Source: Halocatena pleomorpha
Lineage (GTDB): Archaea > Halobacteriota > Halobacteria > Halobacteriales > Haloarculaceae
Direction of reading: 5' to 3'
Length of the DNA: 64,000 nt
Assembly: GCF_003862495.1 (NCBI RefSeq)
Contig: NZ_RRCH01000022.1
Span: forward strand, 62,001 to 126,000
Under the pieces are notes generated by a model. It was not told where the DNA came from. It saw nothing but the letters and a program-made list of their open reading frames with translations, and did no database searches. Position 1 is the first letter of the stretch. Each line of letters begins with the position of its first letter. The translations under genes were made by a program, and so were the position numbers. Below are positions 1 to 64,000 of the stretch, piece by piece.

Positions 1-610
1 ACTCGAACGCCCGAAACGCCGCAAGTTCTCCTGCCCGCGCGGCCATTGTCACGCTTCCCGCTATGCTCGCAGTCGAAGCGGTCGGGAGAAACACCTGTCC
101 CGCCTCCGTGTCACACATGGTTGCCACGTGGGCCGCGACCTCTGACGTTGGCAGCGAATCTGATTCGATCGCCAGCACCGCAAAGTCGAACGCGTCAGCG
201 TACTCCAACTGTCGAAACTCCTCCTCTGTGGCGACGAGCGCACGGGCGGGACCGCTCCCGAGTCCCTCATAAACAGGCTCGTCAGCGTCAGACGCCGATT
301 CACCACCGATCGACAACTCCCATCCAGCCTTCTGTGAGCAGAGCAACGAGAACGCTGGGTGGTCCGTCGAGAGATCGACAACGGGCCGCGGCGTTCCACC
401 GATTTCGGTCAGCGACGAACTCACGGTTGCTAATCCGGCGGTTTGGATCTCGGCAAGCAACAGTCCGGCTTCGGTCCCCCCGATCGCTTCGACGCCGAAA
501 TCGAGCACTGTCGTCCCCGATTCGAGTTCGTAGGCGTCGATCGCCAACTCCTCGGTGAAGTCGAGGGCTTCGTCTACGAGTTCGGTCGCCATCCGATTGA
601 GACTCTCCAT
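1..610 (-). CDS. mch: Methenyltetrahydromethanopterin cyclohydrolase, 3' end beyond window
   Basis: Translating the minus strand from the ATG at 608-610 gives 203 residues running off the left edge. They match the Mch family throughout: N-terminal MESLNRMATELVDEALDF, CSQKAGW at about 91-97, GSGPARAL at about 118-125, and PTASTASIAGSV near the edge. Mch interconverts 5,10-methenyl- and 5-formyl-tetrahydromethanopterin in methanogens; in haloarchaea, which are not methanogens, the homologue is presumed to act on a folate or related C1 carrier. An upstream in-frame GTG would add about 13 residues, but the family usually starts at the MES-type methionine. The next gene upstream lies 51 bases away on the same strand and may be cotranscribed. 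Confidence 0.9.
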   Translation of the reverse strand, partial: MESLNRMATELVDEALDFTEELAIDAYELESGTTVLDFGVEAIGGTEAGLLLAEIQTAGLATVSSSLTEIGGTPRPVVDLSTDHPAFSLLCSQKAGWELSIGGESASDADEPVYEGLGSGPARALVATEEEFRQLEYADAFDFAVLAIESDSLPTSEVAAHVATMCDTEAGQVFLPTASTASIAGSVTMAARAGELAAFRAFE

Positions 611-661
611 GTGCACACCTTCGGTGGGGAAGATAAATCGGTTGTTGGTCACGAGGACGCC

Positions 662-973
662 CTACCGTTCGCTCGACGCTTCCCGTCCTAAATGGCGCTC
701 GACGCTTTCGACCTTCTCGCTTGCCGATTGGTCGATCGTCCGTTTGTCGTCGATCTTTAACACTGTGCTCACCCGATCCCCTTCAACGGCCGTGTGGGCC
801 GCCTCGACCGCCGCGAACAGTTCGCTCACATCTGCCGCCTCGATCACGGTGCCCATCGGGTTCGTCTCGTACGACACGTCGAACCCTTCGAGTGCTTCCA
901 CTGCGTTGGCTACCTCCTCGCTCATGCTCTCCTCCTGTACCGGCGCGACGCTCAACAGCGCGATCACGGACAT
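662..973 (-). CDS. MTH1187/UPF0045-family thiamine-binding protein
   Basis: This 103-residue protein begins MSVIALLSVAPV and has the family features of MTH1187/YkoF-like proteins: a first strand ending in PV, a conserved SYETNPMGTVIEA segment at about 34-46, and the ending of a ferredoxin-like fold. Characterised relatives bind thiamine or an HMP-like ligand as oligomers; the cellular role is not settled. An in-frame ATG seven codons upstream (994) exists, but family members start at MS.I. It precedes mch on the same strand. The thiamine link is known for the family, not shown here. Confidence 0.85.
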   Translation of the reverse strand: MSVIALLSVAPVQEESMSEEVANAVEALEGFDVSYETNPMGTVIEAADVSELFAAVEAAHTAVEGDRVSTVLKIDDKRTIDQSASEKVESVERHLGREASSER

Positions 974-1121
974 AGTACCACGATACTCCCCCAACGGCCG
1001 TAAACGTGCTGCGTCGTGACGACTGTCTGTTCTGGGCGGCCGCAGTGTCGGAGACGATCAGGCGTGTGATCACTAACCACAAAATACTTGCACTATGTTA
1101 TTTTATGTTTTCTGAACAATA

Positions 1122-1991
1122 ATGGATGGCTATGATGTCCGTATGCGCGTCGCGATTGTCTGTGTAGTAGTACTCGTCGCGTTGGCTGGCTGTTTTGGCA
1201 CTGAACTCACGGCGAGTGATAGTGATGTCGGTAATATGGGTCCCGCAAATCCAGCTGACGCCGGGGCTGGGCAAGCGCAGGTGTCGGGAGAACCGAGCGG
1301 TTTGAACGCGTCGGCCCAGCGGTCGGTGGTCCGGACCGGGATCGTTCACAGTCAGGTCCCCGATTTCGATGCCGCACGAGAAAATCTCACGACGACGATC
1401 CGCACGCAGGGCGGCTACGTGAGTGATTCGACCGAGCGGACGGTCGGCTCGACCGAGACCCGACACACCAACGGTCGGGTCGTGTACCGCGTTCCTGCAG
1501 AGAACTTCACGGCTGCGCTCGACCGCGTCAAGCGAGAAGGTACGGTGATCCGATCGCGCACGAACACGTCGGACGTGACCGGACAGGTCGCTGATCTCAA
1601 CGCCCGGTTGCAGAATCTGCGTGCCCAGCGCAACCGCACCCGAACGCTGTACGAACAAGCCAACGACACGGAGGACGTGCTTGCGATCGGTGAACGACTC
1701 TCCTCAGTACAAGAACGGATCGAACGGCTCGAAGCCCGCCGGCAGGCGCTCACAGAGCGAGTCAGCTACGCGACCCTGACTGTCAGGCTCGAAGAGCCGA
1801 CGCCGACGAACGATAGGCCGCGTGCGTGGTATGAGACCGGTGTAGTAAACGCGTTTCTCGACGCCGCCAGCGGCGTTGTGGTCGCGGCGCGCGCCACTGT
1901 TGTTGGAACGGCGTACGCCCTCCCGTATCTCATCGCGTTCGGGCTTCCGCTGCTCGGTCTCGGTGCTCTACTCCGGCGATGGCGGGACTAA
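1122..1991 (+). CDS. DUF4349 lipoprotein, membrane-anchored
   Basis: The 289-residue product has a hydrophobic leader ending in a lipobox (LVALAGC, cysteine 24), so it is probably an exported lipoprotein. Next come a Ser/Ala/Gly-rich linker, a DUF4349 core (about 65-230) with RVVYRVPAENFTAALDRV, a coiled-coil stretch around 160-215 (ERLSSVQERIERLEARRQ), and one membrane helix near the C-terminus followed by RRWRD. The domain recurs in bacterial and archaeal surface proteins; its function is unknown. TATA-like sequence at 1097-1106 fits a start at 1122; an ATG at 1143 would give a shorter, also typical leader. It is divergent from the thiamine-binding protein gene. Confidence 0.8.
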   Translation: MDGYDVRMRVAIVCVVVLVALAGCFGTELTASDSDVGNMGPANPADAGAGQAQVSGEPSGLNASAQRSVVRTGIVHSQVPDFDAARENLTTTIRTQGGYVSDSTERTVGSTETRHTNGRVVYRVPAENFTAALDRVKREGTVIRSRTNTSDVTGQVADLNARLQNLRAQRNRTRTLYEQANDTEDVLAIGERLSSVQERIERLEARRQALTERVSYATLTVRLEEPTPTNDRPRAWYETGVVNAFLDAASGVVVAARATVVGTAYALPYLIAFGLPLLGLGALLRRWRD

Positions 1992-2055
1992 CGCTCTACT
2001 TGCTGGCTCAAATCCAGCTACCCGTTCACTCGCTCCGTAAAACTCAGCTCAATCA

Positions 2056-2126
2056 TGCGCTGGCTGGGATTTGAACCCAGGTTGTGACCATGGCAAGGTC
2101 ACGTGATACCACTACACTACCAGCGC
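2056..2126 (-). tRNA. tRNA-Gly (anticodon GCC)
   Basis: The minus strand folds into a full cloverleaf of 71 nt: acceptor stem GCGCTGG/CCAGCGC, D arm, anticodon stem TGACC/GGTCA with loop TTGCCAT giving anticodon GCC, and T arm CTGGG-TTCAAAT-CCCAG. The discriminator base is A, and CCA is not encoded, as is common in haloarchaea. No intron is seen. It lies between the DUF4349 gene and the ribosomal operon, on the opposite strand to both. Confidence 0.96.
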
Positions 2127-2155
2127 CCTCGACACTCTAACTCACAACGCTCACC

Positions 2156-2163
2156 AATAAAAA
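2156..2163 (-). promoter_or_regulatory. TATA box of tRNA-Gly
   Basis: On the minus strand this reads TTTTTATT, about 33 bases before the first base of the tRNA. That spacing suits an archaeal TATA element with a short leader removed by RNase P. Seen by spacing and composition only. Confidence 0.55.
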
Positions 2164-2260
2164 CGTACCGGACTACGGCCGTCGTGTCACCGATTCTCGA
2201 AGAGAGACTAACACGATACTGTTGTGTGTTGGTGTCTCAGCCCTGCGTCGAAGCGCTATG

Positions 2261-2268
2261 CTTTTATG
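2261..2268 (+). promoter_or_regulatory. Probable TATA box of the ribosomal operon
   Basis: The sequence CTTTTATG is preceded by a purine-containing BRE-like AAGCGC. It lies about 60 bases before the first start codon (2323), predicting a transcript start near 2290 and a leader of about 33 nt that contains a GCGAGG ribosome-binding-like site at 2305-2310. Inferred from spacing. Confidence 0.45.
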
Positions 2269-2322
2269 AGCGTATCAAGAACCTTGGGCACAGTCTAGTG
2301 GACAGCGAGGAAGCGAATCGGC

Positions 2323-3207
2323 ATGACAGTAACTGTACTTGTGCCGTCATCGCTGGTCCGGGAATCCCGAGACAAACGGGAAGCGACCCGCAAGCTCGGG
2401 TACGTTGCCCGCGCGGCAACGGTGTTCCGGATCGACCGCCTTGTCGTATACCCCGATTCTGACGGGGAACGCAGGTGGGGTGGCGGGTTCGTTCGTACCG
2501 TTCTGGCCTACGCGGCCACACCCCCCTACCTTCGAAAGGAGGTGTGGGGACGGCGCGACGAACTAGAGTACGTTGGTGTGTTGCCGCCGCTCCACGCTGT
2601 CGCACAGACCGGCTCCGGATCGAACGGTTCGGGGTCGTTAAGACAGGGAATCGTGACTGAGGTCGGATCTGACGGGCGCGTCCGGGTCAATTGCGGCCTG
2701 CAACACCCGATCTCCCTCCTCGTACCACCGTCTCAGACGGTCGAAGAGGGAGAGCGCGTTACTATCAGGATCTCTTCGAGACAGCCTCTGCGTGCGCGGA
2801 TCGTTGACGACGAGCCGCCCGGAGTGAATGTCGAACAAGCGGAGTTAGACGAAGTCCTCACCCGCCCCGATAGCGGACTCCGTATCGCGTCATCGCGGTA
2901 CGGTGAGGTACTCACGCTCTCGTTGCTCGGTGATCTTCGTCAACGGTTAGTTGACACCGATACCGGTGTCCAGACCGGTACTGACAAGCGAACGTACACA
3001 GTTGCGTTCGGTGCACCCGAGCGGGGGCTGCCGGAGATCTGTGGCATCGACCCAACAGCGGTCGGCCAGCGAGACACGTCGGACGATACACGACCGGACA
3101 GGTCCCGGTTCGACCTCTGGCTCAATACGGTTCCGAATCAGGGCAGCGAGACGGTGCGAACGGAAGAAGCGATGTTCGCAACGCTCGCCTGTCTCAATCT
3201 GAAGTGA
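2323..3207 (+). CDS. SPOUT-family RNA methyltransferase (first gene of ribosomal operon)
   Basis: The 294-residue protein matches the archaeal/eukaryotic SPOUT family once called DUF171 (SPOUT1/C9orf114-like), with the N-terminal strand-helix pattern TVTVLVPSSL, an inserted OB-like segment (about 105-165), and the C-terminal knotted region including GLRIASSRYG and TYTVAFGAPERGLPEI. Family members are predicted or shown to methylate RNA using S-adenosylmethionine, probably rRNA or tRNA. The gene conventionally sits just before rpl3 in euryarchaeal S10 operons, as here (10-base gap). The target in this organism is not known. Confidence 0.88.
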   Translation: MTVTVLVPSSLVRESRDKREATRKLGYVARAATVFRIDRLVVYPDSDGERRWGGGFVRTVLAYAATPPYLRKEVWGRRDELEYVGVLPPLHAVAQTGSGSNGSGSLRQGIVTEVGSDGRVRVNCGLQHPISLLVPPSQTVEEGERVTIRISSRQPLRARIVDDEPPGVNVEQAELDEVLTRPDSGLRIASSRYGEVLTLSLLGDLRQRLVDTDTGVQTGTDKRTYTVAFGAPERGLPEICGIDPTAVGQRDTSDDTRPDRSRFDLWLNTVPNQGSETVRTEEAMFATLACLNLK

Positions 3208-3217
3208 GTGTTGAACT

Positions 3218-4234
3218 ATGCCAACGCCAAGCAGACCACGAAAAGGCTCGATGGGCTTCAGCCCGCGTGTCCGCGCGTCGAGCGAGGTGCCACGAATCAG
3301 CACCTGGCCCGACGACGACGGACAGGTGGGGGTACAGGGGTTTGCCGGCTACAAGGCCGGCATGTCCCACGTCGTGATGATCAACGACGAGCCCGATTCC
3401 CCACAAGAGGGGATGGAAGAGACCGTCCCCGTGACGGTCGTCGAGACCCCGCCAATGCGCGCGGTTGCCGTTCGAGCCTACGAGACGACGCCGTACGGCC
3501 AGCGCCCGCTCACGGAGATCTGGACCGACGAGGTTCACGACGATCTTGCACGCGCAGTCGATCTCCCCGAAGAGCGCGGCGACAGCCAGCAGCGAGAACA
3601 GACCGTTCGGGACGCGCTCGAATCGGGCGATCTCGGTGGTGTGCGTTTGATCACCCACACCCTGCCGGGAGCGCTTTCGAGCGTTCCGAAACGAAAGCCA
3701 GACGTGATGGAGACGCGCGTCGGGGGTAGCACCCTCGAAGAACGTCTTGAGTTCGCCTTGGAACTGCTCGACGACGGCGGCGAACACACCGTTTCGGACG
3801 TGTTCCGAGCGGGTGAGTACGCCGACATCGCTGGCGTCACCAAGGGGAGCGGGACACAAGGTCCCGTCAAGCGGTGGGGCGTCCAAAAGCGCAAGGGCAA
3901 ACACGCCCGACAAGGCTGGAAACGACGGATCGGTAACCTCGGTCCGTGGAACCCCTCGCGTGTGCGATCGACGGTTCCGCAGCAGGGTCAGATGGGCTAT
4001 CACCAGCGGACGGAACTGAACAAACGCATCATCTCCATCGGTGACGAGGACGTGACGCCCGACGGCGGCTTCATCAACTACGGCGAGGTCGACGGCGAGT
4101 ATCTCCTCGTCAAGGGATCGGTTCCCGGTCCGAAACAGCGCCTCATCCGGTTTCGTCCCGCGGTGCGGCCGAACGACCAACCGCGCCTCGATCCGGAGGT
4201 TCGGTACGTCTCTACGGAGAGTGACCAAGGATGA
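3218..4234 (+). CDS. rpl3: Ribosomal protein uL3
   Basis: The 338-residue protein is full length for archaeal L3. It opens MPTPSRPRKGSMGFSPR and contains the core AGYKAGMSHV and the W-finger/peptidyl-transferase loop region RWGVQKRKGKHARQGWKR (about 212-229). L3 binds the 3' end of 23S rRNA and reaches towards the peptidyl-transferase centre. Its stop overlaps the start of rpl4 in an ATGA, indicating translational coupling. Confidence 0.97.
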   Translation: MPTPSRPRKGSMGFSPRVRASSEVPRISTWPDDDGQVGVQGFAGYKAGMSHVVMINDEPDSPQEGMEETVPVTVVETPPMRAVAVRAYETTPYGQRPLTEIWTDEVHDDLARAVDLPEERGDSQQREQTVRDALESGDLGGVRLITHTLPGALSSVPKRKPDVMETRVGGSTLEERLEFALELLDDGGEHTVSDVFRAGEYADIAGVTKGSGTQGPVKRWGVQKRKGKHARQGWKRRIGNLGPWNPSRVRSTVPQQGQMGYHQRTELNKRIISIGDEDVTPDGGFINYGEVDGEYLLVKGSVPGPKQRLIRFRPAVRPNDQPRLDPEVRYVSTESDQG

Positions 4235-4974
4235 ACGCAACAGTACGCGATCTCGACGGCAACGAAGCGGGGGAGATCGAACTCCCCGGCGTGTTCGAGA
4301 CGACACACCGCCCCGACCTTATCGAGCGTGCGGTGCGAGCCGCTCGGGCCAACCGCTCCCAGGACTACGGTGCGGACGAGTACGCCGGTATGCGAACGCC
4401 GGCGGAATCGTTCGGCAGCGGCCGGGGCATGGCCCACGTTCCGCGCCAGAACAGCGTCGGTCGGCGCGTCCCACAAACCGTTGGCGGTCGACGGGCACAC
4501 CCCCCGAAAACCGACACGGATCGTGGCGAGAAGATCAACGACAAGGAACGCACCCTTGCCATCCACAGCGCGCTCGCGGCGACGACCGATACTGAACTCG
4601 TCACCGAGCGCGGCCACCAGTTCGAGGATGTCGATGTGCCGGTGGTCGTCACCGACGAGTTCGAAGAACTCGTCAAAACCAAAGCGGTCGTCGAGCTGCT
4701 CGAAACCCTCGGACTGCACGCCGACATCGAGCGCGCCGAGGACGGTACGAGCGTCCGCGCCGGTCGCGGGACGACACGCGGTCGGAAATACAAGCGACCG
4801 AAGTCGATCCTCTTTGTGACGAGCGAGGAGCCATCAAAAGCGGCCCGCAACCTCGCGGGAGCCGACGTGGCAACCGCACGCGAAGTCAACGCCGAGGATC
4901 TCGCACCTGGTGGTCACGCCGGACGGCTCACCGTCTTCACCGAAAGCGCGATCGAAGAGGTGAATAAACGATGA
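4231..4974 (+). CDS. rpl4: Ribosomal protein uL4
   Basis: The 247-residue protein begins MNATVRDLDGNEAGEIELP and includes the extended loop that lines the exit tunnel (FGSGRGMAHVPR, about 64-75) and the PKSILFVTSEEPS region near 190. Length and order agree with archaeal L4 (L1e). Start overlaps rpl3 by four bases and its stop overlaps rpl23 by four bases, so translation of the three is probably coupled. Confidence 0.97.
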   Translation: MNATVRDLDGNEAGEIELPGVFETTHRPDLIERAVRAARANRSQDYGADEYAGMRTPAESFGSGRGMAHVPRQNSVGRRVPQTVGGRRAHPPKTDTDRGEKINDKERTLAIHSALAATTDTELVTERGHQFEDVDVPVVVTDEFEELVKTKAVVELLETLGLHADIERAEDGTSVRAGRGTTRGRKYKRPKSILFVTSEEPSKAARNLAGADVATAREVNAEDLAPGGHAGRLTVFTESAIEEVNKR

Positions 4975-5234
4975 CATCAACGACGAACATCATCCGTCAT
5001 CCGAACGTGACTGAAAAGGCGATGGACAAGATGGACTTCGAGAACAAACTGGAGTTCGTCGTCGCTCTCGACGCTTCGAAGCCGGAAATCAAGTCGGCGC
5101 TCGCAGAGCAGTTCGACATCGCCGTCGAGAACGTCACAACGCAGGTAACGCCCAATGGAACGAAAAAGGCCACTGTGCGCCTGTCCGAGGACGACGACGC
5201 ACAGGAGGTCGCTTCACGCATCGGGGTGTTCTAA
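4971..5234 (+). CDS. rpl23: Ribosomal protein uL23
   Basis: This 87-residue protein starts with the typical NIIRHPNVTEKAMDKM segment and ends with the beta hairpin motif TKKATVRLSEDDDA. L23 sits at the exit of the ribosomal tunnel and is a docking point for the signal recognition particle and the Sec translocon. A GAGGTGA ribosome-binding site lies inside the end of rpl4, just before the overlapping ATG. Confidence 0.97.
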   Translation: MTSTTNIIRHPNVTEKAMDKMDFENKLEFVVALDASKPEIKSALAEQFDIAVENVTTQVTPNGTKKATVRLSEDDDAQEVASRIGVF

Positions 5235-5236
5235 CG

Positions 5237-5965
5237 ATGGGACGACGCATTCTCGGTCAACGGCGTGGTCGCGGGACACCGACGTTCCGTGCACCGTCGC
5301 ACCGATATAAAGCTGATCTCTCCCACCGCAACGAGGAGACTGACGACGATGTCATCGCCGGGACGATCGTCGACATCGAGCACGATCCGGCGCGCTCTGC
5401 GCCCGTCGCGGCTGTCGAGTTCGAGGACGGCGATCAGCGCCTTGTGCTCGCCCCTGAAGGGATCGCCGTCGGTGAGGAGATCCAGATCGGTATCAGCGCG
5501 GAGATTTCGCCGGGGAACACGCTTCCACTCCGGGAGATCCCGGAGGGCGTTCCGGTGTGTAACGTTGAGCGCCAACCCGGTGACGGCGGCAAGTTCGCCC
5601 GATCGTCGGGCGTGAACGCAACGTTGCTCACCCACGACCGCGACGCTGCGGTCGTGCAACTCCCCAGCGGCGAGGTCCGACGGCTGTCACCCGACTGTCG
5701 CGCCACGATCGGCGTGGTCGCAGGCGGTGGCCGGACGGAAAAGCCGCTCGTAAAAGCCGGAAAGCAGCACCACAAGATGCGTGCGCGTGGCACCAAGTGG
5801 CCGCGCGTTCGCGGGGTGGCGATGAACGCGGTCGATCACCCGTTCGGTGGCGGTGGTCGGCAACACCCCGGTCGACCGAAAAGCGTCTCTCGGGACGCAC
5901 CGCCCGGACGAAAGGTCGGTGACATCGCGTCTCGGCGTACCGGTACAACCGGCAAAGGGAACTAA
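5237..5965 (+). CDS. rpl2: Ribosomal protein uL2
   Basis: The 242-residue protein begins [20 protein letters not shown], typical for archaeal L2. The C-terminal motif [12 protein letters not shown] near 208-219 holds the conserved histidine of the family, close to the peptidyl-transferase centre, followed by [11 protein letters not shown]. It starts two bases after rpl23 ends and lies six bases before rps19. Confidence 0.97.
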
Positions 5966-5970
5966 CAACC

Positions 5971-6402
5971 ATGTCGAATTCGGACTACCAGATCGGCCGC
6001 GACTCCGATGAGGAGTTCACCTATCGTGGCCATACGCTGTCAGAACTCCGGGAGATGGAGCTTTCGGAGTTCGCGGAACTGCTCCCCGCACGGAAGCGGC
6101 GAACCATCAAACGCGGTCTGACCACCGAGCAGCAGAAACTGTTCGAGAAGGCGACTGAGCGCGACGCTGAGGAGTCAGCGAACCGACCGCTCCGGACACA
6201 CCTGCGTGACATGCCGATTCTGCCGGAATTCGTTGAGAAGACGTTTGCCGTCTACAACGGTGAGGAGTTCAAGCGGGTGTACGTTGAACCGGAGATGCTC
6301 GGTCATTACCTGGGTGAGTTCGTACTGACCCGACAGTCTGTCGAACACGGTCAGGCCGGCATTGGCGCGACACGCTCCTCGAAGTTCGTGCCACTCAAAT
6401 AA
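5971..6402 (+). CDS. rps19: Ribosomal protein uS19
   Basis: The 143-residue archaeal-length S19 has the N-terminal extension ([12 protein letters not shown]) found in archaea and eukaryotes, the KRGL basic segment, and the conserved C-terminal HYLGEF and [10 protein letters not shown]. It contacts 16S rRNA in the head of the small subunit. ATG at 5971 follows the rpl2 stop by five bases. Confidence 0.96.
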
Positions 6403-6403
6403 T

Positions 6404-6865
6404 ATGGGAATCAGCTACAGTGTCGACGCGGATCCGGACACCACGGCGAAAGCGATGCTCCGGGAGCGTCACATGAGCCACAAGCACAGCAAGGAGATTG
6501 CCCGCGAGATCAAGGGAATGACCGCTGGCGACGCGATCGAGTACCTCGAAGCCGTGATCGCTGGTGAGCAGTCCGTCCCGTTCAAATCTCACAACAGCGG
6601 CGTGGGTCACCGAAAAGACATCGACGGCTGGGACGCCGGCCGGTACCCCGAAAAGGCAACCGACGCGTTCCTTGATCTGCTGGAGAACGGCGTTTCGAAC
6701 GCCGATCATCAGGGATTCGACGGCGAGTCGATGCAAATCGAGCACGTCGCAGCGCACAAGGTCGGTGAAAGCCCCGGCCGACAGCCCCGGGCGTTCGGTC
6801 GCGCGACCGAATGGAACACGCCCCAAGTCGATGTTGAACTCGTCTTGAGTGAGGTGACTGAATAA
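6404..6865 (+). CDS. rpl22: Ribosomal protein uL22
   Basis: This 153-residue protein starts MGISYSVDADPDTTAKAM at 6404, one base after the rps19 stop; a longer reading frame upstream overlaps rps19 and is not used. HMSHKHSKEIAREIKGM (about 24-40) and the tunnel-hairpin region GRQPRAFGRA are typical. The stop overlaps the start of rps3 (TAATG). Confidence 0.96.
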   Translation: MGISYSVDADPDTTAKAMLRERHMSHKHSKEIAREIKGMTAGDAIEYLEAVIAGEQSVPFKSHNSGVGHRKDIDGWDAGRYPEKATDAFLDLLENGVSNADHQGFDGESMQIEHVAAHKVGESPGRQPRAFGRATEWNTPQVDVELVLSEVTE

Positions 6866-7794
6866 TGGCAGATGAGCAACAATTCATCGAGAACGGCATT
6901 CAGCGGACCCAGATAAACGAGTTCTTCCAAGAAGAACTCGATCGAGCGGGGTATGGCGGCATGGAAGTCGCTCAGACCCCGATGGGGACCCAGATCGTTC
7001 TGAAAGCCGAAAAGCCGGGAATGGTCATCGGCAAGGGCGGAAAGAACATTCGGAAGATCACCTCAGAACTCGAAGAGCGCTTCGATCTCGACGATCCACA
7101 GATCGACGTTCAGGAAGTCGATGAGCCGGATCTGAACGCTCAGATCGTTGCTGATCGGCTCGCGAACGCCCTCGAACGCGGGTGGTACTTCCGGAAGGCG
7201 GGCCACACCACGATCGATCGGATCATGGATTCGGGTGCGCTCGGCGCGGAAATCGTCCTTTCAGGGAAAGTCACCGGCGCGCGCTCGCGCGTCGAGAAGT
7301 TCAACCGTGGCTACATCAAGCACAACGGCGAACCGGCCGACGACATCGTTGACGACGGCCAAAGCGTCGCAGTGATGAAGCTCGGTACGATCGGTGTGAC
7401 AGTGAAGATCATCCCGCCCCACGCCGAGCTGCCCGACGACTTCCAGGTTCACGAGGATGTCGACGTGTCCGATTACATCGTCGAACCCGAAGAGGAAGGC
7501 GTCGAGGAACTGCTCGCTGGGGAGGAAGACACCGCCGCCGAGGCCCAAGCCGCCGAAGACGCCGAGATCACCGACGCGTCGACGACAGCGACCGAGCCGG
7601 AATCGACTGACGTTCCCGAAGAAGTCATCGAGGAGGCCGTTCCGGACGAAGAGGTACAGGAACCAGCCCCCGACGCGGAGATCGAGGAGGAACTCGACGA
7701 ACTCGATGAAGAAGTCGAAACCGAAGCTGAGGAGTTGCTGTCCGAGATGGAAGACGAAGACGAAGGCGAAGACGATGAGGAGGTGCAAGGGTAA
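6865..7794 (+). CDS. rps3: Ribosomal protein uS3 with acidic C-terminal tail
   Basis: The 309-residue protein has a KH domain with its GKGG loop at 56-59 ([12 protein letters not shown]) and the S3 C-terminal domain up to about 200. The last hundred or so residues are an Asp/Glu/Ala-rich tail of low complexity (for example [18 protein letters not shown]-like runs). Such tails on S3 are known in haloarchaea and fit a high-salt cytoplasm. A GAGGTGA site precedes the ATG within rpl22. Confidence 0.95.
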
Positions 7795-8006
7795 TGGCGA
7801 TCTACCGCGCCGAAGAGTTGCGGGACATGACGCCGGCAGAGCGCCAGAACGCGCTGGACGATCTTGAAACGGAGCTGCTCAACGATCGTGCTGTCCAGGC
7901 GACGGGTGGAGCGCCCGACAACCCAGGACGGATCAAGGAGATCCGCCGGACGATCGCGCGGATCAAGACGATCCAGCGCGAGGAAGGCGACAACACGGAC
8001 GAATAG
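7794..8006 (+). CDS. rpl29: Ribosomal protein uL29
   Basis: The 70-residue helical hairpin protein starts [17 protein letters not shown] and carries the family's [16 protein letters not shown] motif near 45-60. It lies near the tunnel exit next to L23. A strong GAGGAGGTG ribosome-binding site lies within the end of rps3, and its ATG overlaps the rps3 stop. Confidence 0.96.
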
Positions 8007-8012
8007 ACAACA

Positions 8013-8297
8013 ATGCTAACTGCCGAGACCCTCCCACGACACGAACTCATCGGCCTGCGCGTGCGGGTCGTCGAGTCGTCGGACTCGACACTGGTCGGGT
8101 GTGAGGGATCCGTCGTCATGGAGACGGCGAACACCCTCACCGTTAGAGCAGGGTCTCGGACGCGGCAGGTGCCAAAGGCCGTCGTGACGCTTGAGTTCGC
8201 GCTTCCGGACGGTGAGTACGTCACCGTCGACGGCGAGCGTCTACTCACACGCCCGGCCCGCCGCACCGAACGCACTGGAGGTTCACAATGGCAATAG
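8013..8297 (+). CDS. rnp1: RNase P protein component 1 (Rpp29/Pop4 family)
   Basis: The 94-residue protein has the Sm-like fold signature of archaeal Rnp1: LPRHELIGLRVRVVESSD, then GCEGSVVMETANTLTV and KAVVTLEF. It is one of the archaeal RNase P proteins and, with Rpp21, supports substrate recognition by the RNA. The position between rpl29 and rps17 is the usual euryarchaeal one. Its 3' end overlaps the start of rps17 by ten bases, with a GGAGGT site at 8278-8283. Confidence 0.94.
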   Translation: MLTAETLPRHELIGLRVRVVESSDSTLVGCEGSVVMETANTLTVRAGSRTRQVPKAVVTLEFALPDGEYVTVDGERLLTRPARRTERTGGSQWQ

Positions 8298-8638
8298 GAC
8301 TCGACGTAGCACAACCGCCGGAACCCGAAAATCCGGAGGACTACGATTACGAAACGTGCCCATTCCACGGTAGCTTGTCCGTTCGCGGACAAGTAATCGA
8401 GGGACGGGTCGTTTCGACGGAGATGCAACGCACCGTCATCGTCGAGCGGGAGTACGAGGTTAAGGTGCCGAAGTACGACCGCCAGATGAAGCGACGATCG
8501 CGCATTCCGGCTCACGTGCCGGAGGTGCTCGAACCGCTCTCGACTGGCGATGACGTGAAAATAGCCGAAACGCGACCGCTCTCGAAGACGAAATCCCACG
8601 TGGTCGTGGAAGTCGCCTCTGACGGAGGTGAGGACTGA
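8288..8638 (+). CDS. rps17: Ribosomal protein uS17
   Basis: The 116-residue OB-fold protein has the archaeal N-terminal extension with [16 protein letters not shown] (about 25-40), [14 protein letters not shown], and the conserved [28 protein letters not shown] core (only partly listed here by motif). It is a primary 16S rRNA-binding protein. The start lies inside rnp1; the stop overlaps the rpl14 start (TGATG). Confidence 0.95.
8624..8631 (+). promoter_or_regulatory. Strong ribosome-binding site for rpl14
   Basis: GGAGGTGA is fully complementary to the expected end of haloarchaeal 16S rRNA and lies seven bases before the rpl14 ATG, inside rps17. Similar sites precede rpl29, rps17, rpl5, rps14 and rpl19e, so internal genes of this operon use Shine-Dalgarno initiation, whereas many single genes in the window look leaderless. 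Confidence 0.8.
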
Positions 8639-9036
8639 TGCGTGCGCTCAACGCGGACGTAACCCAAGGTCTCGAAAAGGGATCGCTCGTCACGTGTGCA
8701 GACAACACGGGCGCGCGTGAACTGAAGGTCACCAGTGTCGACGGCTACGGTGGCACGAAAAACCGCCATCCAAAAGCCGGACTCGGTGATCTCATCACCG
8801 TCTCGGTCACCAAGGGGACCCCGGAAATGCGCCGTCAGGTGCTCAAGGCGGTTGTCGTTCGCCAGCGAAAGGCGATCCGACGACCGGACGGGACCCGCGT
8901 GAAGTTCGAAGACAACGCGGCGGTCATCGTGGACGAGAACCACGATCCCCGTGGGACCGAGATCAAAGGCCCGATCGCACGGGAGGTCGCAGAACGGTTC
9001 GGCAGTGTCGCCAGCACGGCGACGATGATCGTGTAA
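8638..9036 (+). CDS. rpl14: Ribosomal protein uL14
   Basis: The 132-residue protein contains the signature segment [15 protein letters not shown] (about 21-35), [12 protein letters not shown]-like residues, and the C-terminal [19 protein letters not shown]14 forms part of the intersubunit bridge and the factor-binding side of the large subunit. Its ATG overlaps the rps17 stop and it is followed after six bases by rpl24. Confidence 0.97.
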
Positions 9037-9042
9037 AGAACC

Positions 9043-9402
9043 ATGACTCGACAACCACACAAACAACGACGAAATCAACGGCGCGCACCGCTGCACGAGC
9101 GTCACAATCAGGTTCGTGCACCACTCTCACCGGAGCTGCGCGAGGAGTACGGTCAGCGGAGCGTCCGCGTCAACTCGGGTGACACCGTCGAGGTGATGCG
9201 GGGTGATTTCGCGGGCGAAGACGGCGAAGTCGTCGATGTGAACCTGCGCGACGCGACCGTTACGGTCGAAGAGGTGACGCTCGAAACCGCCGACGGCGAG
9301 GAAATCGCTCGTCCGTTGGATTCGAGTAACCTCCGCGTGACCGACCTCGATCTCTCTGACGACATGCGGGAGACGCGCCTTACGGAGGACAACGATGAGT
9401 AA
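9043..9402 (+). CDS. rpl24: Ribosomal protein uL24
   Basis: The 119-residue archaeal L24 begins [20 protein letters not shown] and has a KOW motif ([20 protein letters not shown]-type, about 46-64). It initiates 23S rRNA assembly. Its end overlaps rps4e by eight bases. Confidence 0.95.
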
Positions 9403-10129
9403 GCATCAAAAGCGACTCTCGGTACCGAAGACGTGGCCGATCGCTCGCAAAGAACAGCAGTACACCGTCAAAGCCGACGCCGGTCCGCACGGCGAGGAAG
9501 GAGTCCCGCTATTGATCGTGCTTCGGGACGTGCTCGGCTACGCCGACTCGAAAAAGGAAGCGATGTACGCGCTTGACCAGGGCAGCGTTCTCGTCAACGG
9601 AACTGTTCCGTCGGACGTGCGCCGACCGGTTGGGATGTTCGACATCATCTCATTCATCGAGCGCAAAGAGTATTACCGCGTCTTCCCGGATGAGGGCGGA
9701 CGGCTCGCGCTGACACCGATCGACGCCGCGGACACAGACGGCAAGCTCGGTAAAGTCGCGAACAAACGCCACGTTTCCGGCGGTCAGATCCAGATCGGAC
9801 TCCACGACGGCCGGACGCTGTTGACCGAGGAATCCTCGATCAGCCCGAACGATTCCATCGTCGTCGGAACCGATGACGATGCGATCCTCGCCCACTTCCC
9901 CTACGAGGAGGGCGCACTGGTCACAGCCGTCAAGGGCCGCCACGCCGGCGAAATCGGAACGATCGATGAGATCTCGGTCACCCCCGGTAGCTCGCCCAAC
10001 GGCGTCACCGTCGACCAGGACGATGGCGGCTTTGAAACCGTCGAGGAGTACGTCGTCGTCATCGACGAGAACTTCCTTGATGAGTCCGACGGCACCGGCA
10101 CGCCTGCGGAAGCGGAGGTGAGTGAGTGA
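9395..10129 (+). CDS. rps4e: Ribosomal protein eS4
   Basis: The 244-residue protein is the archaeal/eukaryotic S4e: [20 protein letters not shown], an S4 RNA-binding motif ([20 protein letters not shown], 49-68 approximately), the central domain [12 protein letters not shown], and a C-terminal KOW motif ([14 protein letters not shown]). There is no bacterial counterpart, so it supports the archaeal assignment. A GGAGG site lies in the end of rpl24 before the overlapping start. Confidence 0.96.
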
Positions 10130-10659
10130 TGAGTAGTGAATCCGACGTTGGAAACGAGTTTCACGAGATGCGCACGCCGGTCGTCGAGAAGATCGTCGTC
10201 CACATGGGCGTGGGCACGGGCGGCCAGCAGCTCGCAGACGCAGAAGAGATCCTATCGGAGATCACCGATCAAGAGCCGGTTCGGACGGTGGCCGAGCAGA
10301 CTATTCCGGATTTCAACGTCCGGGAAGGAGATCCGATCGGCGCGAAGGTGACTCTTCGCGGTGACCGTGCAGAAGCGTTCCTTGAGACGGCGCTGTCGTT
10401 CGTGGAGATCGAACGGTCGCAGTTCGACGAGACAGGGAACTTCAGCTTCGGCATCGAGGAGCACACGAACTTCGAAGGACAGGAGTACGATCCGAACATC
10501 GGGATTTACGGATTGGACGTGACGGTAAACCTCGTTCGCCCCGGCTACCGGGTGCGAAAACGGGACAAGGTCAACCGACAGATCCCAGCCGGTCACCGGC
10601 TCACCGTCGAGGACGCCATCGCGTTCCTCGAATCCCGATTCGATATGGAGGTACAGTAA
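10129..10659 (+). CDS. rpl5: Ribosomal protein uL5
   Basis: The 176-residue archaeal L5 contains [16 protein letters not shown] (about 13-28), [12 protein letters not shown] and [18 protein letters not shown]. It binds 5S rRNA and contacts the P-site tRNA. ATG at 10129 overlaps the rps4e stop (TGATG) with GGAGGTGA at 10114-10121; a GTG one codon earlier is less likely. Confidence 0.96.
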
Positions 10660-10661
10660 TC

Positions 10662-10850
10662 ATGAGCGAAAGCGAACAACAAGAGCGGTCCCCGGAGACG
10701 GGCGAACACGGTACGAAGCGCACAGACCAGATTCAGGAGTGCCAGCGCTGCGGTCGCAAGCAGGGGTTGGTCGGAAAGTACGATATCTGGCTCTGTCGGC
10801 AGTGCTTCCGAGAGATCGCCCGCGAGATGGGCTTCAAAAAGTACAGCTAA
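10662..10850 (+). CDS. rps14: Ribosomal protein uS14, zinc-binding form
   Basis: The 62-residue protein has two CxxC pairs (CQRCGRKQ and CRQCFREIA), about 27-49, forming the zinc site of archaeal S14. It binds 16S rRNA in the head of the small subunit. An acidic N-terminus of some 20 residues precedes the conserved part, as is usual in haloarchaea. It is preceded by GGAGGT within the end of rpl5. Confidence 0.96.
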
Positions 10851-10853
10851 ATC

Positions 10854-11246
10854 ATGGCGGACAACGATCCACTCAGCAGTGCGCTCTCGGGCATCGACAA
10901 CGCCGAGGGTGTGGGACATCTCACCCACACAGTATCGCCCGCCTCGAACATCATCGGCAGCGTGCTCGAAGTGTTCTACGACTTCGGGTACATCGACAGC
11001 TTTCAGTACGTCGATGACGGCAAAGCCGGCCAGTTCGAGGTTGATCTAAAAGGTGCAATCAACGAGTGCGGTCCCGTGACGCCCCGATACGCTGCGGGCG
11101 TCGACGAATTCGAGCGATGGGAAAAACGGTATCTTCCCGCGCGCGACTACGGGACGCTCGTCGTGACCACCAGCAGCGGCATCATGAGCCACTACGAGGC
11201 CCGTGAACAGGGCGTCGGTGGTCAAGTAATCGCATACGTCTACTGA
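10854..11246 (+). CDS. rps8: Ribosomal protein uS8
   Basis: The 130-residue protein starts MADNDPLSSALSGIDNAE and ends with the family's LVVTTSSGIMSHYEAREQG and GGQVIAYVY. S8 is a primary 16S rRNA-binding protein in the central domain. Its stop overlaps the rpl6 start (TGATG). Confidence 0.97.
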   Translation: MADNDPLSSALSGIDNAEGVGHLTHTVSPASNIIGSVLEVFYDFGYIDSFQYVDDGKAGQFEVDLKGAINECGPVTPRYAAGVDEFERWEKRYLPARDYGTLVVTTSSGIMSHYEAREQGVGGQVIAYVY

Positions 11247-11791
11247 TGGACATGACTGTAGAAATCGAAATCGAACTACCGGACGACGTGACCGGGTCCG
11301 TGGACCATCTCGATCTCACGATCGACGGTCCACAGGGCGTGGTAACGCGACGGCTGTGGTATCCAGATGTCCGTGTCACTGTCGAAGACGGCACGGTACG
11401 GATCGAAACCGACGCGACCGACGCGAACACGCAATCGACCGTCGGCACGTTCGAGAGCCACATCCGGAACATGATCCACGGCGTGACCGAGGGATGGACA
11501 TACGAGATGGAAGTGTTATACTCACACTTCCCGATGCAGGTGAGCGTCGACGGCGACGATGTCGTCATCTCGAACTTCCTTGGTGAGCGATCCGACCGAC
11601 GGGCACCGATCCACGGCGACACCGATGTCGCCGTCGACGGTGAGGAGATCACCCTCTCGGGTCCAGACATCGAGGCCGTTGGTCAGACCGCCGCGGACAT
11701 CGAACAGCTGACGCGCGTGACAGACAAGGATCCCCGTGTTTTCCAGGACGGGGTGTACATCACCCAAAAACCCACACGAGGTGAAGCCTGA
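11246..11791 (+). CDS. rpl6: Ribosomal protein uL6
   Basis: The 181-residue protein has two L6 domains. Signatures include [19 protein letters not shown] near 18-36 and [14 protein letters not shown], then the second domain ending [12 protein letters not shown]. It lies at the factor-binding site of the large subunit. ATG 11246 overlaps the rps8 stop; an ATG two codons on is possible. The stop overlaps the rpl32e start. Confidence 0.96.
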
Positions 11792-12516
11792 TGGCCGAAC
11801 ACGAGGACGAAACTGACGAATCGGATGCCCGGTCGATAACCGACGTAAGCGGTATCGGTGAGACCAAAGCTGAGTCCCTCCGAGAGGAGGGCTATGAGTC
11901 GGTCGACGACCTTCGTCGAGCCGATCAGTCGGAGCTGTCGGATGTCGACGGCATCGGCAACGCGCTGGCAGCGCGTATCAAAGCCGACATCGGTGATCTG
12001 GAGATCGAAGCGGATACCACCGCCGAGATCGAAGAGGAAGGCGAACAGCCCGAACCAGAAGAAGCCTTCGAGACGGAACTCCGCCCGCGAGGCCACGCGG
12101 ACAAAACGCCGGATCTCGACGAGGAGACTGAGCGGTTGCTCACACGGCGAGCGAACGAAGGATCGCCCGAATTCAACCGCCAAGACCACCACAAGAAAAA
12201 GCGGACGCCCGCGTCGTGGCGACGCCCCCGTGGAAATCTCTCGAAGCAACGCCGGGGCGTGAAAGGCAAAGGACAGACAGTTGAGGCTGGCTTCCGGACA
12301 CCGACAGCGGTGCGTGGCCGACACCCGAGCGGCTTCGAAGAGGTACGGGTGTTCAACACCGACGATCTGGAGGGTATCGACGGCGAAACACACGCCGTCC
12401 GCATCGCGTCCTCGGTCGGTGCGCGAAAACGAGAGCGCATCGAAGAGGAGGCCGAAGACGCGGGCATCCGCGTGCTCAATCCGACGTACGTGGAGGTAGC
12501 TGTCAACGATGAGTGA
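11791..12516 (+). CDS. rpl32e: Ribosomal protein eL32 with helix-hairpin-helix N-terminal extension
   Basis: The 241-residue protein is longer than a basic L32e because of an N-terminal extension of about 100 residues containing a helix-hairpin-helix motif ([19 protein letters not shown] and [10 protein letters not shown]) and an acidic linker. The L32e core follows: [39 protein letters not shown] and a strand ending LNPTYVEV. This HhH extension is known in haloarchaeal L32e; its purpose is unclear. It overlaps rpl19e by eight bases. Confidence 0.95.
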
Positions 12517-12952
12517 TCTGAAAAACCAGAAACGACTCGCAGCGGACGAGCTGGATGTCGGGAAAAACCGCGTCTGGCTCGATCCTGAGGCACAGGGCGA
12601 GATCGCCGACGCGATCACCCGAGAGGACATTCGTGATCTGATCGACCGCGACATCATTCAGACAAAGCGGGAGAAGACCTCGAACTCTCGGGGTCGCGTG
12701 CGAGAGCGCAACGAAAAACGCGCCTACGGTCACCTGAAGGGTCCCGGATCCCGGAAAGGGAAGGCTGGCGCACGGCAGGATCGAAAGAACGAATGGGAAC
12801 GTCGCATCCGGGCACAACGACGTCGACTACGCGAACTCCGGGATTCGGGAGAGATCTCCCGCTCCCAATACCGCACGCTCTACGATCAAGCCAGCGGTGG
12901 CGAGTTCGACAGTGTTGGCGATCTCGAACGATACATAGAAGAGGATACATAA
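12509..12952 (+). CDS. rpl19e: Ribosomal protein eL19
   Basis: The 147-residue protein begins [21 protein letters not shown] and continues with the long basic helix typical of L19e ([19 protein letters not shown] and [20 protein letters not shown]). It is absent from bacteria. A GGAGGT site lies in the end of rpl32e, just upstream of the overlapping ATG. Confidence 0.96.
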
Positions 12953-12954
12953 TC

Positions 12955-13509
12955 ATGGCAACCGGACCACGATACAACGTGCCAATGCGGCGTCGCCGCG
13001 AGGCACGCACGAACTACCATCAGCGGTTGCGCCTGTTGAAATCCGGCAAGCCACGCCTGGTTGCTCGCAAGAGTAACAAGCACATCAGGGCGCAGCTGGT
13101 GAGCACAGGTCGAGACGGTGATCAGACAGCAGCGAGCGCGCACTCTTCGGATCTAGAGGCGTTTGGCTGGGAGGCTCCGACGGGGAACCTCCCGGCGGCG
13201 TACCTGACCGGCGTGCTCGTCGGCAAGCGCGCGCTTGCTGAAGGACTCGATGGCGCAGTGCTCGATATCGGACTCAACACCGCAACACCCGGCAACAAGG
13301 TGTTCGCGGTGCAAGAGGGTGCGATCGACGCTGGTCTCGAAATCCCCCACAGCGAATCAGTGTTCGCCGACTGGTCTCGAACCCGCGGCGAGCATATCGC
13401 GGAGTACGCAGAATCCCGCGATGACCCGCTGTACAGCGGTGATTTCGATGCAACAACGCTTCCGGAACACTTCGATGACGTACGCGAACGACTGGAGGAT
13501 GAACTATGA
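12955..13509 (+). CDS. rpl18: Ribosomal protein uL18
   Basis: The 184-residue protein starts [20 protein letters not shown] at 12955, two bases after the rpl19e stop; a longer frame upstream overlaps rpl19e and is rejected. [20 protein letters not shown] and the [13 protein letters not shown] segment identify archaeal L18 (L5e), a 5S rRNA-binding protein. Its end overlaps rps5 by four bases. Confidence 0.96.
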
Positions 13510-14132
13510 GTAGCGGTTGGGAACCACAAACCCGGCTTGGCAAGCAGGTCGCAGAAGGTGACATCACCTCGATGGATCAGGCGCTTACAACGGGATTGCC
13601 GTTGAAAGAGCCGGAACTCGTCGATCAGCTGTTGCCGGATCTCGAAGACGACGTACTCGACATCAACATGGTACAACGGATGACCGACTCGGGTCGCCGG
13701 GTCAAGTTCCGCTGTGCCGTCGTCGTCGGTAATCGGAACGGCTACGTCGGCTACGCCGAGGGCCGAGACGATCAGGTCGGTGGTGCGATCCAGAAAGCGA
13801 TCGACATCGCCAAGCTGAACATCATCAACGTTGAGCGCGGCAGTGGCTCGTGGGAAGACCGCGCGGGCGGCACTCACTCGCTTGCTCGCAAAACGTCGGG
13901 CAAAGCCGGCAGTGTCACCGTCGATCTCATGCCTGCCCCGCTCGGACTGGGGCTTGCGGCCAGTGAGACCGTCGGGAGCGTGCTCGAACTCGCTGGTGTC
14001 CAGGACGCCTGGACCAAAAGCCACGGCAACACTCGGACGACGATCAATCTCTCGAAGGCGACGTACAACGCCTTGAAGAATTCGGCCCAAGCCCGCGGGC
14101 CGCGCCCGAGACAACGCGAGGTGGCCGAGTGA
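13506..14132 (+). CDS. rps5: Ribosomal protein uS5
   Basis: The 208-residue protein holds the S5 dsRBD-like domain ([20 protein letters not shown], then [18 protein letters not shown]) and the C-terminal domain ([40 protein letters not shown]). S5 contributes to decoding accuracy. It overlaps rpl18 at the start and rpl30 at the stop (TGATG). Confidence 0.97.
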
Positions 14133-14593
14133 TGCAAGCGCTCGTCCAACTCCGCGGCGAGATCGACATGAGCCAAGGCGTCGAAGACACCATGTCGATG
14201 CTCAACCTCGGGCGCGTCAATCACTGTACGCTCGTGCCCGAGACCGACACCTACCGTGGGATGGTGACGAAGGTCAACGACTGGGTTGCACACGGTCAAC
14301 CCAGTGCCGACACCGTCGAGCTGGTGATAGCCACTCGTGGCGAGACGCTCGACGGGGATGAGATCGATGAGGAGTGGGTCGCTGAAAACACCGAGTACGA
14401 CAGCATTGAGGCGCTGGCTGCGGCCCTCGTGGACGAAGAGACGACGCTGCAAGAGCAGGGAATTTCCCCGACGCTCCGACTTCACCCGCCGCGTGGCGGA
14501 CACAACGGTCTCAAACATCCGACGAAAGAGGGCGGCCAGCTTGGCAAACACACGACCGAGGAGATCGACAGCCTCCTCACAACGATGCGATGA
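14132..14593 (+). CDS. rpl30: Ribosomal protein uL30
   Basis: The 153-residue archaeal L30 has [39 protein letters not shown] and the ending FTRRVAD-type loop in frame as LHPPRGGHNGLKHPTKEGG. It is longer than bacterial L30, as expected for archaea. ATG 14132 overlaps the rps5 stop; a GTG one codon upstream is an alternative. The stop overlaps rpl15 (ATGA). Confidence 0.95.
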   Translation: MQALVQLRGEIDMSQGVEDTMSMLNLGRVNHCTLVPETDTYRGMVTKVNDWVAHGQPSADTVELVIATRGETLDGDEIDEEWVAENTEYDSIEALAAALVDEETTLQEQGISPTLRLHPPRGGHNGLKHPTKEGGQLGKHTTEEIDSLLTTMR

Positions 14594-15081
14594 CTAGTAA
14601 AAAGAAACGACAGCGCGGCTCTCGCACCCACAGCGGTGGCAGTCACAAGAACCGTCGTGGCGCTGGCCATCGTGGCGGCCGTGGGCGCGCGGGTCGTTCC
14701 AAACACGAGTTTCACAACTACGAATCGGTCGGCAAACACGGTTTCAAGCGTCCGGAAAAGGTCAAAGAGACCGTCGAAACGATCGACGTTCGAACGCTTG
14801 ATGAGAACGCGCCGCTGTACGCTGCCGAAGGGGCAGCCGAAGAGACTGCAGACGGCTACGCGATCGACGTGCGCGATGTCGTCGAGACGAGCACGGACAC
14901 CGATGTGGTGAAGGTGCTCGGTGGCGGACAGGTTCGGTCCACCCTTGCGGTGACTGCCGACGCCTTTTCCGACAGCGCGACCGAACTCATCGAGAGTGAA
15001 GGCGGGCGCACGATCCTCACCGAGCGCGGTGAAAAACGTCAATCCCAACTGGAGGACCAAGAGGACGAGGACGAGGAATAA
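14590..15081 (+). CDS. rpl15: Ribosomal protein uL15
   Basis: The 163-residue protein opens with a Gly/Arg-rich extension (RGSRTHSGGSHKNRRGAGHR) that threads into 23S rRNA, then KHEFHNYESVGKHGFKRP and the folded domain with VVKVLGGGQVRSTLAV. It ends in an acidic tail (DQEDEDEE). The stop overlaps the secY start (TAATG). Confidence 0.96.
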   Translation: MTSKKKRQRGSRTHSGGSHKNRRGAGHRGGRGRAGRSKHEFHNYESVGKHGFKRPEKVKETVETIDVRTLDENAPLYAAEGAAEETADGYAIDVRDVVETSTDTDVVKVLGGGQVRSTLAVTADAFSDSATELIESEGGRTILTERGEKRQSQLEDQEDEDEE

Positions 15082-16550
15082 TGAGTTGGAAGGAGACCGC
15101 CGCCCCAGTCCTCACCCGGATGCCGACCGTCGCCCGCCCGGAGGGCCACGTCCCGTTCCGCCGTAAGCTGGGGTGGACGGCCGGCGTGCTCGTGCTGTAT
15201 TTCTTCCTCACGAACGTCTACCTGTTCGGGACTGGTGGCCCGAGTAGTGACCCTTACGGGCAGTTCCGGTCGATCCTCGCGGGTGGGCAAGGCACCGTCT
15301 TGCATCTGGGAATCGGACCGATCGTGACCGCGAGCATCGTGTTGCAGCTGTTAGGTGGGGCGAACCTGCTGGGGTTGGACACCTCGAATCCGCGCGATCA
15401 GGCGCTGTATCAGGGGCTACAGAAGTTGCTCGTGGTCGTGATGATCTGTCTGACTGGCCTACCGATGGTGTTCCTGGGTGGAATGATCCAGCCGAATACA
15501 CAGCTCGGCGCACAGCTCGGCGTCGGAGCAGTCGGTGTCCAGTGGCTGATCTTCGCCCAGCTGTTCGTTGGCGGTCTCCTCGTCCTGTTCATGGACGAAG
15601 TCATCAGCAAGTGGGGTGTCGGGAGCGGTATCGGTCTGTTCATCATCGCTGGCGTTAGCCAACGGCTTATCGGCGGTTTGATCCAGTGGGAAGGGATCAG
15701 TCAAGGCGGTCAGGTCGGGTTTTTCGTTGCGTGGTTCAAAATTCTGACCGGACAGATCCCAATCGGTCCGCCGCTCTCCCAACAAGGATTGGAGGCCATC
15801 TTCCTCGGATCCGGACAGATCGTTGCGCTGTTCACGACGGTGTTGATCTTCGTGATCGTCGTGTATGCTGAGAGCGTTCGCGTCGAGATTCCCCTAAGTC
15901 ACGCGAAGGTACGGGGCGCACGCGGTCGCTTCCCGGTGAAACTCATCTACGCGAGTGTCTTGCCGATGATCCTCGTCCGGGCGCTACAGGCTAACATCCA
16001 GTTCATCGGGCGGATCCTCTACGGACAGATCGGTGAGCAGATGCCCAACTGGTTGGGGGTGTATCGAACGACTCAAGCAGGGTTACAGCCTACTGGTGGA
16101 CTGTTTTACTATTTCGCTCCGATTCGGTCTCAAGACTGGATCTCGGCGCTATCCACCCAGCCCGGAGAGATCCTGCTCCGGATCGGGGTTGATCTCTCGT
16201 TCATGGTGCTCGGCGGTGCGTTGTTCGCCATGTTCTGGGTCGAAACGACGGACATGGGTCCGGAAGCCACCGCAAAGCAGATTCAGGATTCGGGGATGCA
16301 GATCCCCGGCTTCCGGCGTAATCCCGGCGTGATGGAGAAGGTACTTGAACGGTACATTCCCCAAGTGACGGTGATCGGCGGGGCGCTCGTCGGTCTGCTC
16401 GCCGTCGGTGCGAACATGCTCGGAACGATCGGCGGTGTTTCAGGGACCGGGCTGCTGTTGACGGTCTCGATCACCTACAAGCTGTACGAAGAGATCGCAG
16501 AAGAACAGTTGATGGAGATGCATCCCGTGATGCGGGACATGTTCGGTTGA
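15081..16550 (+). CDS. secY: Preprotein translocase subunit SecY
   Basis: The 489-residue membrane protein has ten predicted membrane segments and archaeal SecY motifs: RPEGHVPFRRKLGWTAGVLV near the N-terminus, the plug-region GTGGPSSDPYGQFRSILAGG (about 51-70), a cytoplasmic loop SVRVEIPLSHAKVRGARGRF, and IPGFRRNPGVMEKVLERYIP before the last helices. SecY forms the protein-conducting channel with SecE and Sec-beta. As in most archaea, it is the last gene of the ribosomal operon, and a large hairpin follows directly. Confidence 0.97.
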   Translation: MSWKETAAPVLTRMPTVARPEGHVPFRRKLGWTAGVLVLYFFLTNVYLFGTGGPSSDPYGQFRSILAGGQGTVLHLGIGPIVTASIVLQLLGGANLLGLDTSNPRDQALYQGLQKLLVVVMICLTGLPMVFLGGMIQPNTQLGAQLGVGAVGVQWLIFAQLFVGGLLVLFMDEVISKWGVGSGIGLFIIAGVSQRLIGGLIQWEGISQGGQVGFFVAWFKILTGQIPIGPPLSQQGLEAIFLGSGQIVALFTTVLIFVIVVYAESVRVEIPLSHAKVRGARGRFPVKLIYASVLPMILVRALQANIQFIGRILYGQIGEQMPNWLGVYRTTQAGLQPTGGLFYYFAPIRSQDWISALSTQPGEILLRIGVDLSFMVLGGALFAMFWVETTDMGPEATAKQIQDSGMQIPGFRRNPGVMEKVLERYIPQVTVIGGALVGLLAVGANMLGTIGGVSGTGLLLTVSITYKLYEEIAEEQLMEMHPVMRDMFG

Positions 16551-16558
16551 CCAACCAC

Positions 16559-16602
16559 TTTTTTTACGTGAGGGTGGCCGGGGGCCACCCTCACGTAAAA
16601 AA
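16559..16602. terminator. Perfect 20-bp hairpin after secY, probable terminator
   Basis: The T-run and ACGTGAGGGTGGCC (left arm 16560-16579), loop GGG and GGCCACCCTCACGT plus A-run (right arm 16583-16602) pair without a mismatch over 20 bp. It begins nine bases after the secY stop. T-tracts lie on the 5' side of each strand, so a palindrome of this form could act in both directions. Archaeal termination mainly depends on T-tracts, so the role of the hairpin itself is an inference. Confidence 0.6.
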
Positions 16603-16660
16603 CCTGCAACGCGAGAGCAAGCTCTCGCTGGCTCCCACTCGCTGCGCTCGCGGGAAGACT

Positions 16661-16733
16661 AAAAAAGCCGCTCGCTGCGTCGCGGTACTGCGTCTTCTCC
16701 GCTTTCCGCACCGCTACCGCTCCGCCGTCGCGC
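16661..16733 (-). repeat. GC-rich intergenic repeat, copy A
   Basis: Read on the minus strand, this runs GACGGCGGAGCGGTAGCGGT, then GCGGAGAAGACGCAGTACCG, then GCGAGCGGCTTTTTT. It resembles copy B at 17251-17331 in order and content, ending in the same GCGAGCGGC-T-tract. GAGCGNAGCGAGCGG-type elements are common between genes in haloarchaea; whether they are transcribed or act as terminators is not known from this sequence. Confidence 0.55.
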
Positions 16734-17250
16734 TGCTCATGAACGCGTAGCCGTGTGCCGTTGTCGAACCAGCATTCCACGGTCGTCTCGCTCACAGCGC
16801 AGTAGCGCGTGAACCACGCAATTCCCGGCAGCTCGTTGTGGTGGCAAACCCAGCGGCCGCTGGCACTTACTCAATCTGGGCGGCGTGGACACAACTGGCG
16901 GATCGGCACGGTCTGTACTAGGTCCCACCAGCTACGTAATCACGCGGCACAGTTCGGCTTTCGAGACTACCTCCCGATCCCGGAACTGAAACACTGGCAG
17001 CGTCATCTTTCTCTCCCAGCGAACGGAGTGAGCGACCGGCTCGTCAAGTAAGCGGCCTATCGCTAGCTGTCTCACCATATATGAAAACACTGGTGTAATC
17101 GAAATATTCTATCAATAACTCGCTCTGCCAGCAATTGCTCGGAGGGTGCTAACGAGCCACTGGAATCGGGCGTTGCTGTCGGGATTGCGCTAGTAGCAGT
17201 TGATTTCTGTCCAGCGGTCACGTCAGTTTGTCAGTCGTCGAAGCTGTATA

Positions 17251-17331
17251 CGGCGGCGGAGCAGTGGCGGTAGCGGTCGCGGCGGCGGGAGATGCAGGTG
17301 TAGTCACCGCGAGCGGAGCGAGCGGCTTTTT
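17251..17331 (+). repeat. GC-rich intergenic repeat, copy B
   Basis: The plus strand reads CGGCGGCGGAGCAGTGGCGG, then TAGCGGTCGCGGCGGCGGGA, then TAGTCACCGCGAGCGGAGCG and AGCGGCTTTTT. It parallels copy A on the other strand, so the two T-tract ends face away from each other towards secY and carA respectively. Diverged homology judged by eye. Confidence 0.55.
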
Positions 17332-17338
17332 CCCCATG

Positions 17339-17381
17339 TTTTTTGCGTTCGGATGAGCTTCGCTCACCCGAACGCAAAAAA
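17339..17381. terminator. Long hairpin after carA, probable terminator
   Basis: TTTTTTGCGTTCGGATGAGC and GCTCACCCGAACGCAAAAAA pair over 20 bp with a single A-C mismatch and loop TTC. It lies 21 bases beyond the carA stop on the minus strand. Its plan (T6, GC stem, three-base loop, A6) copies that of the secY hairpin although the stem sequence differs. Confidence 0.55.
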
Positions 17382-17402
17382 GTGGGAGTAAAAGGTGGGG
17401 AT

Positions 17403-18467
17403 TCAGTCCGCCGAGACGGTCGATTTCGATTCGACCATCCCCAGCACCTCATCGAAAAAGCCGAGCGTGTCGTGTGGCCCGGGATTCGCCTCGGGATGGT
17501 ACTGGCGGGTTTTGATGTCGAGTTCGTCGCTGTCTAACCCTTCAGGTGTGTCGTCGTTGACGTTGATCTGCGTGACATTTAGCTCACCAGGATCGGAGAC
17601 GGTGTAACCGTGATTCTGGGTCGTCATCAGGACCTGTCCGGTTTCGAGGTCTCGTACCGGTTGGTTGACACCACGGTGGCCAAAGGTCATCTTCTCCGTG
17701 TCGCCACCCAGCGTGTCAGCGATGACCTGCTGGCCGAGGCAGATGCCAGCCATCGGGATCTCGCCCGCGTACGTTTCGACAAGCTTGCTAGTGGCGTCGA
17801 AGTTCTTCGGATCGCCCGGACCGTTCGAGACGAACAGGAGATCAGGCGACAACTCCTCAATTGCCGCTTCGGTCGTGTCGTAGGGAAGCACGTGGACGGT
17901 GGCACCGCGGTCGATCAACGACGTGGCGATCGAATCTTTCGCCCCACAGTCGATGAGTGCGACCGACGGTCCCGTTCCGTCACGGTTGTACGTCACCGGG
18001 TCGTCAACCGACACCTGTGCCCCGATGTCAGTGTGATCGCTCATCGCCGTACACTGTGCGAGTTCGTCGAGTGCGTCGTCCGGGGTAACGTCGTCGCCAG
18101 CGACAACGCCACACCGCATCGCGCCCTCCTCCCGGATGCCAATGACCAACTCACGCGTATCAAGGTGATCGACAGCAGGGACATCCTCCTCGGTCAGCCA
18201 CGACGCTACATCGTCGGTGAGTTCACGAGCCACGACGGCACGGGGATGTACCCGATCCGATTCGAATCGTTCGGATCGGACGCCGTAGTTCCCGATAAGC
18301 GGATACGAGAATGTGAGCACCTGCTCCTCGTACGAAGGATCGGTAAGACTCTCCTCGTATCCAGTGTAAGCCGTCGTGAACACCAGTTCGCCGCGCGTAC
18401 GGCCGGGGGCACGAGCGCGTGCAGAAACAACGCGTTCACCCTCCAGCGCCACGTAGGCATCCGTCAT
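17403..18467 (-). CDS. carA: Carbamoyl-phosphate synthase small (glutaminase) subunit
   Basis: The 354-residue protein has the CarA N-terminal domain (FTTAYTGYEESLTDPSYEEQ, 30-49) and a class I glutamine amidotransferase domain. The nucleophile Cys243 lies in AGICLGQQ, with His324 and Glu326 in QYHPEANPGPHD. It releases ammonia from glutamine for carbamoyl phosphate used in arginine and pyrimidine synthesis, with CarB (not in this window). The usual GICLGHQ is GICLGQQ here; that histidine is not catalytic. A TATA-like TTAAGG about 25 bases upstream suggests a leaderless transcript. Confidence 0.96.
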   Translation of the reverse strand: MTDAYVALEGERVVSARARAPGRTRGELVFTTAYTGYEESLTDPSYEEQVLTFSYPLIGNYGVRSERFESDRVHPRAVVARELTDDVASWLTEEDVPAVDHLDTRELVIGIREEGAMRCGVVAGDDVTPDDALDELAQCTAMSDHTDIGAQVSVDDPVTYNRDGTGPSVALIDCGAKDSIATSLIDRGATVHVLPYDTTEAAIEELSPDLLFVSNGPGDPKNFDATSKLVETYAGEIPMAGICLGQQVIADTLGGDTEKMTFGHRGVNQPVRDLETGQVLMTTQNHGYTVSDPGELNVTQINVNDDTPEGLDSDELDIKTRQYHPEANPGPHDTLGFFDEVLGMVESKSTVSAD

Positions 18468-18518
18468 TACGAAGAACGTATTCGACCAACGCCTTAACCA
18501 TTGCCATTCGAAATGAGC

Positions 18519-18533
18519 TTACGATTTTCGTAA
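18519..18533. promoter_or_regulatory. Palindrome between carA and the Lrp gene, likely operator
   Basis: TTACGA-TTT-TCGTAA is a perfect 6+6 inverted repeat in the 102-base divergent intergenic region. A weaker related half-site pair (TTACGAAGAACGTA) covers the carA start region. Lrp/AsnC proteins bind palindromes as dimers or octamers and often regulate their divergent neighbour, so this is a natural candidate site; binding is inferred. Confidence 0.5.
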
Positions 18534-18569
18534 TCACCAAGTGAGTGGGAACGATAGTCATGATCCTCA

Positions 18570-18989
18570 ATGGAAATGGATACGCTCGATCGAGAGATAC
18601 TCAATATCCTCCGACGCGATGCCCGGACGCCATACACGAAGATCGCAGCGATGGTCGATACCTCCGAGGGGACGGTCCGCAACCGGGTTGACCGGTTGGA
18701 AGACACGGGCGTAATCGAACGATTCACCGTATCGACGCGCACCGGAAACGTAAAGGCGATGGTCGAAATCAGCGTCGCAGTCGACGTGAACACGACGGCG
18801 GTGTCGGAGTGCATGGCCGACTGGGATGAGGTCGATTTCGTCTGGCAGGTCAGCGGAGAGGAGGACATCGTGCTCGTCGTCGACGCCGCAGACACGCGAG
18901 GCGTCAACGATCTCATTACGAAAGCGCGGGGCTTGGAAGAAGTCAAAAGCACCAAGACTCGCTTGATACTCGAAGAGCGACTCGGTTGA
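18570..18989 (+). CDS. Lrp/AsnC-family transcription regulator
   Basis: The 139-residue protein has a winged HTH (DREILNILRRDARTPYTKIA, then SEGTVRNRVDRLEDTGVIER, about 6-50) and a RAM/AsnC ligand domain (VDFVWQVSGEEDIVLVVDAA at 89-108). Such regulators sense amino acids. The divergent carA gene and the intervening palindrome suggest control of carbamoyl phosphate or arginine/pyrimidine supply and autoregulation. The start could also be the second Met (18576). Confidence 0.9.
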   Translation: MEMDTLDREILNILRRDARTPYTKIAAMVDTSEGTVRNRVDRLEDTGVIERFTVSTRTGNVKAMVEISVAVDVNTTAVSECMADWDEVDFVWQVSGEEDIVLVVDAADTRGVNDLITKARGLEEVKSTKTRLILEERLG

Positions 18990-19039
18990 GGATCGCGGCG
19001 AGTCGAAGAGTCCTTATGAACCACTACCGAGGACTGAGT

Positions 19040-19615
19040 ATGCACACCGACGATCTGCCCTCATCAGGGGACAGTCCCGACCATGAAAACGCGGCGCAGG
19101 ATGTCGTTGCCGTCGACGCCGACGACAACGAACAAGAAGTTGTCAACCGGTTAGTGGCGCACACCGGTGATGGAATCCGCCATCGGGCATTCACTGTCCT
19201 CGTGTTCGACGGTGACGGCCACATCTTGCTCGCACAGCGCAGTCCCGACAAACGTCTGTGGGACACGCATTGGGACGGCACCGTTGCCTCCCATCCCGAA
19301 CAGGGACAGACACAGGTCGACGCCACAGAACAACGACTTGAGGAGGAACTCGGGATCGTACCCAGCCAGTACGAGGATCTTCGGGTAACGGACAAGTTCG
19401 AGTACAAGCGGTATTACCTCAACGACGGCATCGAACACGAGGTGTGTTCCGTTCTCAAATGCACGCTCGATGCGACCGCTCTCGATCCCGATCCCGAAGA
19501 GGTTGGTGGCTATCTCTGGGTTCCCTACGACCACCTTCACGACAATCCCCGACTGTACCGCCAGCTCCGGCTCTGTCCGTGGTTTGAGATTGCGATGCGC
19601 CGGGACTTCAGTTGA
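19040..19615 (+). CDS. Type I isopentenyl-diphosphate isomerase-like Nudix protein
   Basis: The 191-residue protein is homologous to type I IPP isomerase: HTGDGIRHRAFTVLVFDGDG, a Nudix-like helix (ATEQRLEEELGI, about 95-106), and IEHEVCSVL with Glu134, equivalent to the catalytic glutamate of the E. coli enzyme. However the segment matching the catalytic cysteine (E. coli SVCGHP) reads TVASHP, with Ala83 in its place; His85 is kept. I recall the same ASHP form in other haloarchaea. It may isomerise IPP by a changed mechanism or do another Nudix reaction. ATG 19016 is an alternative start. Confidence 0.8.
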   Translation: MHTDDLPSSGDSPDHENAAQDVVAVDADDNEQEVVNRLVAHTGDGIRHRAFTVLVFDGDGHILLAQRSPDKRLWDTHWDGTVASHPEQGQTQVDATEQRLEEELGIVPSQYEDLRVTDKFEYKRYYLNDGIEHEVCSVLKCTLDATALDPDPEEVGGYLWVPYDHLHDNPRLYRQLRLCPWFEIAMRRDFS

Positions 19616-19867
19616 CCGTCAGAGCCACGACCGTGCTGACCTCGGATCACGTTCCGACAGTGATCAATCAGGCAATCTCGCTCGTGACCGCTGGCGTATC
19701 GCTCTCGGAGCCACTACGGGCAGCCAAAGCGGCGCTCACCGAACTCCACCAGAGCTGTTTTTTCACCCGTCGGTGACACCATCCGGTTAATTTCTGTCGC
19801 GGAACCGGAAACGAATGTTTATCGGCAGTAGAAATATAAGGATCGACTCACAACGAGATGTAGTACC

Positions 19868-20350
19868 ATGATCGTGACTACCAATCTAGCGAGCGCTATT
19901 CTGATGGGGGTGTTCCTGGTGGCAGTCGTCGGTGTCGTGATCCGTCTTCGAGCCAGTCGCAGCGGGCCAACGCGTCAATCCACGGCGGCAGATCTGCCAC
20001 AGACTGCCGCAGGAACGCCTCGTTCGACCGCCGAGACCGGACCCGGTGGCGGCTCGTCCGCGACGCCGATCGGGTGGGTCATCGGGTTTTTAGGATTAGT
20101 TGTGGTCGCTGGTGGCAGTGCAGTCGCGTTCGTCGCTGGAAACGCGCCGTCAGGCATCGGGCCGCAGATGATTGGTGCGGTGCTCGTCGTCGTCCTCGGA
20201 GGATTGCTCTGTAGCTACCTCTTCTCCGGCGTCTACCTATCATTGCGGAGCCACGGCCGCAAAAGCGCAGAAGCGACCGGTGTGGCGCTGTGGCTGTTGG
20301 GACTGCTCGTGGTCAGCGTAATCGCCGCGCGGCTCGTGTTTCTCGCGTGA
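19868..20350 (+). CDS. Membrane protein, four predicted helices, unknown function
   Basis: The 160-residue protein has a first membrane helix at about 6-27, a Ser/Thr/Pro-rich hydrophilic stretch (about 30-65), and three further helices (about 70-92, 101-122, 137-158). I recognise no family. A TATA-like AAATATAAG at 19832-19840 lies about 30 bases before the start. Two more genes follow within 3 and 2 bases, so the three probably form one transcript; the next two products are also membrane proteins. Confidence 0.7.
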   Translation: MIVTTNLASAILMGVFLVAVVGVVIRLRASRSGPTRQSTAADLPQTAAGTPRSTAETGPGGGSSATPIGWVIGFLGLVVVAGGSAVAFVAGNAPSGIGPQMIGAVLVVVLGGLLCSYLFSGVYLSLRSHGRKSAEATGVALWLLGLLVVSVIAARLVFLA

Positions 20351-20353
20351 CCG

Positions 20354-21745
20354 ATGGTGACGGACCGTCCCGTTCGCCCGGAGGGCACTCGGTATCTCAT
20401 TTGCGTCGTGCTCTGGTTGTGTAGTGTCTGGCTGTTCGTTGGTTCCGCCGTGGCCGCCACCGGATCAGTGGATCTGTCGAGCGAGCCTGCCCCAGTGCCG
20501 CGGTGGCTGGTGGTCTCAACGGGTGGGGGTGTCATCGGCGCGTCGTTTCTCATCACCTCGTTCGTTACTGACCGCGAGACGATTCGATCGGTTACTGCTC
20601 CGCAGTGGTCCGTTCCTGCGTGGCTGCTGTCTCCTCCAGTGGGCAGCGCCATTCGGCTATCGAGCGTCGTAGTGCTCGGCGTCGTCGTGGGCGGAACCGT
20701 TGGAACGTCGTCTGCGATCTCTGCGTTCGCTCTTTTGTTGGTATGGAGTGGGTGGTGGGCGGGGTACACAATGTCAGTGTACCTTGTCGGCAACACGTGG
20801 CCGACGCTCAACCCGTGGCGGACGATCGCTTCGGTCATCGCCGGGTGGGTCTCGGTCGACCGGTCGCTCCCCAACTGGCTGGACGTATGGCCAAGCGTCG
20901 GTGGACTGCTTGGATTGGTGTGGCTGACGATGGTTACTCCACTGCGAACATCGCCACGACTGCTCGCGGTCGTGACCGTCGCGTACTCGTTGTTCACTGT
21001 TGCCGGTGGCGTGGTGTACGGAGCACCGTGGTTCCGGCACGTTGATCCGATCTCGCGCCTCTTCCGTGCGTACGGGCGTGTAGCCCCGTTTCGACGCACG
21101 TCGTCCGGACTCACACTCACCGTCCCCGGAAGCGAACTCACCGAGGGTGAGGCAAGAGGGGAGCCGACGTTCATCATTGCTGTGCTGTGGGTGACGACCT
21201 ACGACGGACTCGTCTCGACACCGTTATGGCGCGAGTTAGTGGAGACAATCGGTGCCGTCGGCGTCCCCGTGGCGATGGTGTACGCCCTCGGAATGGGAGG
21301 CGGCTTCGGGGCGTTTCTGTTGGCGTACCGGACTGGCACACAGCATGCCCGGCGAATCGGGCGCACGTACATCACCGCCCAGACCATTGAACTCCGGTTT
21401 GCCCGCTCGTTGCTCCCGATCGCCGCGAGCTACCACTTCGCGCATTATCTCGGCTCCGTTCTGGGCGTGGTGGCGTTGCTCACAGGGATCCTCTCACAAC
21501 TGTTCGGTGGTCCGATCCCTGTGCCGTCACGGCCGTCGTGGTTCGGGCACGCACAACTGCTGTCCATTCTCTGTGGGCATCTACTCGCGGTCTGGGTGGC
21601 CCACACCACCGCGTTCGACCTCTTTACCGGCCGATTTCAATCGATACGGAGCCAATACCCCTTCATCCTCATGATGATCGCCTACACCATGATTGGTATG
21701 TGGATCGTTCTCCACCCGTCCGCTCAACCACCGTTCGTCCTATAA
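20354..21745 (+). CDS. Polytopic membrane protein, unknown function
   Basis: The 463-residue protein has about ten to twelve hydrophobic segments. A conserved-looking loop GNTWPTLNPWRTIASVIAGW (about 138-157) and a histidine-rich late part (SYHFAHYLGS, FGHAQLL, CGHLLAVWVAHTTAF) stand out; repeated histidines within helices can bind metal or heme, but this is conjecture. The NPWR loop recalls membrane proteins annotated as fenitrothion hydrolase in other organisms, from memory and unverified. It is the middle gene of a three-gene unit. Confidence 0.65.
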   Translation: MVTDRPVRPEGTRYLICVVLWLCSVWLFVGSAVAATGSVDLSSEPAPVPRWLVVSTGGGVIGASFLITSFVTDRETIRSVTAPQWSVPAWLLSPPVGSAIRLSSVVVLGVVVGGTVGTSSAISAFALLLVWSGWWAGYTMSVYLVGNTWPTLNPWRTIASVIAGWVSVDRSLPNWLDVWPSVGGLLGLVWLTMVTPLRTSPRLLAVVTVAYSLFTVAGGVVYGAPWFRHVDPISRLFRAYGRVAPFRRTSSGLTLTVPGSELTEGEARGEPTFIIAVLWVTTYDGLVSTPLWRELVETIGAVGVPVAMVYALGMGGGFGAFLLAYRTGTQHARRIGRTYITAQTIELRFARSLLPIAASYHFAHYLGSVLGVVALLTGILSQLFGGPIPVPSRPSWFGHAQLLSILCGHLLAVWVAHTTAFDLFTGRFQSIRSQYPFILMMIAYTMIGMWIVLHPSAQPPFVL

Positions 21746-21747
21746 CC

Positions 21748-22098
21748 ATGCCAACCGAATACGTCCCCGACGGATCGACCGAAGCCGACGAGCATAGCCG
21801 GCAATCGATCACCGCAAACACGCGACCGACAGAACGAGTGCCGACGGCAGTTCCTGACGACGAGACACCGGCCGCTTGGTGTCCTCACTGTGCCCGTCCG
21901 TTCGCTACTGAGCGACTGTGTGCGCTTCACCTCGGTGACCGCCACCGGGATGAGTGGACTGCGAACCAGCGCGACCGCTATGAAAGCGCCTACGACGACG
22001 AATCAAACGAGCTGTTCATCTTCCATTTGAAAGTGATCAGTGCGCTCGTGGGCGTCTTCTTCGCGTTCACATACACTTACGCGTTCGTGTGGAGCTGA
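21748..22098 (+). CDS. C2H2-type zinc-finger protein with C-terminal membrane helix
   Basis: The 116-residue protein has a disordered N-terminus of about 50 residues, one C2H2 finger (CPHCARPFATERLCALHLGDRH, here split as CPHC and HLGDRH, about 52-72), a charged helix, and one C-terminal membrane segment (VISALVGVFFAFTYTYAFVW). Start at 21748, two bases after the upstream stop. The finger would face the cytoplasm if the tail is anchored. Together with the two preceding genes it forms a compact unit; function unknown. Confidence 0.7.
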   Translation: MPTEYVPDGSTEADEHSRQSITANTRPTERVPTAVPDDETPAAWCPHCARPFATERLCALHLGDRHRDEWTANQRDRYESAYDDESNELFIFHLKVISALVGVFFAFTYTYAFVWS

Positions 22099-22110
22099 CT
22101 CGGGCGCAGT

Positions 22111-23724
22111 TCACCACAGTATGACCGGCCAGACGAACGTGAACAACACCCAGATGAGACCCGTGAGAACAATCGTCATGAGGAGGTTGAGAATGATACC
22201 GGCTCGCATCATATGTCGCTGTTCGAGGTAGCCGCTGCCGAAAACGATGGCGTTGGGTGGTGTGGCAACCGGCAGCGCGAACGCGTAACTCGCTGCGATC
22301 GCGCCGCTGACAGCGAGGAAGATCCCAGCGGCCAGTTGTGACAGTCCGAGCGTGGCGGCAAAGGCTCCGCCGATGCTGATGAGCAAGGGAATGATGATGG
22401 TTGCCGTCGCGGTGTTTGAGGTCATTTCGGTGAGGAAGATGATCAACAACACAACTGCACCGACAACGACGACAATCGGTGCGCCGGTCAGTCCGTTGAA
22501 CACGGTTTCTGCGATCCACTCCGTCGCACCACTGTCCGCAAGGGCGTTTGCGAGCGCGATCCCGCCGCCGAACAGCAAGATAACACCCCAGTCAATATCG
22601 ACGAGTTCCTCCCACTCCATCGTGTCTGCGAGAACGAGCGCAGGGATGGCGTACAGACCGACCATCACATAATACAGGAGTCCTTGGTGCCCGCTGACGC
22701 CGAGGAAGGTTGCTCCCTCACCACCGTACAGCACCGTTGCCCACACGTCGGGGAGATACGGCGTGACGAACCGATCGAGTCCACCGATCACCCACAATAA
22801 CGCGGTGATCGTGAAGATGCCCACGACGCGGTAGCCACGAGTGCTGAGTTCGCCTTCTTCGCGGAGATATTCACGGGCTTGCTCCCGGGCAGCCTCGACA
22901 TCGTCGATCTCGGGCGGATACAGCCAATACGTGAGGAGATACCACACGAGCGGCAAGGTTACGACAACGATCGGGAGACCGATGACCAGCCACTGGGCGA
23001 AGCCGATCTCGTAGCCGAGAAGCGCATCGAGCTGTGAGGCGAGTATGGCGTTCGGTGGCGTCCCGATCAGCGTTCCAACACCACCAACACTCGCGGCGTA
23101 GGCCGTCCCGAGCAACATCGCGATCTGGATGTTGGTAAATCCATCACCGACCGCCGCAAGCCCCCCGTCTGTGGCGAGTTCCGGCTCTTCCTCTCGGTGG
23201 CCGTCTCTTGACGCGATCTCCTCACGACCGATGATCTGGGTGAGTACCCCGAGCGCGATCGGCGTCATCATCGCTGCCGTTGCCGTGTTCGACACCCACA
23301 TTGAGAGGAACGCGGTCGCGATCATGACGGCCAGAACCAGCCACCGTGGAGAGGTTCCCATCCGAACCATCAGATACAGCGCGATCCGGCGATCGATGTT
23401 GTACTTTTGCAACGCGTTTGCGAGCATGAACCCCGCAATGAACAGGAAAATAACGTGGTCAGCAAACCCGGTGAGTGCTTCGTCCAAACTCGGATACACA
23501 CCGAACCCAGTCAGAAGGACCGGTATCGACACCGCCGTTACGGCGAGTGGAAGCACGCCCGTCACCCACAGAACGCCAGCGAAGTACATCGTTGCTAGCG
23601 CGTACTGTCCCCGTACTGGCAAACCGGACGGCGTCGGTAGCCCCGCGATGACCATGGCCCCGATCAGGGCGATGGCGAACACCCCTAGCCGTCCGTGAAC
23701 GTCCGAGATCCGACCGCGTATCAT
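22111..23724 (-). CDS. SLC13/DASS-family anion transporter
   Basis: The 537-residue membrane protein shows the two-fold DASS architecture: the first SNT motif in MWVSNTATAAMMTPIALGV (about 144-162) and the second in LTEMTSNTATATIIIPLL (about 443). These motifs bind sodium and substrate in family members, which carry dicarboxylates, citrate or sulfate. A cytoplasmic insert (about 175-205) is acidic. It is convergent with the zinc-finger gene (12-base gap). Substrate cannot be told from sequence. Confidence 0.88.
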   Translation of the reverse strand: MIRGRISDVHGRLGVFAIALIGAMVIAGLPTPSGLPVRGQYALATMYFAGVLWVTGVLPLAVTAVSIPVLLTGFGVYPSLDEALTGFADHVIFLFIAGFMLANALQKYNIDRRIALYLMVRMGTSPRWLVLAVMIATAFLSMWVSNTATAAMMTPIALGVLTQIIGREEIASRDGHREEEPELATDGGLAAVGDGFTNIQIAMLLGTAYAASVGGVGTLIGTPPNAILASQLDALLGYEIGFAQWLVIGLPIVVVTLPLVWYLLTYWLYPPEIDDVEAAREQAREYLREEGELSTRGYRVVGIFTITALLWVIGGLDRFVTPYLPDVWATVLYGGEGATFLGVSGHQGLLYYVMVGLYAIPALVLADTMEWEELVDIDWGVILLFGGGIALANALADSGATEWIAETVFNGLTGAPIVVVVGAVVLLIIFLTEMTSNTATATIIIPLLISIGGAFAATLGLSQLAAGIFLAVSGAIAASYAFALPVATPPNAIVFGSGYLEQRHMMRAGIILNLLMTIVLTGLIWVLFTFVWPVILW

Positions 23725-23797
23725 TGATACATGATCTCATATTGAGATATGGAGTTAACAATTTCGATCTGTTGATGGTCCATCACCACGGCTCCGA

Positions 23798-24043
23798 TCA
23801 GAAATGTTCAGCGATAGCAGTGACCTGTTCCGGTGAGAGTTCAGCCGCGTACAGTTCGAGGAGCGTCTGTCGGCGGCGATTCGACAGTGCTCGGGAGCCG
23901 CTTTCGAGCATCGAAATATGCGCCTGTAGAATGTCGTCCAGTTCGCGTTCGACAGCCCGCTGTTCGTATCCAGCGGCTATCCGAAGCAAACGCCACGCGA
24001 GCGGAGAGATATCAGTCGGTTCGATCGATCCCGATGCCGTCAT
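23798..24043 (-). CDS. Small HTH-like protein
   Basis: The 81-residue protein resembles a minimal helix-turn-helix: LAWRLLRIAAGYEQRAVERE, then DILQAHISMLESGSRALSNR, then a C-terminal helix with LSPEQV. The pattern is like XRE repressors, where the second helix and ISxxExG recognise DNA. It lies between the transporter and the cytochrome oxidase genes, on the same strand as both, and might regulate the oxidase; this is only from position. Confidence 0.6.
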   Translation of the reverse strand: MTASGSIEPTDISPLAWRLLRIAAGYEQRAVERELDDILQAHISMLESGSRALSNRRRQTLLELYAAELSPEQVTAIAEHF

Positions 24044-24138
24044 CGATCGAATGAGACGCCGGATGGATCATAAAACGCGTGATGATACGTCGGTAGTCGC
24101 GTTCTGATCCGACAACATCCGATCGAATTCGTGGGCCG

Positions 24139-24402
24139 TCAAGTGATCGAGTACGACGCCGCGAAGGTCAGCGCAATGGCCGTCACGAGACCGGACGCCA
24201 CGACGTACGCCACTGACCGCGGCTCGTACAACAGGTGTTGGTAGTATCCAGCCACCAACACCGCCTTGATCACTGATAACAGCAAAATCCCCGCTACGGC
24301 GATCTCGTAGCCGATCCCACTGAGTCCCTCGATCACTACCTGAACGGTTGCGAACGCGAACAACACGACGTATATCACGGTGTACAATTTCGTTGATGTC
24401 AT
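24139..24402 (-). CDS. Cytochrome c oxidase subunit IV-type protein
   Basis: The 87-residue protein has three membrane helices and the COX4 prokaryotic-type motif GILLLSVIKAVLVAGYYQHL (about 38-57). It starts five bases after the stop of the fused subunit I+III gene, consistent with an accessory subunit of the same heme-copper oxidase. Confidence 0.85.
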   Translation of the reverse strand: MTSTKLYTVIYVVLFAFATVQVVIEGLSGIGYEIAVAGILLLSVIKAVLVAGYYQHLLYEPRSVAYVVASGLVTAIALTFAASYSIT

Positions 24403-24407
24403 TGTTT

Positions 24408-26918
24408 TTATATGATGTAGAACAGGGGAAAGAGGAACAGCCAGACGATGTCCACGAAGTGCCAGTACAGTCCGAAGTATTCGATTGGGCGCTCGTCGTT
24501 CAGATACGAGCCGTTGATGGCTCTCGGGATGAGATACAGCAGGATCAACAGCCCAAGGATCACGTGTAACGCGTGCAGGCCCGTGGTGAGGAAGAACGTC
24601 GAGGCTTGGACGTTACTCGACAGCCAAACGCCTTCATGGAACAGCTCGACCCACTCGATCCCCTTGTTGATGAGAAAGCCGATGCCGAGTAACAGCGTCG
24701 TGCTCAGTCCGGCGATGAGTCCCCACCTGCTGTTTTTCTCCGCCGCGACCAGCGCCAACACGATGCAGAAACTGCTTGTCAACAGAATGTACGTGTTGAT
24801 TAGCCCTGGAATCGGGTCGTGGGGGACGAGCGTCCAGTCGGTCCAGCCGTATCCGACTCGGAGAAAGACGTACGACCCGATGAACGCCCCGAACAAGACG
24901 ATATCCGAGGCGAGGAAGACCCAGACGCCGAGCTTCCCGTTTTCGATCCCTTCGAACGGCCACCGTTCTCCCCGTTCTGGTTCCGTTACGGAGAACGATT
25001 CCAACCCGAACCCGATCAATGACACCGCGCCGAACACGACGCCGAGTGCTGTGAGAACGGGGTAGATCCCGCCGGTTGTGATGCCCGACAATCCGAGGAA
25101 GAACACCAACGACGCGATGCCGATGAAGAAGGGCCACGGACTCGCGTGGCTGTCGTGGTGGTCGTGGGCTGTGCTTCCGGATTCGTCGTTGCTCACTGTG
25201 GTTCCGCCATCGGTCGACGTTTCCGGTGTGTCATCGTCACGAAACGCCAACGAGCCGCTTTCGTAGCTCGGAACGCCGGGGAAGTTCTCAAGCGGCGGCG
25301 GTGAGGGAACGGCCCATTCAGCCGTGGTCGAATACTCCCATGGGTTGCCGTCGACCGGTTCGCCGCGCCAGAGACTCCAGTAGCAGTTCCAGATCACGAG
25401 CAGAAAGGAGATTCCAAGTAAGAACCCACCGACTGTAGCGAGCTGGTGCCACGGGGTGAGCGCCGCCGGATACTCGAACACCCGACGTGGCGTTTCCCAC
25501 GCAACGAACAGCGGGAAGTACAGCAGGTTGAACCCGACGAAAAACAGCCAGAATGTGGCCTTTCCGAGCCGTTTGTTGTACATTCGCCCCGTGAATTTAG
25601 GGTACCAGTAGAATATGCCACCCACGAGCGCCATCACTCCGGCCACCATCACGTAGTGGAAGTGTGCGACGACCCAGTACGTTCCTCGCAGTTGGTAATC
25701 AAGTACGACAGCACCGAGGAAGACGCCGGTGATCCCGCCGATGATGAACACCAACAGCGCTCCGAACGTGAACAGGAACGGCGTCGTGAACCGGATCCGT
25801 CCTTTCACCATCGTGTAGATGAGCGAGAACACCATCAGATCGAACGGCAGCGAGATCCCGATCGTGGTCACCATGAACAGCGTTTTGATCTGGAGGTTGA
25901 TGCTCGTGAGAAACATGTGGTGCATCCAGACGAGGAAGCTCTGGAGCGCCACTAACACCATTGCGATGATGAACCATTTACGGCCGACGAGCCGCCGACC
26001 GGTGAACGTCTGGAACGTTTCGGCCATCGCTCCGAGGGCGGGGAAGAACACGATGTACACTTCAGGATGGCCGAAAAACCAGAACAGATGCGTCCAGAGC
26101 AGCGATCCGGGTGTCCCTTCGGCTGTGAAGTACGTCGTTCCGAGGATCCGATCGGAGCTCAAAATCAACAGCGCCGCCAGCAGCGCTGCGAACGCGAACA
26201 GCATCATCCACACTGTCAGCAGGATCGACCATGTGAACAACGGCATTCGAAACAGCGTCAACCCCTCTGCACGCATCCGGTGGAGTGTGGTGATGAAGTT
26301 CACCGACGACACTGTCACGGAGATCACGAACAACACCAGCGCCAACACAGTGGTTGTCGATCCGATGTTCGGCATGTAGGTTGGGACGTTAAGCGGGGCG
26401 TACATCGTCCACCCGCCCTCGAAGCTTCCACCCTGAAAGTACGAAATTCCGAGCAGTATCCCCGAAAAGAGGTACAACCAGTAGCTCAAGGAGTTGAGCC
26501 GTGGAAACGCGAGATCTTTTGCGCCGATCTGGAGGGGAACCACGTAGTTGGCGAAGCCGAACGCGAACGGCGAGAGAAACCAGAAGATCATTATCAGGCC
26601 GTGTGTCGAAACCGCCTGATTGTATCCCGTCGCGCTCAGTATATCCCCAACTGGCGTCAACAGCTCAACCCGCATTAACAGCGCCAGAACGCCGCCAAAC
26701 ACGAGAAAGAACAGTGACGTGACGAGATAGAGGATCCCCACGTCCTTGTGGTTCGTCGTGAGCAGCCAGTGTCGTACCGTTCCGAGTGGCGGGAGTTCGT
26801 CCCGCGTGAAAAACCGTCGGAGCCTGAACACTAGGGCGTTTTCAGTAGCCGACCCGTCTGGCGGCCCACCGCCGGACTGTACCGCACGATCGTCGTGTGT
26901 CTGTTGGTCCTCAGTCAT
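24408..26918 (-). CDS. coxAC: Cytochrome c oxidase subunit I+III fusion
   Basis: The 836-residue protein joins a heme-copper oxidase subunit I (about 40-560) to a subunit III (about 640-836). In subunit I, LTTNHKDVGILYLVTSL, STHGLIMIFWFLSPF and WTHLFWFFGHPEVYIVFFPA carry heme and CuB histidines, HHMFL supplies the paired histidines, and VAHFHYVMVAG the last heme ligands. A His/Asp/Ser-rich linker follows. In subunit III, NGKLGVWVFLASDIVLFGAF and GLHALHVILGLLIL are typical. It reduces oxygen to water and pumps protons. It abuts coxB by two bases. Confidence 0.95.
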   Translation of the reverse strand: MTEDQQTHDDRAVQSGGGPPDGSATENALVFRLRRFFTRDELPPLGTVRHWLLTTNHKDVGILYLVTSLFFLVFGGVLALLMRVELLTPVGDILSATGYNQAVSTHGLIMIFWFLSPFAFGFANYVVPLQIGAKDLAFPRLNSLSYWLYLFSGILLGISYFQGGSFEGGWTMYAPLNVPTYMPNIGSTTTVLALVLFVISVTVSSVNFITTLHRMRAEGLTLFRMPLFTWSILLTVWMMLFAFAALLAALLILSSDRILGTTYFTAEGTPGSLLWTHLFWFFGHPEVYIVFFPALGAMAETFQTFTGRRLVGRKWFIIAMVLVALQSFLVWMHHMFLTSINLQIKTLFMVTTIGISLPFDLMVFSLIYTMVKGRIRFTTPFLFTFGALLVFIIGGITGVFLGAVVLDYQLRGTYWVVAHFHYVMVAGVMALVGGIFYWYPKFTGRMYNKRLGKATFWLFFVGFNLLYFPLFVAWETPRRVFEYPAALTPWHQLATVGGFLLGISFLLVIWNCYWSLWRGEPVDGNPWEYSTTAEWAVPSPPPLENFPGVPSYESGSLAFRDDDTPETSTDGGTTVSNDESGSTAHDHHDSHASPWPFFIGIASLVFFLGLSGITTGGIYPVLTALGVVFGAVSLIGFGLESFSVTEPERGERWPFEGIENGKLGVWVFLASDIVLFGAFIGSYVFLRVGYGWTDWTLVPHDPIPGLINTYILLTSSFCIVLALVAAEKNSRWGLIAGLSTTLLLGIGFLINKGIEWVELFHEGVWLSSNVQASTFFLTTGLHALHVILGLLILLYLIPRAINGSYLNDERPIEYFGLYWHFVDIVWLFLFPLFYII

Positions 26919-26920
26919 TG

Positions 26921-27751
26921 TCAGAACGTGATAGCGACGCGTTGTGACGACGCTTCTGCACCCCCGTTTTCGATCCTGGTCTTAGTGGTCGACACGGCAG
27001 CCGCCGAGTTGTTCATCGCTGGTGCGTCAGCCCCCGTGTTCGCATACCACTGCTCGTATTCGTTTGGCTCCATCACGATCACGTCCGATTCCATCACGGA
27101 GTGACCCGACCCACACAGTTCGAAACACTGCGCTCGGTACGTGCCGGTCTCGTTGGGACGGAACCACCGTTGTGTTGTTTGGCCGGGAATCGCGTCCGCC
27201 TTCAGATCGAACGCCGGGATTCCAAAGGTGTGGAACACGTCTCCCGACGTGACAGTGAGTGTCACTGGCCGATCCTCAGGGACCCGCAGCGTGCTAGTCG
27301 TGTGACCGTTAGGATACTCGTACTGCCAGGAAAACTGAATACCTTCAACCTTAATCTCGATGGGATTTTCGGACGCGGGAGCGCCCGCCTCTACGTCGAC
27401 GAGCAGCACGTACGCCCACCCAATGAGTGCGATAACGATGATCGCACTGATTGCGAGGGAGATAGCCAGTTTCTTCCCATCTCCGCCACCCTGTGGCAAC
27501 TCACCGAGCTGGAGCGGATCGGTCATCGTGCCGTCCCGACCCTCTCGATCGCGGTACTTGTACGCGTTGTACACCATATAAGAGATCACGACGGCACCGA
27601 CGGCCGTCCCTAGAATGAGGAACACACCAAAGAGCATCGAGAAAACGTCGTTCATCGTCCGACCGTTCGTCTGGAGAACAAGGTGTACGTGTTGATTGTT
27701 CACTGTCACCATTTGAGTAGTGAGTCCATGCATCAGGGACATCGATGGCAC
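26921..27751 (-). CDS. coxB: Cytochrome c oxidase subunit II
   Basis: The 276-residue protein has two membrane helices (about 37-60 and 97-117) and a cupredoxin domain. The CuA site is complete: HTFGIPAFDLKADAIPG with the first histidine, then CFELCGSGHSVM supplying Cys, Glu, Cys, His and Met. It takes electrons from a donor such as halocyanin and passes them to subunit I. TATA-like sequence at 27768-27783 favours the start at 27751; Met33 (27655) is an alternative. Confidence 0.93.
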   Translation of the reverse strand: MPSMSLMHGLTTQMVTVNNQHVHLVLQTNGRTMNDVFSMLFGVFLILGTAVGAVVISYMVYNAYKYRDREGRDGTMTDPLQLGELPQGGGDGKKLAISLAISAIIVIALIGWAYVLLVDVEAGAPASENPIEIKVEGIQFSWQYEYPNGHTTSTLRVPEDRPVTLTVTSGDVFHTFGIPAFDLKADAIPGQTTQRWFRPNETGTYRAQCFELCGSGHSVMESDVIVMEPNEYEQWYANTGADAPAMNNSAAAVSTTKTRIENGGAEASSQRVAITF

Positions 27752-27767
27752 GGATCATGATTATTTC

Positions 27768-27783
27768 ATAGATACTTATCTAT
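27768..27783. promoter_or_regulatory. Perfect AT-rich palindrome at the coxB promoter
   Basis: ATAGATA-CT-TATCTAT is a perfect 7+7 inverted repeat, 17 bases before the coxB start, where the TATA box should be. It could be just the TATA region or an operator overlapping it. The divergent aldehyde dehydrogenase gene has its own TTATATA at 27843-27849. Confidence 0.4.
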
Positions 27784-27876
27784 TTCGCTGCCTGCGGAGC
27801 TGTGGCGGTGGTTCTTGATCATCTATTGACGATACAACGAGATTATATACAAGAGATGACGAGAATACATTAGTGA

Positions 27877-29277
27877 ATGCGGACAGTGACGAGGATCATG
27901 GAGCGCGTCAACCCTGCAACCGAAACCGTGCTGGATCCCATCGACGAACACACCGACGCGGCAACCGAGGCGGCGATCGAGCGATCCGTTGCTGCGTACG
28001 AAACGTGGCGCGATCGATCGTTGTCCCAGCGCAGGACGCTGTTGGCGGCTGCCGGGGCGGAACTCAGAGAGAACACGACTGAGTACGCTGAGATCGCAAC
28101 CCGAGAGATGGGAAAGCCGATCACAGACGCGATCGCGGAGATCGAGAAGTGTGCGTGGGTGTGTGATCATTACGCCGAGCAGGCGGACGCGTATCTCGCT
28201 GATGAGGTGATCCGGAGTGAATCGCACGCCAAAACGTTTGTCTCTCACGAGCCGATCGGGCCGGTGCTTGCGATCATGCCGTGGAACTACCCGTTTTGGC
28301 AGGTGTTTCGGTTCGCCGCACCCGCGTTGACCGCCGGCAACACGGGGCTGTTGAAACACGCCTCGAACGTTCCGGGCTGTGCGAAAGCCATCGAACGGGT
28401 GTTCGAGCGTGCGGGCTATCCTCGAGGCGTGTTTCAGAGCCTGATCGTCGGTTCCGACGCCATTTCGGGCATCATCGAGGACGATCGGATCCGTGGCGTA
28501 ACGCTCACCGGCAGCGAACGCGCTGGCCGAGCTGTCGGCGCGGCTGCTGGGCAGGAGTTACTTCCGTCGGTGCTCGAACTCGGCGGCAGCGATCCGTTCA
28601 TCGTCCTCGACGACGCCGATGTCGAGACGGCGGCCCGCGTCGGTACGCGAGCGCGCACGCTCAACTCCGGTCAGTCCTGTATCGCCGCAAAGCGGTTCAT
28701 CGTCCACGAAGCGGTGTACGACGCGTTCGTCGACGCGTTCATCACGCAGATGGAATCGTTATCTATCGGTGACCCGACGGACGAAGCGACCGACATCGGT
28801 CCGCAGGCCCGAAAAGATCTCATGGACGACGTTCACGAGCAGATCCAACGGACCGTCGAGGCGGGTGGCACGCTCGAAACAGGCGGCGAGCCACTCGATC
28901 GTGAGGGTTATTTCTATCCGCCCACAGTCGTGACCGACGTGCCCCACGATTCCCCGATGGGTCGTGAGGAGGTGTTCGGTCCTGCAGCGGCGGTGTTCTC
29001 CGTGCCGGACGAAGAGACAGCCGTTGAGGTCGCCAACGACTCCGCGTACGGGTTGGGTGGATCGATCTGGACGGCGGATCTCGATCGTGGTGAGGAACTC
29101 GCACGCCGGGTCGAATCCGGCTGTGTGTTCGTCAATGAACTCACGAAGTCAGACCCGAGACTTCCGTTTGGTGGCGTCAAGCAGTCCGGATACGGCCGGG
29201 AGCTGTCCGAACAGGGCATTAAATCGTTCGTCAACGAGAAAACAGTCTGGGTCCAGTCGGCGGACGCCCAGCAGTGA
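27877..29277 (+). CDS. NAD(P)-dependent aldehyde dehydrogenase, succinate-semialdehyde type
   Basis: The 466-residue protein is a full-length aldehyde dehydrogenase. The general-base glutamate lies in LELGGSDPF (about 230) and the nucleophilic cysteine in NSGQSCIAAKRF (about 268). PWNYPFWQVFRFAAPAL and FNELTKSDPRLPFGG-like C-terminal residues match the short (about 456 aa) succinate-semialdehyde group, so it may oxidise succinate semialdehyde; substrate is inferred. TTATATA about 30 bases upstream fits a start at 27877; ATG 27898 is the alternative. Confidence 0.9.
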   Translation: MRTVTRIMERVNPATETVLDPIDEHTDAATEAAIERSVAAYETWRDRSLSQRRTLLAAAGAELRENTTEYAEIATREMGKPITDAIAEIEKCAWVCDHYAEQADAYLADEVIRSESHAKTFVSHEPIGPVLAIMPWNYPFWQVFRFAAPALTAGNTGLLKHASNVPGCAKAIERVFERAGYPRGVFQSLIVGSDAISGIIEDDRIRGVTLTGSERAGRAVGAAAGQELLPSVLELGGSDPFIVLDDADVETAARVGTRARTLNSGQSCIAAKRFIVHEAVYDAFVDAFITQMESLSIGDPTDEATDIGPQARKDLMDDVHEQIQRTVEAGGTLETGGEPLDREGYFYPPTVVTDVPHDSPMGREEVFGPAAAVFSVPDEETAVEVANDSAYGLGGSIWTADLDRGEELARRVESGCVFVNELTKSDPRLPFGGVKQSGYGRELSEQGIKSFVNEKTVWVQSADAQQ

Positions 29278-29308
29278 ACGGCACCGCGTCCGACACGGAG
29301 TCAGGTCA

Positions 29309-29317
29309 CTTATACTG
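29309..29317 (+). promoter_or_regulatory. TATA box of the UvrD-like helicase gene
   Basis: CTTATACTG lies about 25 bases before the ATG at 29339, the spacing of a leaderless haloarchaeal transcript, and supports this start over any upstream start in the same frame, which would run into the aldehyde dehydrogenase gene. Confidence 0.55.
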
Positions 29318-29338
29318 TTGGGTGCCTTGTCACCCTCA

Positions 29339-31168
29339 ATGACTCAAACGCGCGTGACTCGGTTGTTCGGCGGACCGGGCTGTGGGAAAACGACAGCGCT
29401 TCTCGATCGGGTTGACGAAATGCTGGATTCCGGCGTGCGGGTCGACGATATCCTCATCGTTTCGTACACTCGTGCGGCAGCGGCGGAGGTGCGAGAGCGG
29501 TTAGCGGAGCGCCTCGACTGCAGTCCCCGGTCGCTCAAGGGGAACGTCTGTACGATGCACGCCAAAGCCTACGAACTGCTGAACCTCTCTCGCAACGACG
29601 TGGTTGGCGAATCCGATAAACAGGAGTTCTGTGAGGAGTACGGTCTGGATTACGAAGACGAGTACGATTCCTCCCGGCGGCGCTCGTCTAGATCGACGAC
29701 GATCGGCAACAAGATTATTGCGACGAGCCAGTGGCTCCAGCGAACCAGCCGCGATGTCGCACAGTGGCACGACGTTCCGTTCCAGTGGGATGTCGAGACG
29801 GTTCGTCTTCCCCCAGAGACCGACCCCAACGCTCAGACGGGGAACAAGTACACGCCGACGTGGCCGACTGACGACGACCGTATCGACGTTCCACAGACGA
29901 TTCGAGCGTGGCGAGGCTACAAGGGTGAGAACGATCTCGTCGGGTTTGCTGATATGCTCGAACGAGTCCGACAACGCTCACTCGTTCCGTCTGTCGATTA
30001 TCTCGTGATCGACGAGTTCCAGGACATCACAACGCTCCAGTATTCGGTGTACGAGGAGTGGAAGCCACATATGGAGCAAGCACTCATTGCGGGCGACGAC
30101 GATCAGGTGGTGTACGCGTGGCAGGGTGCTGATCCGACGCTGCTCCTCGAAGAGAACGGAGAGAACGTCGTTCTCGACACGTCGTATCGGCTGCCGTCCC
30201 GGATCCTCAACGTCGTGAACCGTGAGATCGATCACGTCGAGGAACGACAGGAAAAGGATTTTCAGCCGCGCACAGAGGGCGGACGGGTCGAAGCCGTGCG
30301 TGACCCCTCCATGTACGATCTGATGCGCAACGTCCGCGCGACGGTCGAAGAGAGCGATGGAAGTGTCATGGTGCTCTTTCGGGCACGCTACCAGATGTTT
30401 CAGTTCATGGATGAGTTCATCGATCAGGGCATTCCGTTCCGGACGATGACCGACCAGCGAATGTGGACCGACCGGCTTACCGACTACGTGCAGGCGGTCG
30501 AGGCGCTCGACGACGATGAACCGCTCACCGGTCTCCAAGCGCGCCGCTTGGCTGCGATGCTCGATTCGGCCGCGTTCGGCACCGGATCCCGCGACGAGAT
30601 GTTTACGGCGATCGAGGACCGACAGGAAGCGCGCGGTGTCGACGATCTCACCGAGCTGGAGATCGAGCCATCGTTCATCAAAGAGTACGCTCCCTTCGCC
30701 CCAACTCGATCGAGTGCGGCAGATATGGCGCACAAGGTGACGAACTACCAGACGCGTTCGATGGGGGCGTACTTCGGCGGTCCGTACCAGAACGTCGATC
30801 GGGGGCGCGTCCGGATCGGGACCATCCACAGCGCGAAAGGCCGCGAAGCCGATCACGTGTTCGTCGCCACCGATCTGACTGAGAAGGTCGTCGAGCAGAT
30901 GGTTGCGACCGTCGAGGATCCCACGGCGGTGCCGACTGTCGAGGAGTTCACGAAACACACCGATCCCGTTCCCACCCTGACCGACAATGAGCGACGCGTC
31001 TTCTACGTTGGGATGTCTCGGGCGCGCAAGCGACTCGTCCTGCTCGAAAACCTCGTTGACGGCGCTCCGACGCTTCCCATCGACGTGCTACTTAACAACC
31101 GGCCGTCAGACCACACGCTCGAAGAACTCATCGCTGACGCACAGGAACCGCCCGTCACGGCTAAATGA
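29339..31168 (+). CDS. UvrD/Rep-type superfamily 1 DNA helicase
   Basis: The 609-residue protein has SF1 motifs in order: Walker A GGPGCGKTT at about 11-19, motif Ia SYTRAAAAEVRERL, Walker B VIDEFQD (about 222), motif III GDDDQVVYAWQGAD, motif IV-like TSYRLPSRI, motif V TIHSAKGREADHVF and motif VI VGMSRARKRL. It is shorter than bacterial UvrD because of reduced 1B/2B insertions. Role in repair or replication restart is inferred from the family. It is a single gene followed closely by a convergent small gene. Confidence 0.92.
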   Translation: MTQTRVTRLFGGPGCGKTTALLDRVDEMLDSGVRVDDILIVSYTRAAAAEVRERLAERLDCSPRSLKGNVCTMHAKAYELLNLSRNDVVGESDKQEFCEEYGLDYEDEYDSSRRRSSRSTTIGNKIIATSQWLQRTSRDVAQWHDVPFQWDVETVRLPPETDPNAQTGNKYTPTWPTDDDRIDVPQTIRAWRGYKGENDLVGFADMLERVRQRSLVPSVDYLVIDEFQDITTLQYSVYEEWKPHMEQALIAGDDDQVVYAWQGADPTLLLEENGENVVLDTSYRLPSRILNVVNREIDHVEERQEKDFQPRTEGGRVEAVRDPSMYDLMRNVRATVEESDGSVMVLFRARYQMFQFMDEFIDQGIPFRTMTDQRMWTDRLTDYVQAVEALDDDEPLTGLQARRLAAMLDSAAFGTGSRDEMFTAIEDRQEARGVDDLTELEIEPSFIKEYAPFAPTRSSAADMAHKVTNYQTRSMGAYFGGPYQNVDRGRVRIGTIHSAKGREADHVFVATDLTEKVVEQMVATVEDPTAVPTVEEFTKHTDPVPTLTDNERRVFYVGMSRARKRLVLLENLVDGAPTLPIDVLLNNRPSDHTLEELIADAQEPPVTAK

Positions 31169-31172
31169 CGGA

Positions 31173-31433
31173 TCAGGACTCGTTTTTCTTGTCTGTCTGT
31201 CCGTTGTCGGTGGTCGTGATGGAGCCGACGACTCGCTGGGCGGCGATCGCCGGTAGATCGCCTGGTGTCGTGATGTACTCCTCTGCGGCGACCATCAACG
31301 CGGCGATCCCGACGAACACCCCGCCAAGCACGTATTGCCCCGACAGCAGAAACTGCGCCCCGAACATCCCGACCGGGAGGGCAAACGCGACCGTGATTGC
31401 AAGCGTTATGGTGTCAATGATCCCGTTTGGCAT
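31173..31433 (-). CDS. Small membrane protein, haloarchaeal hypothetical
   Basis: The 86-residue protein has two membrane helices (about 5-28 and 33-53), an acidic loop and a hydrophilic tail ending DNGQTDKKNES. I recall similar small proteins in other haloarchaea with no known function. It is convergent with the helicase gene (four-base gap). Confidence 0.65.
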   Translation of the reverse strand: MPNGIIDTITLAITVAFALPVGMFGAQFLLSGQYVLGGVFVGIAALMVAAEEYITTPGDLPAIAAQRVVGSITTTDNGQTDKKNES

Positions 31434-31508
31434 CCTGTTAATGCTGTTAGCAGCTATGCGTTAAGTGTCTATGGAACGCACTCGACTGCAGCCCCGTTCG
31501 ATGTCGGC

Positions 31509-32099
31509 TCAGTTCCCTTCGATCGCGTCGATGACCATCGCAGCCGCGACGATCGCCTCCCGTGGGACACCGCTCGCGTCCTCGATCGTAACCGTGTATC
31601 GGTCCTTGATCGAGAATTCCCCGTGAACAGAACCGATGTGATCTCCGTTTGCGTCGGTGATCTCGTACTCGTGGGGGATGAGATGGAACAGAATACCGAT
31701 ATATGGGAGGTGGCGAAGCACATCAATGACCGTACTCGTGGAGTCGATCGTGGCAATGACCGTCTCGGTATCGGGATCACGAAGCTTCCACTCATGGGTA
31801 AACACGGTCCAGTTTTTATCGAGAACGATCACTGGTTCGTCCGTCACGTCGTCGGTGAGCGTATAGTTCCCAGCGACATCGAAAACACCGCCCGCTTGGA
31901 CGGTAAACGCCGGCTCACCGTCCTTGTCGAGAAACGGGAACTCCTCTTTGAGCTTGAACATCTTCTGTTTGCCCTGTAGGACGAGATCGTCGTTCGCGTC
32001 GTACGCCTTGTACTTGTTCCGAATCAACGACTGAACGACCGTGTACTCAGAATCCTGCAGCTCAACCCCTTGGATAATGTCATCAGCATTTACTGACAC
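31509..32099 (-). CDS. LURP-one-related (tubby-like) protein
   Basis: The 196-residue protein is built of beta strands with the LURP-one pattern: YTVVQSLIRNKYKAYDANDD, GKQKMFKLKEEFPFLD, then a run of D/N-rich turns and a hydrophobic C-terminal helix (REAIVAAAMVIDAIEG). The fold is a 12-stranded barrel around a helix; in plants it is linked to defence and in mammals scramblases are related, but the archaeal role is unknown. The start is a GTG with AT-rich promoter sequence 15-25 bases upstream. Confidence 0.75.
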   Translation of the reverse strand: MSVNADDIIQGVELQDSEYTVVQSLIRNKYKAYDANDDLVLQGKQKMFKLKEEFPFLDKDGEPAFTVQAGGVFDVAGNYTLTDDVTDEPVIVLDKNWTVFTHEWKLRDPDTETVIATIDSTSTVIDVLRHLPYIGILFHLIPHEYEITDANGDHIGSVHGEFSIKDRYTVTIEDASGVPREAIVAAAMVIDAIEGN

Positions 32100-32178
32100 A
32101 CGCAGTCACCACAAGAATAATCATGAACTGATGTGTTATGTGTAACTATTAGCGGGGTTGGGTAGTGAACGGTCGGAT

Positions 32179-32200
32179 GGCGGTGTGTGACACCACCGCC
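32179..32200. repeat. Imperfect inverted repeat upstream of uvrA
   Basis: GGCGGTGTG and CACCACCGCC pair around TGA with one bulged base. It lies in the 224-base divergent region between the LURP-like gene and uvrA. It may be an operator or a chance hairpin; nothing in the sequence decides. Confidence 0.3.
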
Positions 32201-32323
32201 ACCCACCTTCACTTTCACTCTGGTAGCGCATCGTTCAATACGGCGGGGTGTGCGTGGTGAGTATGATCACACGTTGCAACCGAGATCGACAGCGTTTCCC
32301 GGTATCGAGCCGTTCAAAGGACA

Positions 32324-35281
32324 ATGAGTGAGTTCATCGAGGTCCGAGGAGCTGAAGAGCACAATCTCAAGGACATCGATGTGTCCATCCCCCGCGAGTC
32401 GTTCACAGTGGTGACGGGGGTCTCCGGCTCGGGGAAGTCGTCGCTAGCGTTCGAGACGGTGTACGCAGAGGGCCAGCGCCGGTATATCGAAAGCCTGTCG
32501 GCGTACGCCCGGAACTTCCTCGGGCAGATGGACAAGCCGCAGGTCGAAACGGTCGAGGGTCTCTCTCCTGCGATCTCGATCGACCAGAAAAACGCCGCCA
32601 ACAACCCACGATCGACTGTCGGAACGGTGACGGAGCTACACGACTACCTCCGACTGCTGTACGCCCGTGTCGGGACGCCACACTGTCCGGAATGCGGCCA
32701 AGAAGTGGGTGAGCAGAGCGCCCAAACGATGGTGCGTCGGCTGTTCGATCTTCCTGAGCGGACACGCGCCAAGATCGCTGCGCCGGTGGTGCGCGACCAG
32801 AAAGGCGCGTTCGCGGATCTGTTCGAGGAACTCGTTTCGGCGGGATACGCTCGCGTCGAAGTTGATGGTGTCGAGTACGATCTCACTGTCGAAACGCCCG
32901 ACCTCGACGAGAACTTCGATCACACGATCGATGTCGTTGTTGATCGCGTCACGATCACAGATGACGCCCGCTCGCGCGTCACTGACAGCGTCGAGACGGC
33001 GCTCGCTGAAGCTGATGGTGTGTTGAAGGTGATCCTGCCGGATCCACCCGAGAATGTCGAGCTGGGCGCGACAGCGCGCTCAACGGGCGATCTTTCGAAC
33101 GCGGACGCCGACACTGCCTCCTCCGAGGGGGATCGCCTCGTCGTGGAGTTCTCCGAGGAACTCGCGTGTACGCGGTGTGGGATCGATCTTCCCGAAATCG
33201 AAACGCGGAGCTTCTCTTTCAATAGCCCCCACGGTGCGTGTCCGGAGTGTGAGGGCATCGGTGAGACCAAAGAGATCGACGAAGAACTCGTAATACGGGA
33301 TCCCTCCAAGCCGCTGCGGGATGTCTTCGAGCCATGGAGCTACAACCGTTCGTACTATCAGACCCGGCTCGATTCGGTCGCGGCGCATTTCGATGTGAGC
33401 CTCGGCACGCCGTTTGCGGCGGTCGACTCAGAGATCCAACAGGCGTTTCTGTACGGCACCACCGAAGATGTCGTCTTCAAACGCCGGACGAAAAACGGCA
33501 CCCGGCGGAAAGAACAGCCGTTCGAGGGCATCATTCCGAATCTCGAACGCCGGTACGTCGAAACTGATTCCCAGAGCACGCGCGAGCACATCGAGGAGTA
33601 TATGGCGACCACGACGTGCCCAGCGTGTGAGGGTACACGGCTCAAACCCGCGAGCCGGGCGGTGCTCGTCAACGACACAGCGATCACGGAGATCAACCGG
33701 ATGAGCATCGGTGACGCGCTTGATCAGTTCGACGGGTGGGAGTCGCAGCTGACCGAGCGCGATCGCATCATTGCCGAAGAGATCTTAAAGGAAATTCGTG
33801 CCCGGTTGGGGTTCATGTGTGAGGTCGGTCTCGACTATCTCACGCTCAATCGGGAGGCCTCGACGCTCTCGGGTGGGGAGAGCCAGCGCATCCGGCTGGC
33901 GACCCAGATCGGTTCCGGGCTGGTGGGTGTGCTGTACGTACTCGATGAACCGTCCATTGGACTGCACCAGCGCGACAACGACCGTCTCCTCAATACGCTC
34001 GAAGAGCTGCGAGATCTGGGCAACACGCTGCTCGTCGTCGAGCACGACACTGAGACGATGCGCCGAGCGGACAACATCATCGACATGGGACCGGGACCCG
34101 GAAAACGCGGCGGTGAAGTCGTAGCCAACGGCGACATCGAGGAGGTGATGGCGACCGAAGAGAGCATCACCGGTGAGTATCTCGCGGGTCACCGACAGAT
34201 CCCTGTTCCCGACACACGGCGCGAGCCGAGTGGGCAGCTAACCGTTCGCGGTGCCCGCCAGCACAACCTTCGAGATCTCGACGTGTCGATACCACTCGGG
34301 ACGCTCACGACGATCACGGGCGTGTCCGGTTCGGGAAAATCCACGCTGTTACACGACGTGTTGTACAATGGTCTCGTCCGGCGGATGAACGACACCGATG
34401 TTCACCCAGGGGATCACGACGACATCGAGAACGTTGACGACATCGAGACGGTGCGGCTCATCGACCAGAGTCCGATCGGGCGCACCCCTCGGTCGAATCC
34501 GGCGACGTACACCGGTGTCTTCGATTACATCCGTGAGCTGTTCGCGGACACGTCACTAGCCAAACAGCGTGGCTACGAGAAGGGTCGGTTTTCCTTCAAC
34601 GTCAAAGGCGGTCGGTGTGAGACGTGTGGCGGACAGGGGACCGTCAAAATCGAGATGAATTTCCTCTCGGACGTGTACGTCCCCTGTGAGGAGTGTGGGG
34701 GGGCGCGGTACAACGACGAAACCCTCGACGTGACGTACAAAGATCGGACCATCGCTGACGTACTCGATATGAGCGTCGAAGAGGCATACGACTTCTTCGA
34801 ACACGATCCACGCATTGGGCGTCGCCTCCAGTTGCTCCGGGATGTGGGACTCGACTACATGAAGCTCGGGCAGCCCTCCACAACGCTGTCTGGCGGGGAA
34901 GCCCAACGCGTCAAGCTTGCTGAGGAACTCGGCAAACGGAACAGCGGCGACACGTTGTATCTCTTGGACGAGCCGACCACCGGCTTACATCCTGCAGACG
35001 AGCGCAAGCTCATCGACGTGCTCCAGCGCCTCGTGGATGACGGCAACACGGCGGTCGTCGTCGAGCACGAACTGGATCTCGTGAAAAACGCCGACCACAT
35101 CATCGATCTCGGTCCCGAGGGCGGAGAACACGGCGGCGATCTCGTGGCGACAGGAACCCCCGAAACCGTCGCACGGACCGACGACTCCCATACTGGACGC
35201 TACCTGCGCGATCTCCTGCCTGACGTAGAACTCGACGGCCCGAGAACGGAGACGGTTCGGGCGGCCGTAAGCGACGATTGA
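32324..35281 (+). CDS. uvrA: UvrABC excision nuclease subunit A
   Basis: The 985-residue protein is full length, with two ABC ATPase modules. Walker A motifs lie at about 32-41 ([10 protein letters not shown]) and about 665 ([10 protein letters not shown]), signature motifs are LSGGESQRI and LSGGEAQRV, and there are three zinc modules (CPEC near 121; CTRCG with CPECEG near 283-308; CETCGG with CEECGG near 770-795). UvrA finds DNA lesions as a dimer and loads UvrB. Haloarchaea took the Uvr system from bacteria. It is a single gene here. Confidence 0.97.
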
Positions 35282-35287
35282 ACACCA

Positions 35288-35373
35288 TCACGACCGCCAG
35301 AACGCCCGGGTGAACAGCGCCAGAACGGGGATGATCTCGACACGACCGACCCACATCAACGCGATCATCAACA
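35288..35373 (-). pseudogene. trkH: 3' remnant of trkH, truncated
   Basis: Translated on the minus strand, these bases give MLMIALMWVGRVEIIPVLAL then FTRAFWRS and a stop. This is the C-terminus of TrkH-type potassium uptake proteins, where the GR.EIIPVL..L...FW end is conserved. The frame is intact but only about 28 codons remain. Upstream sequence switches to the GCGGGACCCCCCGCCG hairpin region with no trace of more TrkH. The rest of the gene has been lost, apparently through an insertion or deletion at this point. Confidence 0.75.
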
Positions 35374-35386
35374 TACAAGCGGGACC

Positions 35387-35406
35387 CCCCGCCGTTTACG
35401 GCGGGG
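35387..35406. mobile_element. IS200/IS605-type end hairpin (remnant)
   Basis: CCCCGCCGT-TT-ACGGCGGGG is a perfect 9+9 hairpin, preceded by AAGCGGGACC. Such hairpins mark the ends of IS605/IS1341-group elements in haloarchaea, from memory. No tnpA or tnpB is present nearby, so at most an end is left. It joins directly on the broken end of the trkH remnant, which makes an element insertion followed by loss a reasonable history. Confidence 0.45.
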
Positions 35407-35463
35407 AAGGTGACATGTGGTACTCAGTATCGTGATGCTTCTCTAAGCCAGTCTTGGGCTGGT

Positions 35464-38301
35464 TCACGAGGGGAGCGACGCGAGCCCGTGATCATCGAAC
35501 ACGGTCGTGAACAGTTTTCGCTGGACAGTTCGAATGTGCTGATAGAACGCTGGTGGAGAGATATCCAGCGTCTTCGCGATCTCTTCACCCGTTTGTTCGC
35601 GGGGAGATTCGAAGAAGCCGCTGTAGTATGCGGTCTGAAGCACCTCGAACTGCCGATCGGTAACGCGGTCGAGAAATCGGGAATAGACGTTTTGGGCCGC
35701 GGACTGGTCGATCGTCCGCTTCGATCGCAACTCCACGTTCTCGAACGCGTCCGTCACGAGGTGGGTGATGTGGCGGCTGTCAACCGTTTCAGGGATGTCG
35801 ATGACGAGCGTCGTCGTCTTCGAATCGACCGATGCGCGCCGGAGGACAGCACCGTGATCGGCCAACTCCAAGGCGAGAAACTGCTCAGGGAGGCGGATCC
35901 GAAGCACGCCTTCGGTGTTGTCTGTACTGATCGGTTGAACATCATCGACGGCAACCAACTCCCTTGCAGCGCGCTCGACGGCGTCCATCGGCGCGCCCTC
36001 GACGGCGACGAAGAGGTAGCTGCCGTCTGTGGTCTGTCTAACGCCGCCGTGATACGTGAGTGTACAGTCAGCCGTCCGTGCGATCCGACTCAGGACGAAC
36101 AGCGGATCGTCGACGATGAACCGAACCCGCGTGATCGACGTGGTAAGCAGCGCGTTTTTTCGTTCAATGGCGCTCACCGCGGACGCGATCGTTTCACCGA
36201 GCTCTGCGAGCACCGCTTGGGCGGTCTCATCGAAGGCGTTCTGTGTCTCAGCGTACACGCTCAACACCCCGTAGGTGAAGTCGTCGTACGCGATCGGAAC
36301 GCTGAGAATCGAAAGAAAGTTCCGCGACAATGCTTCTTTTCTCCATGACTCCTGTCGGAATCTGTTGGCGACGTTTGTGATTCGCGTCACCGTCTGTGTG
36401 GTTCCTGTCCGTCCCGCCGGTTCAGTGTCCGACACACCGATCGGAAAGGAGAGACTGTCGAGATACCCCTGTTCTGTACCTGCCCACGCCCGAGGCGCTA
36501 TCGAGTCGGTGGCGGCGTCCTCGACGCCGATCCACGCGAACGCGAATCTGTCCTCTGCGGTGAGCCGTCGACAGACGGCGTGCTCGATCTCTTCGCGCGT
36601 CTCCGCCTGAACGAGCGCCTGGTCGATGTCTCGAATGATCTCGTTGATCTGGTTAAGTGCTGTGAGTTCGGTGTTTCGGTGTTGAAGCTCGCGCTCTTGC
36701 TCGCGCAAGCGCCGCTCCCGTCTGATGCGGTCGAGTGCAGCTTCGGCCGTCGCAGCGAGGAGGTCGGCAAGTTCACGAGTAACGGCGTCGAACTGTCCAA
36801 CAGCGGACGAGCCAGCGACGAACACACCATGATCGCCCAGTGGAATGTAGGCCCCGCTTCGAACGTCGGTTGCTTGATTTTCGAGGCGGGGCGAGTCGTG
36901 TACGTCCGCGAAAAAGAGCGCGTCGTCCTCGACAAAGCTGTAGCTCGGGAGCGTTGCAGCGTCGGCTGGCACTGCCGGAAGCGGACCGTGTAAGCGTTCC
37001 ATCGGAGACGACTGAGCGACTGGTTCGAGCACGTTTCGGTCGGGATCGAACTGATACACCGCGCTCGCGGTAACGTCGAGCACACTGGAAACGTCATCAA
37101 CGATGTGGTTGGCGATCTCTTGGGGTGTTTCAGCGTACAGGAAGTCCCTTGTCGTCTCCTGAAGCGTCGCTAACGCCTCTTCACGCTGTTTCCGTTTCGT
37201 GATGTCCCGACAGCTGTACAACCGGGTGCCGTCCTGAATCGAAACGGAGCGAACGTTAACCAACAGTGTGTGCTCCTGACCGGTTTTGTCCGTGGTCGTA
37301 CACTCGATGTTTTTTAACACGCCCGCGTCCGAGAGTTCGTCCGGATCGAACAGATCATCTCCGAGGAGTTCGTCGATCGTGCTGAACTCTCGGATCTCCG
37401 AGGCGGTGTAGCCGAAGATGAAATGGACGTTCGGACAGATGTACGTGAATGATCCGTCGTCATCGGTCACCAACACCGTATCTGTCATGTTGTTGAGCGT
37501 TACCCGGTGCAGCTCCTCGGAAGAACGAAGCTCCCGGTAGAGTGAGACTCGTTCGGTGATGTCATCTCCCTCAATGACGATGCCAGCCAGCTCGTCCCCC
37601 GGAGCCTGCACCGGGAGCGCGGAGAGTTCGATAATCTGTTCATCGCCGCCAACGGTGGTGACGAGGCGGTCGGTCGCCTGGTCGTCGATAACCGAGCGAA
37701 TAAACCGCTCGATCGGGGACCGTTCCGTCCACCACGGAAGATCCCAGAACTGCTCACCGGTGAGGGACGATACGTCGGGATCGATCATCGCAAGCGCAGT
37801 CCTGTTTGCTCGCTGTAGCTGGCCCGTAGAATCGAGTACCCATGTCGCGGTTTGGCTGTTTTGAAACACCGCCTCGAACTGTCTGGAGCGTTCCCGTCGC
37901 GTCTCCGTTCGCCACGCGTCACGCACCGCCCCCGACAGCCGGTCGATGATCTCCTCGGACGGCAGCGACGAGGGATCAGAGAGAGCGATATAATCAACGG
38001 CACCCGCCGCCATCGCGTCGCTAGCGATCCGCTCGTTTCCTGACGCAGTGCACAGGAGGATCGGCGTGGTCGTCGTCACTGCCTGGAGCAGGTCGATCCC
38101 CGTTCCGTCAGCGAGTTCGTATCCGGTCAAAACGCAGTCGACGGCGGACGCGGGGTGTTCTACCGTCGCTTCGACCGTCCGCAGCCGCCGCACTGACGCG
38201 TCAGTGACCGCAGTGAGCGTTTCCGCGAGATCATCCATCCACTCAGCTGTTCCAACCACTACCACGTCTGTTGTCGGTAGCGTGGTCGTCGAGGACGCCA
38301 T
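35464..38301 (-). CDS. Bat-type multidomain sensor and HTH-10 transcription regulator
   Basis: The 945-residue protein has an N-terminal receiver-like domain (about 10-125), two PAS domains (about 140-255 and 265-380), two GAF domains (about 385-535 and 570-700), a Bat/GAF-HTH linked domain (about 710-860), and a C-terminal HTH-10 (LDRVTDRQFEVLQTAYYSGF, then ETGEEIA-type and ISPPAFYQHIRTVQRKL in the last 70 residues). This is the plan of bacterio-opsin activator relatives. The receiver keeps D-like acidic residues but I cannot confirm a phosphorylation site. Target genes are unknown; nearest neighbours are glycosyltransferases. Confidence 0.88.
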   Translation of the reverse strand: MASSTTTLPTTDVVVVGTAEWMDDLAETLTAVTDASVRRLRTVEATVEHPASAVDCVLTGYELADGTGIDLLQAVTTTTPILLCTASGNERIASDAMAAGAVDYIALSDPSSLPSEEIIDRLSGAVRDAWRTETRRERSRQFEAVFQNSQTATWVLDSTGQLQRANRTALAMIDPDVSSLTGEQFWDLPWWTERSPIERFIRSVIDDQATDRLVTTVGGDEQIIELSALPVQAPGDELAGIVIEGDDITERVSLYRELRSSEELHRVTLNNMTDTVLVTDDDGSFTYICPNVHFIFGYTASEIREFSTIDELLGDDLFDPDELSDAGVLKNIECTTTDKTGQEHTLLVNVRSVSIQDGTRLYSCRDITKRKQREEALATLQETTRDFLYAETPQEIANHIVDDVSSVLDVTASAVYQFDPDRNVLEPVAQSSPMERLHGPLPAVPADAATLPSYSFVEDDALFFADVHDSPRLENQATDVRSGAYIPLGDHGVFVAGSSAVGQFDAVTRELADLLAATAEAALDRIRRERRLREQERELQHRNTELTALNQINEIIRDIDQALVQAETREEIEHAVCRRLTAEDRFAFAWIGVEDAATDSIAPRAWAGTEQGYLDSLSFPIGVSDTEPAGRTGTTQTVTRITNVANRFRQESWRKEALSRNFLSILSVPIAYDDFTYGVLSVYAETQNAFDETAQAVLAELGETIASAVSAIERKNALLTTSITRVRFIVDDPLFVLSRIARTADCTLTYHGGVRQTTDGSYLFVAVEGAPMDAVERAARELVAVDDVQPISTDNTEGVLRIRLPEQFLALELADHGAVLRRASVDSKTTTLVIDIPETVDSRHITHLVTDAFENVELRSKRTIDQSAAQNVYSRFLDRVTDRQFEVLQTAYYSGFFESPREQTGEEIAKTLDISPPAFYQHIRTVQRKLFTTVFDDHGLASLPS

Positions 38302-38405
38302 CTGTTCGACATTTACCCCTCCGTAAGGGTCAATCTACTGGAGCCGTATCGGTCACCAGTTACGAGTCGGTAGCCATTTTTATTTGGGATCGCGTTGCTG
38401 GGATC

Positions 38406-39458
38406 GTGCGCGTTCTCAACCACCTCGAACTGGAATCCCGTCTCGATCGGAGCGGTATCGAAACGTCCGTCAGTCACCAACGCGCCGCACTCGAACGAAC
38501 GGACGTGTCAGTCGTCACGTCGCCGTGGAACGGAGGTTCGACCCAACGAGCACTCGAACGCGCAGTTGACGGTGATGGGCCGATCGCGTCGATCGATCTG
38601 GCACACTGCAACATGATCGGCCCGAGTTCGGTGGCGATCGCGCAGTACGCTCGCCGTAAGGACATACCGTTGGTTCTCCATGCCCACGTCACGCGCGAGG
38701 ATTTCGCTGAGAGTTTTCGCGGATCGACGGCAGTCGGACCGGCGCTCGAACGGTATCTCCGGTGGTTCTATTCACAGGCCGATCTCGTCCTCTGTCCGAG
38801 CCAGTATACGAAGGAGGTGCTTGAATCCTACCCGGTAGACGCACCGATCCGTCCGATCACCAATGGGATCGATATCGATTCCCTTTCGGGGGTTTCGTCG
38901 CTCCGCTCTGAGTACCGACAGCGGTACGATCTCGACGGACTGGTCGTGTTCGCACTCGGCAGCGTGTTCGAACGGAAAGGGGTGACGACGTTCTGTGAAC
39001 TCGCCCAAGCGACGGAGCATGAATTCGCGTGGTTTGGCACCTACGACACGGGACCACAGGCCTCAACAACGGTGCGTCAGTGGACGAATGACCCGCCCGA
39101 AAACGTTACGTTCACCGGTTGGATTGACGACAAACGTGGCGCGTTCGCTGCTGGCGACGTGTATCTGTTCCCCGCAAAGGTCGAAAACCAAGGACTCGTG
39201 GTACTCGAAGCGATGGCGTGTGGCAAGCCGGTCGTCGTACGGGACATCCCCGTTTTCGAGGAGTATTACACCCACGGCGAGGACTGTCTCATGTGTAACA
39301 CGCTCGATGAATTTCAGGACGCGCTCACGGAACTCGCGTCGGATCCACAACTCCGAGAACGACTCGGTGAGAACGCAAAAGAGACCGCCCGTGAGCACAG
39401 TCTCGATCGAGTCTCCGAAGAGTTACTCGATGCCTACCAGGAAGTCACAACCGTTTAG
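38406..39458 (+). CDS. GT4-family glycosyltransferase
   Basis: The 350-residue protein starts at GTG 38406, with TTTTTATTT at about 38375-38383 spaced for a leaderless transcript. It has the GT-B fold: an acceptor domain with HAHVTREDFAESFRG, a hinge with PITNGID (about 165), and the donor domain with the E-x7-E motif KVENQGLVVLEAMACGKPVV (about 258-277). It probably transfers a sugar from a nucleotide sugar to a lipid or glycan. The next gene is another GT4 26 bases on, so they likely act in one pathway. Confidence 0.88.
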   Translation: MRVLNHLELESRLDRSGIETSVSHQRAALERTDVSVVTSPWNGGSTQRALERAVDGDGPIASIDLAHCNMIGPSSVAIAQYARRKDIPLVLHAHVTREDFAESFRGSTAVGPALERYLRWFYSQADLVLCPSQYTKEVLESYPVDAPIRPITNGIDIDSLSGVSSLRSEYRQRYDLDGLVVFALGSVFERKGVTTFCELAQATEHEFAWFGTYDTGPQASTTVRQWTNDPPENVTFTGWIDDKRGAFAAGDVYLFPAKVENQGLVVLEAMACGKPVVVRDIPVFEEYYTHGEDCLMCNTLDEFQDALTELASDPQLRERLGENAKETAREHSLDRVSEELLDAYQEVTTV

Positions 39459-39484
39459 CCATTCCCCCGATTCTGAACGACCAG

Positions 39485-40579
39485 ATGCGCCCAACGGTCG
39501 CAGCGTTCACAGATACGTATCTCCCAACAGTCAATGGAGTGACGTATACAGTCAAAGCGTGGCGCGACCACTGGCACAATCGCGGTGGTCGAATGGAGAT
39601 TGTCTATCCAAAAAGCAAGCACACGCCCCAGCAGGGTGAACATCCCGTTTCGAGCCTTCCGTTCCCATTTTACGAAGGATTTCGAATGGGATTTCCACGG
39701 ATCCCCGACGCGGTTCATGAAGCGGATATCGACATCGTTCACGCACACACTCCGTTCGGTGTGGGTCTCAGCGGGCTTCGAGTAGCAAACCGGGCGGATC
39801 TTCCGGTCGTCATGTCGTATCACACGCCAGCCGAGGAGTACGCCACGTACCTTACCGGCGCGCTCTCCAAGCGACTCGTCAACGCAGCGGCTGCGTATGA
39901 GGAATGGTTCCTCGACCGGGCGGATCACATCATCACGCCCAGCAAGAGCACCCGTGATCGCCTCGAAAGCCGTGTTGATGGACCGATCACGGTCATTCCC
40001 AATGGGATCGACACTGACCGGTTTGCGCCGGTCGATACCGAGGAGTTCCGCGATCGGTTCGGGCTTCCCGATGGGCCACTGGTCGGATACACCGGTCGCC
40101 ACGGCTACGAAAAACGGTTGTGTGACATTCTCGACGCGACGGAAGAGCTCGATGTCACTGTCGTGTTCGGCGGCGACGGTCCTGCCCGGTCGAAGCTCGA
40201 AGCACGAGCGGCAACCGTCGACACCGATGTTCGGTTTCTAGGGTTTCTTGACCGCGAGGATCTTCCAGCGTTTTACTCAACGCTTGATGTGTTCGCGTTT
40301 CCGAGTCCGGTCGAAACGGAGGGTCTCGTCGCGCTCGAAGCTAATGCGTGTGGCACACCGGTCGTCGGCATCAACGCCGGTGCACTCGCTGAGACGATCA
40401 CCGCGGGCAAAACCGGATACCACTTCGAACCCGAAGACATTGCGGGCTTCCGGCAGGCGATCCAGCGGGCGTTAGCGGAGAACGAAACGCTCGTCGACAC
40501 CTGTCTTGCTCGACGAACGAAAATCGGCGTCGACAGCTCCCTCGATCAACTCGAAACAGTGTATGAGAGTGTTGGCTGA
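39485..40579 (+). CDS. GT4-family glycosyltransferase, SQD2/diacylglycerol-glycosyltransferase-like
   Basis: The 364-residue protein begins AAFTDTYLPTVNGVTYTVKA, typical of lipid glycosyltransferases (glucosyl-diacylglycerol and sulfoquinovosyl type). VHAHTPFGVGLSGLRVAN, VMSYHTPAEEYATYLTG, ITPSKSTRDRL, VIPNGIDTDRF and ETEGLVALEANACGTPVVG follow in the expected order. Synthesis of a haloarchaeal glycolipid is a fair guess; donor and acceptor are not given by sequence. It follows another glycosyltransferase on the same strand. Confidence 0.9.
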   Translation: MRPTVAAFTDTYLPTVNGVTYTVKAWRDHWHNRGGRMEIVYPKSKHTPQQGEHPVSSLPFPFYEGFRMGFPRIPDAVHEADIDIVHAHTPFGVGLSGLRVANRADLPVVMSYHTPAEEYATYLTGALSKRLVNAAAAYEEWFLDRADHIITPSKSTRDRLESRVDGPITVIPNGIDTDRFAPVDTEEFRDRFGLPDGPLVGYTGRHGYEKRLCDILDATEELDVTVVFGGDGPARSKLEARAATVDTDVRFLGFLDREDLPAFYSTLDVFAFPSPVETEGLVALEANACGTPVVGINAGALAETITAGKTGYHFEPEDIAGFRQAIQRALAENETLVDTCLARRTKIGVDSSLDQLETVYESVG

Positions 40580-40631
40580 TGGAATCCAGTTCTAGCCGAT
40601 TAGCGGCGGTTGCGAAATCACGTGACGCGAT

Positions 40632-41666
40632 TCACTTGATCGTGGCGTACTCCGATTCCTCGTTAAGCGCGAGGTTCGTCGCAATTTCTGCGTTTCGGAC
40701 CGCGTACTGGGCAGTTTGCTGGAGACTCACCAGCACTTCTCGTACCCGGAGCAGATCGCGGTTGGGGATCTCGTCGATGTCGTTCAAGATCTCCTGTTCG
40801 CGGTCTTTGATCTCGGTGAACAGTCGTCGCACGTCGAGGGCCATGTCGTAGTCGCGTGCGACCGCACACGTCACTCCCTTTTCGGTGATCTCGTTCACTT
40901 GATCAGTGAACTCACGGATGCGACGCATCGTAGTATCGTCGATACCGAGCGTGTGATCGTCGGCGTCGAGCGCGATCTCCGCGATGTCCTCGGCGTTATC
41001 CGCCGTCAGTTCGAGGTTCTTCGCGATCGAGCGGTGCCCGATGAGCGCAAACCCGTCATCGAGTTCCAGTGCACGCGTCAGATTCGGGTTCTGGTGAGCG
41101 GTGAAGATGAGTCGGAGCAAAAGAACGAAGATCTTGTTCGCCTGTCGCTCGCGGTTCAGCGCGCGCTGTGCGAGATCGGGATTGCCGTGAGCCAACGCCC
41201 GGATCGCCTCGTTTCGCATCGTACGCCCCGTCGATTCCAACCGTTCAAGGAGATCCGCGAGGGTGAAATCCTCCGGATCGACCGAACACCGGATCGTGAT
41301 GCGTTCGGGCGTCTCCTCAATGACGCCTAGTCCCATGAGTTGGGTCTCGGCGTTGTATACGGCGTTGATCGTCGTGCTTTCTAACGTTTCGTCGCCGTCG
41401 GATTCGACTTGAATGATCCGTCGTCCGAGCACGTACTGCGCAAGGATTGCACGTTCGACGGCGTCCGCTTCGAGGCTGTCAGCGTGAATGATCGCCTCCG
41501 ATTCTTCCTGCTGGACTGACTCGGGCATCACCGCTAACATCCCTTTGCCACCCATGCGAAGGGAGACTTCATCGCCCTTGTTCACGTTGTACTCCTTGGC
41601 CCACTCGGCGGGCAGCGTCATCGCCAGCGTGGACGGACCAAGGCGTTGGACCTTTCGTGTTTCCAT
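40632..41666 (-). CDS. PhoU-domain protein with N-terminal AbrB/SpoVT domain
   Basis: The 344-residue protein has a swapped-hairpin AbrB DNA-binding domain (METRKVQRLGPSTLAMTLPA, ending about 45) and two PhoU-like helical repeats (about 120-335) with EAIRALAHGNPDLAQR and ELTADNAEDIAEIALD. AbrB-PhoU fusions are common in archaea and are thought to regulate phosphate genes directly. No phosphate transporter gene is nearby. CCTTAAGG about 25 bases upstream of the start suggests leaderless transcription. Confidence 0.88.
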   Translation of the reverse strand: METRKVQRLGPSTLAMTLPAEWAKEYNVNKGDEVSLRMGGKGMLAVMPESVQQEESEAIIHADSLEADAVERAILAQYVLGRRIIQVESDGDETLESTTINAVYNAETQLMGLGVIEETPERITIRCSVDPEDFTLADLLERLESTGRTMRNEAIRALAHGNPDLAQRALNRERQANKIFVLLLRLIFTAHQNPNLTRALELDDGFALIGHRSIAKNLELTADNAEDIAEIALDADDHTLGIDDTTMRRIREFTDQVNEITEKGVTCAVARDYDMALDVRRLFTEIKDREQEILNDIDEIPNRDLLRVREVLVSLQQTAQYAVRNAEIATNLALNEESEYATIK

Positions 41667-41775
41667 ACGGCGGTTCGTCTCTCCATGCCCTTAAGGATGT
41701 CTCAATGTCAGTGAATGCCTCATGGGCGTGTATACTGTCCCCCCGAATCCTCCCATTGATATTACCGATACTAAT

Positions 41776-42858
41776 TCACACGATCTCAAGCAATCGATGT
41801 TCGAACCGGCCGACGCGGACCTTCTGCCAGCCGCGGAGCTCCGCGTCGAGATCGGGATCGTCGGTGTCGACTCGGAGCACGCCAAGATCATTGAGCTTGG
41901 CGTTCGAAGCGACGACAATGACTTCGGAGCGGCGGATCACCGCCGGAGAGAGTTGCTGATTGCCGCGCCCGAACACGAACCCTTGTCCTCCGATCGGCGA
42001 GACAACGACGGCGTTGTGCTCGCCTAGTGCGTCGAGGATTTCAGCTTCACTGCCATCGCGCACGAGCAGCTCATCGGATGACTCACCCGCTCGCCATACG
42101 TCGACGCCGAGCGGCGAGCCATCGATACCAAGCCGGCCTTCAATTGTCCCGACGGTGCTGCCTGGACCAAACACGTACGTTGTTTTGGGATCGACATCGG
42201 CCATGAAGCCGGCAGCGAGATTGTCGACGCTGCCACCTCCCTGCTGTTTGCTCGGTTGGACGTCCTCCCCGACCGGAACCGAAACGACCGCCCTGAGTTC
42301 GGGATGGACCTCACCGGAGCGGTAGCGCTCCTCGTTGATGTCGTTCACTTCGCGCTGTTCGGTCCGGTCGTAGGTGGCCCCGATCCGACCGGCAGCACGC
42401 GGCGTGACCGCAAACACTGAGGAGTAAATCTTCACGCCCGCTGGCACCCCGAGCATTGGTGTGTCGTTCCCGGCAGCTGTGATCGTTTCGGCCACGTCGA
42501 CAGCGGTGCCGTCACCACCGACGAACAACACGAGGTCGACACCACGGTCGAGAAACGCCGCAACCGCTTGTCGTGTGTCCTTGGCGGTCGTCGCATCCGG
42601 TGGATGAGCGACGACGGTCGGAGCAATATCGTCGAGTGCCGCTCGGACCGCCGCCGCACCCATCTCACCGCCAACGGTCGTGATGCGAAGATCCGATGCG
42701 TGCGATCCGAGTGATTCGAGGGCAGTCCGCGCTCGCTCGGGTGCACGAGGTTCGGCTCCCCGCTCGCGGGCTTGTTCGACCTTGCCGTCGGTTCCTTTCA
42801 ATCCAACTCGACCACCCATCCCCGCGATCGGATTCACCACCACGCCGATGTGTCTCAC
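41776..42858 (-). CDS. ATP-NAD kinase family protein (COG3199 type)
   Basis: The 360-residue protein starts MRHIGVVVNPIAGMGGRVGL and carries the kinase signature LVLFVGGDGTAVDVAE (about 128-143), then GVPAGVKIYSSVFAVTP and VSPIGGQGFVFGRGNQQLSP. This is the branch of NAD kinase-like proteins common in archaea; some relatives have other substrates, so calling it NAD kinase is an inference. It is followed on the same strand by the PhoU gene after 109 bases. Confidence 0.85.
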   Translation of the reverse strand: MRHIGVVVNPIAGMGGRVGLKGTDGKVEQARERGAEPRAPERARTALESLGSHASDLRITTVGGEMGAAAVRAALDDIAPTVVAHPPDATTAKDTRQAVAAFLDRGVDLVLFVGGDGTAVDVAETITAAGNDTPMLGVPAGVKIYSSVFAVTPRAAGRIGATYDRTEQREVNDINEERYRSGEVHPELRAVVSVPVGEDVQPSKQQGGGSVDNLAAGFMADVDPKTTYVFGPGSTVGTIEGRLGIDGSPLGVDVWRAGESSDELLVRDGSEAEILDALGEHNAVVVSPIGGQGFVFGRGNQQLSPAVIRRSEVIVVASNAKLNDLGVLRVDTDDPDLDAELRGWQKVRVGRFEHRLLEIV

Positions 42859-42971
42859 AGCAGTATGTACGTCACGATAGCTGAAAAACGCCTCGAACCG
42901 GCGGATCGTCGGCTGTGGCCGGGAGTAATCCCGTCGTTTTATGTTTTCTGGGTTCGTCTACGGACGTGACT

Positions 42972-43103
42972 ATGAATCTCGTATTACAGTCCACGACGTA
43001 TCCTGGACTCGTCAACGGTGCTGGTTACCTGTTGTTCTTCGGTGGACTCCTCCTCATCGCCGCGTGGCTGTCGTTGCTCACGCGGTCTCAACCCGTTCAG
43101 TGA
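42972..43103 (+). CDS. Small membrane protein, 43 residues
   Basis: The protein MNLVLQSTTYPGLVNGAGYL, then LFFGGLLLIAAWLSLLTRSQ and PVQ, is a single hydrophobic helix with short polar ends. TTTTATG about 30 bases upstream could be a TATA box. A GTG at 42966 would add two residues. Its last 26 bases overlap the end of the convergent CinA-like gene. No family is recognised; it is a plausible but unproven gene. Confidence 0.45.
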   Translation: MNLVLQSTTYPGLVNGAGYLLFFGGLLLIAAWLSLLTRSQPVQ

Positions 43104-43764
43104 GCCATCGGGCGGCTTCGTTCACCGTGTTCTCGTTTTGTCCCCGGATCTTAACGCGGACGTACTCACCGGGGTAGCTTCCAACCGTCACGTCGAACCG
43201 GTCTCTGAGTTCTTCGAACCGATTGAGCAGCGCGCTTTCCGGTTCGTCGGCGGTCACGGTTGCGACGTGCGTCTGTGGCCCGGAAAAATCCGCTTCGATC
43301 CGTTCGAACATCGCTTTCATCTCCGCAGGCACGCCCGGCAGAACGTACACCGACTCAAGGACACAACCCGGTGCGACACCGACATCGTTGTGCAACGGCT
43401 GTGCCCCGGCTGGGAGATCGGTGGTTCCCGCCGCGAGGTCGTCTCTGGCGTACCCTCCGTGGGTTTCAAGCCACGACTGCGCGTCGTCGTTCAGTTTGAG
43501 CGAGCGTCCGAACGCAGCGGCGACGCCGGCCATCGTGCGGTCGTCGTGAGTTGGTCCCAGCCCCCCCGTGATGAGAACCACATCGTACTCGGCGTGGTGC
43601 TCGTTGACGACACGAGCGATATCAGCGACGCGATCAGGAACGGTCGTGATCCGTTGGATGTCGACCCCCCGACCCACGAGCTGTTGGGCCAACCACGTGG
43701 CGTTGGTGTCAGTTGTCTCTCCCGCAAGGAGTTCGTCCCCGACCGTGACGATGGCGGCCTGCAT
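43078..43764 (-). CDS. CinA-type molybdopterin-binding domain protein
   Basis: The 228-residue protein is the N-terminal (MoaB/MogA-like) domain of CinA: AAIVTVGDELLAGETTDTNA, VVLITGGLGPTHDDRTMAGV (about 62-81) and VYVLPGVPAEMKAMFE. The C-terminal nicotinamide-nucleotide amidohydrolase domain of bacterial CinA is missing, as in many archaea. In bacteria the domain has ADP-ribose pyrophosphatase activity; the archaeal role is unclear. The 3' end overlaps the small membrane protein gene. Confidence 0.85.
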   Translation of the reverse strand: MQAAIVTVGDELLAGETTDTNATWLAQQLVGRGVDIQRITTVPDRVADIARVVNEHHAEYDVVLITGGLGPTHDDRTMAGVAAAFGRSLKLNDDAQSWLETHGGYARDDLAAGTTDLPAGAQPLHNDVGVAPGCVLESVYVLPGVPAEMKAMFERIEADFSGPQTHVATVTADEPESALLNRFEELRDRFDVTVGSYPGEYVRVKIRGQNENTVNEAARWLTERVETA

Positions 43765-43871
43765 ACGGGCGGTAGGCGTGGCTCCGTCAAAAATCTGGAG
43801 GTGAGTCCGAAAAACCGGTGTCGATCGCTATCCCACAACGACAGTGTTCATCGATACGCGTCGGTGTGTGA

Positions 43872-44540
43872 TCACCTCGAATAATGACCGAACACCGTGG
43901 CTTCGATGTTACGCAGGTGCTGACCGATCGAGCCTGCTGTGATGTCGAGGCGTTCTGCAATCTCTCCGTGGGTCGTTTGTCGCGGATTCTCGTAGTATCC
44001 CATTGCAACGGCTCGCTCTAACACCTCTCGTTGACGGGACGTAAGGTTGGAGAACAGGTGGTTTATCGTCGGATGGTACTCACCAATCTCTTCAATCTCT
44101 ACGTCGACACCGTCCGGTGAGTCGGTGCTCGCCGCAGCGAACGAGTCTGCTGTCCCGATCATGGTGATTCGCTGGGCACCGTCTGCCGTGTATTCGACGG
44201 GCATCTGCACGATGAACTCCGAGGAACGCTGATGTTCGATGAGATGGCGGTTCAGATCGTTCGGTTCGACTTGACTGTAGCCAAATCCGGCCTCCGTTCC
44301 AACGACGGCACACTCGATCACGGCCGGGGACCGAGTCAGGATGTTTCGATACCGCTCCAAATTCCCTCGCACACGGGACAACATTGCGAGCGTGCCGTCG
44401 TCAAGCAGTTCGAAATGATCGATCGCCTCACGCGTGATGTCCGGTGCTTCGGCGAGTTGTCGTCCGACGGGATGGAAATATCCGCTCGTCGGTCGCATCG
44501 TGATCGTTACGTACCGCATCGACGGCTGTTTGGAGACCAT
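43872..44540 (-). CDS. HTH-10 (Bat-type) transcription regulator
   Basis: The 222-residue protein has a haloarchaeal Bat-associated N-terminal domain (about 8-150) with YRNILTRSPAVIECAVVG, and a C-terminal HTH-10 (LTSRQREVLERAVAMGYYEN, then TTHGEIAERLDITAGSIGQH). AT-rich TTTAATATCC about 28 bases upstream supports the start at 44540. It diverges from the P450 gene by 161 bases, so P450 regulation is a possible role, from position only. Confidence 0.88.
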   Translation of the reverse strand: MVSKQPSMRYVTITMRPTSGYFHPVGRQLAEAPDITREAIDHFELLDDGTLAMLSRVRGNLERYRNILTRSPAVIECAVVGTEAGFGYSQVEPNDLNRHLIEHQRSSEFIVQMPVEYTADGAQRITMIGTADSFAAASTDSPDGVDVEIEEIGEYHPTINHLFSNLTSRQREVLERAVAMGYYENPRQTTHGEIAERLDITAGSIGQHLRNIEATVFGHYSR

Positions 44541-44701
44541 AGATGTTCGTCAACTCGATCGGGGATATTAAACGAATTCGCATACGATACAGTAGATCCT
44601 TCGAGCGAGCTGACGTTTCTCTAACTGATGTATCCACCGACCGTCTGGGTGTGGAGTGAAGAGCGCACTCGAACAGAGCGATCGTCTGGAGGGCCACGCT
44701 A

Positions 44702-46054
44702 ATGGCCCGGAATGCAATCGAGCGGCCGCCTGGCCCGTCGGGACTCCCCCTCTTCGGAAACACGTTCGCGTTCGTCCGTGATCCACTCGCTGCGCTCCAG
44801 CGGTGGGCGAACGAGTACGGCGATATCGCGTATCTTCGGTTTCCGGGACGATCGACGTATTTGCTCACCGATCCAGAGCACATCGAGCGGGTGCTCGTCA
44901 CCGAAAGTCACACGTTCACCACTGGCGATCTCAGACGAGACGCGTTCAGTGGCATCGAAGACGAATCACTCGCGGTGAGTGAGGGTCAGACGTGGCAGCG
45001 CCAGCGCCAGCAACTCCAGCCGGGGTTCTACCGCAAGCGAATCACGTCCAACGCTGAAACGATGGTGAAACACGTTGAACAAACAGTCGATAGATGGCCA
45101 ATTGGAACAACGATAGATGTCATGCGGGAAATGGATCGTCTCACGCTGGCAATTCTCACGACGACGCTGTTCGATCACGAGATGCATGAGAATCAGGCTG
45201 TCGTGCGCACTGCTGTCGATACACTGATACAACAGACCGATTATTCCGAGATCGGAACGATCATTCCAAACTGGATACCGACGCCTGCCAATCGTCGTTT
45301 TCAGCAGGCGACGAACGACCTCCACTCTCTCATTGAAGATCTCATCCGCGAGCGGCGGCACACGGACACGGACGGCGACGATCTACTGTCACTGCTTGTC
45401 GGCACCGACGATACGACGGACGCAGACGGAGGCCTCTCGGGGACGGAACTGCGCGACAACATTGTCGGCTTGCTGCTGGCGGGCCACGAGACATCTGCAT
45501 TGGCACTGACGTACACGTGGTATCTCCTCTCGAAGAATCCCGCCGCTCGACGGCAGCTCCACACCGAAATTGCCGACGTATTGGACGGCACAGCACCGAC
45601 GGCCGATCAGTTGCCCGAACTCGAATACACCGAGCAGGTCCTGCTTGAATCGATGCGTCTCTATCCGCCGATATACGGGATCGCTCGTGAGCCAGTGACG
45701 GACGTGACGATCGGCGGTTACACCGTTCCGGCGGGCGCAACGATAACGATCCCCCAGTGGGTCGTCCATCACGACGGCCGATTCTACGACGACCCGGACG
45801 CGTTTCGGCCCGCTCGGTGGTCGGCTGAGCGGGACAGCGAACGGCCCGAATTCGCATACTTTCCGTTCGGCGGCGGCCCACGCCACTGTATTGGCGATCA
45901 GTTCGCTCTAATGGAGATGAAGCTCGTGCTCGCAACGATCGCACAACGGGTTTCCTTAGAGTTGGTGTCGGACGCTCCGTTGGACTTCACCGCGTCTGTC
46001 ACGACGAGACCGACTGCCCCGATCGAGATGGTCGTTCGAGATGACACTGTCTGA
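44702..46054 (+). CDS. Cytochrome P450
   Basis: The 450-residue soluble-type P450 shows RPPGPSGLPLFGN at the N-terminus, the I-helix AGHETSALALTYTWYLL with the acid/threonine pair replaced by HETS, ExxR in LLESMRLYPP, PERF-region DPDAFRPARW, and the heme-binding FPFGGGPRHCIGDQFA with Cys396. It would hydroxylate or desaturate a small lipid or terpenoid with electrons from ferredoxin. No redox partner gene is adjacent. Haloarchaeal P450s of this sort exist; substrate is unknown. Confidence 0.95.
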   Translation: MARNAIERPPGPSGLPLFGNTFAFVRDPLAALQRWANEYGDIAYLRFPGRSTYLLTDPEHIERVLVTESHTFTTGDLRRDAFSGIEDESLAVSEGQTWQRQRQQLQPGFYRKRITSNAETMVKHVEQTVDRWPIGTTIDVMREMDRLTLAILTTTLFDHEMHENQAVVRTAVDTLIQQTDYSEIGTIIPNWIPTPANRRFQQATNDLHSLIEDLIRERRHTDTDGDDLLSLLVGTDDTTDADGGLSGTELRDNIVGLLLAGHETSALALTYTWYLLSKNPAARRQLHTEIADVLDGTAPTADQLPELEYTEQVLLESMRLYPPIYGIAREPVTDVTIGGYTVPAGATITIPQWVVHHDGRFYDDPDAFRPARWSAERDSERPEFAYFPFGGGPRHCIGDQFALMEMKLVLATIAQRVSLELVSDAPLDFTASVTTRPTAPIEMVVRDDTV

Positions 46055-46172
46055 GATCAGTCATCAAGCGGTGACGTGTCATCATCGTTTCAGGCGTGGG
46101 TTCTCGGTGGATGTCTCCGCGACTGATTTGTTCCCGTTTGCCGACACGAACCGATCGCCGACAAAGCTACGA

Positions 46173-48008
46173 TCACATCCGCTTCAACATTGGAATTCCG
46201 GTGATTTCGAACGCGGTTTCGAACATCTCGACGGTGGCCGCCACAAGCACGAGCCGGCGTTCTCGGGACTGTTCTGCGTCGAGCACTCGGTTCTCGTGGT
46301 AGAACTTGTTGAACGTCCGCGCTAGATCCAGTAGATACTGTGCCAGCGGTGCGGGATCGTACCGTTCCTCACAGCGTTCCAAAACGAGGGGATAGCGCGC
46401 CAACCGGACAGCGAGCTGGTGGTCGAACTCGTTAAACGGCTGGTCTGCGACCGCGCTGGGTTCGGACACGTCGGTATCGGCTTCATGTAAGATGTTCCAC
46501 GCGCGCGTCGCCGCATACTGGACGTACGGGCCGGTATCACCTTCGAGCGACGTCGCCTGCTCGGTGTCGAACGTCGTGTTTTTCGTCCGGCGTTTGGCGA
46601 TGTTCTCGAACCGAACGGTGCCAAGCGCAACGCCGTCGGCGATCTCGTCGGCCGTTTCCTCATCGAGCGTGAGATCGTTCTCCTCGACCACCGACCGCGC
46701 GTTCTCGCGCACCCGGTCGAGCACGTCTTCGGCAGTAATGAGCCGTCCCGCGCGGGTCGACATGCTCCCCTCGGGCAGGTCGATCAGGCCGTAGTCGACG
46801 TGCGTGAACTGAATATCGGTGTAGCCGAGCTTCCTGGCCGCAGCGAACAGCTGCTGGAAATACTCGCGCTGCTCGCTGCCGACCACGTACAACAGCTCGT
46901 CGTACCCCTGCTCGACGCGGTACGCGATCGTGGCGAGATCCCGCGTGCCGTACGTCGTCGTGCCGTCGCGTTTGGTGATCACGAACGCCTCGTAGTCACC
47001 ATCGTCTTCGTCGAGATCGATGTCCGCATCGGTACGAACGTCGGCCTGTTCGGGATCCTCGACGTTCGTGAGGTCGTCGTCGTAGATCGGAACGACGTAC
47101 GCACCGTCATCGGTCTCGATGGCGATCCCATTGTCGATCGCAGTCTCTCTGATCTGGCTCGTCCAGCTCTCAGTCACGTAGAAGCTCTCGCCGTGCCACG
47201 TGTCAAAATCGACACCGAGTCGATCGTACGTGGCGTCGAACCGACTCCGACTCGCGTCAGAAAACCGCTCCCACAACGCACGTAGTTCCGCGTCCCCCGA
47301 TTCGAGTGCTGCGAAATACTCCCGGCCCGTATCACGCAACTGTTCTACGTCCGCTTCGCGGCCCGATTCTTCGAGTTCAGTTTCGTGCCGGCCGTACCGC
47401 TGGTACAGTTCCAAAAGGTAGTCGATCGGTTCCGCTTCGAACCGCTCGGTGTCCTCTGCCTGTTCGAATTCATAGAGGAGATGTCCGAACTGCACGCCCC
47501 AGTCACCGATGTGGTTGTCCCGGACGAGATCGTAGCCCCGCGCCGCGAGCACGTTCCCAAGTACGTCACCAAGTACCGTGTTCCGGAGATGTCCGATGTG
47601 TAACGGCTTGGCGATGTTCGGAGAGGAAAATTCAAACAGAGCCGACGTGCCCGTGCCCTCAACAACACCGTATTCGGAGCCTTCGTCAAGGATCCGTTCG
47701 AGCGTCTGCGTCGTGAACGTCTCGTCGATGTGGAAATTGATGTACCCGCCAGCGGTCTCGATGGTGTCGATTCCCTCGATCGGTCCTCGGTCTCGGAACG
47801 CGTCAGCGAGATCCGCCGCAATATCGGCTGGCGGTCGACCGAGTTCAGACGCCAACTGGAACGCGATGGGCGTCGCCAAAAGTCCCTTTCCCGCGTCGGT
47901 GTACTCGTTGATTTCGATCGGGTCGGTCGTCGTCGCCGCTGCACACCCCCACTCTTCGAGTATCGTCGTCATATCCTCGATGATATGATCACGTAAAACC
48001 TGCAGCAT
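46173..48008 (-). CDS. argS: Arginyl-tRNA synthetase
   Basis: The 611-residue class I enzyme has an N-terminal tRNA-binding (Add1) domain, the HIGH motif in FSSPNIAKPLHIGHLRNTVL (about 121-140), the KMSK-equivalent region SMSTRAGRLITAEDVLDRV, and the DALR anticodon-binding domain at the end. An in-frame TTG upstream (48044) was passed over in favour of ATG 48008, which fits the family N-terminus (MLQVLRDHI). It charges tRNA-Arg with arginine. Confidence 0.95.
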   Translation of the reverse strand: MLQVLRDHIIEDMTTILEEWGCAAATTTDPIEINEYTDAGKGLLATPIAFQLASELGRPPADIAADLADAFRDRGPIEGIDTIETAGGYINFHIDETFTTQTLERILDEGSEYGVVEGTGTSALFEFSSPNIAKPLHIGHLRNTVLGDVLGNVLAARGYDLVRDNHIGDWGVQFGHLLYEFEQAEDTERFEAEPIDYLLELYQRYGRHETELEESGREADVEQLRDTGREYFAALESGDAELRALWERFSDASRSRFDATYDRLGVDFDTWHGESFYVTESWTSQIRETAIDNGIAIETDDGAYVVPIYDDDLTNVEDPEQADVRTDADIDLDEDDGDYEAFVITKRDGTTTYGTRDLATIAYRVEQGYDELLYVVGSEQREYFQQLFAAARKLGYTDIQFTHVDYGLIDLPEGSMSTRAGRLITAEDVLDRVRENARSVVEENDLTLDEETADEIADGVALGTVRFENIAKRRTKNTTFDTEQATSLEGDTGPYVQYAATRAWNILHEADTDVSEPSAVADQPFNEFDHQLAVRLARYPLVLERCEERYDPAPLAQYLLDLARTFNKFYHENRVLDAEQSRERRLVLVAATVEMFETAFEITGIPMLKRM

Positions 48009-48136
48009 ACACGTAGTGGCGATTTGGGTGGTTGTCGGTTTCAATCTATGGAAAATGGATCACACAACCGTTCCGACCGTTCTGAGATCGCTGAAGAGTT
48101 CGACAACGTAAAGCGGCCGGTCTGGAAACGATCTGT

Positions 48137-50560
48137 ATGGAGTATTACGAGGCCGCGAACTTCCTGTTCGACCTCAAGCGATACCCATCACGCAAGGGTA
48201 CGGAGGCGACCCGGGCGCTGTTGGCCGCGATGGACGATCCCCACGAGGAACTCACGTGCGTACAGATCGCGGGATCGAACGGGAAGGGGAGCACCGCACG
48301 GATGGTCGAGCGAGTGCTCCGGGAAGCCGGTCTTTCGGTCGGTCTGTTCACGTCGCCGCACCTCACCGACGTGCGAGAGCGGGTCCGGGTGAACGGTCGC
48401 AAGATCAGAAAACAGGCGGTTACGGCGTTCGTTTCGGAGATCCGCGAATACGTCCTCGATGCTTCAAGCCAAGGAGCGGCACCGACGTTTTTTGAGACAC
48501 AGACGGCGCTGGCGTTATGGGAATTCGCCCGCCAAGACGTGGACATCGCCGTATTGGAGGTTGGTATCGGTGGCCACCACGACGCGACGAGCGTCGTCGA
48601 TCCCCTGACCAGTGCCGTCACGTCGGTGACGCTCGAACACACAGCGCTGCTCGGTGACACGCGGGCGGAAATCGCCCGTGACAAGGCCCACGTCGCTGGT
48701 GAGTTGCCCCTCGTAACCGGTGAATCGGAGGAAACACTAGCGGCGATACGGTCGGTCGCGGGCGAGGTCCACACCGTCGGCTCAGGAAGCGACACCGATG
48801 TTCAGGCGCGGTATGAGGGACGGGATGGACTGACCGGAACCGTGACGCTCACCGGATCAGACTGGTCGGTTGCGGCGTCGTTGCCCCAGCTTGGCGCGCA
48901 TCAGGCAGTGAACGCCGGGATTGCCGCAGCACTGTGTCGGCAGGTGGCCGACGTCACCGAGCAGGCGATCGTTCGCGGACTGGAAACAGCGTACTGGCCG
49001 GGACGGTTCGAGATCATGAGTCAGGAGCCACTCCTCGTGTTAGACGGGGCGCACAATCCCGGGAGCTGTGCGACGACGGCCGAGACGCTCGACTCGTTCG
49101 ACTACGACGAGCTTCATCTCGTGTTCGGGGCGCTGAGTGATAAGGACCACAGGGGAATGGCCGAGACGCTCCCGGAGGCGGCGACGGTGTACGCCTGCGA
49201 GCCGTCGATCGATCGCGCGGAGGACGCCGACGCGCTCGTCCGTGCGTTTGATACCGATAGCACCCGCGTTGTTCGATCGGTCGTTTCCGCGGTTGAATCC
49301 GCGCTTGACGCCGCTGCTCCCGAGGACTGCGTACTCGTGGTGGGATCGCTGTACACCGTATCGGAAGCCCGCCAGCGGTGGGTGGGAACCCAAACGCCAA
49401 AGCGCGTCTCCAGCATCGCAGACGCACGCGCTGCGCTCACCGAAGCGGATGTCACACAGGCCGGCGTCTGGCGAATGCGAGGCAAAGGCGTCCACCGAGT
49501 CGTGAAGCTACGGCTGCAGCCGCGTCAGGCCCGGTTTCTCAAAGAGGAGTTACTCAGTCTCGGCGGTGAGTGTGCGATCTCGGGCTGTTCCTCGCACACG
49601 CACGAACCACGGTATTTGGACGTGGTTGCGATGGGGACGCTCGCGCAGTTCAAGCGACTCATCGAGAAACTCGACGGACAGCCCCACGGACTGGCAGTAG
49701 TCGGGGACGATCTCAAACAGACGCTCGACATCGGGACCGCCCCCGAGAAACATGGGTATCCGTGGGATGACCGAGTGGCGGTGATGGGAATCGTCAACGT
49801 CACTCCAGACAGCTTCCACGACGGTGGTGCGTACGACACAGTCGAGGCTGCTGTCGCCCGTGCTGAGGAGCTAATCGAGGACGGGGCGGATATCCTTGAT
49901 ATCGGTGGGGAGAGCACTCGCCCCGGCGCGGATCCCGTTCCGACTGAGACCGAAATCGAACGCGTCGTTCCGGTGATTGAGCGACTCGCTGATCGCAACG
50001 CACTGGTGTCGGTTGACACGCGCAAGGCAGCGGTGGCGCGTGCAGCACTCGAAGCCGGCGCGGACATACTCAACGACGTTTCGGGACTGGCCGATCCCGA
50101 TATGCGTCATGTGGCGGCCGACTACAACGTGCCGACTGTCGTTATGCACAGTATCGAGGCACCGGTCGATCCTGAAACCGATGTGACGTACGACGACGTG
50201 GTCTCGGACACGATCGACGAACTCGCTGAGCGCGTACTGCTCGCGGAAAAAGCCGGGCTTGACCGTGACCAGATTATCGTCGATCCCGGGATCGGGTTCG
50301 GGACATCGGCAACAGAAAGCTTCGAACTCCTCGGTCGCGTCGGGGAATTCCACGCGCTCGGCTGTCCCGTGCTCGTCGGCCACTCCCACAAATCGATGTA
50401 CGACCGCGTCGACCGCGCTGCCGGGGAGCGACTCCATGCGACCGTTGCCGCGACCGCCATCGCGGCCGAACGCGGCGCAGACATCGTCCGCGTTCACGAC
50501 GTGAAAGAGAACGTTGCCGCCGTTCGGACCCAACGAGCGGCGTCCGATCCGGACGCCTGA
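48137..50560 (+). CDS. folCP: FolC-FolP fusion: folylpolyglutamate/dihydrofolate synthase and dihydropteroate synthase
   Basis: The 807-residue protein joins a FolC domain (about 1-410) to dihydropteroate synthase (about 440-800). FolC motifs are IAGSNGKGSTARMVERVL (about 43), LFTSPHLTDVRERVRVNG and LLVLDGAHNPGSC. The DHPS part has an N-terminal extension (ARFLKEELLSLGGECAISG, then VAMGTLAQFKRLIEKLDGQP) and the core VMGIVNVTPDSFHDGG from about 549, DILDIGGESTRPGA, and IIVDPGIGFG. It makes dihydropteroate and adds glutamate. The fusion is known in haloarchaea. No folate reductase gene is adjacent. Confidence 0.94.
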   Translation: MEYYEAANFLFDLKRYPSRKGTEATRALLAAMDDPHEELTCVQIAGSNGKGSTARMVERVLREAGLSVGLFTSPHLTDVRERVRVNGRKIRKQAVTAFVSEIREYVLDASSQGAAPTFFETQTALALWEFARQDVDIAVLEVGIGGHHDATSVVDPLTSAVTSVTLEHTALLGDTRAEIARDKAHVAGELPLVTGESEETLAAIRSVAGEVHTVGSGSDTDVQARYEGRDGLTGTVTLTGSDWSVAASLPQLGAHQAVNAGIAAALCRQVADVTEQAIVRGLETAYWPGRFEIMSQEPLLVLDGAHNPGSCATTAETLDSFDYDELHLVFGALSDKDHRGMAETLPEAATVYACEPSIDRAEDADALVRAFDTDSTRVVRSVVSAVESALDAAAPEDCVLVVGSLYTVSEARQRWVGTQTPKRVSSIADARAALTEADVTQAGVWRMRGKGVHRVVKLRLQPRQARFLKEELLSLGGECAISGCSSHTHEPRYLDVVAMGTLAQFKRLIEKLDGQPHGLAVVGDDLKQTLDIGTAPEKHGYPWDDRVAVMGIVNVTPDSFHDGGAYDTVEAAVARAEELIEDGADILDIGGESTRPGADPVPTETEIERVVPVIERLADRNALVSVDTRKAAVARAALEAGADILNDVSGLADPDMRHVAADYNVPTVVMHSIEAPVDPETDVTYDDVVSDTIDELAERVLLAEKAGLDRDQIIVDPGIGFGTSATESFELLGRVGEFHALGCPVLVGHSHKSMYDRVDRAAGERLHATVAATAIAAERGADIVRVHDVKENVAAVRTQRAASDPDA

Positions 50561-50596
50561 ACGCGTCGAACGACGATCACCTTCCACTGCTCGTTT

Positions 50597-52015
50597 CTAA
50601 TACAGCCGATCGCCCCGGAGCCACCCGATAACGAACTGCCAGAGCAACCCGAGACTGGCGAGACTGCCACACAGGATTGCGATCAGTTCCTCCAGCCGTA
50701 CCCACCCCGGAAAGACGAAGCCTGCCCACGATTCGAGCGACTGGATCCGGTTGATGAGCGGGTGTGTCCGATCGATAGTGGTGTTGTTTCGGTGCGTGAG
50801 ATCCCTGACCGATTCTTCCGGAACGCCGAGCCGATCGGCCTCGTATACGATCCCACGGCTGTCGCGGAGTGAATATCGCCACACGATCGTTCCGTTGGGG
50901 TTGATTTCGAGGACGCGGAAGTTCCGAGAATCAGTGACGAGGGTGTTTCCGTTCGGGAGCCGATCTGCGTCCCGTGGCCATTGGAGTCCGCGATCGGCCG
51001 GTCCGTCGTACAGCCAGTGAATCTCTTCGGTGTCAGTATCGAGTTCAATCACGCGGTTGTTCTCGCTGTCAGCGACGAGCATCGTATCGTTGTCGAGGCG
51101 CTGGGGATTGTGTTGCTGGTTGAGAAGATCGGTGTTGCCGGGCTTGCCGATAACATCTACGATGTCGTTCGTTCGGGGATCGACTTCGAGTACTGCGTCG
51201 AAGTTCCGTATCGAGAGTTGGAAATTGCCGTTCGGACGCTTGTCGATGTCGTTCATGTGGGTCCAATCCGCCTCCGGATGCTCCTGAGGCGGTCCCCCAT
51301 ACTGTTCTTGGAACGCGCTTCCAGCACTGAGATGATCAGTTGCGTTCCACGACCACGTGATGTCACCGTCCTGATCGACCGTGAACGCACGACTGTTCCC
51401 CATATCGATGATCGCTGTCTGGCCGTCGTCGAGTCGATCCGCGTCGTGGACTTCGTGATGAGCGATGAACGCGTCGTACCAGTCGTACTCCCACACGACG
51501 GTGTTGTCCGCTGGATCCAACTCGACGACGCGGTTGTGAACACAGCTTTCCTCGGCACCGGATCGGTAGGCTTCTGGACAGTCATCACCGGTCACTTCTG
51601 TCGCAACCGACATGAGCACCGTATCGTTGTCCGTCACCTCCCCGTCGAACACCCGGGAATTCGGCTGATCGTACGTCCACACCGTCGTCCCGTTCGGAGC
51701 GACGATCCGCGCCGCGCCGCTGTTCGAACCGAACCAGTCGTGTGTCTGGATAGTGATCAGCGTGTTTCCAGGCGACAGTATCCCGGTCGTGTCGTTGTCA
51801 AAGGCGTAGCCGATGTCAGTGTCGGTGTTGCCAAGGGACGCGTTCGCCTCTCCCGGCGGTGAGGGTGATCGCTCACCACTAACAGCTCCGAGAACGACGA
51901 CGACCGCACAGAGGAGAATGATCGTTCCGAGTAAAACCATGCGCGGGCGGCGGTCAACGGGCTCCGACGACGGATCGGGGCGTCCGCGACTGGGCAACAA
52001 ACGTTTCGGCTCCAT
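50597..52015 (-). CDS. Arylsulfotransferase-like membrane-anchored beta-propeller protein
   Basis: The 472-residue protein has an N-terminal membrane helix (about 26-47), a large outward domain with repeated blades (GTTVWTYDQPNSRVFDGEV, NNRVIELDTDTEEIHWLYDG, GTIVWRYSLRD), and a C-terminal helix followed by RGDRLY. The repeats match the arylsulfotransferase (ASST) family. It has many N-x-S/T sequons, as expected of haloarchaeal surface glycoproteins. Residues HHEVHDADRL and WTHMNDID contain the histidines that could be catalytic, but sulfotransferase activity is not shown by sequence alone. Confidence 0.8.
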   Translation of the reverse strand: MEPKRLLPSRGRPDPSSEPVDRRPRMVLLGTIILLCAVVVVLGAVSGERSPSPPGEANASLGNTDTDIGYAFDNDTTGILSPGNTLITIQTHDWFGSNSGAARIVAPNGTTVWTYDQPNSRVFDGEVTDNDTVLMSVATEVTGDDCPEAYRSGAEESCVHNRVVELDPADNTVVWEYDWYDAFIAHHEVHDADRLDDGQTAIIDMGNSRAFTVDQDGDITWSWNATDHLSAGSAFQEQYGGPPQEHPEADWTHMNDIDKRPNGNFQLSIRNFDAVLEVDPRTNDIVDVIGKPGNTDLLNQQHNPQRLDNDTMLVADSENNRVIELDTDTEEIHWLYDGPADRGLQWPRDADRLPNGNTLVTDSRNFRVLEINPNGTIVWRYSLRDSRGIVYEADRLGVPEESVRDLTHRNNTTIDRTHPLINRIQSLESWAGFVFPGWVRLEELIAILCGSLASLGLLWQFVIGWLRGDRLY

Positions 52016-52178
52016 ACCAGAGATCGACCAGTGTCAGCACCTTCCTTATTTCGACGGTAGAGACAGAGAAACGTAAAGTGTGGTACTATTACACTGGATC
52101 CTCACTTGTTCGAGCGAGGCGTGAAGAGGGACTAGAGACCGAGATGTTCATTGGTGTGGTCTGGATCTGTATAGTCGT

Positions 52179-53192
52179 ATGCTCAGGGAGAACGCCCGGT
52201 CGATCATCGCTGGATTCGTTGGTTCACTGCTTGTGCTCGCAGCGATATACTGGTTCGTCGGTATCAACCAGACCGTCTCGAAGCTCTCGATGGCCGACAC
52301 CGGGGTTCTTGTGCTCGTGTTTGTGGGTGCGGTCTGTTGGATCGTTTCGTGGGGGTTAGCGCTCCGAACCGTGCTCGGAGTGCTCGGCTCGACGATTTCG
52401 CCATTGAAGGCGACAGCGATCTTCTCGGGCGTCCTGTTTGCGAACAACGTAACGCCGTTCGGGCAGGCGGGTGGAGAACCGATCAGCGGGCTGTTGATCT
52501 CGCGAGCCACTGATCGACGCTACGAAACGGGGCTTGCGGCCATTGCAAGCGTTGATGCGCTCAATTTCATTCCGTCGATCGTCCTTGCGGTGTGTGGCGT
52601 GGGCTATTTCTTCGTGACCACGACGTTCGTCGGAGATCTCCGGTACGCCGCAGGCACGGTAGTCGTGCTGGCGCTGCTGGTTCCGATGGGGTTCTATCTG
52701 GGGTGGCAGCATCGATATCGACTCGAACGCGCTACTGTCGGCGCTCTCACGCCGGTCGTGCGGTTCGTCCGGCACACGCTGCTACGGCGCGAACCGCTCG
52801 GACAAGCGGCGATCGAGCGCCGCATCGAGGGGTTTTTCACCGCCATCGAGCGCGTCGGCTCGACCCCCCGGAAACTGGCGCTCGCACTCGGCCTGTCCGC
52901 ACTCGGCTGGCTTGCCCAAGCCGCCTGTCTGTGGCTGTCGCTGTTCGCACTCGACCACTCCGTTTCTCTGAGCGTTGTGCTCATCGCTGTCCCGCTCGGC
53001 GCGATCGCTGGCGTCACACCCCTTCCCGGCGGACTCGGTGGTGTTGACCTCGTGCTCATCGGAGTCATTAGCGCGCTCGTTACAATCAACCAACCGACTA
53101 TTGTGGCTGCGGTTCTCATCCACCGGGCTGCGGTCTATCTGTTTCCGACGATCGTCGGCGGCGGTATCACGGCTGCGATCGCAAGTCGGTGA
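52179..53192 (+). CDS. UPF0104/lysylphosphatidylglycerol synthase TM-region protein
   Basis: The 337-residue membrane protein has about eight helices. NNVTPFGQAGGEPISGLLIS (about 89-108), with its N..PFGQ.GGEP signature, and the C-terminal GVTPLPGGLGGVDLVLIGVI are the marks of the AglD/UPF0104 flippase-like family. In Haloferax the related AglD attaches the final sugar to a dolichol-phosphate; other relatives flip lipids. The extracytoplasmic enzyme domain is absent. It starts the glycan-related stretch and is convergent with the TackOD1-like gene (four-base gap). Confidence 0.85.
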   Translation: MLRENARSIIAGFVGSLLVLAAIYWFVGINQTVSKLSMADTGVLVLVFVGAVCWIVSWGLALRTVLGVLGSTISPLKATAIFSGVLFANNVTPFGQAGGEPISGLLISRATDRRYETGLAAIASVDALNFIPSIVLAVCGVGYFFVTTTFVGDLRYAAGTVVVLALLVPMGFYLGWQHRYRLERATVGALTPVVRFVRHTLLRREPLGQAAIERRIEGFFTAIERVGSTPRKLALALGLSALGWLAQAACLWLSLFALDHSVSLSVVLIAVPLGAIAGVTPLPGGLGGVDLVLIGVISALVTINQPTIVAAVLIHRAAVYLFPTIVGGGITAAIASR

Positions 53193-53196
53193 GCGA

Positions 53197-54186
53197 TCAG
53201 TTGAGCTGCCGTCGGACGCTGGATGTGAGACGCTGAAGCATAGAAGATGAGTGTTCGGTGCGCGTCGCCGTGGTGTACTCCCGCTCCAGAGAGCCATCCT
53301 GTTGGTAGCTCAACAGTCCGATGTCGTGGTTCTGGGCGAGTTCTTCGGCTTGTTTGGTGACCGTTCCAGATGTCGAGACGAGTACGGATCTGGCATCTAC
53401 CGCCGCTGCGGCCGTGTGGAGCCGCTCAACGTCTTCTTGCTCCGGTCGTTCGTGAACGGCACCAATGACGCGGTCGCCCAACAGGTCGTCCTCTCCGTAC
53501 AGATGGACCGGCGTCTCCGTGCTGTCGTTTCGAATGTACGCGTCCACTTCCACCGTGAATCCTCGCTCGTCGAGCATCTCCGCCAGTGCCTGACGTGCCG
53601 ACAGTTGTGTCGTGAGCCATTGCCGTCCGTACTGTTCGAAGCCGTAGCTGTAAAGCACCCACTCGATCGCTTTGTGTGGCTCGCACACCGACAGACACTC
53701 CCGACACCGGAGCGCTCCCACTGAACCGGCCGCAGACTCGCCACACGTCTGACAAACGTGTTGCTGTAACACTTCCATCTGTTCCGGACGGACGGCGAGC
53801 TGACAGTCCGGACAGGCGTATTCGCCCTCGCCCACCCGAAACTGCTCTTCTGGCGCAAGACAACCGCACTCGACGTGTTTGTACAGTTCCTGCTCGATCG
53901 TGTTCTGTGAACCGCACTCTGCGCAGACGGTCGTATACCGCATCCCGTCGCGCCCACACTCGGGGCAGACGTAGGCTTTCTCTCGAAACTCTCGATACAG
54001 TATGTCTCGTCGCGCCAGCGATTCTAACACTGAATAGGCATCTGGATCATTCGCGTCGAGGTGTTGCTCCACGTCCGGATAGCTCACCTCCCCCTCCTCG
54101 TTGATTACTGGTGAAAACTCCTCGACTGTCCCGTCTGCCAACGTCTCCAACAGACGAAGTACCCCTGGTGTGGCCATGCGTTTCAT
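53197..54186 (-). CDS. Cysteine-rich TackOD1-like protein with nuclease-fold-like C-terminal region
   Basis: The 329-residue protein (start 54186 chosen for its distance from TATA-like TTAATAGG; 54177 and 54204 are alternatives) has an N-terminal helical part, then 13 cysteines between about 74 and 168 in CxxC pairs (CPEC, CAEC, CPDC, CQTC, CREC), consistent with three zinc sites. The block KHVECGCLAPEEQF, CPDCQLAVRPEQM and CQTCG resembles the TackOD1 output domain. The last 130 residues (GFTVEVDAYIRNDS, ARSVLVSTSGTVTKQAEELA) look like a restriction-endonuclease-type fold without an evident catalytic set. Role unknown. Confidence 0.65.
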   Translation of the reverse strand: MKRMATPGVLRLLETLADGTVEEFSPVINEEGEVSYPDVEQHLDANDPDAYSVLESLARRDILYREFREKAYVCPECGRDGMRYTTVCAECGSQNTIEQELYKHVECGCLAPEEQFRVGEGEYACPDCQLAVRPEQMEVLQQHVCQTCGESAAGSVGALRCRECLSVCEPHKAIEWVLYSYGFEQYGRQWLTTQLSARQALAEMLDERGFTVEVDAYIRNDSTETPVHLYGEDDLLGDRVIGAVHERPEQEDVERLHTAAAAVDARSVLVSTSGTVTKQAEELAQNHDIGLLSYQQDGSLEREYTTATRTEHSSSMLQRLTSSVRRQLN

Positions 54187-54337
54187 TATTCGATAGCTCT
54201 CCAACCTATTAACTCCTATTCCATGTCCGTTGGTAGAATTTTACGACCCTTCTAGAGCGGGATTGATGCTATCACTGCGGGTGTGAAACGGCTTCGAGCT
54301 ATCGGCGGGTTTTCCTTACCTGCGCTCGACGCGAGTG

Positions 54338-55342
54338 ATGATGGGGGACGAAAGTAGGGCACGAGTGCTTTGGTTCACTCCAGACAAGCCCGAACATATC
54401 AGTGTCGGTCGTCGTCGGATCGCGCAGCGTCTCGAAGCGGATGGCTACCGGGTAACGGTGTGTGGGACGACGCTCGGGACAGTGCGGTCGGCAGTAGGCC
54501 ACCGGAAGCGGTACGACGCGGTGATCGGAACGACGCGAGCGGGTGCCGTGGCAGGGATGTTTCTGTCGGCTCTCGGTGGGCCGCCACTCGTCGTCGACCA
54601 CGTTGATCCGATCGAACAGTTTGAGACCACCCATCCGTGGTGGGTAGCCGTTCCCGTACGGTGGCTCGAACGGGTTGCGTTCGCCGTCGCCGCCCATGTG
54701 CTGTACGTGTACAGCGAGGAGCGCGAGCGGGTGCGTCGATCGTCTGAATCGGTTTCGAACACCGATCTTCCGGTCGATTACGATCGCTTTGCTGATCCGT
54801 CCCAAGAGCGCGTCGCAGTCGCTCATGAGCGGCTTTCGTCGCTCGACGCGGAGCGAACCCTCATCTACGTCGGTGGTCTCGAACCCATCTACCACATCTC
54901 TGCGTTACTCGACGCGATGTCGTCGCTGCCGGCATGGACGCTCGTCGTGCTCGGAACCGGTTCGCTCGAACCCGAGGTTCGACGCGCGGCAACCGAACGG
55001 TCGAACGTCGTGTATCTCGGCACCGTTCCCCACGAAGACGTACCGGGCTATCTCCACGCCGCCGATGTCGGCGTCTGTCTGGTCGACGATCCACACACGC
55101 TGAAGGTGCTCGAATACGGGGCTGCTGGCCTGCCAGTCGTCCAGCTTGCTGGACGAGCGGAGTCGCGTCTGGATGGGCTGGTTACCTTCTGTGAACCCAC
55201 GCCGGCGGACATCGCGCGCGCTGTTCAGTCCGCCGCTGATACTCCCCGATCAGGGGCGCTGCAGACGTTCGTCCGACAGTTCGACGTGGAGACCGTCGCT
55301 GACGACTACGCGAACGCACTCGAAACGGTGATCACGGCGTAA
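54338..55342 (+). CDS. GT4-like glycosyltransferase
   Basis: The 334-residue GT-B protein has VLWFTPDKPEHISVGRRRIA at the start, AAHVLYVYSEERERVRR for the acceptor domain, and the donor half TLIYVGGLEPIYHISALLDA, VVLGTGSLEPEVRRAA, DVPGYLHAADVGVCLVDDPH and TLKVLEYGAAGLPVV. The acidic pair of the E-x7-E motif is reduced. The start could be GTG 54335, ATG 54338 or 54341. It is convergent with the next glycosyltransferase gene, whose end is 11 bases away. Part of the surface-glycan region. Confidence 0.82.
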   Translation: MMGDESRARVLWFTPDKPEHISVGRRRIAQRLEADGYRVTVCGTTLGTVRSAVGHRKRYDAVIGTTRAGAVAGMFLSALGGPPLVVDHVDPIEQFETTHPWWVAVPVRWLERVAFAVAAHVLYVYSEERERVRRSSESVSNTDLPVDYDRFADPSQERVAVAHERLSSLDAERTLIYVGGLEPIYHISALLDAMSSLPAWTLVVLGTGSLEPEVRRAATERSNVVYLGTVPHEDVPGYLHAADVGVCLVDDPHTLKVLEYGAAGLPVVQLAGRAESRLDGLVTFCEPTPADIARAVQSAADTPRSGALQTFVRQFDVETVADDYANALETVITA

Positions 55343-55353
55343 TGTCGACCGAT

Positions 55354-56358
55354 TCATCGGTTCAGGAGATCGTCCCACGCGTCGAGATACTGCTGGGCCG
55401 CACGCTCGGTGTAGTCAGTCATCCGCTCCCTACTCGCGATCGAACGGGCGGCTCGGTGGCGTGGCTCTGAGAGCAGTTCACTCACAGCGTCTTCGATTCC
55501 GGCCGGCGTCGGCGGACAGAGCTGTCCCGCGGTTCCGACCGCCTCGGCGGGACCGCCTGTCGCCCCACAGACGACCGGTAACCCAGCGGCCTCTGCTTCG
55601 AGGACGGCCATCGGCAGCGCGTCGAGGTAGCTGACGTAGACGAACAGATCGGCGCTCCCGAGCAGTTGCGGAACGTCGTCCCGGTGTCCCAGCAGCTCGA
55701 CACGATCGCGGTGAGGGTACGACGCGACGAAATCAGCGACCGTGTCGAACTCCTGTCCGTCGCCAGCGATCACGTACCGGAGATCGTCGATCGTCTCAAA
55801 GACGGCGCGCAACCCTGCTAGAATCGTCGTAACGCCCCTAGCTTTCTGTGGATATCTAAGATTCGTAACTGTCAGTATCGTCGTCTCCGAATCGTCTGCG
55901 GACGTGGTGTTACGAAATCGCGCTACGTCGAACGGTCGATCGACCACCCGATTCGGACCGATGGCGTAGTGCCGACGCATCGCTTCCCGACAGGTCCGGC
56001 TCACAAACAAGGTACAGTCCGCATTGCCAATCACCTGCCTCGTGCGGTGTTTGATCGACTGGTGTTCGATCCAGCTGTGCTGGCCGTGTGCGTTCGTGTA
56101 ATCATCCCACCCTCGGATGCAGACCACCAACGGCGTTCCGTACACTCGTTTCGTGAGCAGGCCCAGCAGTCCGTTCCGTACCGTCTCGTCGGCTTGGAGC
56201 AGATCGTACCGACCAGACAGCGTCCGGGCCACGCGGCTCGGAACCGATCGTGATTGTGAGAGCACATCAATCTCGTAGGCGGGATCGAGTCGCTCGGCGG
56301 TCGCCGCGAGCGCCGCCGCAAAATCCTGTTGGGCGTGGAGCAAGGCGATCCGTGGCAT
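55354..56358 (-). CDS. GT4-family glycosyltransferase
   Basis: The 334-residue protein starts MPRIALLHAQQDFAAALAAT at 56358, where the family-like N-terminus begins; the reading frame stays open upstream but those residues overlap the divergent flippase. LLQADETVRNGLLGLL, CTLFVSRTCREAMRRHY, ILTVTNLRYPQKARGVTTIL, YVIAGDGQEFDTV and SYLDALPMAVLEAEAAGLPVV show a GT-B enzyme with the E-x7-E donor site. Divergent from the MOP flippase by 97 bases. Confidence 0.85.
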   Translation of the reverse strand: MPRIALLHAQQDFAAALAATAERLDPAYEIDVLSQSRSVPSRVARTLSGRYDLLQADETVRNGLLGLLTKRVYGTPLVVCIRGWDDYTNAHGQHSWIEHQSIKHRTRQVIGNADCTLFVSRTCREAMRRHYAIGPNRVVDRPFDVARFRNTTSADDSETTILTVTNLRYPQKARGVTTILAGLRAVFETIDDLRYVIAGDGQEFDTVADFVASYPHRDRVELLGHRDDVPQLLGSADLFVYVSYLDALPMAVLEAEAAGLPVVCGATGGPAEAVGTAGQLCPPTPAGIEDAVSELLSEPRHRAARSIASRERMTDYTERAAQQYLDAWDDLLNR

Positions 56359-56455
56359 TGCTCGGGTATGGGCTGTTCGTCGTGAAACGACCACCGGTTC
56401 ACCTGATCGCAACGGATCCACAACGACTACCACAGGGTGGTGCCTATCGACGGTC

Positions 56456-57991
56456 GTGTCTTCGGATTCGGACGATGCGCTCACACGGGTGGCTTCTGGT
56501 GGGGGGATCGTACTACTCGGTGTGGTTCTGGAGCTTGGGATCTCCTTTCTCGCCAAACTCCTCATCGCCCGCGTCCTCGGTCCGGTCAACTACGGCGTGG
56601 TTTCGCTGGGCGTCACCACGATGGTCGTCGTCTCGACGCTCGTGTTGCTCGGGTTGCACACGGGGGTTGGTCGGTATCTCCCCCGGTTCGAGGGTACCGC
56701 CGACCGTAGGGGGGTGGTGGTATCGGCGTTCCAGACTGCGGTGCCCCTTGCCGTCGCTGCCGGTGGCCTTGTCTATGTGTTCGCACCGGTAATCGCCACT
56801 GCCGGATTCAGTGATCCCGCAGTGACGCCGGTTCTCCGCGTGTTCGGGCTGGTGATCCCGCTCGCTGCCGTGATGAAACTCGCCATCGGAACCAGTCGCG
56901 GACTACAGCAGGTGTTTCCGAAGGTGTCCATCCGGAACATCGTGCTGCCAGTCGTGCGGTTCACGGCGGTGATCGTCGTTCTGTGGCTCGGGTTCGACGC
57001 GCTCGGGGTGGCGTGGGCCTACGCGATCGCCTATACGGGAGCGATGGGTGTCGGTCTCTACTTCCTGTGGCGAGACACCGATCTGTTCGCGTGGGGATCT
57101 CCGGCCACGCCTGTGCGTCGGGAACTGTTGGCGTTCTCCGCGCCGTTAGTGATCTCCACAGCGATGACGTTCGTGTTCTCTGATATTGACACGTTCATGC
57201 TCGGGTACTTCTCTTCGACAGGCGACGTCGGTATCTACAACACGGTGTATCCGCTCGCCCATCTGCTCGCCGTTCCGATGAGTTCGTTCGGATTCATCGT
57301 GATGCCCGTCGTCTCCAAACTCCACGAACGCGGCGAGCACGGCACCGTGCGACAGCTCTACCAGACCACTTCGAAGTGGATCTTCCTCGCGTCGTTTCCA
57401 GTGTTCGCCGTCATCGTGCTCTTTCCAACACACGCAATCAGCCTCACGTTCGGTCCGGCGTACGCGGACGGCTCACTCGCACTCGTCGTGCTTGCCGGCG
57501 CGTTTTTCACGCACGCGATCGCCGGTCCCAACTTCGATCTGCTCACGTCGATCGGCCGAACGCGGCTCATCATGTACGATGACACGTTCGTCGCGCTTCT
57601 TAACGTCGGTCTCAATCTCCTGTTGATCCCCCGGTATTCATTTCTCGGCGCGGCGATCGCAACCACGATCGCGTACGTCCTGATGAACGTCCTGTACAGT
57701 CTCCAACTGTACTTCGAAACCGGCATTCAGCCGCTCACACCGGCACTCCTCCGAACCGCACTCCTCGGCACGACGACGATTGCAGTTCTGTACGGGATCG
57801 TCCAAACCCTGTTTACGGTGACAGTGTCCGTCTTCCTCGGAACGGTCGTCGTGTTCGGTCTGGTGTACCTCATCGTCGTCGTCCGTGTTGCGATCGAACC
57901 ACAAGAGGTCGAACTCCTGTTGGACTTCGAAGAACGGTTCGATCTGAATCTCGGCGTGTTCAAACAACTCGTGAGTCGGCTCCGGAGCTGA
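56456..57991 (+). CDS. MOP-family polysaccharide flippase (Wzx-like)
   Basis: The 511-residue protein begins at GTG 56456 and has 12-14 membrane helices. GGGIVLLGVVLELGISFLAK, then VLGPVNYGVVSLG, LGLHTGVGRYLPRFEG, and YFSSTGDVGIYNTVYPLAH are typical of membrane proteins that move lipid-linked oligosaccharides across the membrane. Its neighbours are two glycosyltransferases, which fits assembly and export of a surface glycan or S-layer N-glycan. Confidence 0.9.
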   Translation: MSSDSDDALTRVASGGGIVLLGVVLELGISFLAKLLIARVLGPVNYGVVSLGVTTMVVVSTLVLLGLHTGVGRYLPRFEGTADRRGVVVSAFQTAVPLAVAAGGLVYVFAPVIATAGFSDPAVTPVLRVFGLVIPLAAVMKLAIGTSRGLQQVFPKVSIRNIVLPVVRFTAVIVVLWLGFDALGVAWAYAIAYTGAMGVGLYFLWRDTDLFAWGSPATPVRRELLAFSAPLVISTAMTFVFSDIDTFMLGYFSSTGDVGIYNTVYPLAHLLAVPMSSFGFIVMPVVSKLHERGEHGTVRQLYQTTSKWIFLASFPVFAVIVLFPTHAISLTFGPAYADGSLALVVLAGAFFTHAIAGPNFDLLTSIGRTRLIMYDDTFVALLNVGLNLLLIPRYSFLGAAIATTIAYVLMNVLYSLQLYFETGIQPLTPALLRTALLGTTTIAVLYGIVQTLFTVTVSVFLGTVVVFGLVYLIVVVRVAIEPQEVELLLDFEERFDLNLGVFKQLVSRLRS

Positions 57992-58041
57992 GCCACCCGT
58001 CAAACCGTCCCACCTAATACCACTCGGTCATACAACCGGGT

Positions 58042-59073
58042 ATGGCCGAGTTTGGAAAGATCGATCGGTCGTTTTTCGACGCGTACATCCAGCCGAACCT
58101 CGGAGCTGAGCGCGAGGACGTGACGCTCTGGCCCGACCACGGGGTGGATTTCGGAGTGATCGACGTTGATGGGACGGCTGTCGTCATGGCGACTGATCCC
58201 GTCTTCATCATGCCGTCGCTGGGCATGGAGCGCGCGGCGTGGTTCGCGTTTCACATCCTCATGAGCGACGTAGCGGTCTCGGGACTCCCACCGAGCCATC
58301 TGAGCATCGATTTTAACCTCCCGTCCGACATCACTGATGAGGCGTTTGAGACGGTATGGACGACGATGGACGCCGAGGCGACCGAGTTGGGAGTGAGCGT
58401 CGTCACCGGTCACACCGCTCGGTATGAGGGCTGTAACTACCCGATGATCGGCGGCGGAACGACTGTCGCAGTCGGTGATCACGACGACGTGATCCGCCCT
58501 GACGGCGCGCAGGTCGGTGACCGCGTCGTGATCACCAACGGTCCCGCTATCGAAGCGACGGGACTGCTATCGGTCCAGTTCGAGTCGCGGATGCGCGCGG
58601 AGCTGGACGAAACGACCGTTGACAAGGCGAACGAGCGGTTTTACGACATGAGTCCCGTCCGTGACGCGCTGACGGCGGCTGACGCGGGACCGGTGACCGC
58701 GATGCACGACGCGACCGAGTGCGGCGTGTACGGCGGACTGTACGAATTCGCGCGTGCAGCGGGCGTCGGACTCGATGTCGATCGGAGCGCTATTCCGGTG
58801 GCTCCGGGCGTCGAGGAGACGTGTGCCTTCTTCGATATCGATCCGTGGTCAGCGATCAGTGAGGGCACACTCATCGCGTCGGTGCGCCCCGACGGCGTCG
58901 ACGACGTGCTCGGCGCGCTCGAAGCCGACGGTATTCCGGCCGCTGTCGTCGGCAGCGTCGTCGAGGACAGCGGCGTCGTCGTGGACGGCGAGCCGATCGA
59001 CCACCCCGGAAAGGATCCGTTCTGGGCGGCGATGGCGGAGTACGCCGCGAAAGAGGAGGCGAGCAACGAATGA
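58042..59073 (+). CDS. AIR synthase (PurM/HypE/ThiL)-family protein
   Basis: The 343-residue protein has the PurM-type ATP-binding core: VVMATDPVFIMPSLGM (about 47-62), ILMSDVAVSGLPPSHLSID, VTGHTARYEGCNYPMIGGGT, and VTAMHDATECGVYGGLYEFA. It is closest to HypE-like proteins found in organisms without hydrogenase. The gene overlaps thiDN by four bases, so a role in thiamine synthesis (for example as a ThiL-like kinase) is suggested, but the key residues cannot be judged by eye. Confidence 0.8.
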   Translation: MAEFGKIDRSFFDAYIQPNLGAEREDVTLWPDHGVDFGVIDVDGTAVVMATDPVFIMPSLGMERAAWFAFHILMSDVAVSGLPPSHLSIDFNLPSDITDEAFETVWTTMDAEATELGVSVVTGHTARYEGCNYPMIGGGTTVAVGDHDDVIRPDGAQVGDRVVITNGPAIEATGLLSVQFESRMRAELDETTVDKANERFYDMSPVRDALTAADAGPVTAMHDATECGVYGGLYEFARAAGVGLDVDRSAIPVAPGVEETCAFFDIDPWSAISEGTLIASVRPDGVDDVLGALEADGIPAAVVGSVVEDSGVVVDGEPIDHPGKDPFWAAMAEYAAKEEASNE

Positions 59074-60437
59074 GCCGAACGGACGCGCCGACTACCCTGC
59101 CAGTCACGCTGACGATCGCCGGAAGCGATTCCGGTGGTGGGGCAGGGATTCAAGCCGATCTCAAGACGATGGCCGCGTGTGGGACGTTCGGGACCTCGGT
59201 CCTCACGGCGGTGACCGCCCAGAACACCCAGGGAGTCAACTCCTCCTTCGCCGTCCCCACAGCGGAAATCGACGCCCAGCTCCGGGCCATCCGCTCGGAT
59301 TTCGATATCGCTGCTATCAAAACAGGGATGTTGGCGACGGCCGAGACCGTCGACCTCGTCGCCGAACACGCGCGTTCGTTCGACTGCCCGCTCGTCGTCG
59401 ATCCGGTGATGGTCGCAACGTCGGGCGACCGCCTGCTGGCCGAGAACGCGATGGACGCCTACGACGATCTTATTGCGCACGCAACGCTCGTCACGCCCAA
59501 CACCGACGAGGTGGCGATGCTCACGGGAATCGAGCCGGAGAACGAGCGCGACATGCGCGACGCTGGCGAGCGACTGCTTGACCGTGGATGTGACGCTGCC
59601 CTCCTCACTGGAGGCCATCTCCCGACAGACGACGTGCGCGACGTGCTTGTTACGCTTGAACACGTTCACACTGTCACCCACTCGCGGATCGACACGGTGG
59701 CGACACACGGTGCGGGCTGTACGCTCTCCAGTGCTATCACTGCCTACCTCGGACGGCAGTCCGACGGCGACGATGGAGATCTCCGCACAGCAGTCGAGGC
59801 GTCCACCGCGTTCCTCGAACGGGCGATCCGGTACCACCACGACGTGGGGGCAGGACCGGGAGCCGTCCACCACGCGGTCTCACTGCGCGAACGCGCAGCC
59901 AGACAGCCCGTACAAGAAGCAATCGCGGCGCTTGTCGACTCGCTCACTGCGGAAAACGTTCGGGCATTGGTTCCGGAAGTCGGGATGAACGTCGTCGGAG
60001 CCACGCCCTACGCAGAGACGACCGACGAAATCGCTGCTGTCGAAGGTCGGATCACGAAAACGATCGATGGGATGCAACCGAACCGAGGCGTGCGCTTCGG
60101 TGCGTCGAGTCACATGGCCCGATTCCTGCTCTCGTTGCGCGAACACGATCCCACCGTCCGTTTCGGTGTGAACTGTCGGCTCGGAGACGACACCGACGCC
60201 GCGCTCGACACGCTTCAGTGGCCTGTCGGTGCGTACGATCGGAGCGAGGAACCCACTGCCGACGTGGAGGACTCGACTATGGGGTGGGGCGCACAGCAGG
60301 CGTTCAACTCCGTCGCTGGGACACCCGTCGCCGTCGTTGATGGCGGTGCGCACGGCAAAGAGCCGATCGTGAAACTCCTCGCCCGCGATCCAGAGACGCT
60401 GCTCGATAGGATCACGACGCTCCACGACAAACTGTGA
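59070..60437 (+). CDS. thiDN: ThiD-ThiN fusion: HMP(-P) kinase and thiamine-phosphate synthase
   Basis: The 455-residue protein joins ThiD (about 1-265) and ThiN (about 275-455). ThiD shows TIAGSDSGGGAGIQADLKTM (about 15-34), VLTAVTAQNTQGV, VDPVMVATSGDRLL and the anion-hole-bearing THGAGCTLSSAITAYLG. ThiN shows VPEVGMNVVGATPYAETTDE, RFGASSHMARFLLSLR and GAHGKEPIVKLLARDPET. It phosphorylates HMP twice and couples it to the thiazole phosphate. The fusion is usual in archaea. It overlaps the AIR-synthase-like gene by four bases. Confidence 0.93.
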   Translation: MSRTDAPTTLPVTLTIAGSDSGGGAGIQADLKTMAACGTFGTSVLTAVTAQNTQGVNSSFAVPTAEIDAQLRAIRSDFDIAAIKTGMLATAETVDLVAEHARSFDCPLVVDPVMVATSGDRLLAENAMDAYDDLIAHATLVTPNTDEVAMLTGIEPENERDMRDAGERLLDRGCDAALLTGGHLPTDDVRDVLVTLEHVHTVTHSRIDTVATHGAGCTLSSAITAYLGRQSDGDDGDLRTAVEASTAFLERAIRYHHDVGAGPGAVHHAVSLRERAARQPVQEAIAALVDSLTAENVRALVPEVGMNVVGATPYAETTDEIAAVEGRITKTIDGMQPNRGVRFGASSHMARFLLSLREHDPTVRFGVNCRLGDDTDAALDTLQWPVGAYDRSEEPTADVEDSTMGWGAQQAFNSVAGTPVAVVDGGAHGKEPIVKLLARDPETLLDRITTLHDKL

Positions 60438-60675
60438 TAAAAATGGGGGAACAGCACGTGGTGGGATACACCATCTCCGGTCTGTACGACAGCGCCGGGG
60501 ATATCAGTGTGGGTATGCGAGTGTGATACGTCAGCCGCTCCCCCGTTTGCACTACGATGGATGACAGTAAGTGCCTTCTGGTATATAGACAAAATATTGA
60601 TAACATCATCTCTAGTATGCGTCATGAAATGTTATCGGATGGACGCATCTCCCGACAATGCTTACTCCGTTCGGG

Positions 60676-60690
60676 CCGTTTCCCAAACGG
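60676..60690. promoter_or_regulatory. Palindrome before the HEAT-repeat gene
   Basis: CCGTTT-CCC-AAACGG is a perfect 6+6 inverted repeat just upstream of a TATA-like GGTTATCACA (60689-60698), which is about 25 bases before the start. Its position over the BRE suits a repressor or activator site. Inferred from position. Confidence 0.4.
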
Positions 60691-60718
60691 TTATCACATG
60701 TCTCTAATAGTAGGATGT

Positions 60719-63700
60719 ATGGATCCGGAATCCCACTCCGGTGAATTCGACATCTCCCTCGATCAGATTTACGCCGACCCAGACGATATTGCAGATACGG
60801 AAATTCCCTCCCTCGTCTCGGTTCTCGACGGCGAAACGGAGATGGAACGGCCCGTGAGTGAGACCGGACACACAGCACAGCTGCTCGACACCGATCCTGA
60901 AGAAACGGATCCCGAGCGGCTTATTGCTGCTTCGCGCTTGCGACTGTTCGTCAGTGCTGGTTACCGGGACGCCGTTGCGACGCACGCGGAGACGATCATC
61001 GCCGGGATGACTGCGGACAGCAACAGTGTTTCCCTCCGACAACAGGCCGCCCACATCGTGATCACGATCTTTGCGGACGAGCGCGTGGACATTTCACCGG
61101 TGTCGAACGAGTTCATCGAACACACAGACGCACTCATCGAACTTCTGGAGGCTGATCTTCCGCGTGTTCGTCGGGCAGCAGTGTACGCGATCGCAGCGGT
61201 CGCAAAACAGTCGCCGGGATCCGCCGCTCCCGCCGTAGACGCGCTCATCCCGCTGTTGGACGAGGGGTCGTCCGATCTCGATCAGAGGATCGTAGCGGCA
61301 CTCACTGCGATCGCGGAGAGTTCACCGACGGCCGCTGTCCCTGCCATCGGTCCACTCATGTCACTCCTTGAAGCCGACACGCAGACGACTCGGGTGCGAG
61401 CCGAGTACGCGATCAAGCTCCTCATCGAAAACGCACCATCAGCGCCCGAAACAGCCGTCGACCACCTCATTCCACTGCTCGACAGCGACAGTTCGTTCGC
61501 TCAAAACGCCGCACTGGAGGTACTCGCCGGAATCACGCTCACTACTCCGGAATCCGTGGCGTCCGTGGTCGAGGAGATCACACCGTTTCTCACTGGAGAC
61601 ACCTATCAGCAAAAGATCGCGGTGTGTACGCTCTGTGAGATCGCTGAAGCGTCGCCGGCGGCGGTCGTTCCTGCTGTCGATGACATCGTTCCGCTGCTCG
61701 ATGCTGAGGATCAGATCGTCAAAAGCGCGGCGGTGCATACCATCGTCGCCATCGCAGAGGAGTCACCGTCGGATGTCACCGAGGCGTACGATTCGCTGTT
61801 TTCCCTTCTTAACGCCAAAGAGACGAATGTACAGAAGGCTGCCATCCACGCTATTATCGTTATCACGAGCAACGTCCCGGAAACAGTCGGTCCCGTCATC
61901 GAGTCGTTGCTTTCCCCCCTCGATACCGATGAATCGTTCGTCCGCGAACAGGCTGCGCGCACGATTGCAGCGCTCACCCAAGGTGAGACACAGCCGGCCG
62001 TTCCCGCTGTCGACGCGCTCACGACGCTTTTGAACGCCGACGAATCCGTGGGGCGAAAGCTGGCAGTGCGCTCGATCGTCGAGATCGCGTCCGACGTTCC
62101 CGACACCGCTGTGCCGGCAGTCGATCCATTGTTGTTTCTTCTCGATTCGGATCAACCAGTAGTTCAAAAGTACGTGGCGGCAGCGATCATGGTCGTCGCT
62201 GCTTCCTCTCCACAGGCAGCAGCACCCGCAGTCAGGCCTCTCATTTCGTTGCTCGGGCAGGACAACGACGTTGACGGTCTCGTCGCGCGCTCGCTCGCTG
62301 AAATAAGCGTCGATGATCCCGATGCGGTGGTCCCTGCCGCCCAAGCGATGATTCCGTTGCTCGACGCCGAACGGATGTCCGTCCGAACGAATGCGGTGCG
62401 CGTGCTCGCTAGCGTCGCTGAAGTGGACCCGACCGCCGTGGTACCGGCAGTCGACTCGCTCAGTCGACTGCTCGACAGCGATGAGCGTCTCATCCGGTGG
62501 AAAGCGGCGTGTGCGCTTTGTGATGTTGCCCTCGAATCCCCGCGAGCGGTCGCCCCCGCGATCGAAGCACTCACGCCGCTGCTCGACAGCGAGTGGACGT
62601 CTCTCCGGAAGAAAACCGTTAGCATCGCCGCTGAGGTCGCTCGCGTTTCACCGTCCGCAGTGGCTCCTGCCGTGGAACCGCTTTCGATGTGCTTGGACGC
62701 AGACGAGGCGGCGATCCGACGGTACGGGGCGTGTGCGCTCGCGGAGTTAGCGAGCGAGCACCCCGAGAGGGCAACCCCCGCAGTGGATCGGTTGGTGGCC
62801 CAACTCGCCGGAGAGACAGACCAACAGTACGTCCAGGAGTGTGCAGTGCAGGCACTCGCAGAGATCGCCACGACGACACCGAGGGAAGTAGTACCGGCGA
62901 TCGACACGTTGGCCGATCTGTACGACGCCGACTCGGTCACACTCAAAGAGAACGCGCTGTACGCAACCGCCGAGATCGCCACCTCCATGCCTGAATCCGT
63001 GGTTCCGGTCGTCGACTCGCTCCTCCCTCACCTCACCGCCGAAACGGTTCCTGTTCAAAAAGCCGCGATCCGATCGGTCGTGTTAGTTGCAAAACACCTT
63101 CCGCCGACGATGGTTCCGGGTATCGACTCGCTGCTTCCCCGTTTTGGGGCCGATGAGATCCGTGACCAGCGGACGACCGTGGAGGCACTCACTGCGATCG
63201 CCTCGATTCCGCCGGAGAACGAGGACCAGCGCGTCGAGACCGAGCGTGAGAACGCCGTCGCTACCCTTGGTCGGTTGCTTGAGACCGGTGACACGCTCGG
63301 ACGGAAGTTCGCGGTGACTGCGTTGGCAGTGATCGCTGAGAGTGCGCCCACGGCTGCTGGGACCGCGATCGACTCGCTCGTTCCCCTGTTGAATGACGAC
63401 GATCCGTACGCCAAAGAGCTGGCAGTGCAAGCGACTGTGCTGATCGCGTACGGTTCGCCCGCGTCAGCCATGCCTGCCGTGGACGAACTGATCACCCTGC
63501 TTGAAGACGACAACGTCTATCTCCAGCACGGGGCGGTGATCGGTATCGGCTGGATCGCCAAAGGCTCGCCAGCGGCAGCAGTTCCGGCTACTGACGCCCT
63601 CGTTTCCTTTCTGTACAGTCACGAGAAACTCGTCCGGAAGACCGCGGTGTACGCGATCGCACAGATTGCAGACAACGATCCGGAGGCGGCACTGCCAGCC

Positions 63701-64000
63701 ACAGACGCGCTGGAACACTGTCTTACTGCGGACGATTCGTACGTCCGCACGCACGCTGTCGGAGCACTCGAATCGATCGCGCTCGCTCCCGCCGGTGACA
63801 CGATGCCACCGATCTGTTCGCTGGCGGCACTCGTTGACGACACCGATCACGCTATCCAGAAACAGGCTGCGCGCGCAACCGCCGCGATCGCAACGACCCA
63901 ACCGGGAACTGCCGCCCCCGCGGTTGACGTGCTCGTGGGGCATCTCGACGCCGACCGAACCACACAGGAGCTTGCAGTCCGGACGATCATGGAGATCACG
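60719..64000 (+). CDS. Giant HEAT-repeat protein, 3' end beyond window
   Basis: An open frame of 1,094 codons runs from ATG 60719 to the window edge without a stop. After about 80 acidic residues it consists of about 25 units averaging 37 residues (112 bases). The consensus is VPAVDxLIPLLDxD, then xxVRxxAxxAIAxIAxxSP, which is a HEAT/PBS-lyase-type alpha solenoid, here with an AVD at the start of helix B in most units. No membrane segment or catalytic domain is visible. It is probably a scaffold or binding protein. An ATG at 60715 is out of frame. The next unit continues past 64000. Confidence 0.85.
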   Translation, partial: MDPESHSGEFDISLDQIYADPDDIADTEIPSLVSVLDGETEMERPVSETGHTAQLLDTDPEETDPERLIAASRLRLFVSAGYRDAVATHAETIIAGMTADSNSVSLRQQAAHIVITIFADERVDISPVSNEFIEHTDALIELLEADLPRVRRAAVYAIAAVAKQSPGSAAPAVDALIPLLDEGSSDLDQRIVAALTAIAESSPTAAVPAIGPLMSLLEADTQTTRVRAEYAIKLLIENAPSAPETAVDHLIPLLDSDSSFAQNAALEVLAGITLTTPESVASVVEEITPFLTGDTYQQKIAVCTLCEIAEASPAAVVPAVDDIVPLLDAEDQIVKSAAVHTIVAIAEESPSDVTEAYDSLFSLLNAKETNVQKAAIHAIIVITSNVPETVGPVIESLLSPLDTDESFVREQAARTIAALTQGETQPAVPAVDALTTLLNADESVGRKLAVRSIVEIASDVPDTAVPAVDPLLFLLDSDQPVVQKYVAAAIMVVAASSPQAAAPAVRPLISLLGQDNDVDGLVARSLAEISVDDPDAVVPAAQAMIPLLDAERMSVRTNAVRVLASVAEVDPTAVVPAVDSLSRLLDSDERLIRWKAACALCDVALESPRAVAPAIEALTPLLDSEWTSLRKKTVSIAAEVARVSPSAVAPAVEPLSMCLDADEAAIRRYGACALAELASEHPERATPAVDRLVAQLAGETDQQYVQECAVQALAEIATTTPREVVPAIDTLADLYDADSVTLKENALYATAEIATSMPESVVPVVDSLLPHLTAETVPVQKAAIRSVVLVAKHLPPTMVPGIDSLLPRFGADEIRDQRTTVEALTAIASIPPENEDQRVETERENAVATLGRLLETGDTLGRKFAVTALAVIAESAPTAAGTAIDSLVPLLNDDDPYAKELAVQATVLIAYGSPASAMPAVDELITLLEDDNVYLQHGAVIGIGWIAKGSPAAAVPATDALVSFLYSHEKLVRKTAVYAIAQIADNDPEAALPATDALEHCLTADDSYVRTHAVGALESIALAPAGDTMPPICSLAALVDDTDHAIQKQAARATAAIATTQPGTAAPAVDVLVGHLDADRTTQELAVRTIMEIT

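Follow-up and report, generated by a model that had tools for sequence, protein, structure and literature searches.

A giant HEAT-repeat protein of the genus Halocatena, probably a protein-binding scaffold

At the right-hand end of a 64,000-nucleotide stretch of the Halocatena pleomorpha genome (hereafter the window; contig C15:62001-126000 of a 3.65 Mb genome in 61 contigs) lies a gene for a very long HEAT-repeat protein, which raises the question of what an archaeal cell would do with such a molecule and when it acquired it. Giant HEAT scaffolds are regarded as a eukaryotic habit. An earlier note on this DNA had held that large ones are rarely described in archaea, which is fair for the literature consulted, but the proteins themselves are not rare, another haloarchaeal family having HEAT proteins of 1,395-1,453 aa (L075:2431-6618, L076:4459-8769 and L077:2847-7208). 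Alpha-solenoids as a whole are reported to make up roughly one in every 1,200 proteins of archaea, most of them HEAT_PBS-related (PMC3837014). The explanation we favor, with moderate confidence, is that the Halocatena protein is a lineage-restricted HEAT solenoid serving as a passive protein-binding scaffold, with its partners held at a few conserved stretches and its repeat array predating the genus.

On re-reading, the frame was open over 60719-64000 of the forward strand, 1,094 codons, just as first reported, and following it past the window edge led to a stop at C15:126282, 282 bases further on, giving a protein of 1,187 aa. The ATG at 60719 is common to six orthologues, which supports the start. 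A frame break in the reads, raised in the earlier note, is contradicted by the same intact frame in six divergent orthologues, and an artefact was rejected on that ground; the lone TGA within the match in two of the genomes (G002 and G003) is where their gene naturally ends, the match extending beyond the stop codon. The gene and its parts are as follows.

60719..64000, forward strand: giant HEAT-repeat gene, 1,187 aa, with its stop at window-equivalent 64282 (contig C15:122719-126282)
60719..61117, forward strand: N-terminal region, residues 1-133, a low-confidence head and a few helices without a recognised domain
61118..64000, forward strand: HEAT units 1 to 26, the last of them cut by the window edge; its remainder and units 27-28 follow outside, up to window-equivalent 64246

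Autocorrelation of hydrophobicity along the protein has its peak at 37 aa and harmonics at 74 and 111 aa, and an iterative profile resolves 28 consecutive head-to-tail units in residues 134-1176, each ~37 aa (111 bp) and nearly all between 36 and 39 aa long. Summed over the 28 units the score is 1,436 bits, whereas 200 shuffled versions of the protein never exceeded 6 bits; because this very protein had served to train the profile, the comparison gives strength and not independence. Pfam models score far above their cut-offs (HEAT_EZ, PF13513, 151 bits against 27; HEAT_2, PF13646, 118 against 27.7), and searches with models of the Pfam/NCBIfam type returned no domain besides HEAT-type repeats. 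Together with the predicted fold, these results bear out the giant solenoid of at least 25 units first proposed, with some corrections of detail. The frame had been described as repeats almost throughout, which holds from residue 134, but the first ~133 residues are without clear HEAT units; the spacing is as regular as claimed, but measures 111 bp rather than 112; and the AVD motif, taken for the start of helix B, in fact opens the first helix (A) of each unit. A Pfam search of the first 133 residues gave no match, and in the model the pLDDT falls below 60 at residues 1-20 and at about 40-60, with helices from residue 65, some of which may be degenerate units.

The AlphaFold2 model, built with six orthologues, consists of paired helices throughout, arranged as an alpha-solenoid (mean pLDDT 81, or 84 for residues 801-1187 modeled alone). 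Compared with ARM/HEAT proteins it gives Z-scores of about 26-33 over ~350 residues at 5-10 Å rmsd, and searches of structure libraries return ARM/HEAT proteins of many functions, no single family being prominent. The modeling thus supports a predicted fold of stacked HEAT repeats.

Such regularity had been read as a mark of recent duplication, and repeat-to-repeat identity had been proposed as a means of dating it. Measured in this way, the array is old. Within the protein, identity from unit to unit averages 28% (maximum 51%; 45% in DNA), and neighbours are no more alike than units far apart, while units at the same position in different species average 86, 77, 55, 54 and 52% identity, and in 21-28 of the 28 cases a unit is most similar to the one at its own position. 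Low identity from unit to unit beside high identity at the same position implies that the duplications are older than the genus Halocatena. The regular spacing is maintained by the fold and is no sign of recency, and the length of the array has hardly changed since the genus arose. Halocatena marina provides an exception, its units 13 and 14 being 73% identical with long identical stretches of DNA; at this place (L016, residues about 571-644) the DNA of the two units is nearly identical over about 80 bases, apparently through a local duplication or homogenisation of recent date, within an array that is old elsewhere.

The dN/dS ratios of 0.10-0.26 (Nei-Gojobori count, with synonymous sites near saturation in distant pairs) indicate that the protein is under purifying selection. 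Its conservation is concentrated in three places.

61892..62332, forward strand: conservation hotspot I, units 8-11 (residues 392-538), exposed positions 35-61% invariant among six orthologues, against a mean of 29%
63362..63583, forward strand: conservation hotspot II, units 21-22 (residues 882-955), including QHGAVIGIGWIAKGSP, exposed helix-B positions 90% invariant
63917..64000, forward strand: conservation hotspot III (its start), units 26-27 (residues 1067-1139, extending past the window), with invariant positions

Exposed and buried positions were told apart by mean hydrophobicity per repeat position and not by model coordinates. The variance between units in the conservation of exposed positions was reached in 0 of 5,000 permutations, a test that treats sequence positions as independent and draws on six orthologues of one genus. 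Units 8-11, 21-22 and 26-27 look like binding sites, but they are candidates and not proof, because six sequences from a single genus are few.

A scaffold role had already been suggested from the regularity of the units, and it is still the most plausible one given the solenoid fold. Duplication built the array before Halocatena diversified, after which its length was kept while its sequence drifted under purifying selection. The product would be a soluble all-helical rod or superhelix, a short N-terminal region followed by 28 HEAT units; partners would dock at units 8-11, 21-22 and 26-27, mostly by contact with helix B, and the remainder of the rod would set the spacing of the docked partners. 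The charge composition (D+E 15% against K+R 6%) fits a soluble haloarchaeal cytosolic protein. Binding of proteins, with the patches as docking sites, seems to us the most likely function; because the ligands of HEAT solenoids can equally be nucleic acids, lipids or small molecules, and such solenoids can have enzyme activity, the term protein scaffold rests here on the general behaviour of the fold.

Full-length orthologues were found in all 7 Halocatena genomes, the six others being 50-85% identical to the window protein; the set includes 'Actinarchaeum halophilum', as taxonomy places Actinarchaeum under Halocatena. Two conserved peptides, scanned against 84,980 species, matched at four loci, in YIM A00010, YIM A00013, Halocatena marina DFN5 and Actinarchaeum halophilum YIM 93972. 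With the best few candidates per genome scored, there was no orthologue in the 139 other genomes among the 146 searched in the family, and across 391 genomes of the class only partial HEAT similarity of about 30% outside the genus. A profile of the last 387 residues gave 602-686 bits within the genus and at most 70 elsewhere (59 genomes). By these searches the gene is confined to Halocatena. A viral origin was rejected, as the viral-contig scan gave no relative and the viral fold matches were weak and generic.

The interest of the protein lies in the lineage to which it is confined, several members of which have been reported with mycelium and spores. Strains YIM 93972 and YIM A00010-A00014 form mycelium and H. 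pleomorpha has a similar differentiated morphology, and 61 genes, described as gained, are unique to 7 morphogenetic haloarchaeal strains (PMC10067837). It could be hypothesized that the scaffold helped this lineage to evolve hyphae and spores, having originated in or been acquired by the earliest Halocatena and bringing partners together for growth as filaments or for sporulation, which we hold to be unlikely. A link to hyphae and spores fits the distribution of the protein, and that distribution is compatible with a place in the 61-gene set. The main text of that study mentions no HEAT protein, and the gene also occurs in H. marina, a species absent from that main text. Co-occurrence with hyphae is weak evidence, because presence in one clade amounts to a single evolutionary event. 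Should the protein prove to take part in forming mycelium and spores, it would offer a concrete and testable way into the organisation of a complex archaeal cell; otherwise it is still evidence that haloarchaeal lineages each maintain giant HEAT proteins of their own.

The surroundings of the gene bear on a rival reading. Its promoter and upstream neighbours are:

60681..60718, forward strand: conserved promoter block TCCCAAACGGTTATCACA..., aligned in six orthologues, whose TATA-like GTTAT lies some 27 bases upstream of the ATG
59070..60437, forward strand: ThiD-ThiN fusion, a thiamine enzyme (ThiDN; Pfam PF08543 and PF10120), adjoining the HEAT gene upstream
58042..59073, forward strand: AIR-synthase-related protein (Pfam PF00586/PF02769), upstream of ThiDN

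The 38-base block (TCCCAAACGATTATCACA...ATAGTAG) stands directly before the ATG and is conserved while the proteins fall to 50% identity. In each of the 7 genus genomes the exact block has one site, at the HEAT gene; a search allowing up to 3 mismatches gave the exact block only there, and a shared promoter regulon was rejected. A TATA-like core ~27 bases before the ATG is the spacing expected for a leaderless haloarchaeal transcript, and suggests that the HEAT gene may be transcribed in this way. ThiDN adjoins the HEAT gene in every genus genome examined, and psmB, encoding the 20S proteasome beta-subunit, follows the HEAT gene directly and convergently in the window genome and five other genus genomes examined. 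The order within the genus is ThiDN, the HEAT gene and then psmB, which lies on the opposite strand; the first gap measures 108-396 bases and the second 35-547. In genomes from outside Halocatena the distance between ThiDN and psmB ranges from tens of kilobases to megabases, where they share a contig at all, and the loci read there had no HEAT gene beside either; from this comparison the arrangement looks like one that arose in the ancestor of the genus. Between the window genome and YIM 93972 the HEAT protein is 53% identical, psmB 84% and ThiDN 65%, which implies that the HEAT protein evolves faster than its neighbours. Further upstream, two glycosyltransferases and a polysaccharide flippase (window 54335-57991) are partly conserved in other genus genomes, and 53197-54204 on the reverse strand encodes a TackOD1-domain protein with a borderline Mrr-type nuclease-like C-terminus.

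The position of psmB next to a large HEAT gene, together with a weak ECM29 match alongside strong generic HEAT matches, speaks for a proteasome adaptor or activator docking its solenoid on the 20S core in the manner of eukaryotic Ecm29 or PA200/Blm10. We nevertheless think this improbable. The adjacency is weak functional evidence and carries little weight, because the two genes converge from opposite strands and unrelated genes of this region also keep their order throughout the genus. Moreover, the HbYX docking motif ends none of the six orthologues, whose C-terminal tails are not conserved (...SERAL, ...SSESE, ...RHENG, ...PQPHR in two, ...ITEDY), the Pfam matches do not include the PA200 C-terminal domain PF11919, and archaea yielded no relative of PA200 in a published survey (PMC4453063).

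A role in chromosome condensation, cohesion or cargo binding, like that of the condensin HEAT subunits, PDS5 or the karyopherins, is less credible still. The giant protein does match Cnd1 (114.6 bits), Adaptin_N (159.6) and PDS5 (62.3) above the Pfam cut-offs, but the unrelated haloarchaeal HEAT protein L075 does equally well (132.9, 124.1 and 89.8), and even 245-aa HEAT proteins give weak matches. Since unrelated HEAT proteins score alike, these matches appear to be generic and to measure repeat content. Similarly, the top PDB matches in Foldseek include CAND1, karyopherins and SF3B1, but with TM-scores of about 0.2 and rmsd of 20-30 Å, and no SMC-like or kleisin-like gene is prominent among the annotated neighbours. 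The window genome also has two paralogous cassettes (L008:2292-4575 and L010:2545-4805), each with a 245-aa HEAT protein followed by a protein of 505-512 aa, the latter giving no Pfam match above cut-off in either cassette.

An enzyme of the HEAT-repeat class is scarcely probable, as the bilin (phycobilisome) lyase assignment, which the earlier note had named as a refutation of its reading, fails, with CpeY at 25 bits against a cut-off of 600, CpcE at 54 against 330 (H. marina orthologue) and no HEAT_PBS (PF03130) match in Pfam for the full protein. NCBIfam DVU0298 (NF045662) gave 161 bits against a cut-off of 75, its best stretch covering 94 of 213 positions, and the unrelated L075 scored 166.8. 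A PADLOC match to OloA (52 bits on a partial stretch) was taken as generic HEAT similarity, and anti-phage defence was set aside.

Returning to the scaffold reading, the giant Halocatena protein belongs to a known kind, the HEAT/ARM alpha-solenoids. Like the scaffolds CAND1, the importins and the PP2A A subunit, it has tandem two-helix units of ~37 aa, an alpha-solenoid model and no other domain; unlike them, its array is unusually regular, and beyond the repeat it is unrelated to any one eukaryotic family. With Ecm29 and PA200/Blm10 it shares the large HEAT solenoid and a gene adjoining psmB, but it differs from them in its C-terminus, in the opposite strand of psmB and in an adjacency limited to the genus. 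The 1,395-1,453 aa haloarchaeal proteins also have a long HEAT array, about 30% identical over up to 741 residues, but their gene neighbours differ from those of the Halocatena gene, and L075, the copy tested, ends in a PQQ/BamB-like beta-propeller. Their best registers against it are flat (244, 210, 194 and 178 for G378), while a true orthologue scores 1,326 against 371 for the best shifted register; in the absence of a preferred repeat register orthology was rejected, and the two kinds of giant appear to be homologous in their repeats and not orthologues. In L077 the giant HEAT gene adjoins an apparent topoisomerase gene. A haloarchaeal HEAT protein whose role has been tested is OE2401F of Halobacterium salinarum, a HEAT_PBS taxis protein. 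Unlike the Halocatena gene, that of OE2401F sits among chemotaxis genes, and its product functions in flagellar switching (PMC2666748); the morphogenetic strains, including H. pleomorpha, are reported to be without an archaellum (PMC10067837). As a haloarchaeal HEAT protein that binds CheY, FlaCE and others (PMC2666748), OE2401F nevertheless stands as a precedent for protein binding.
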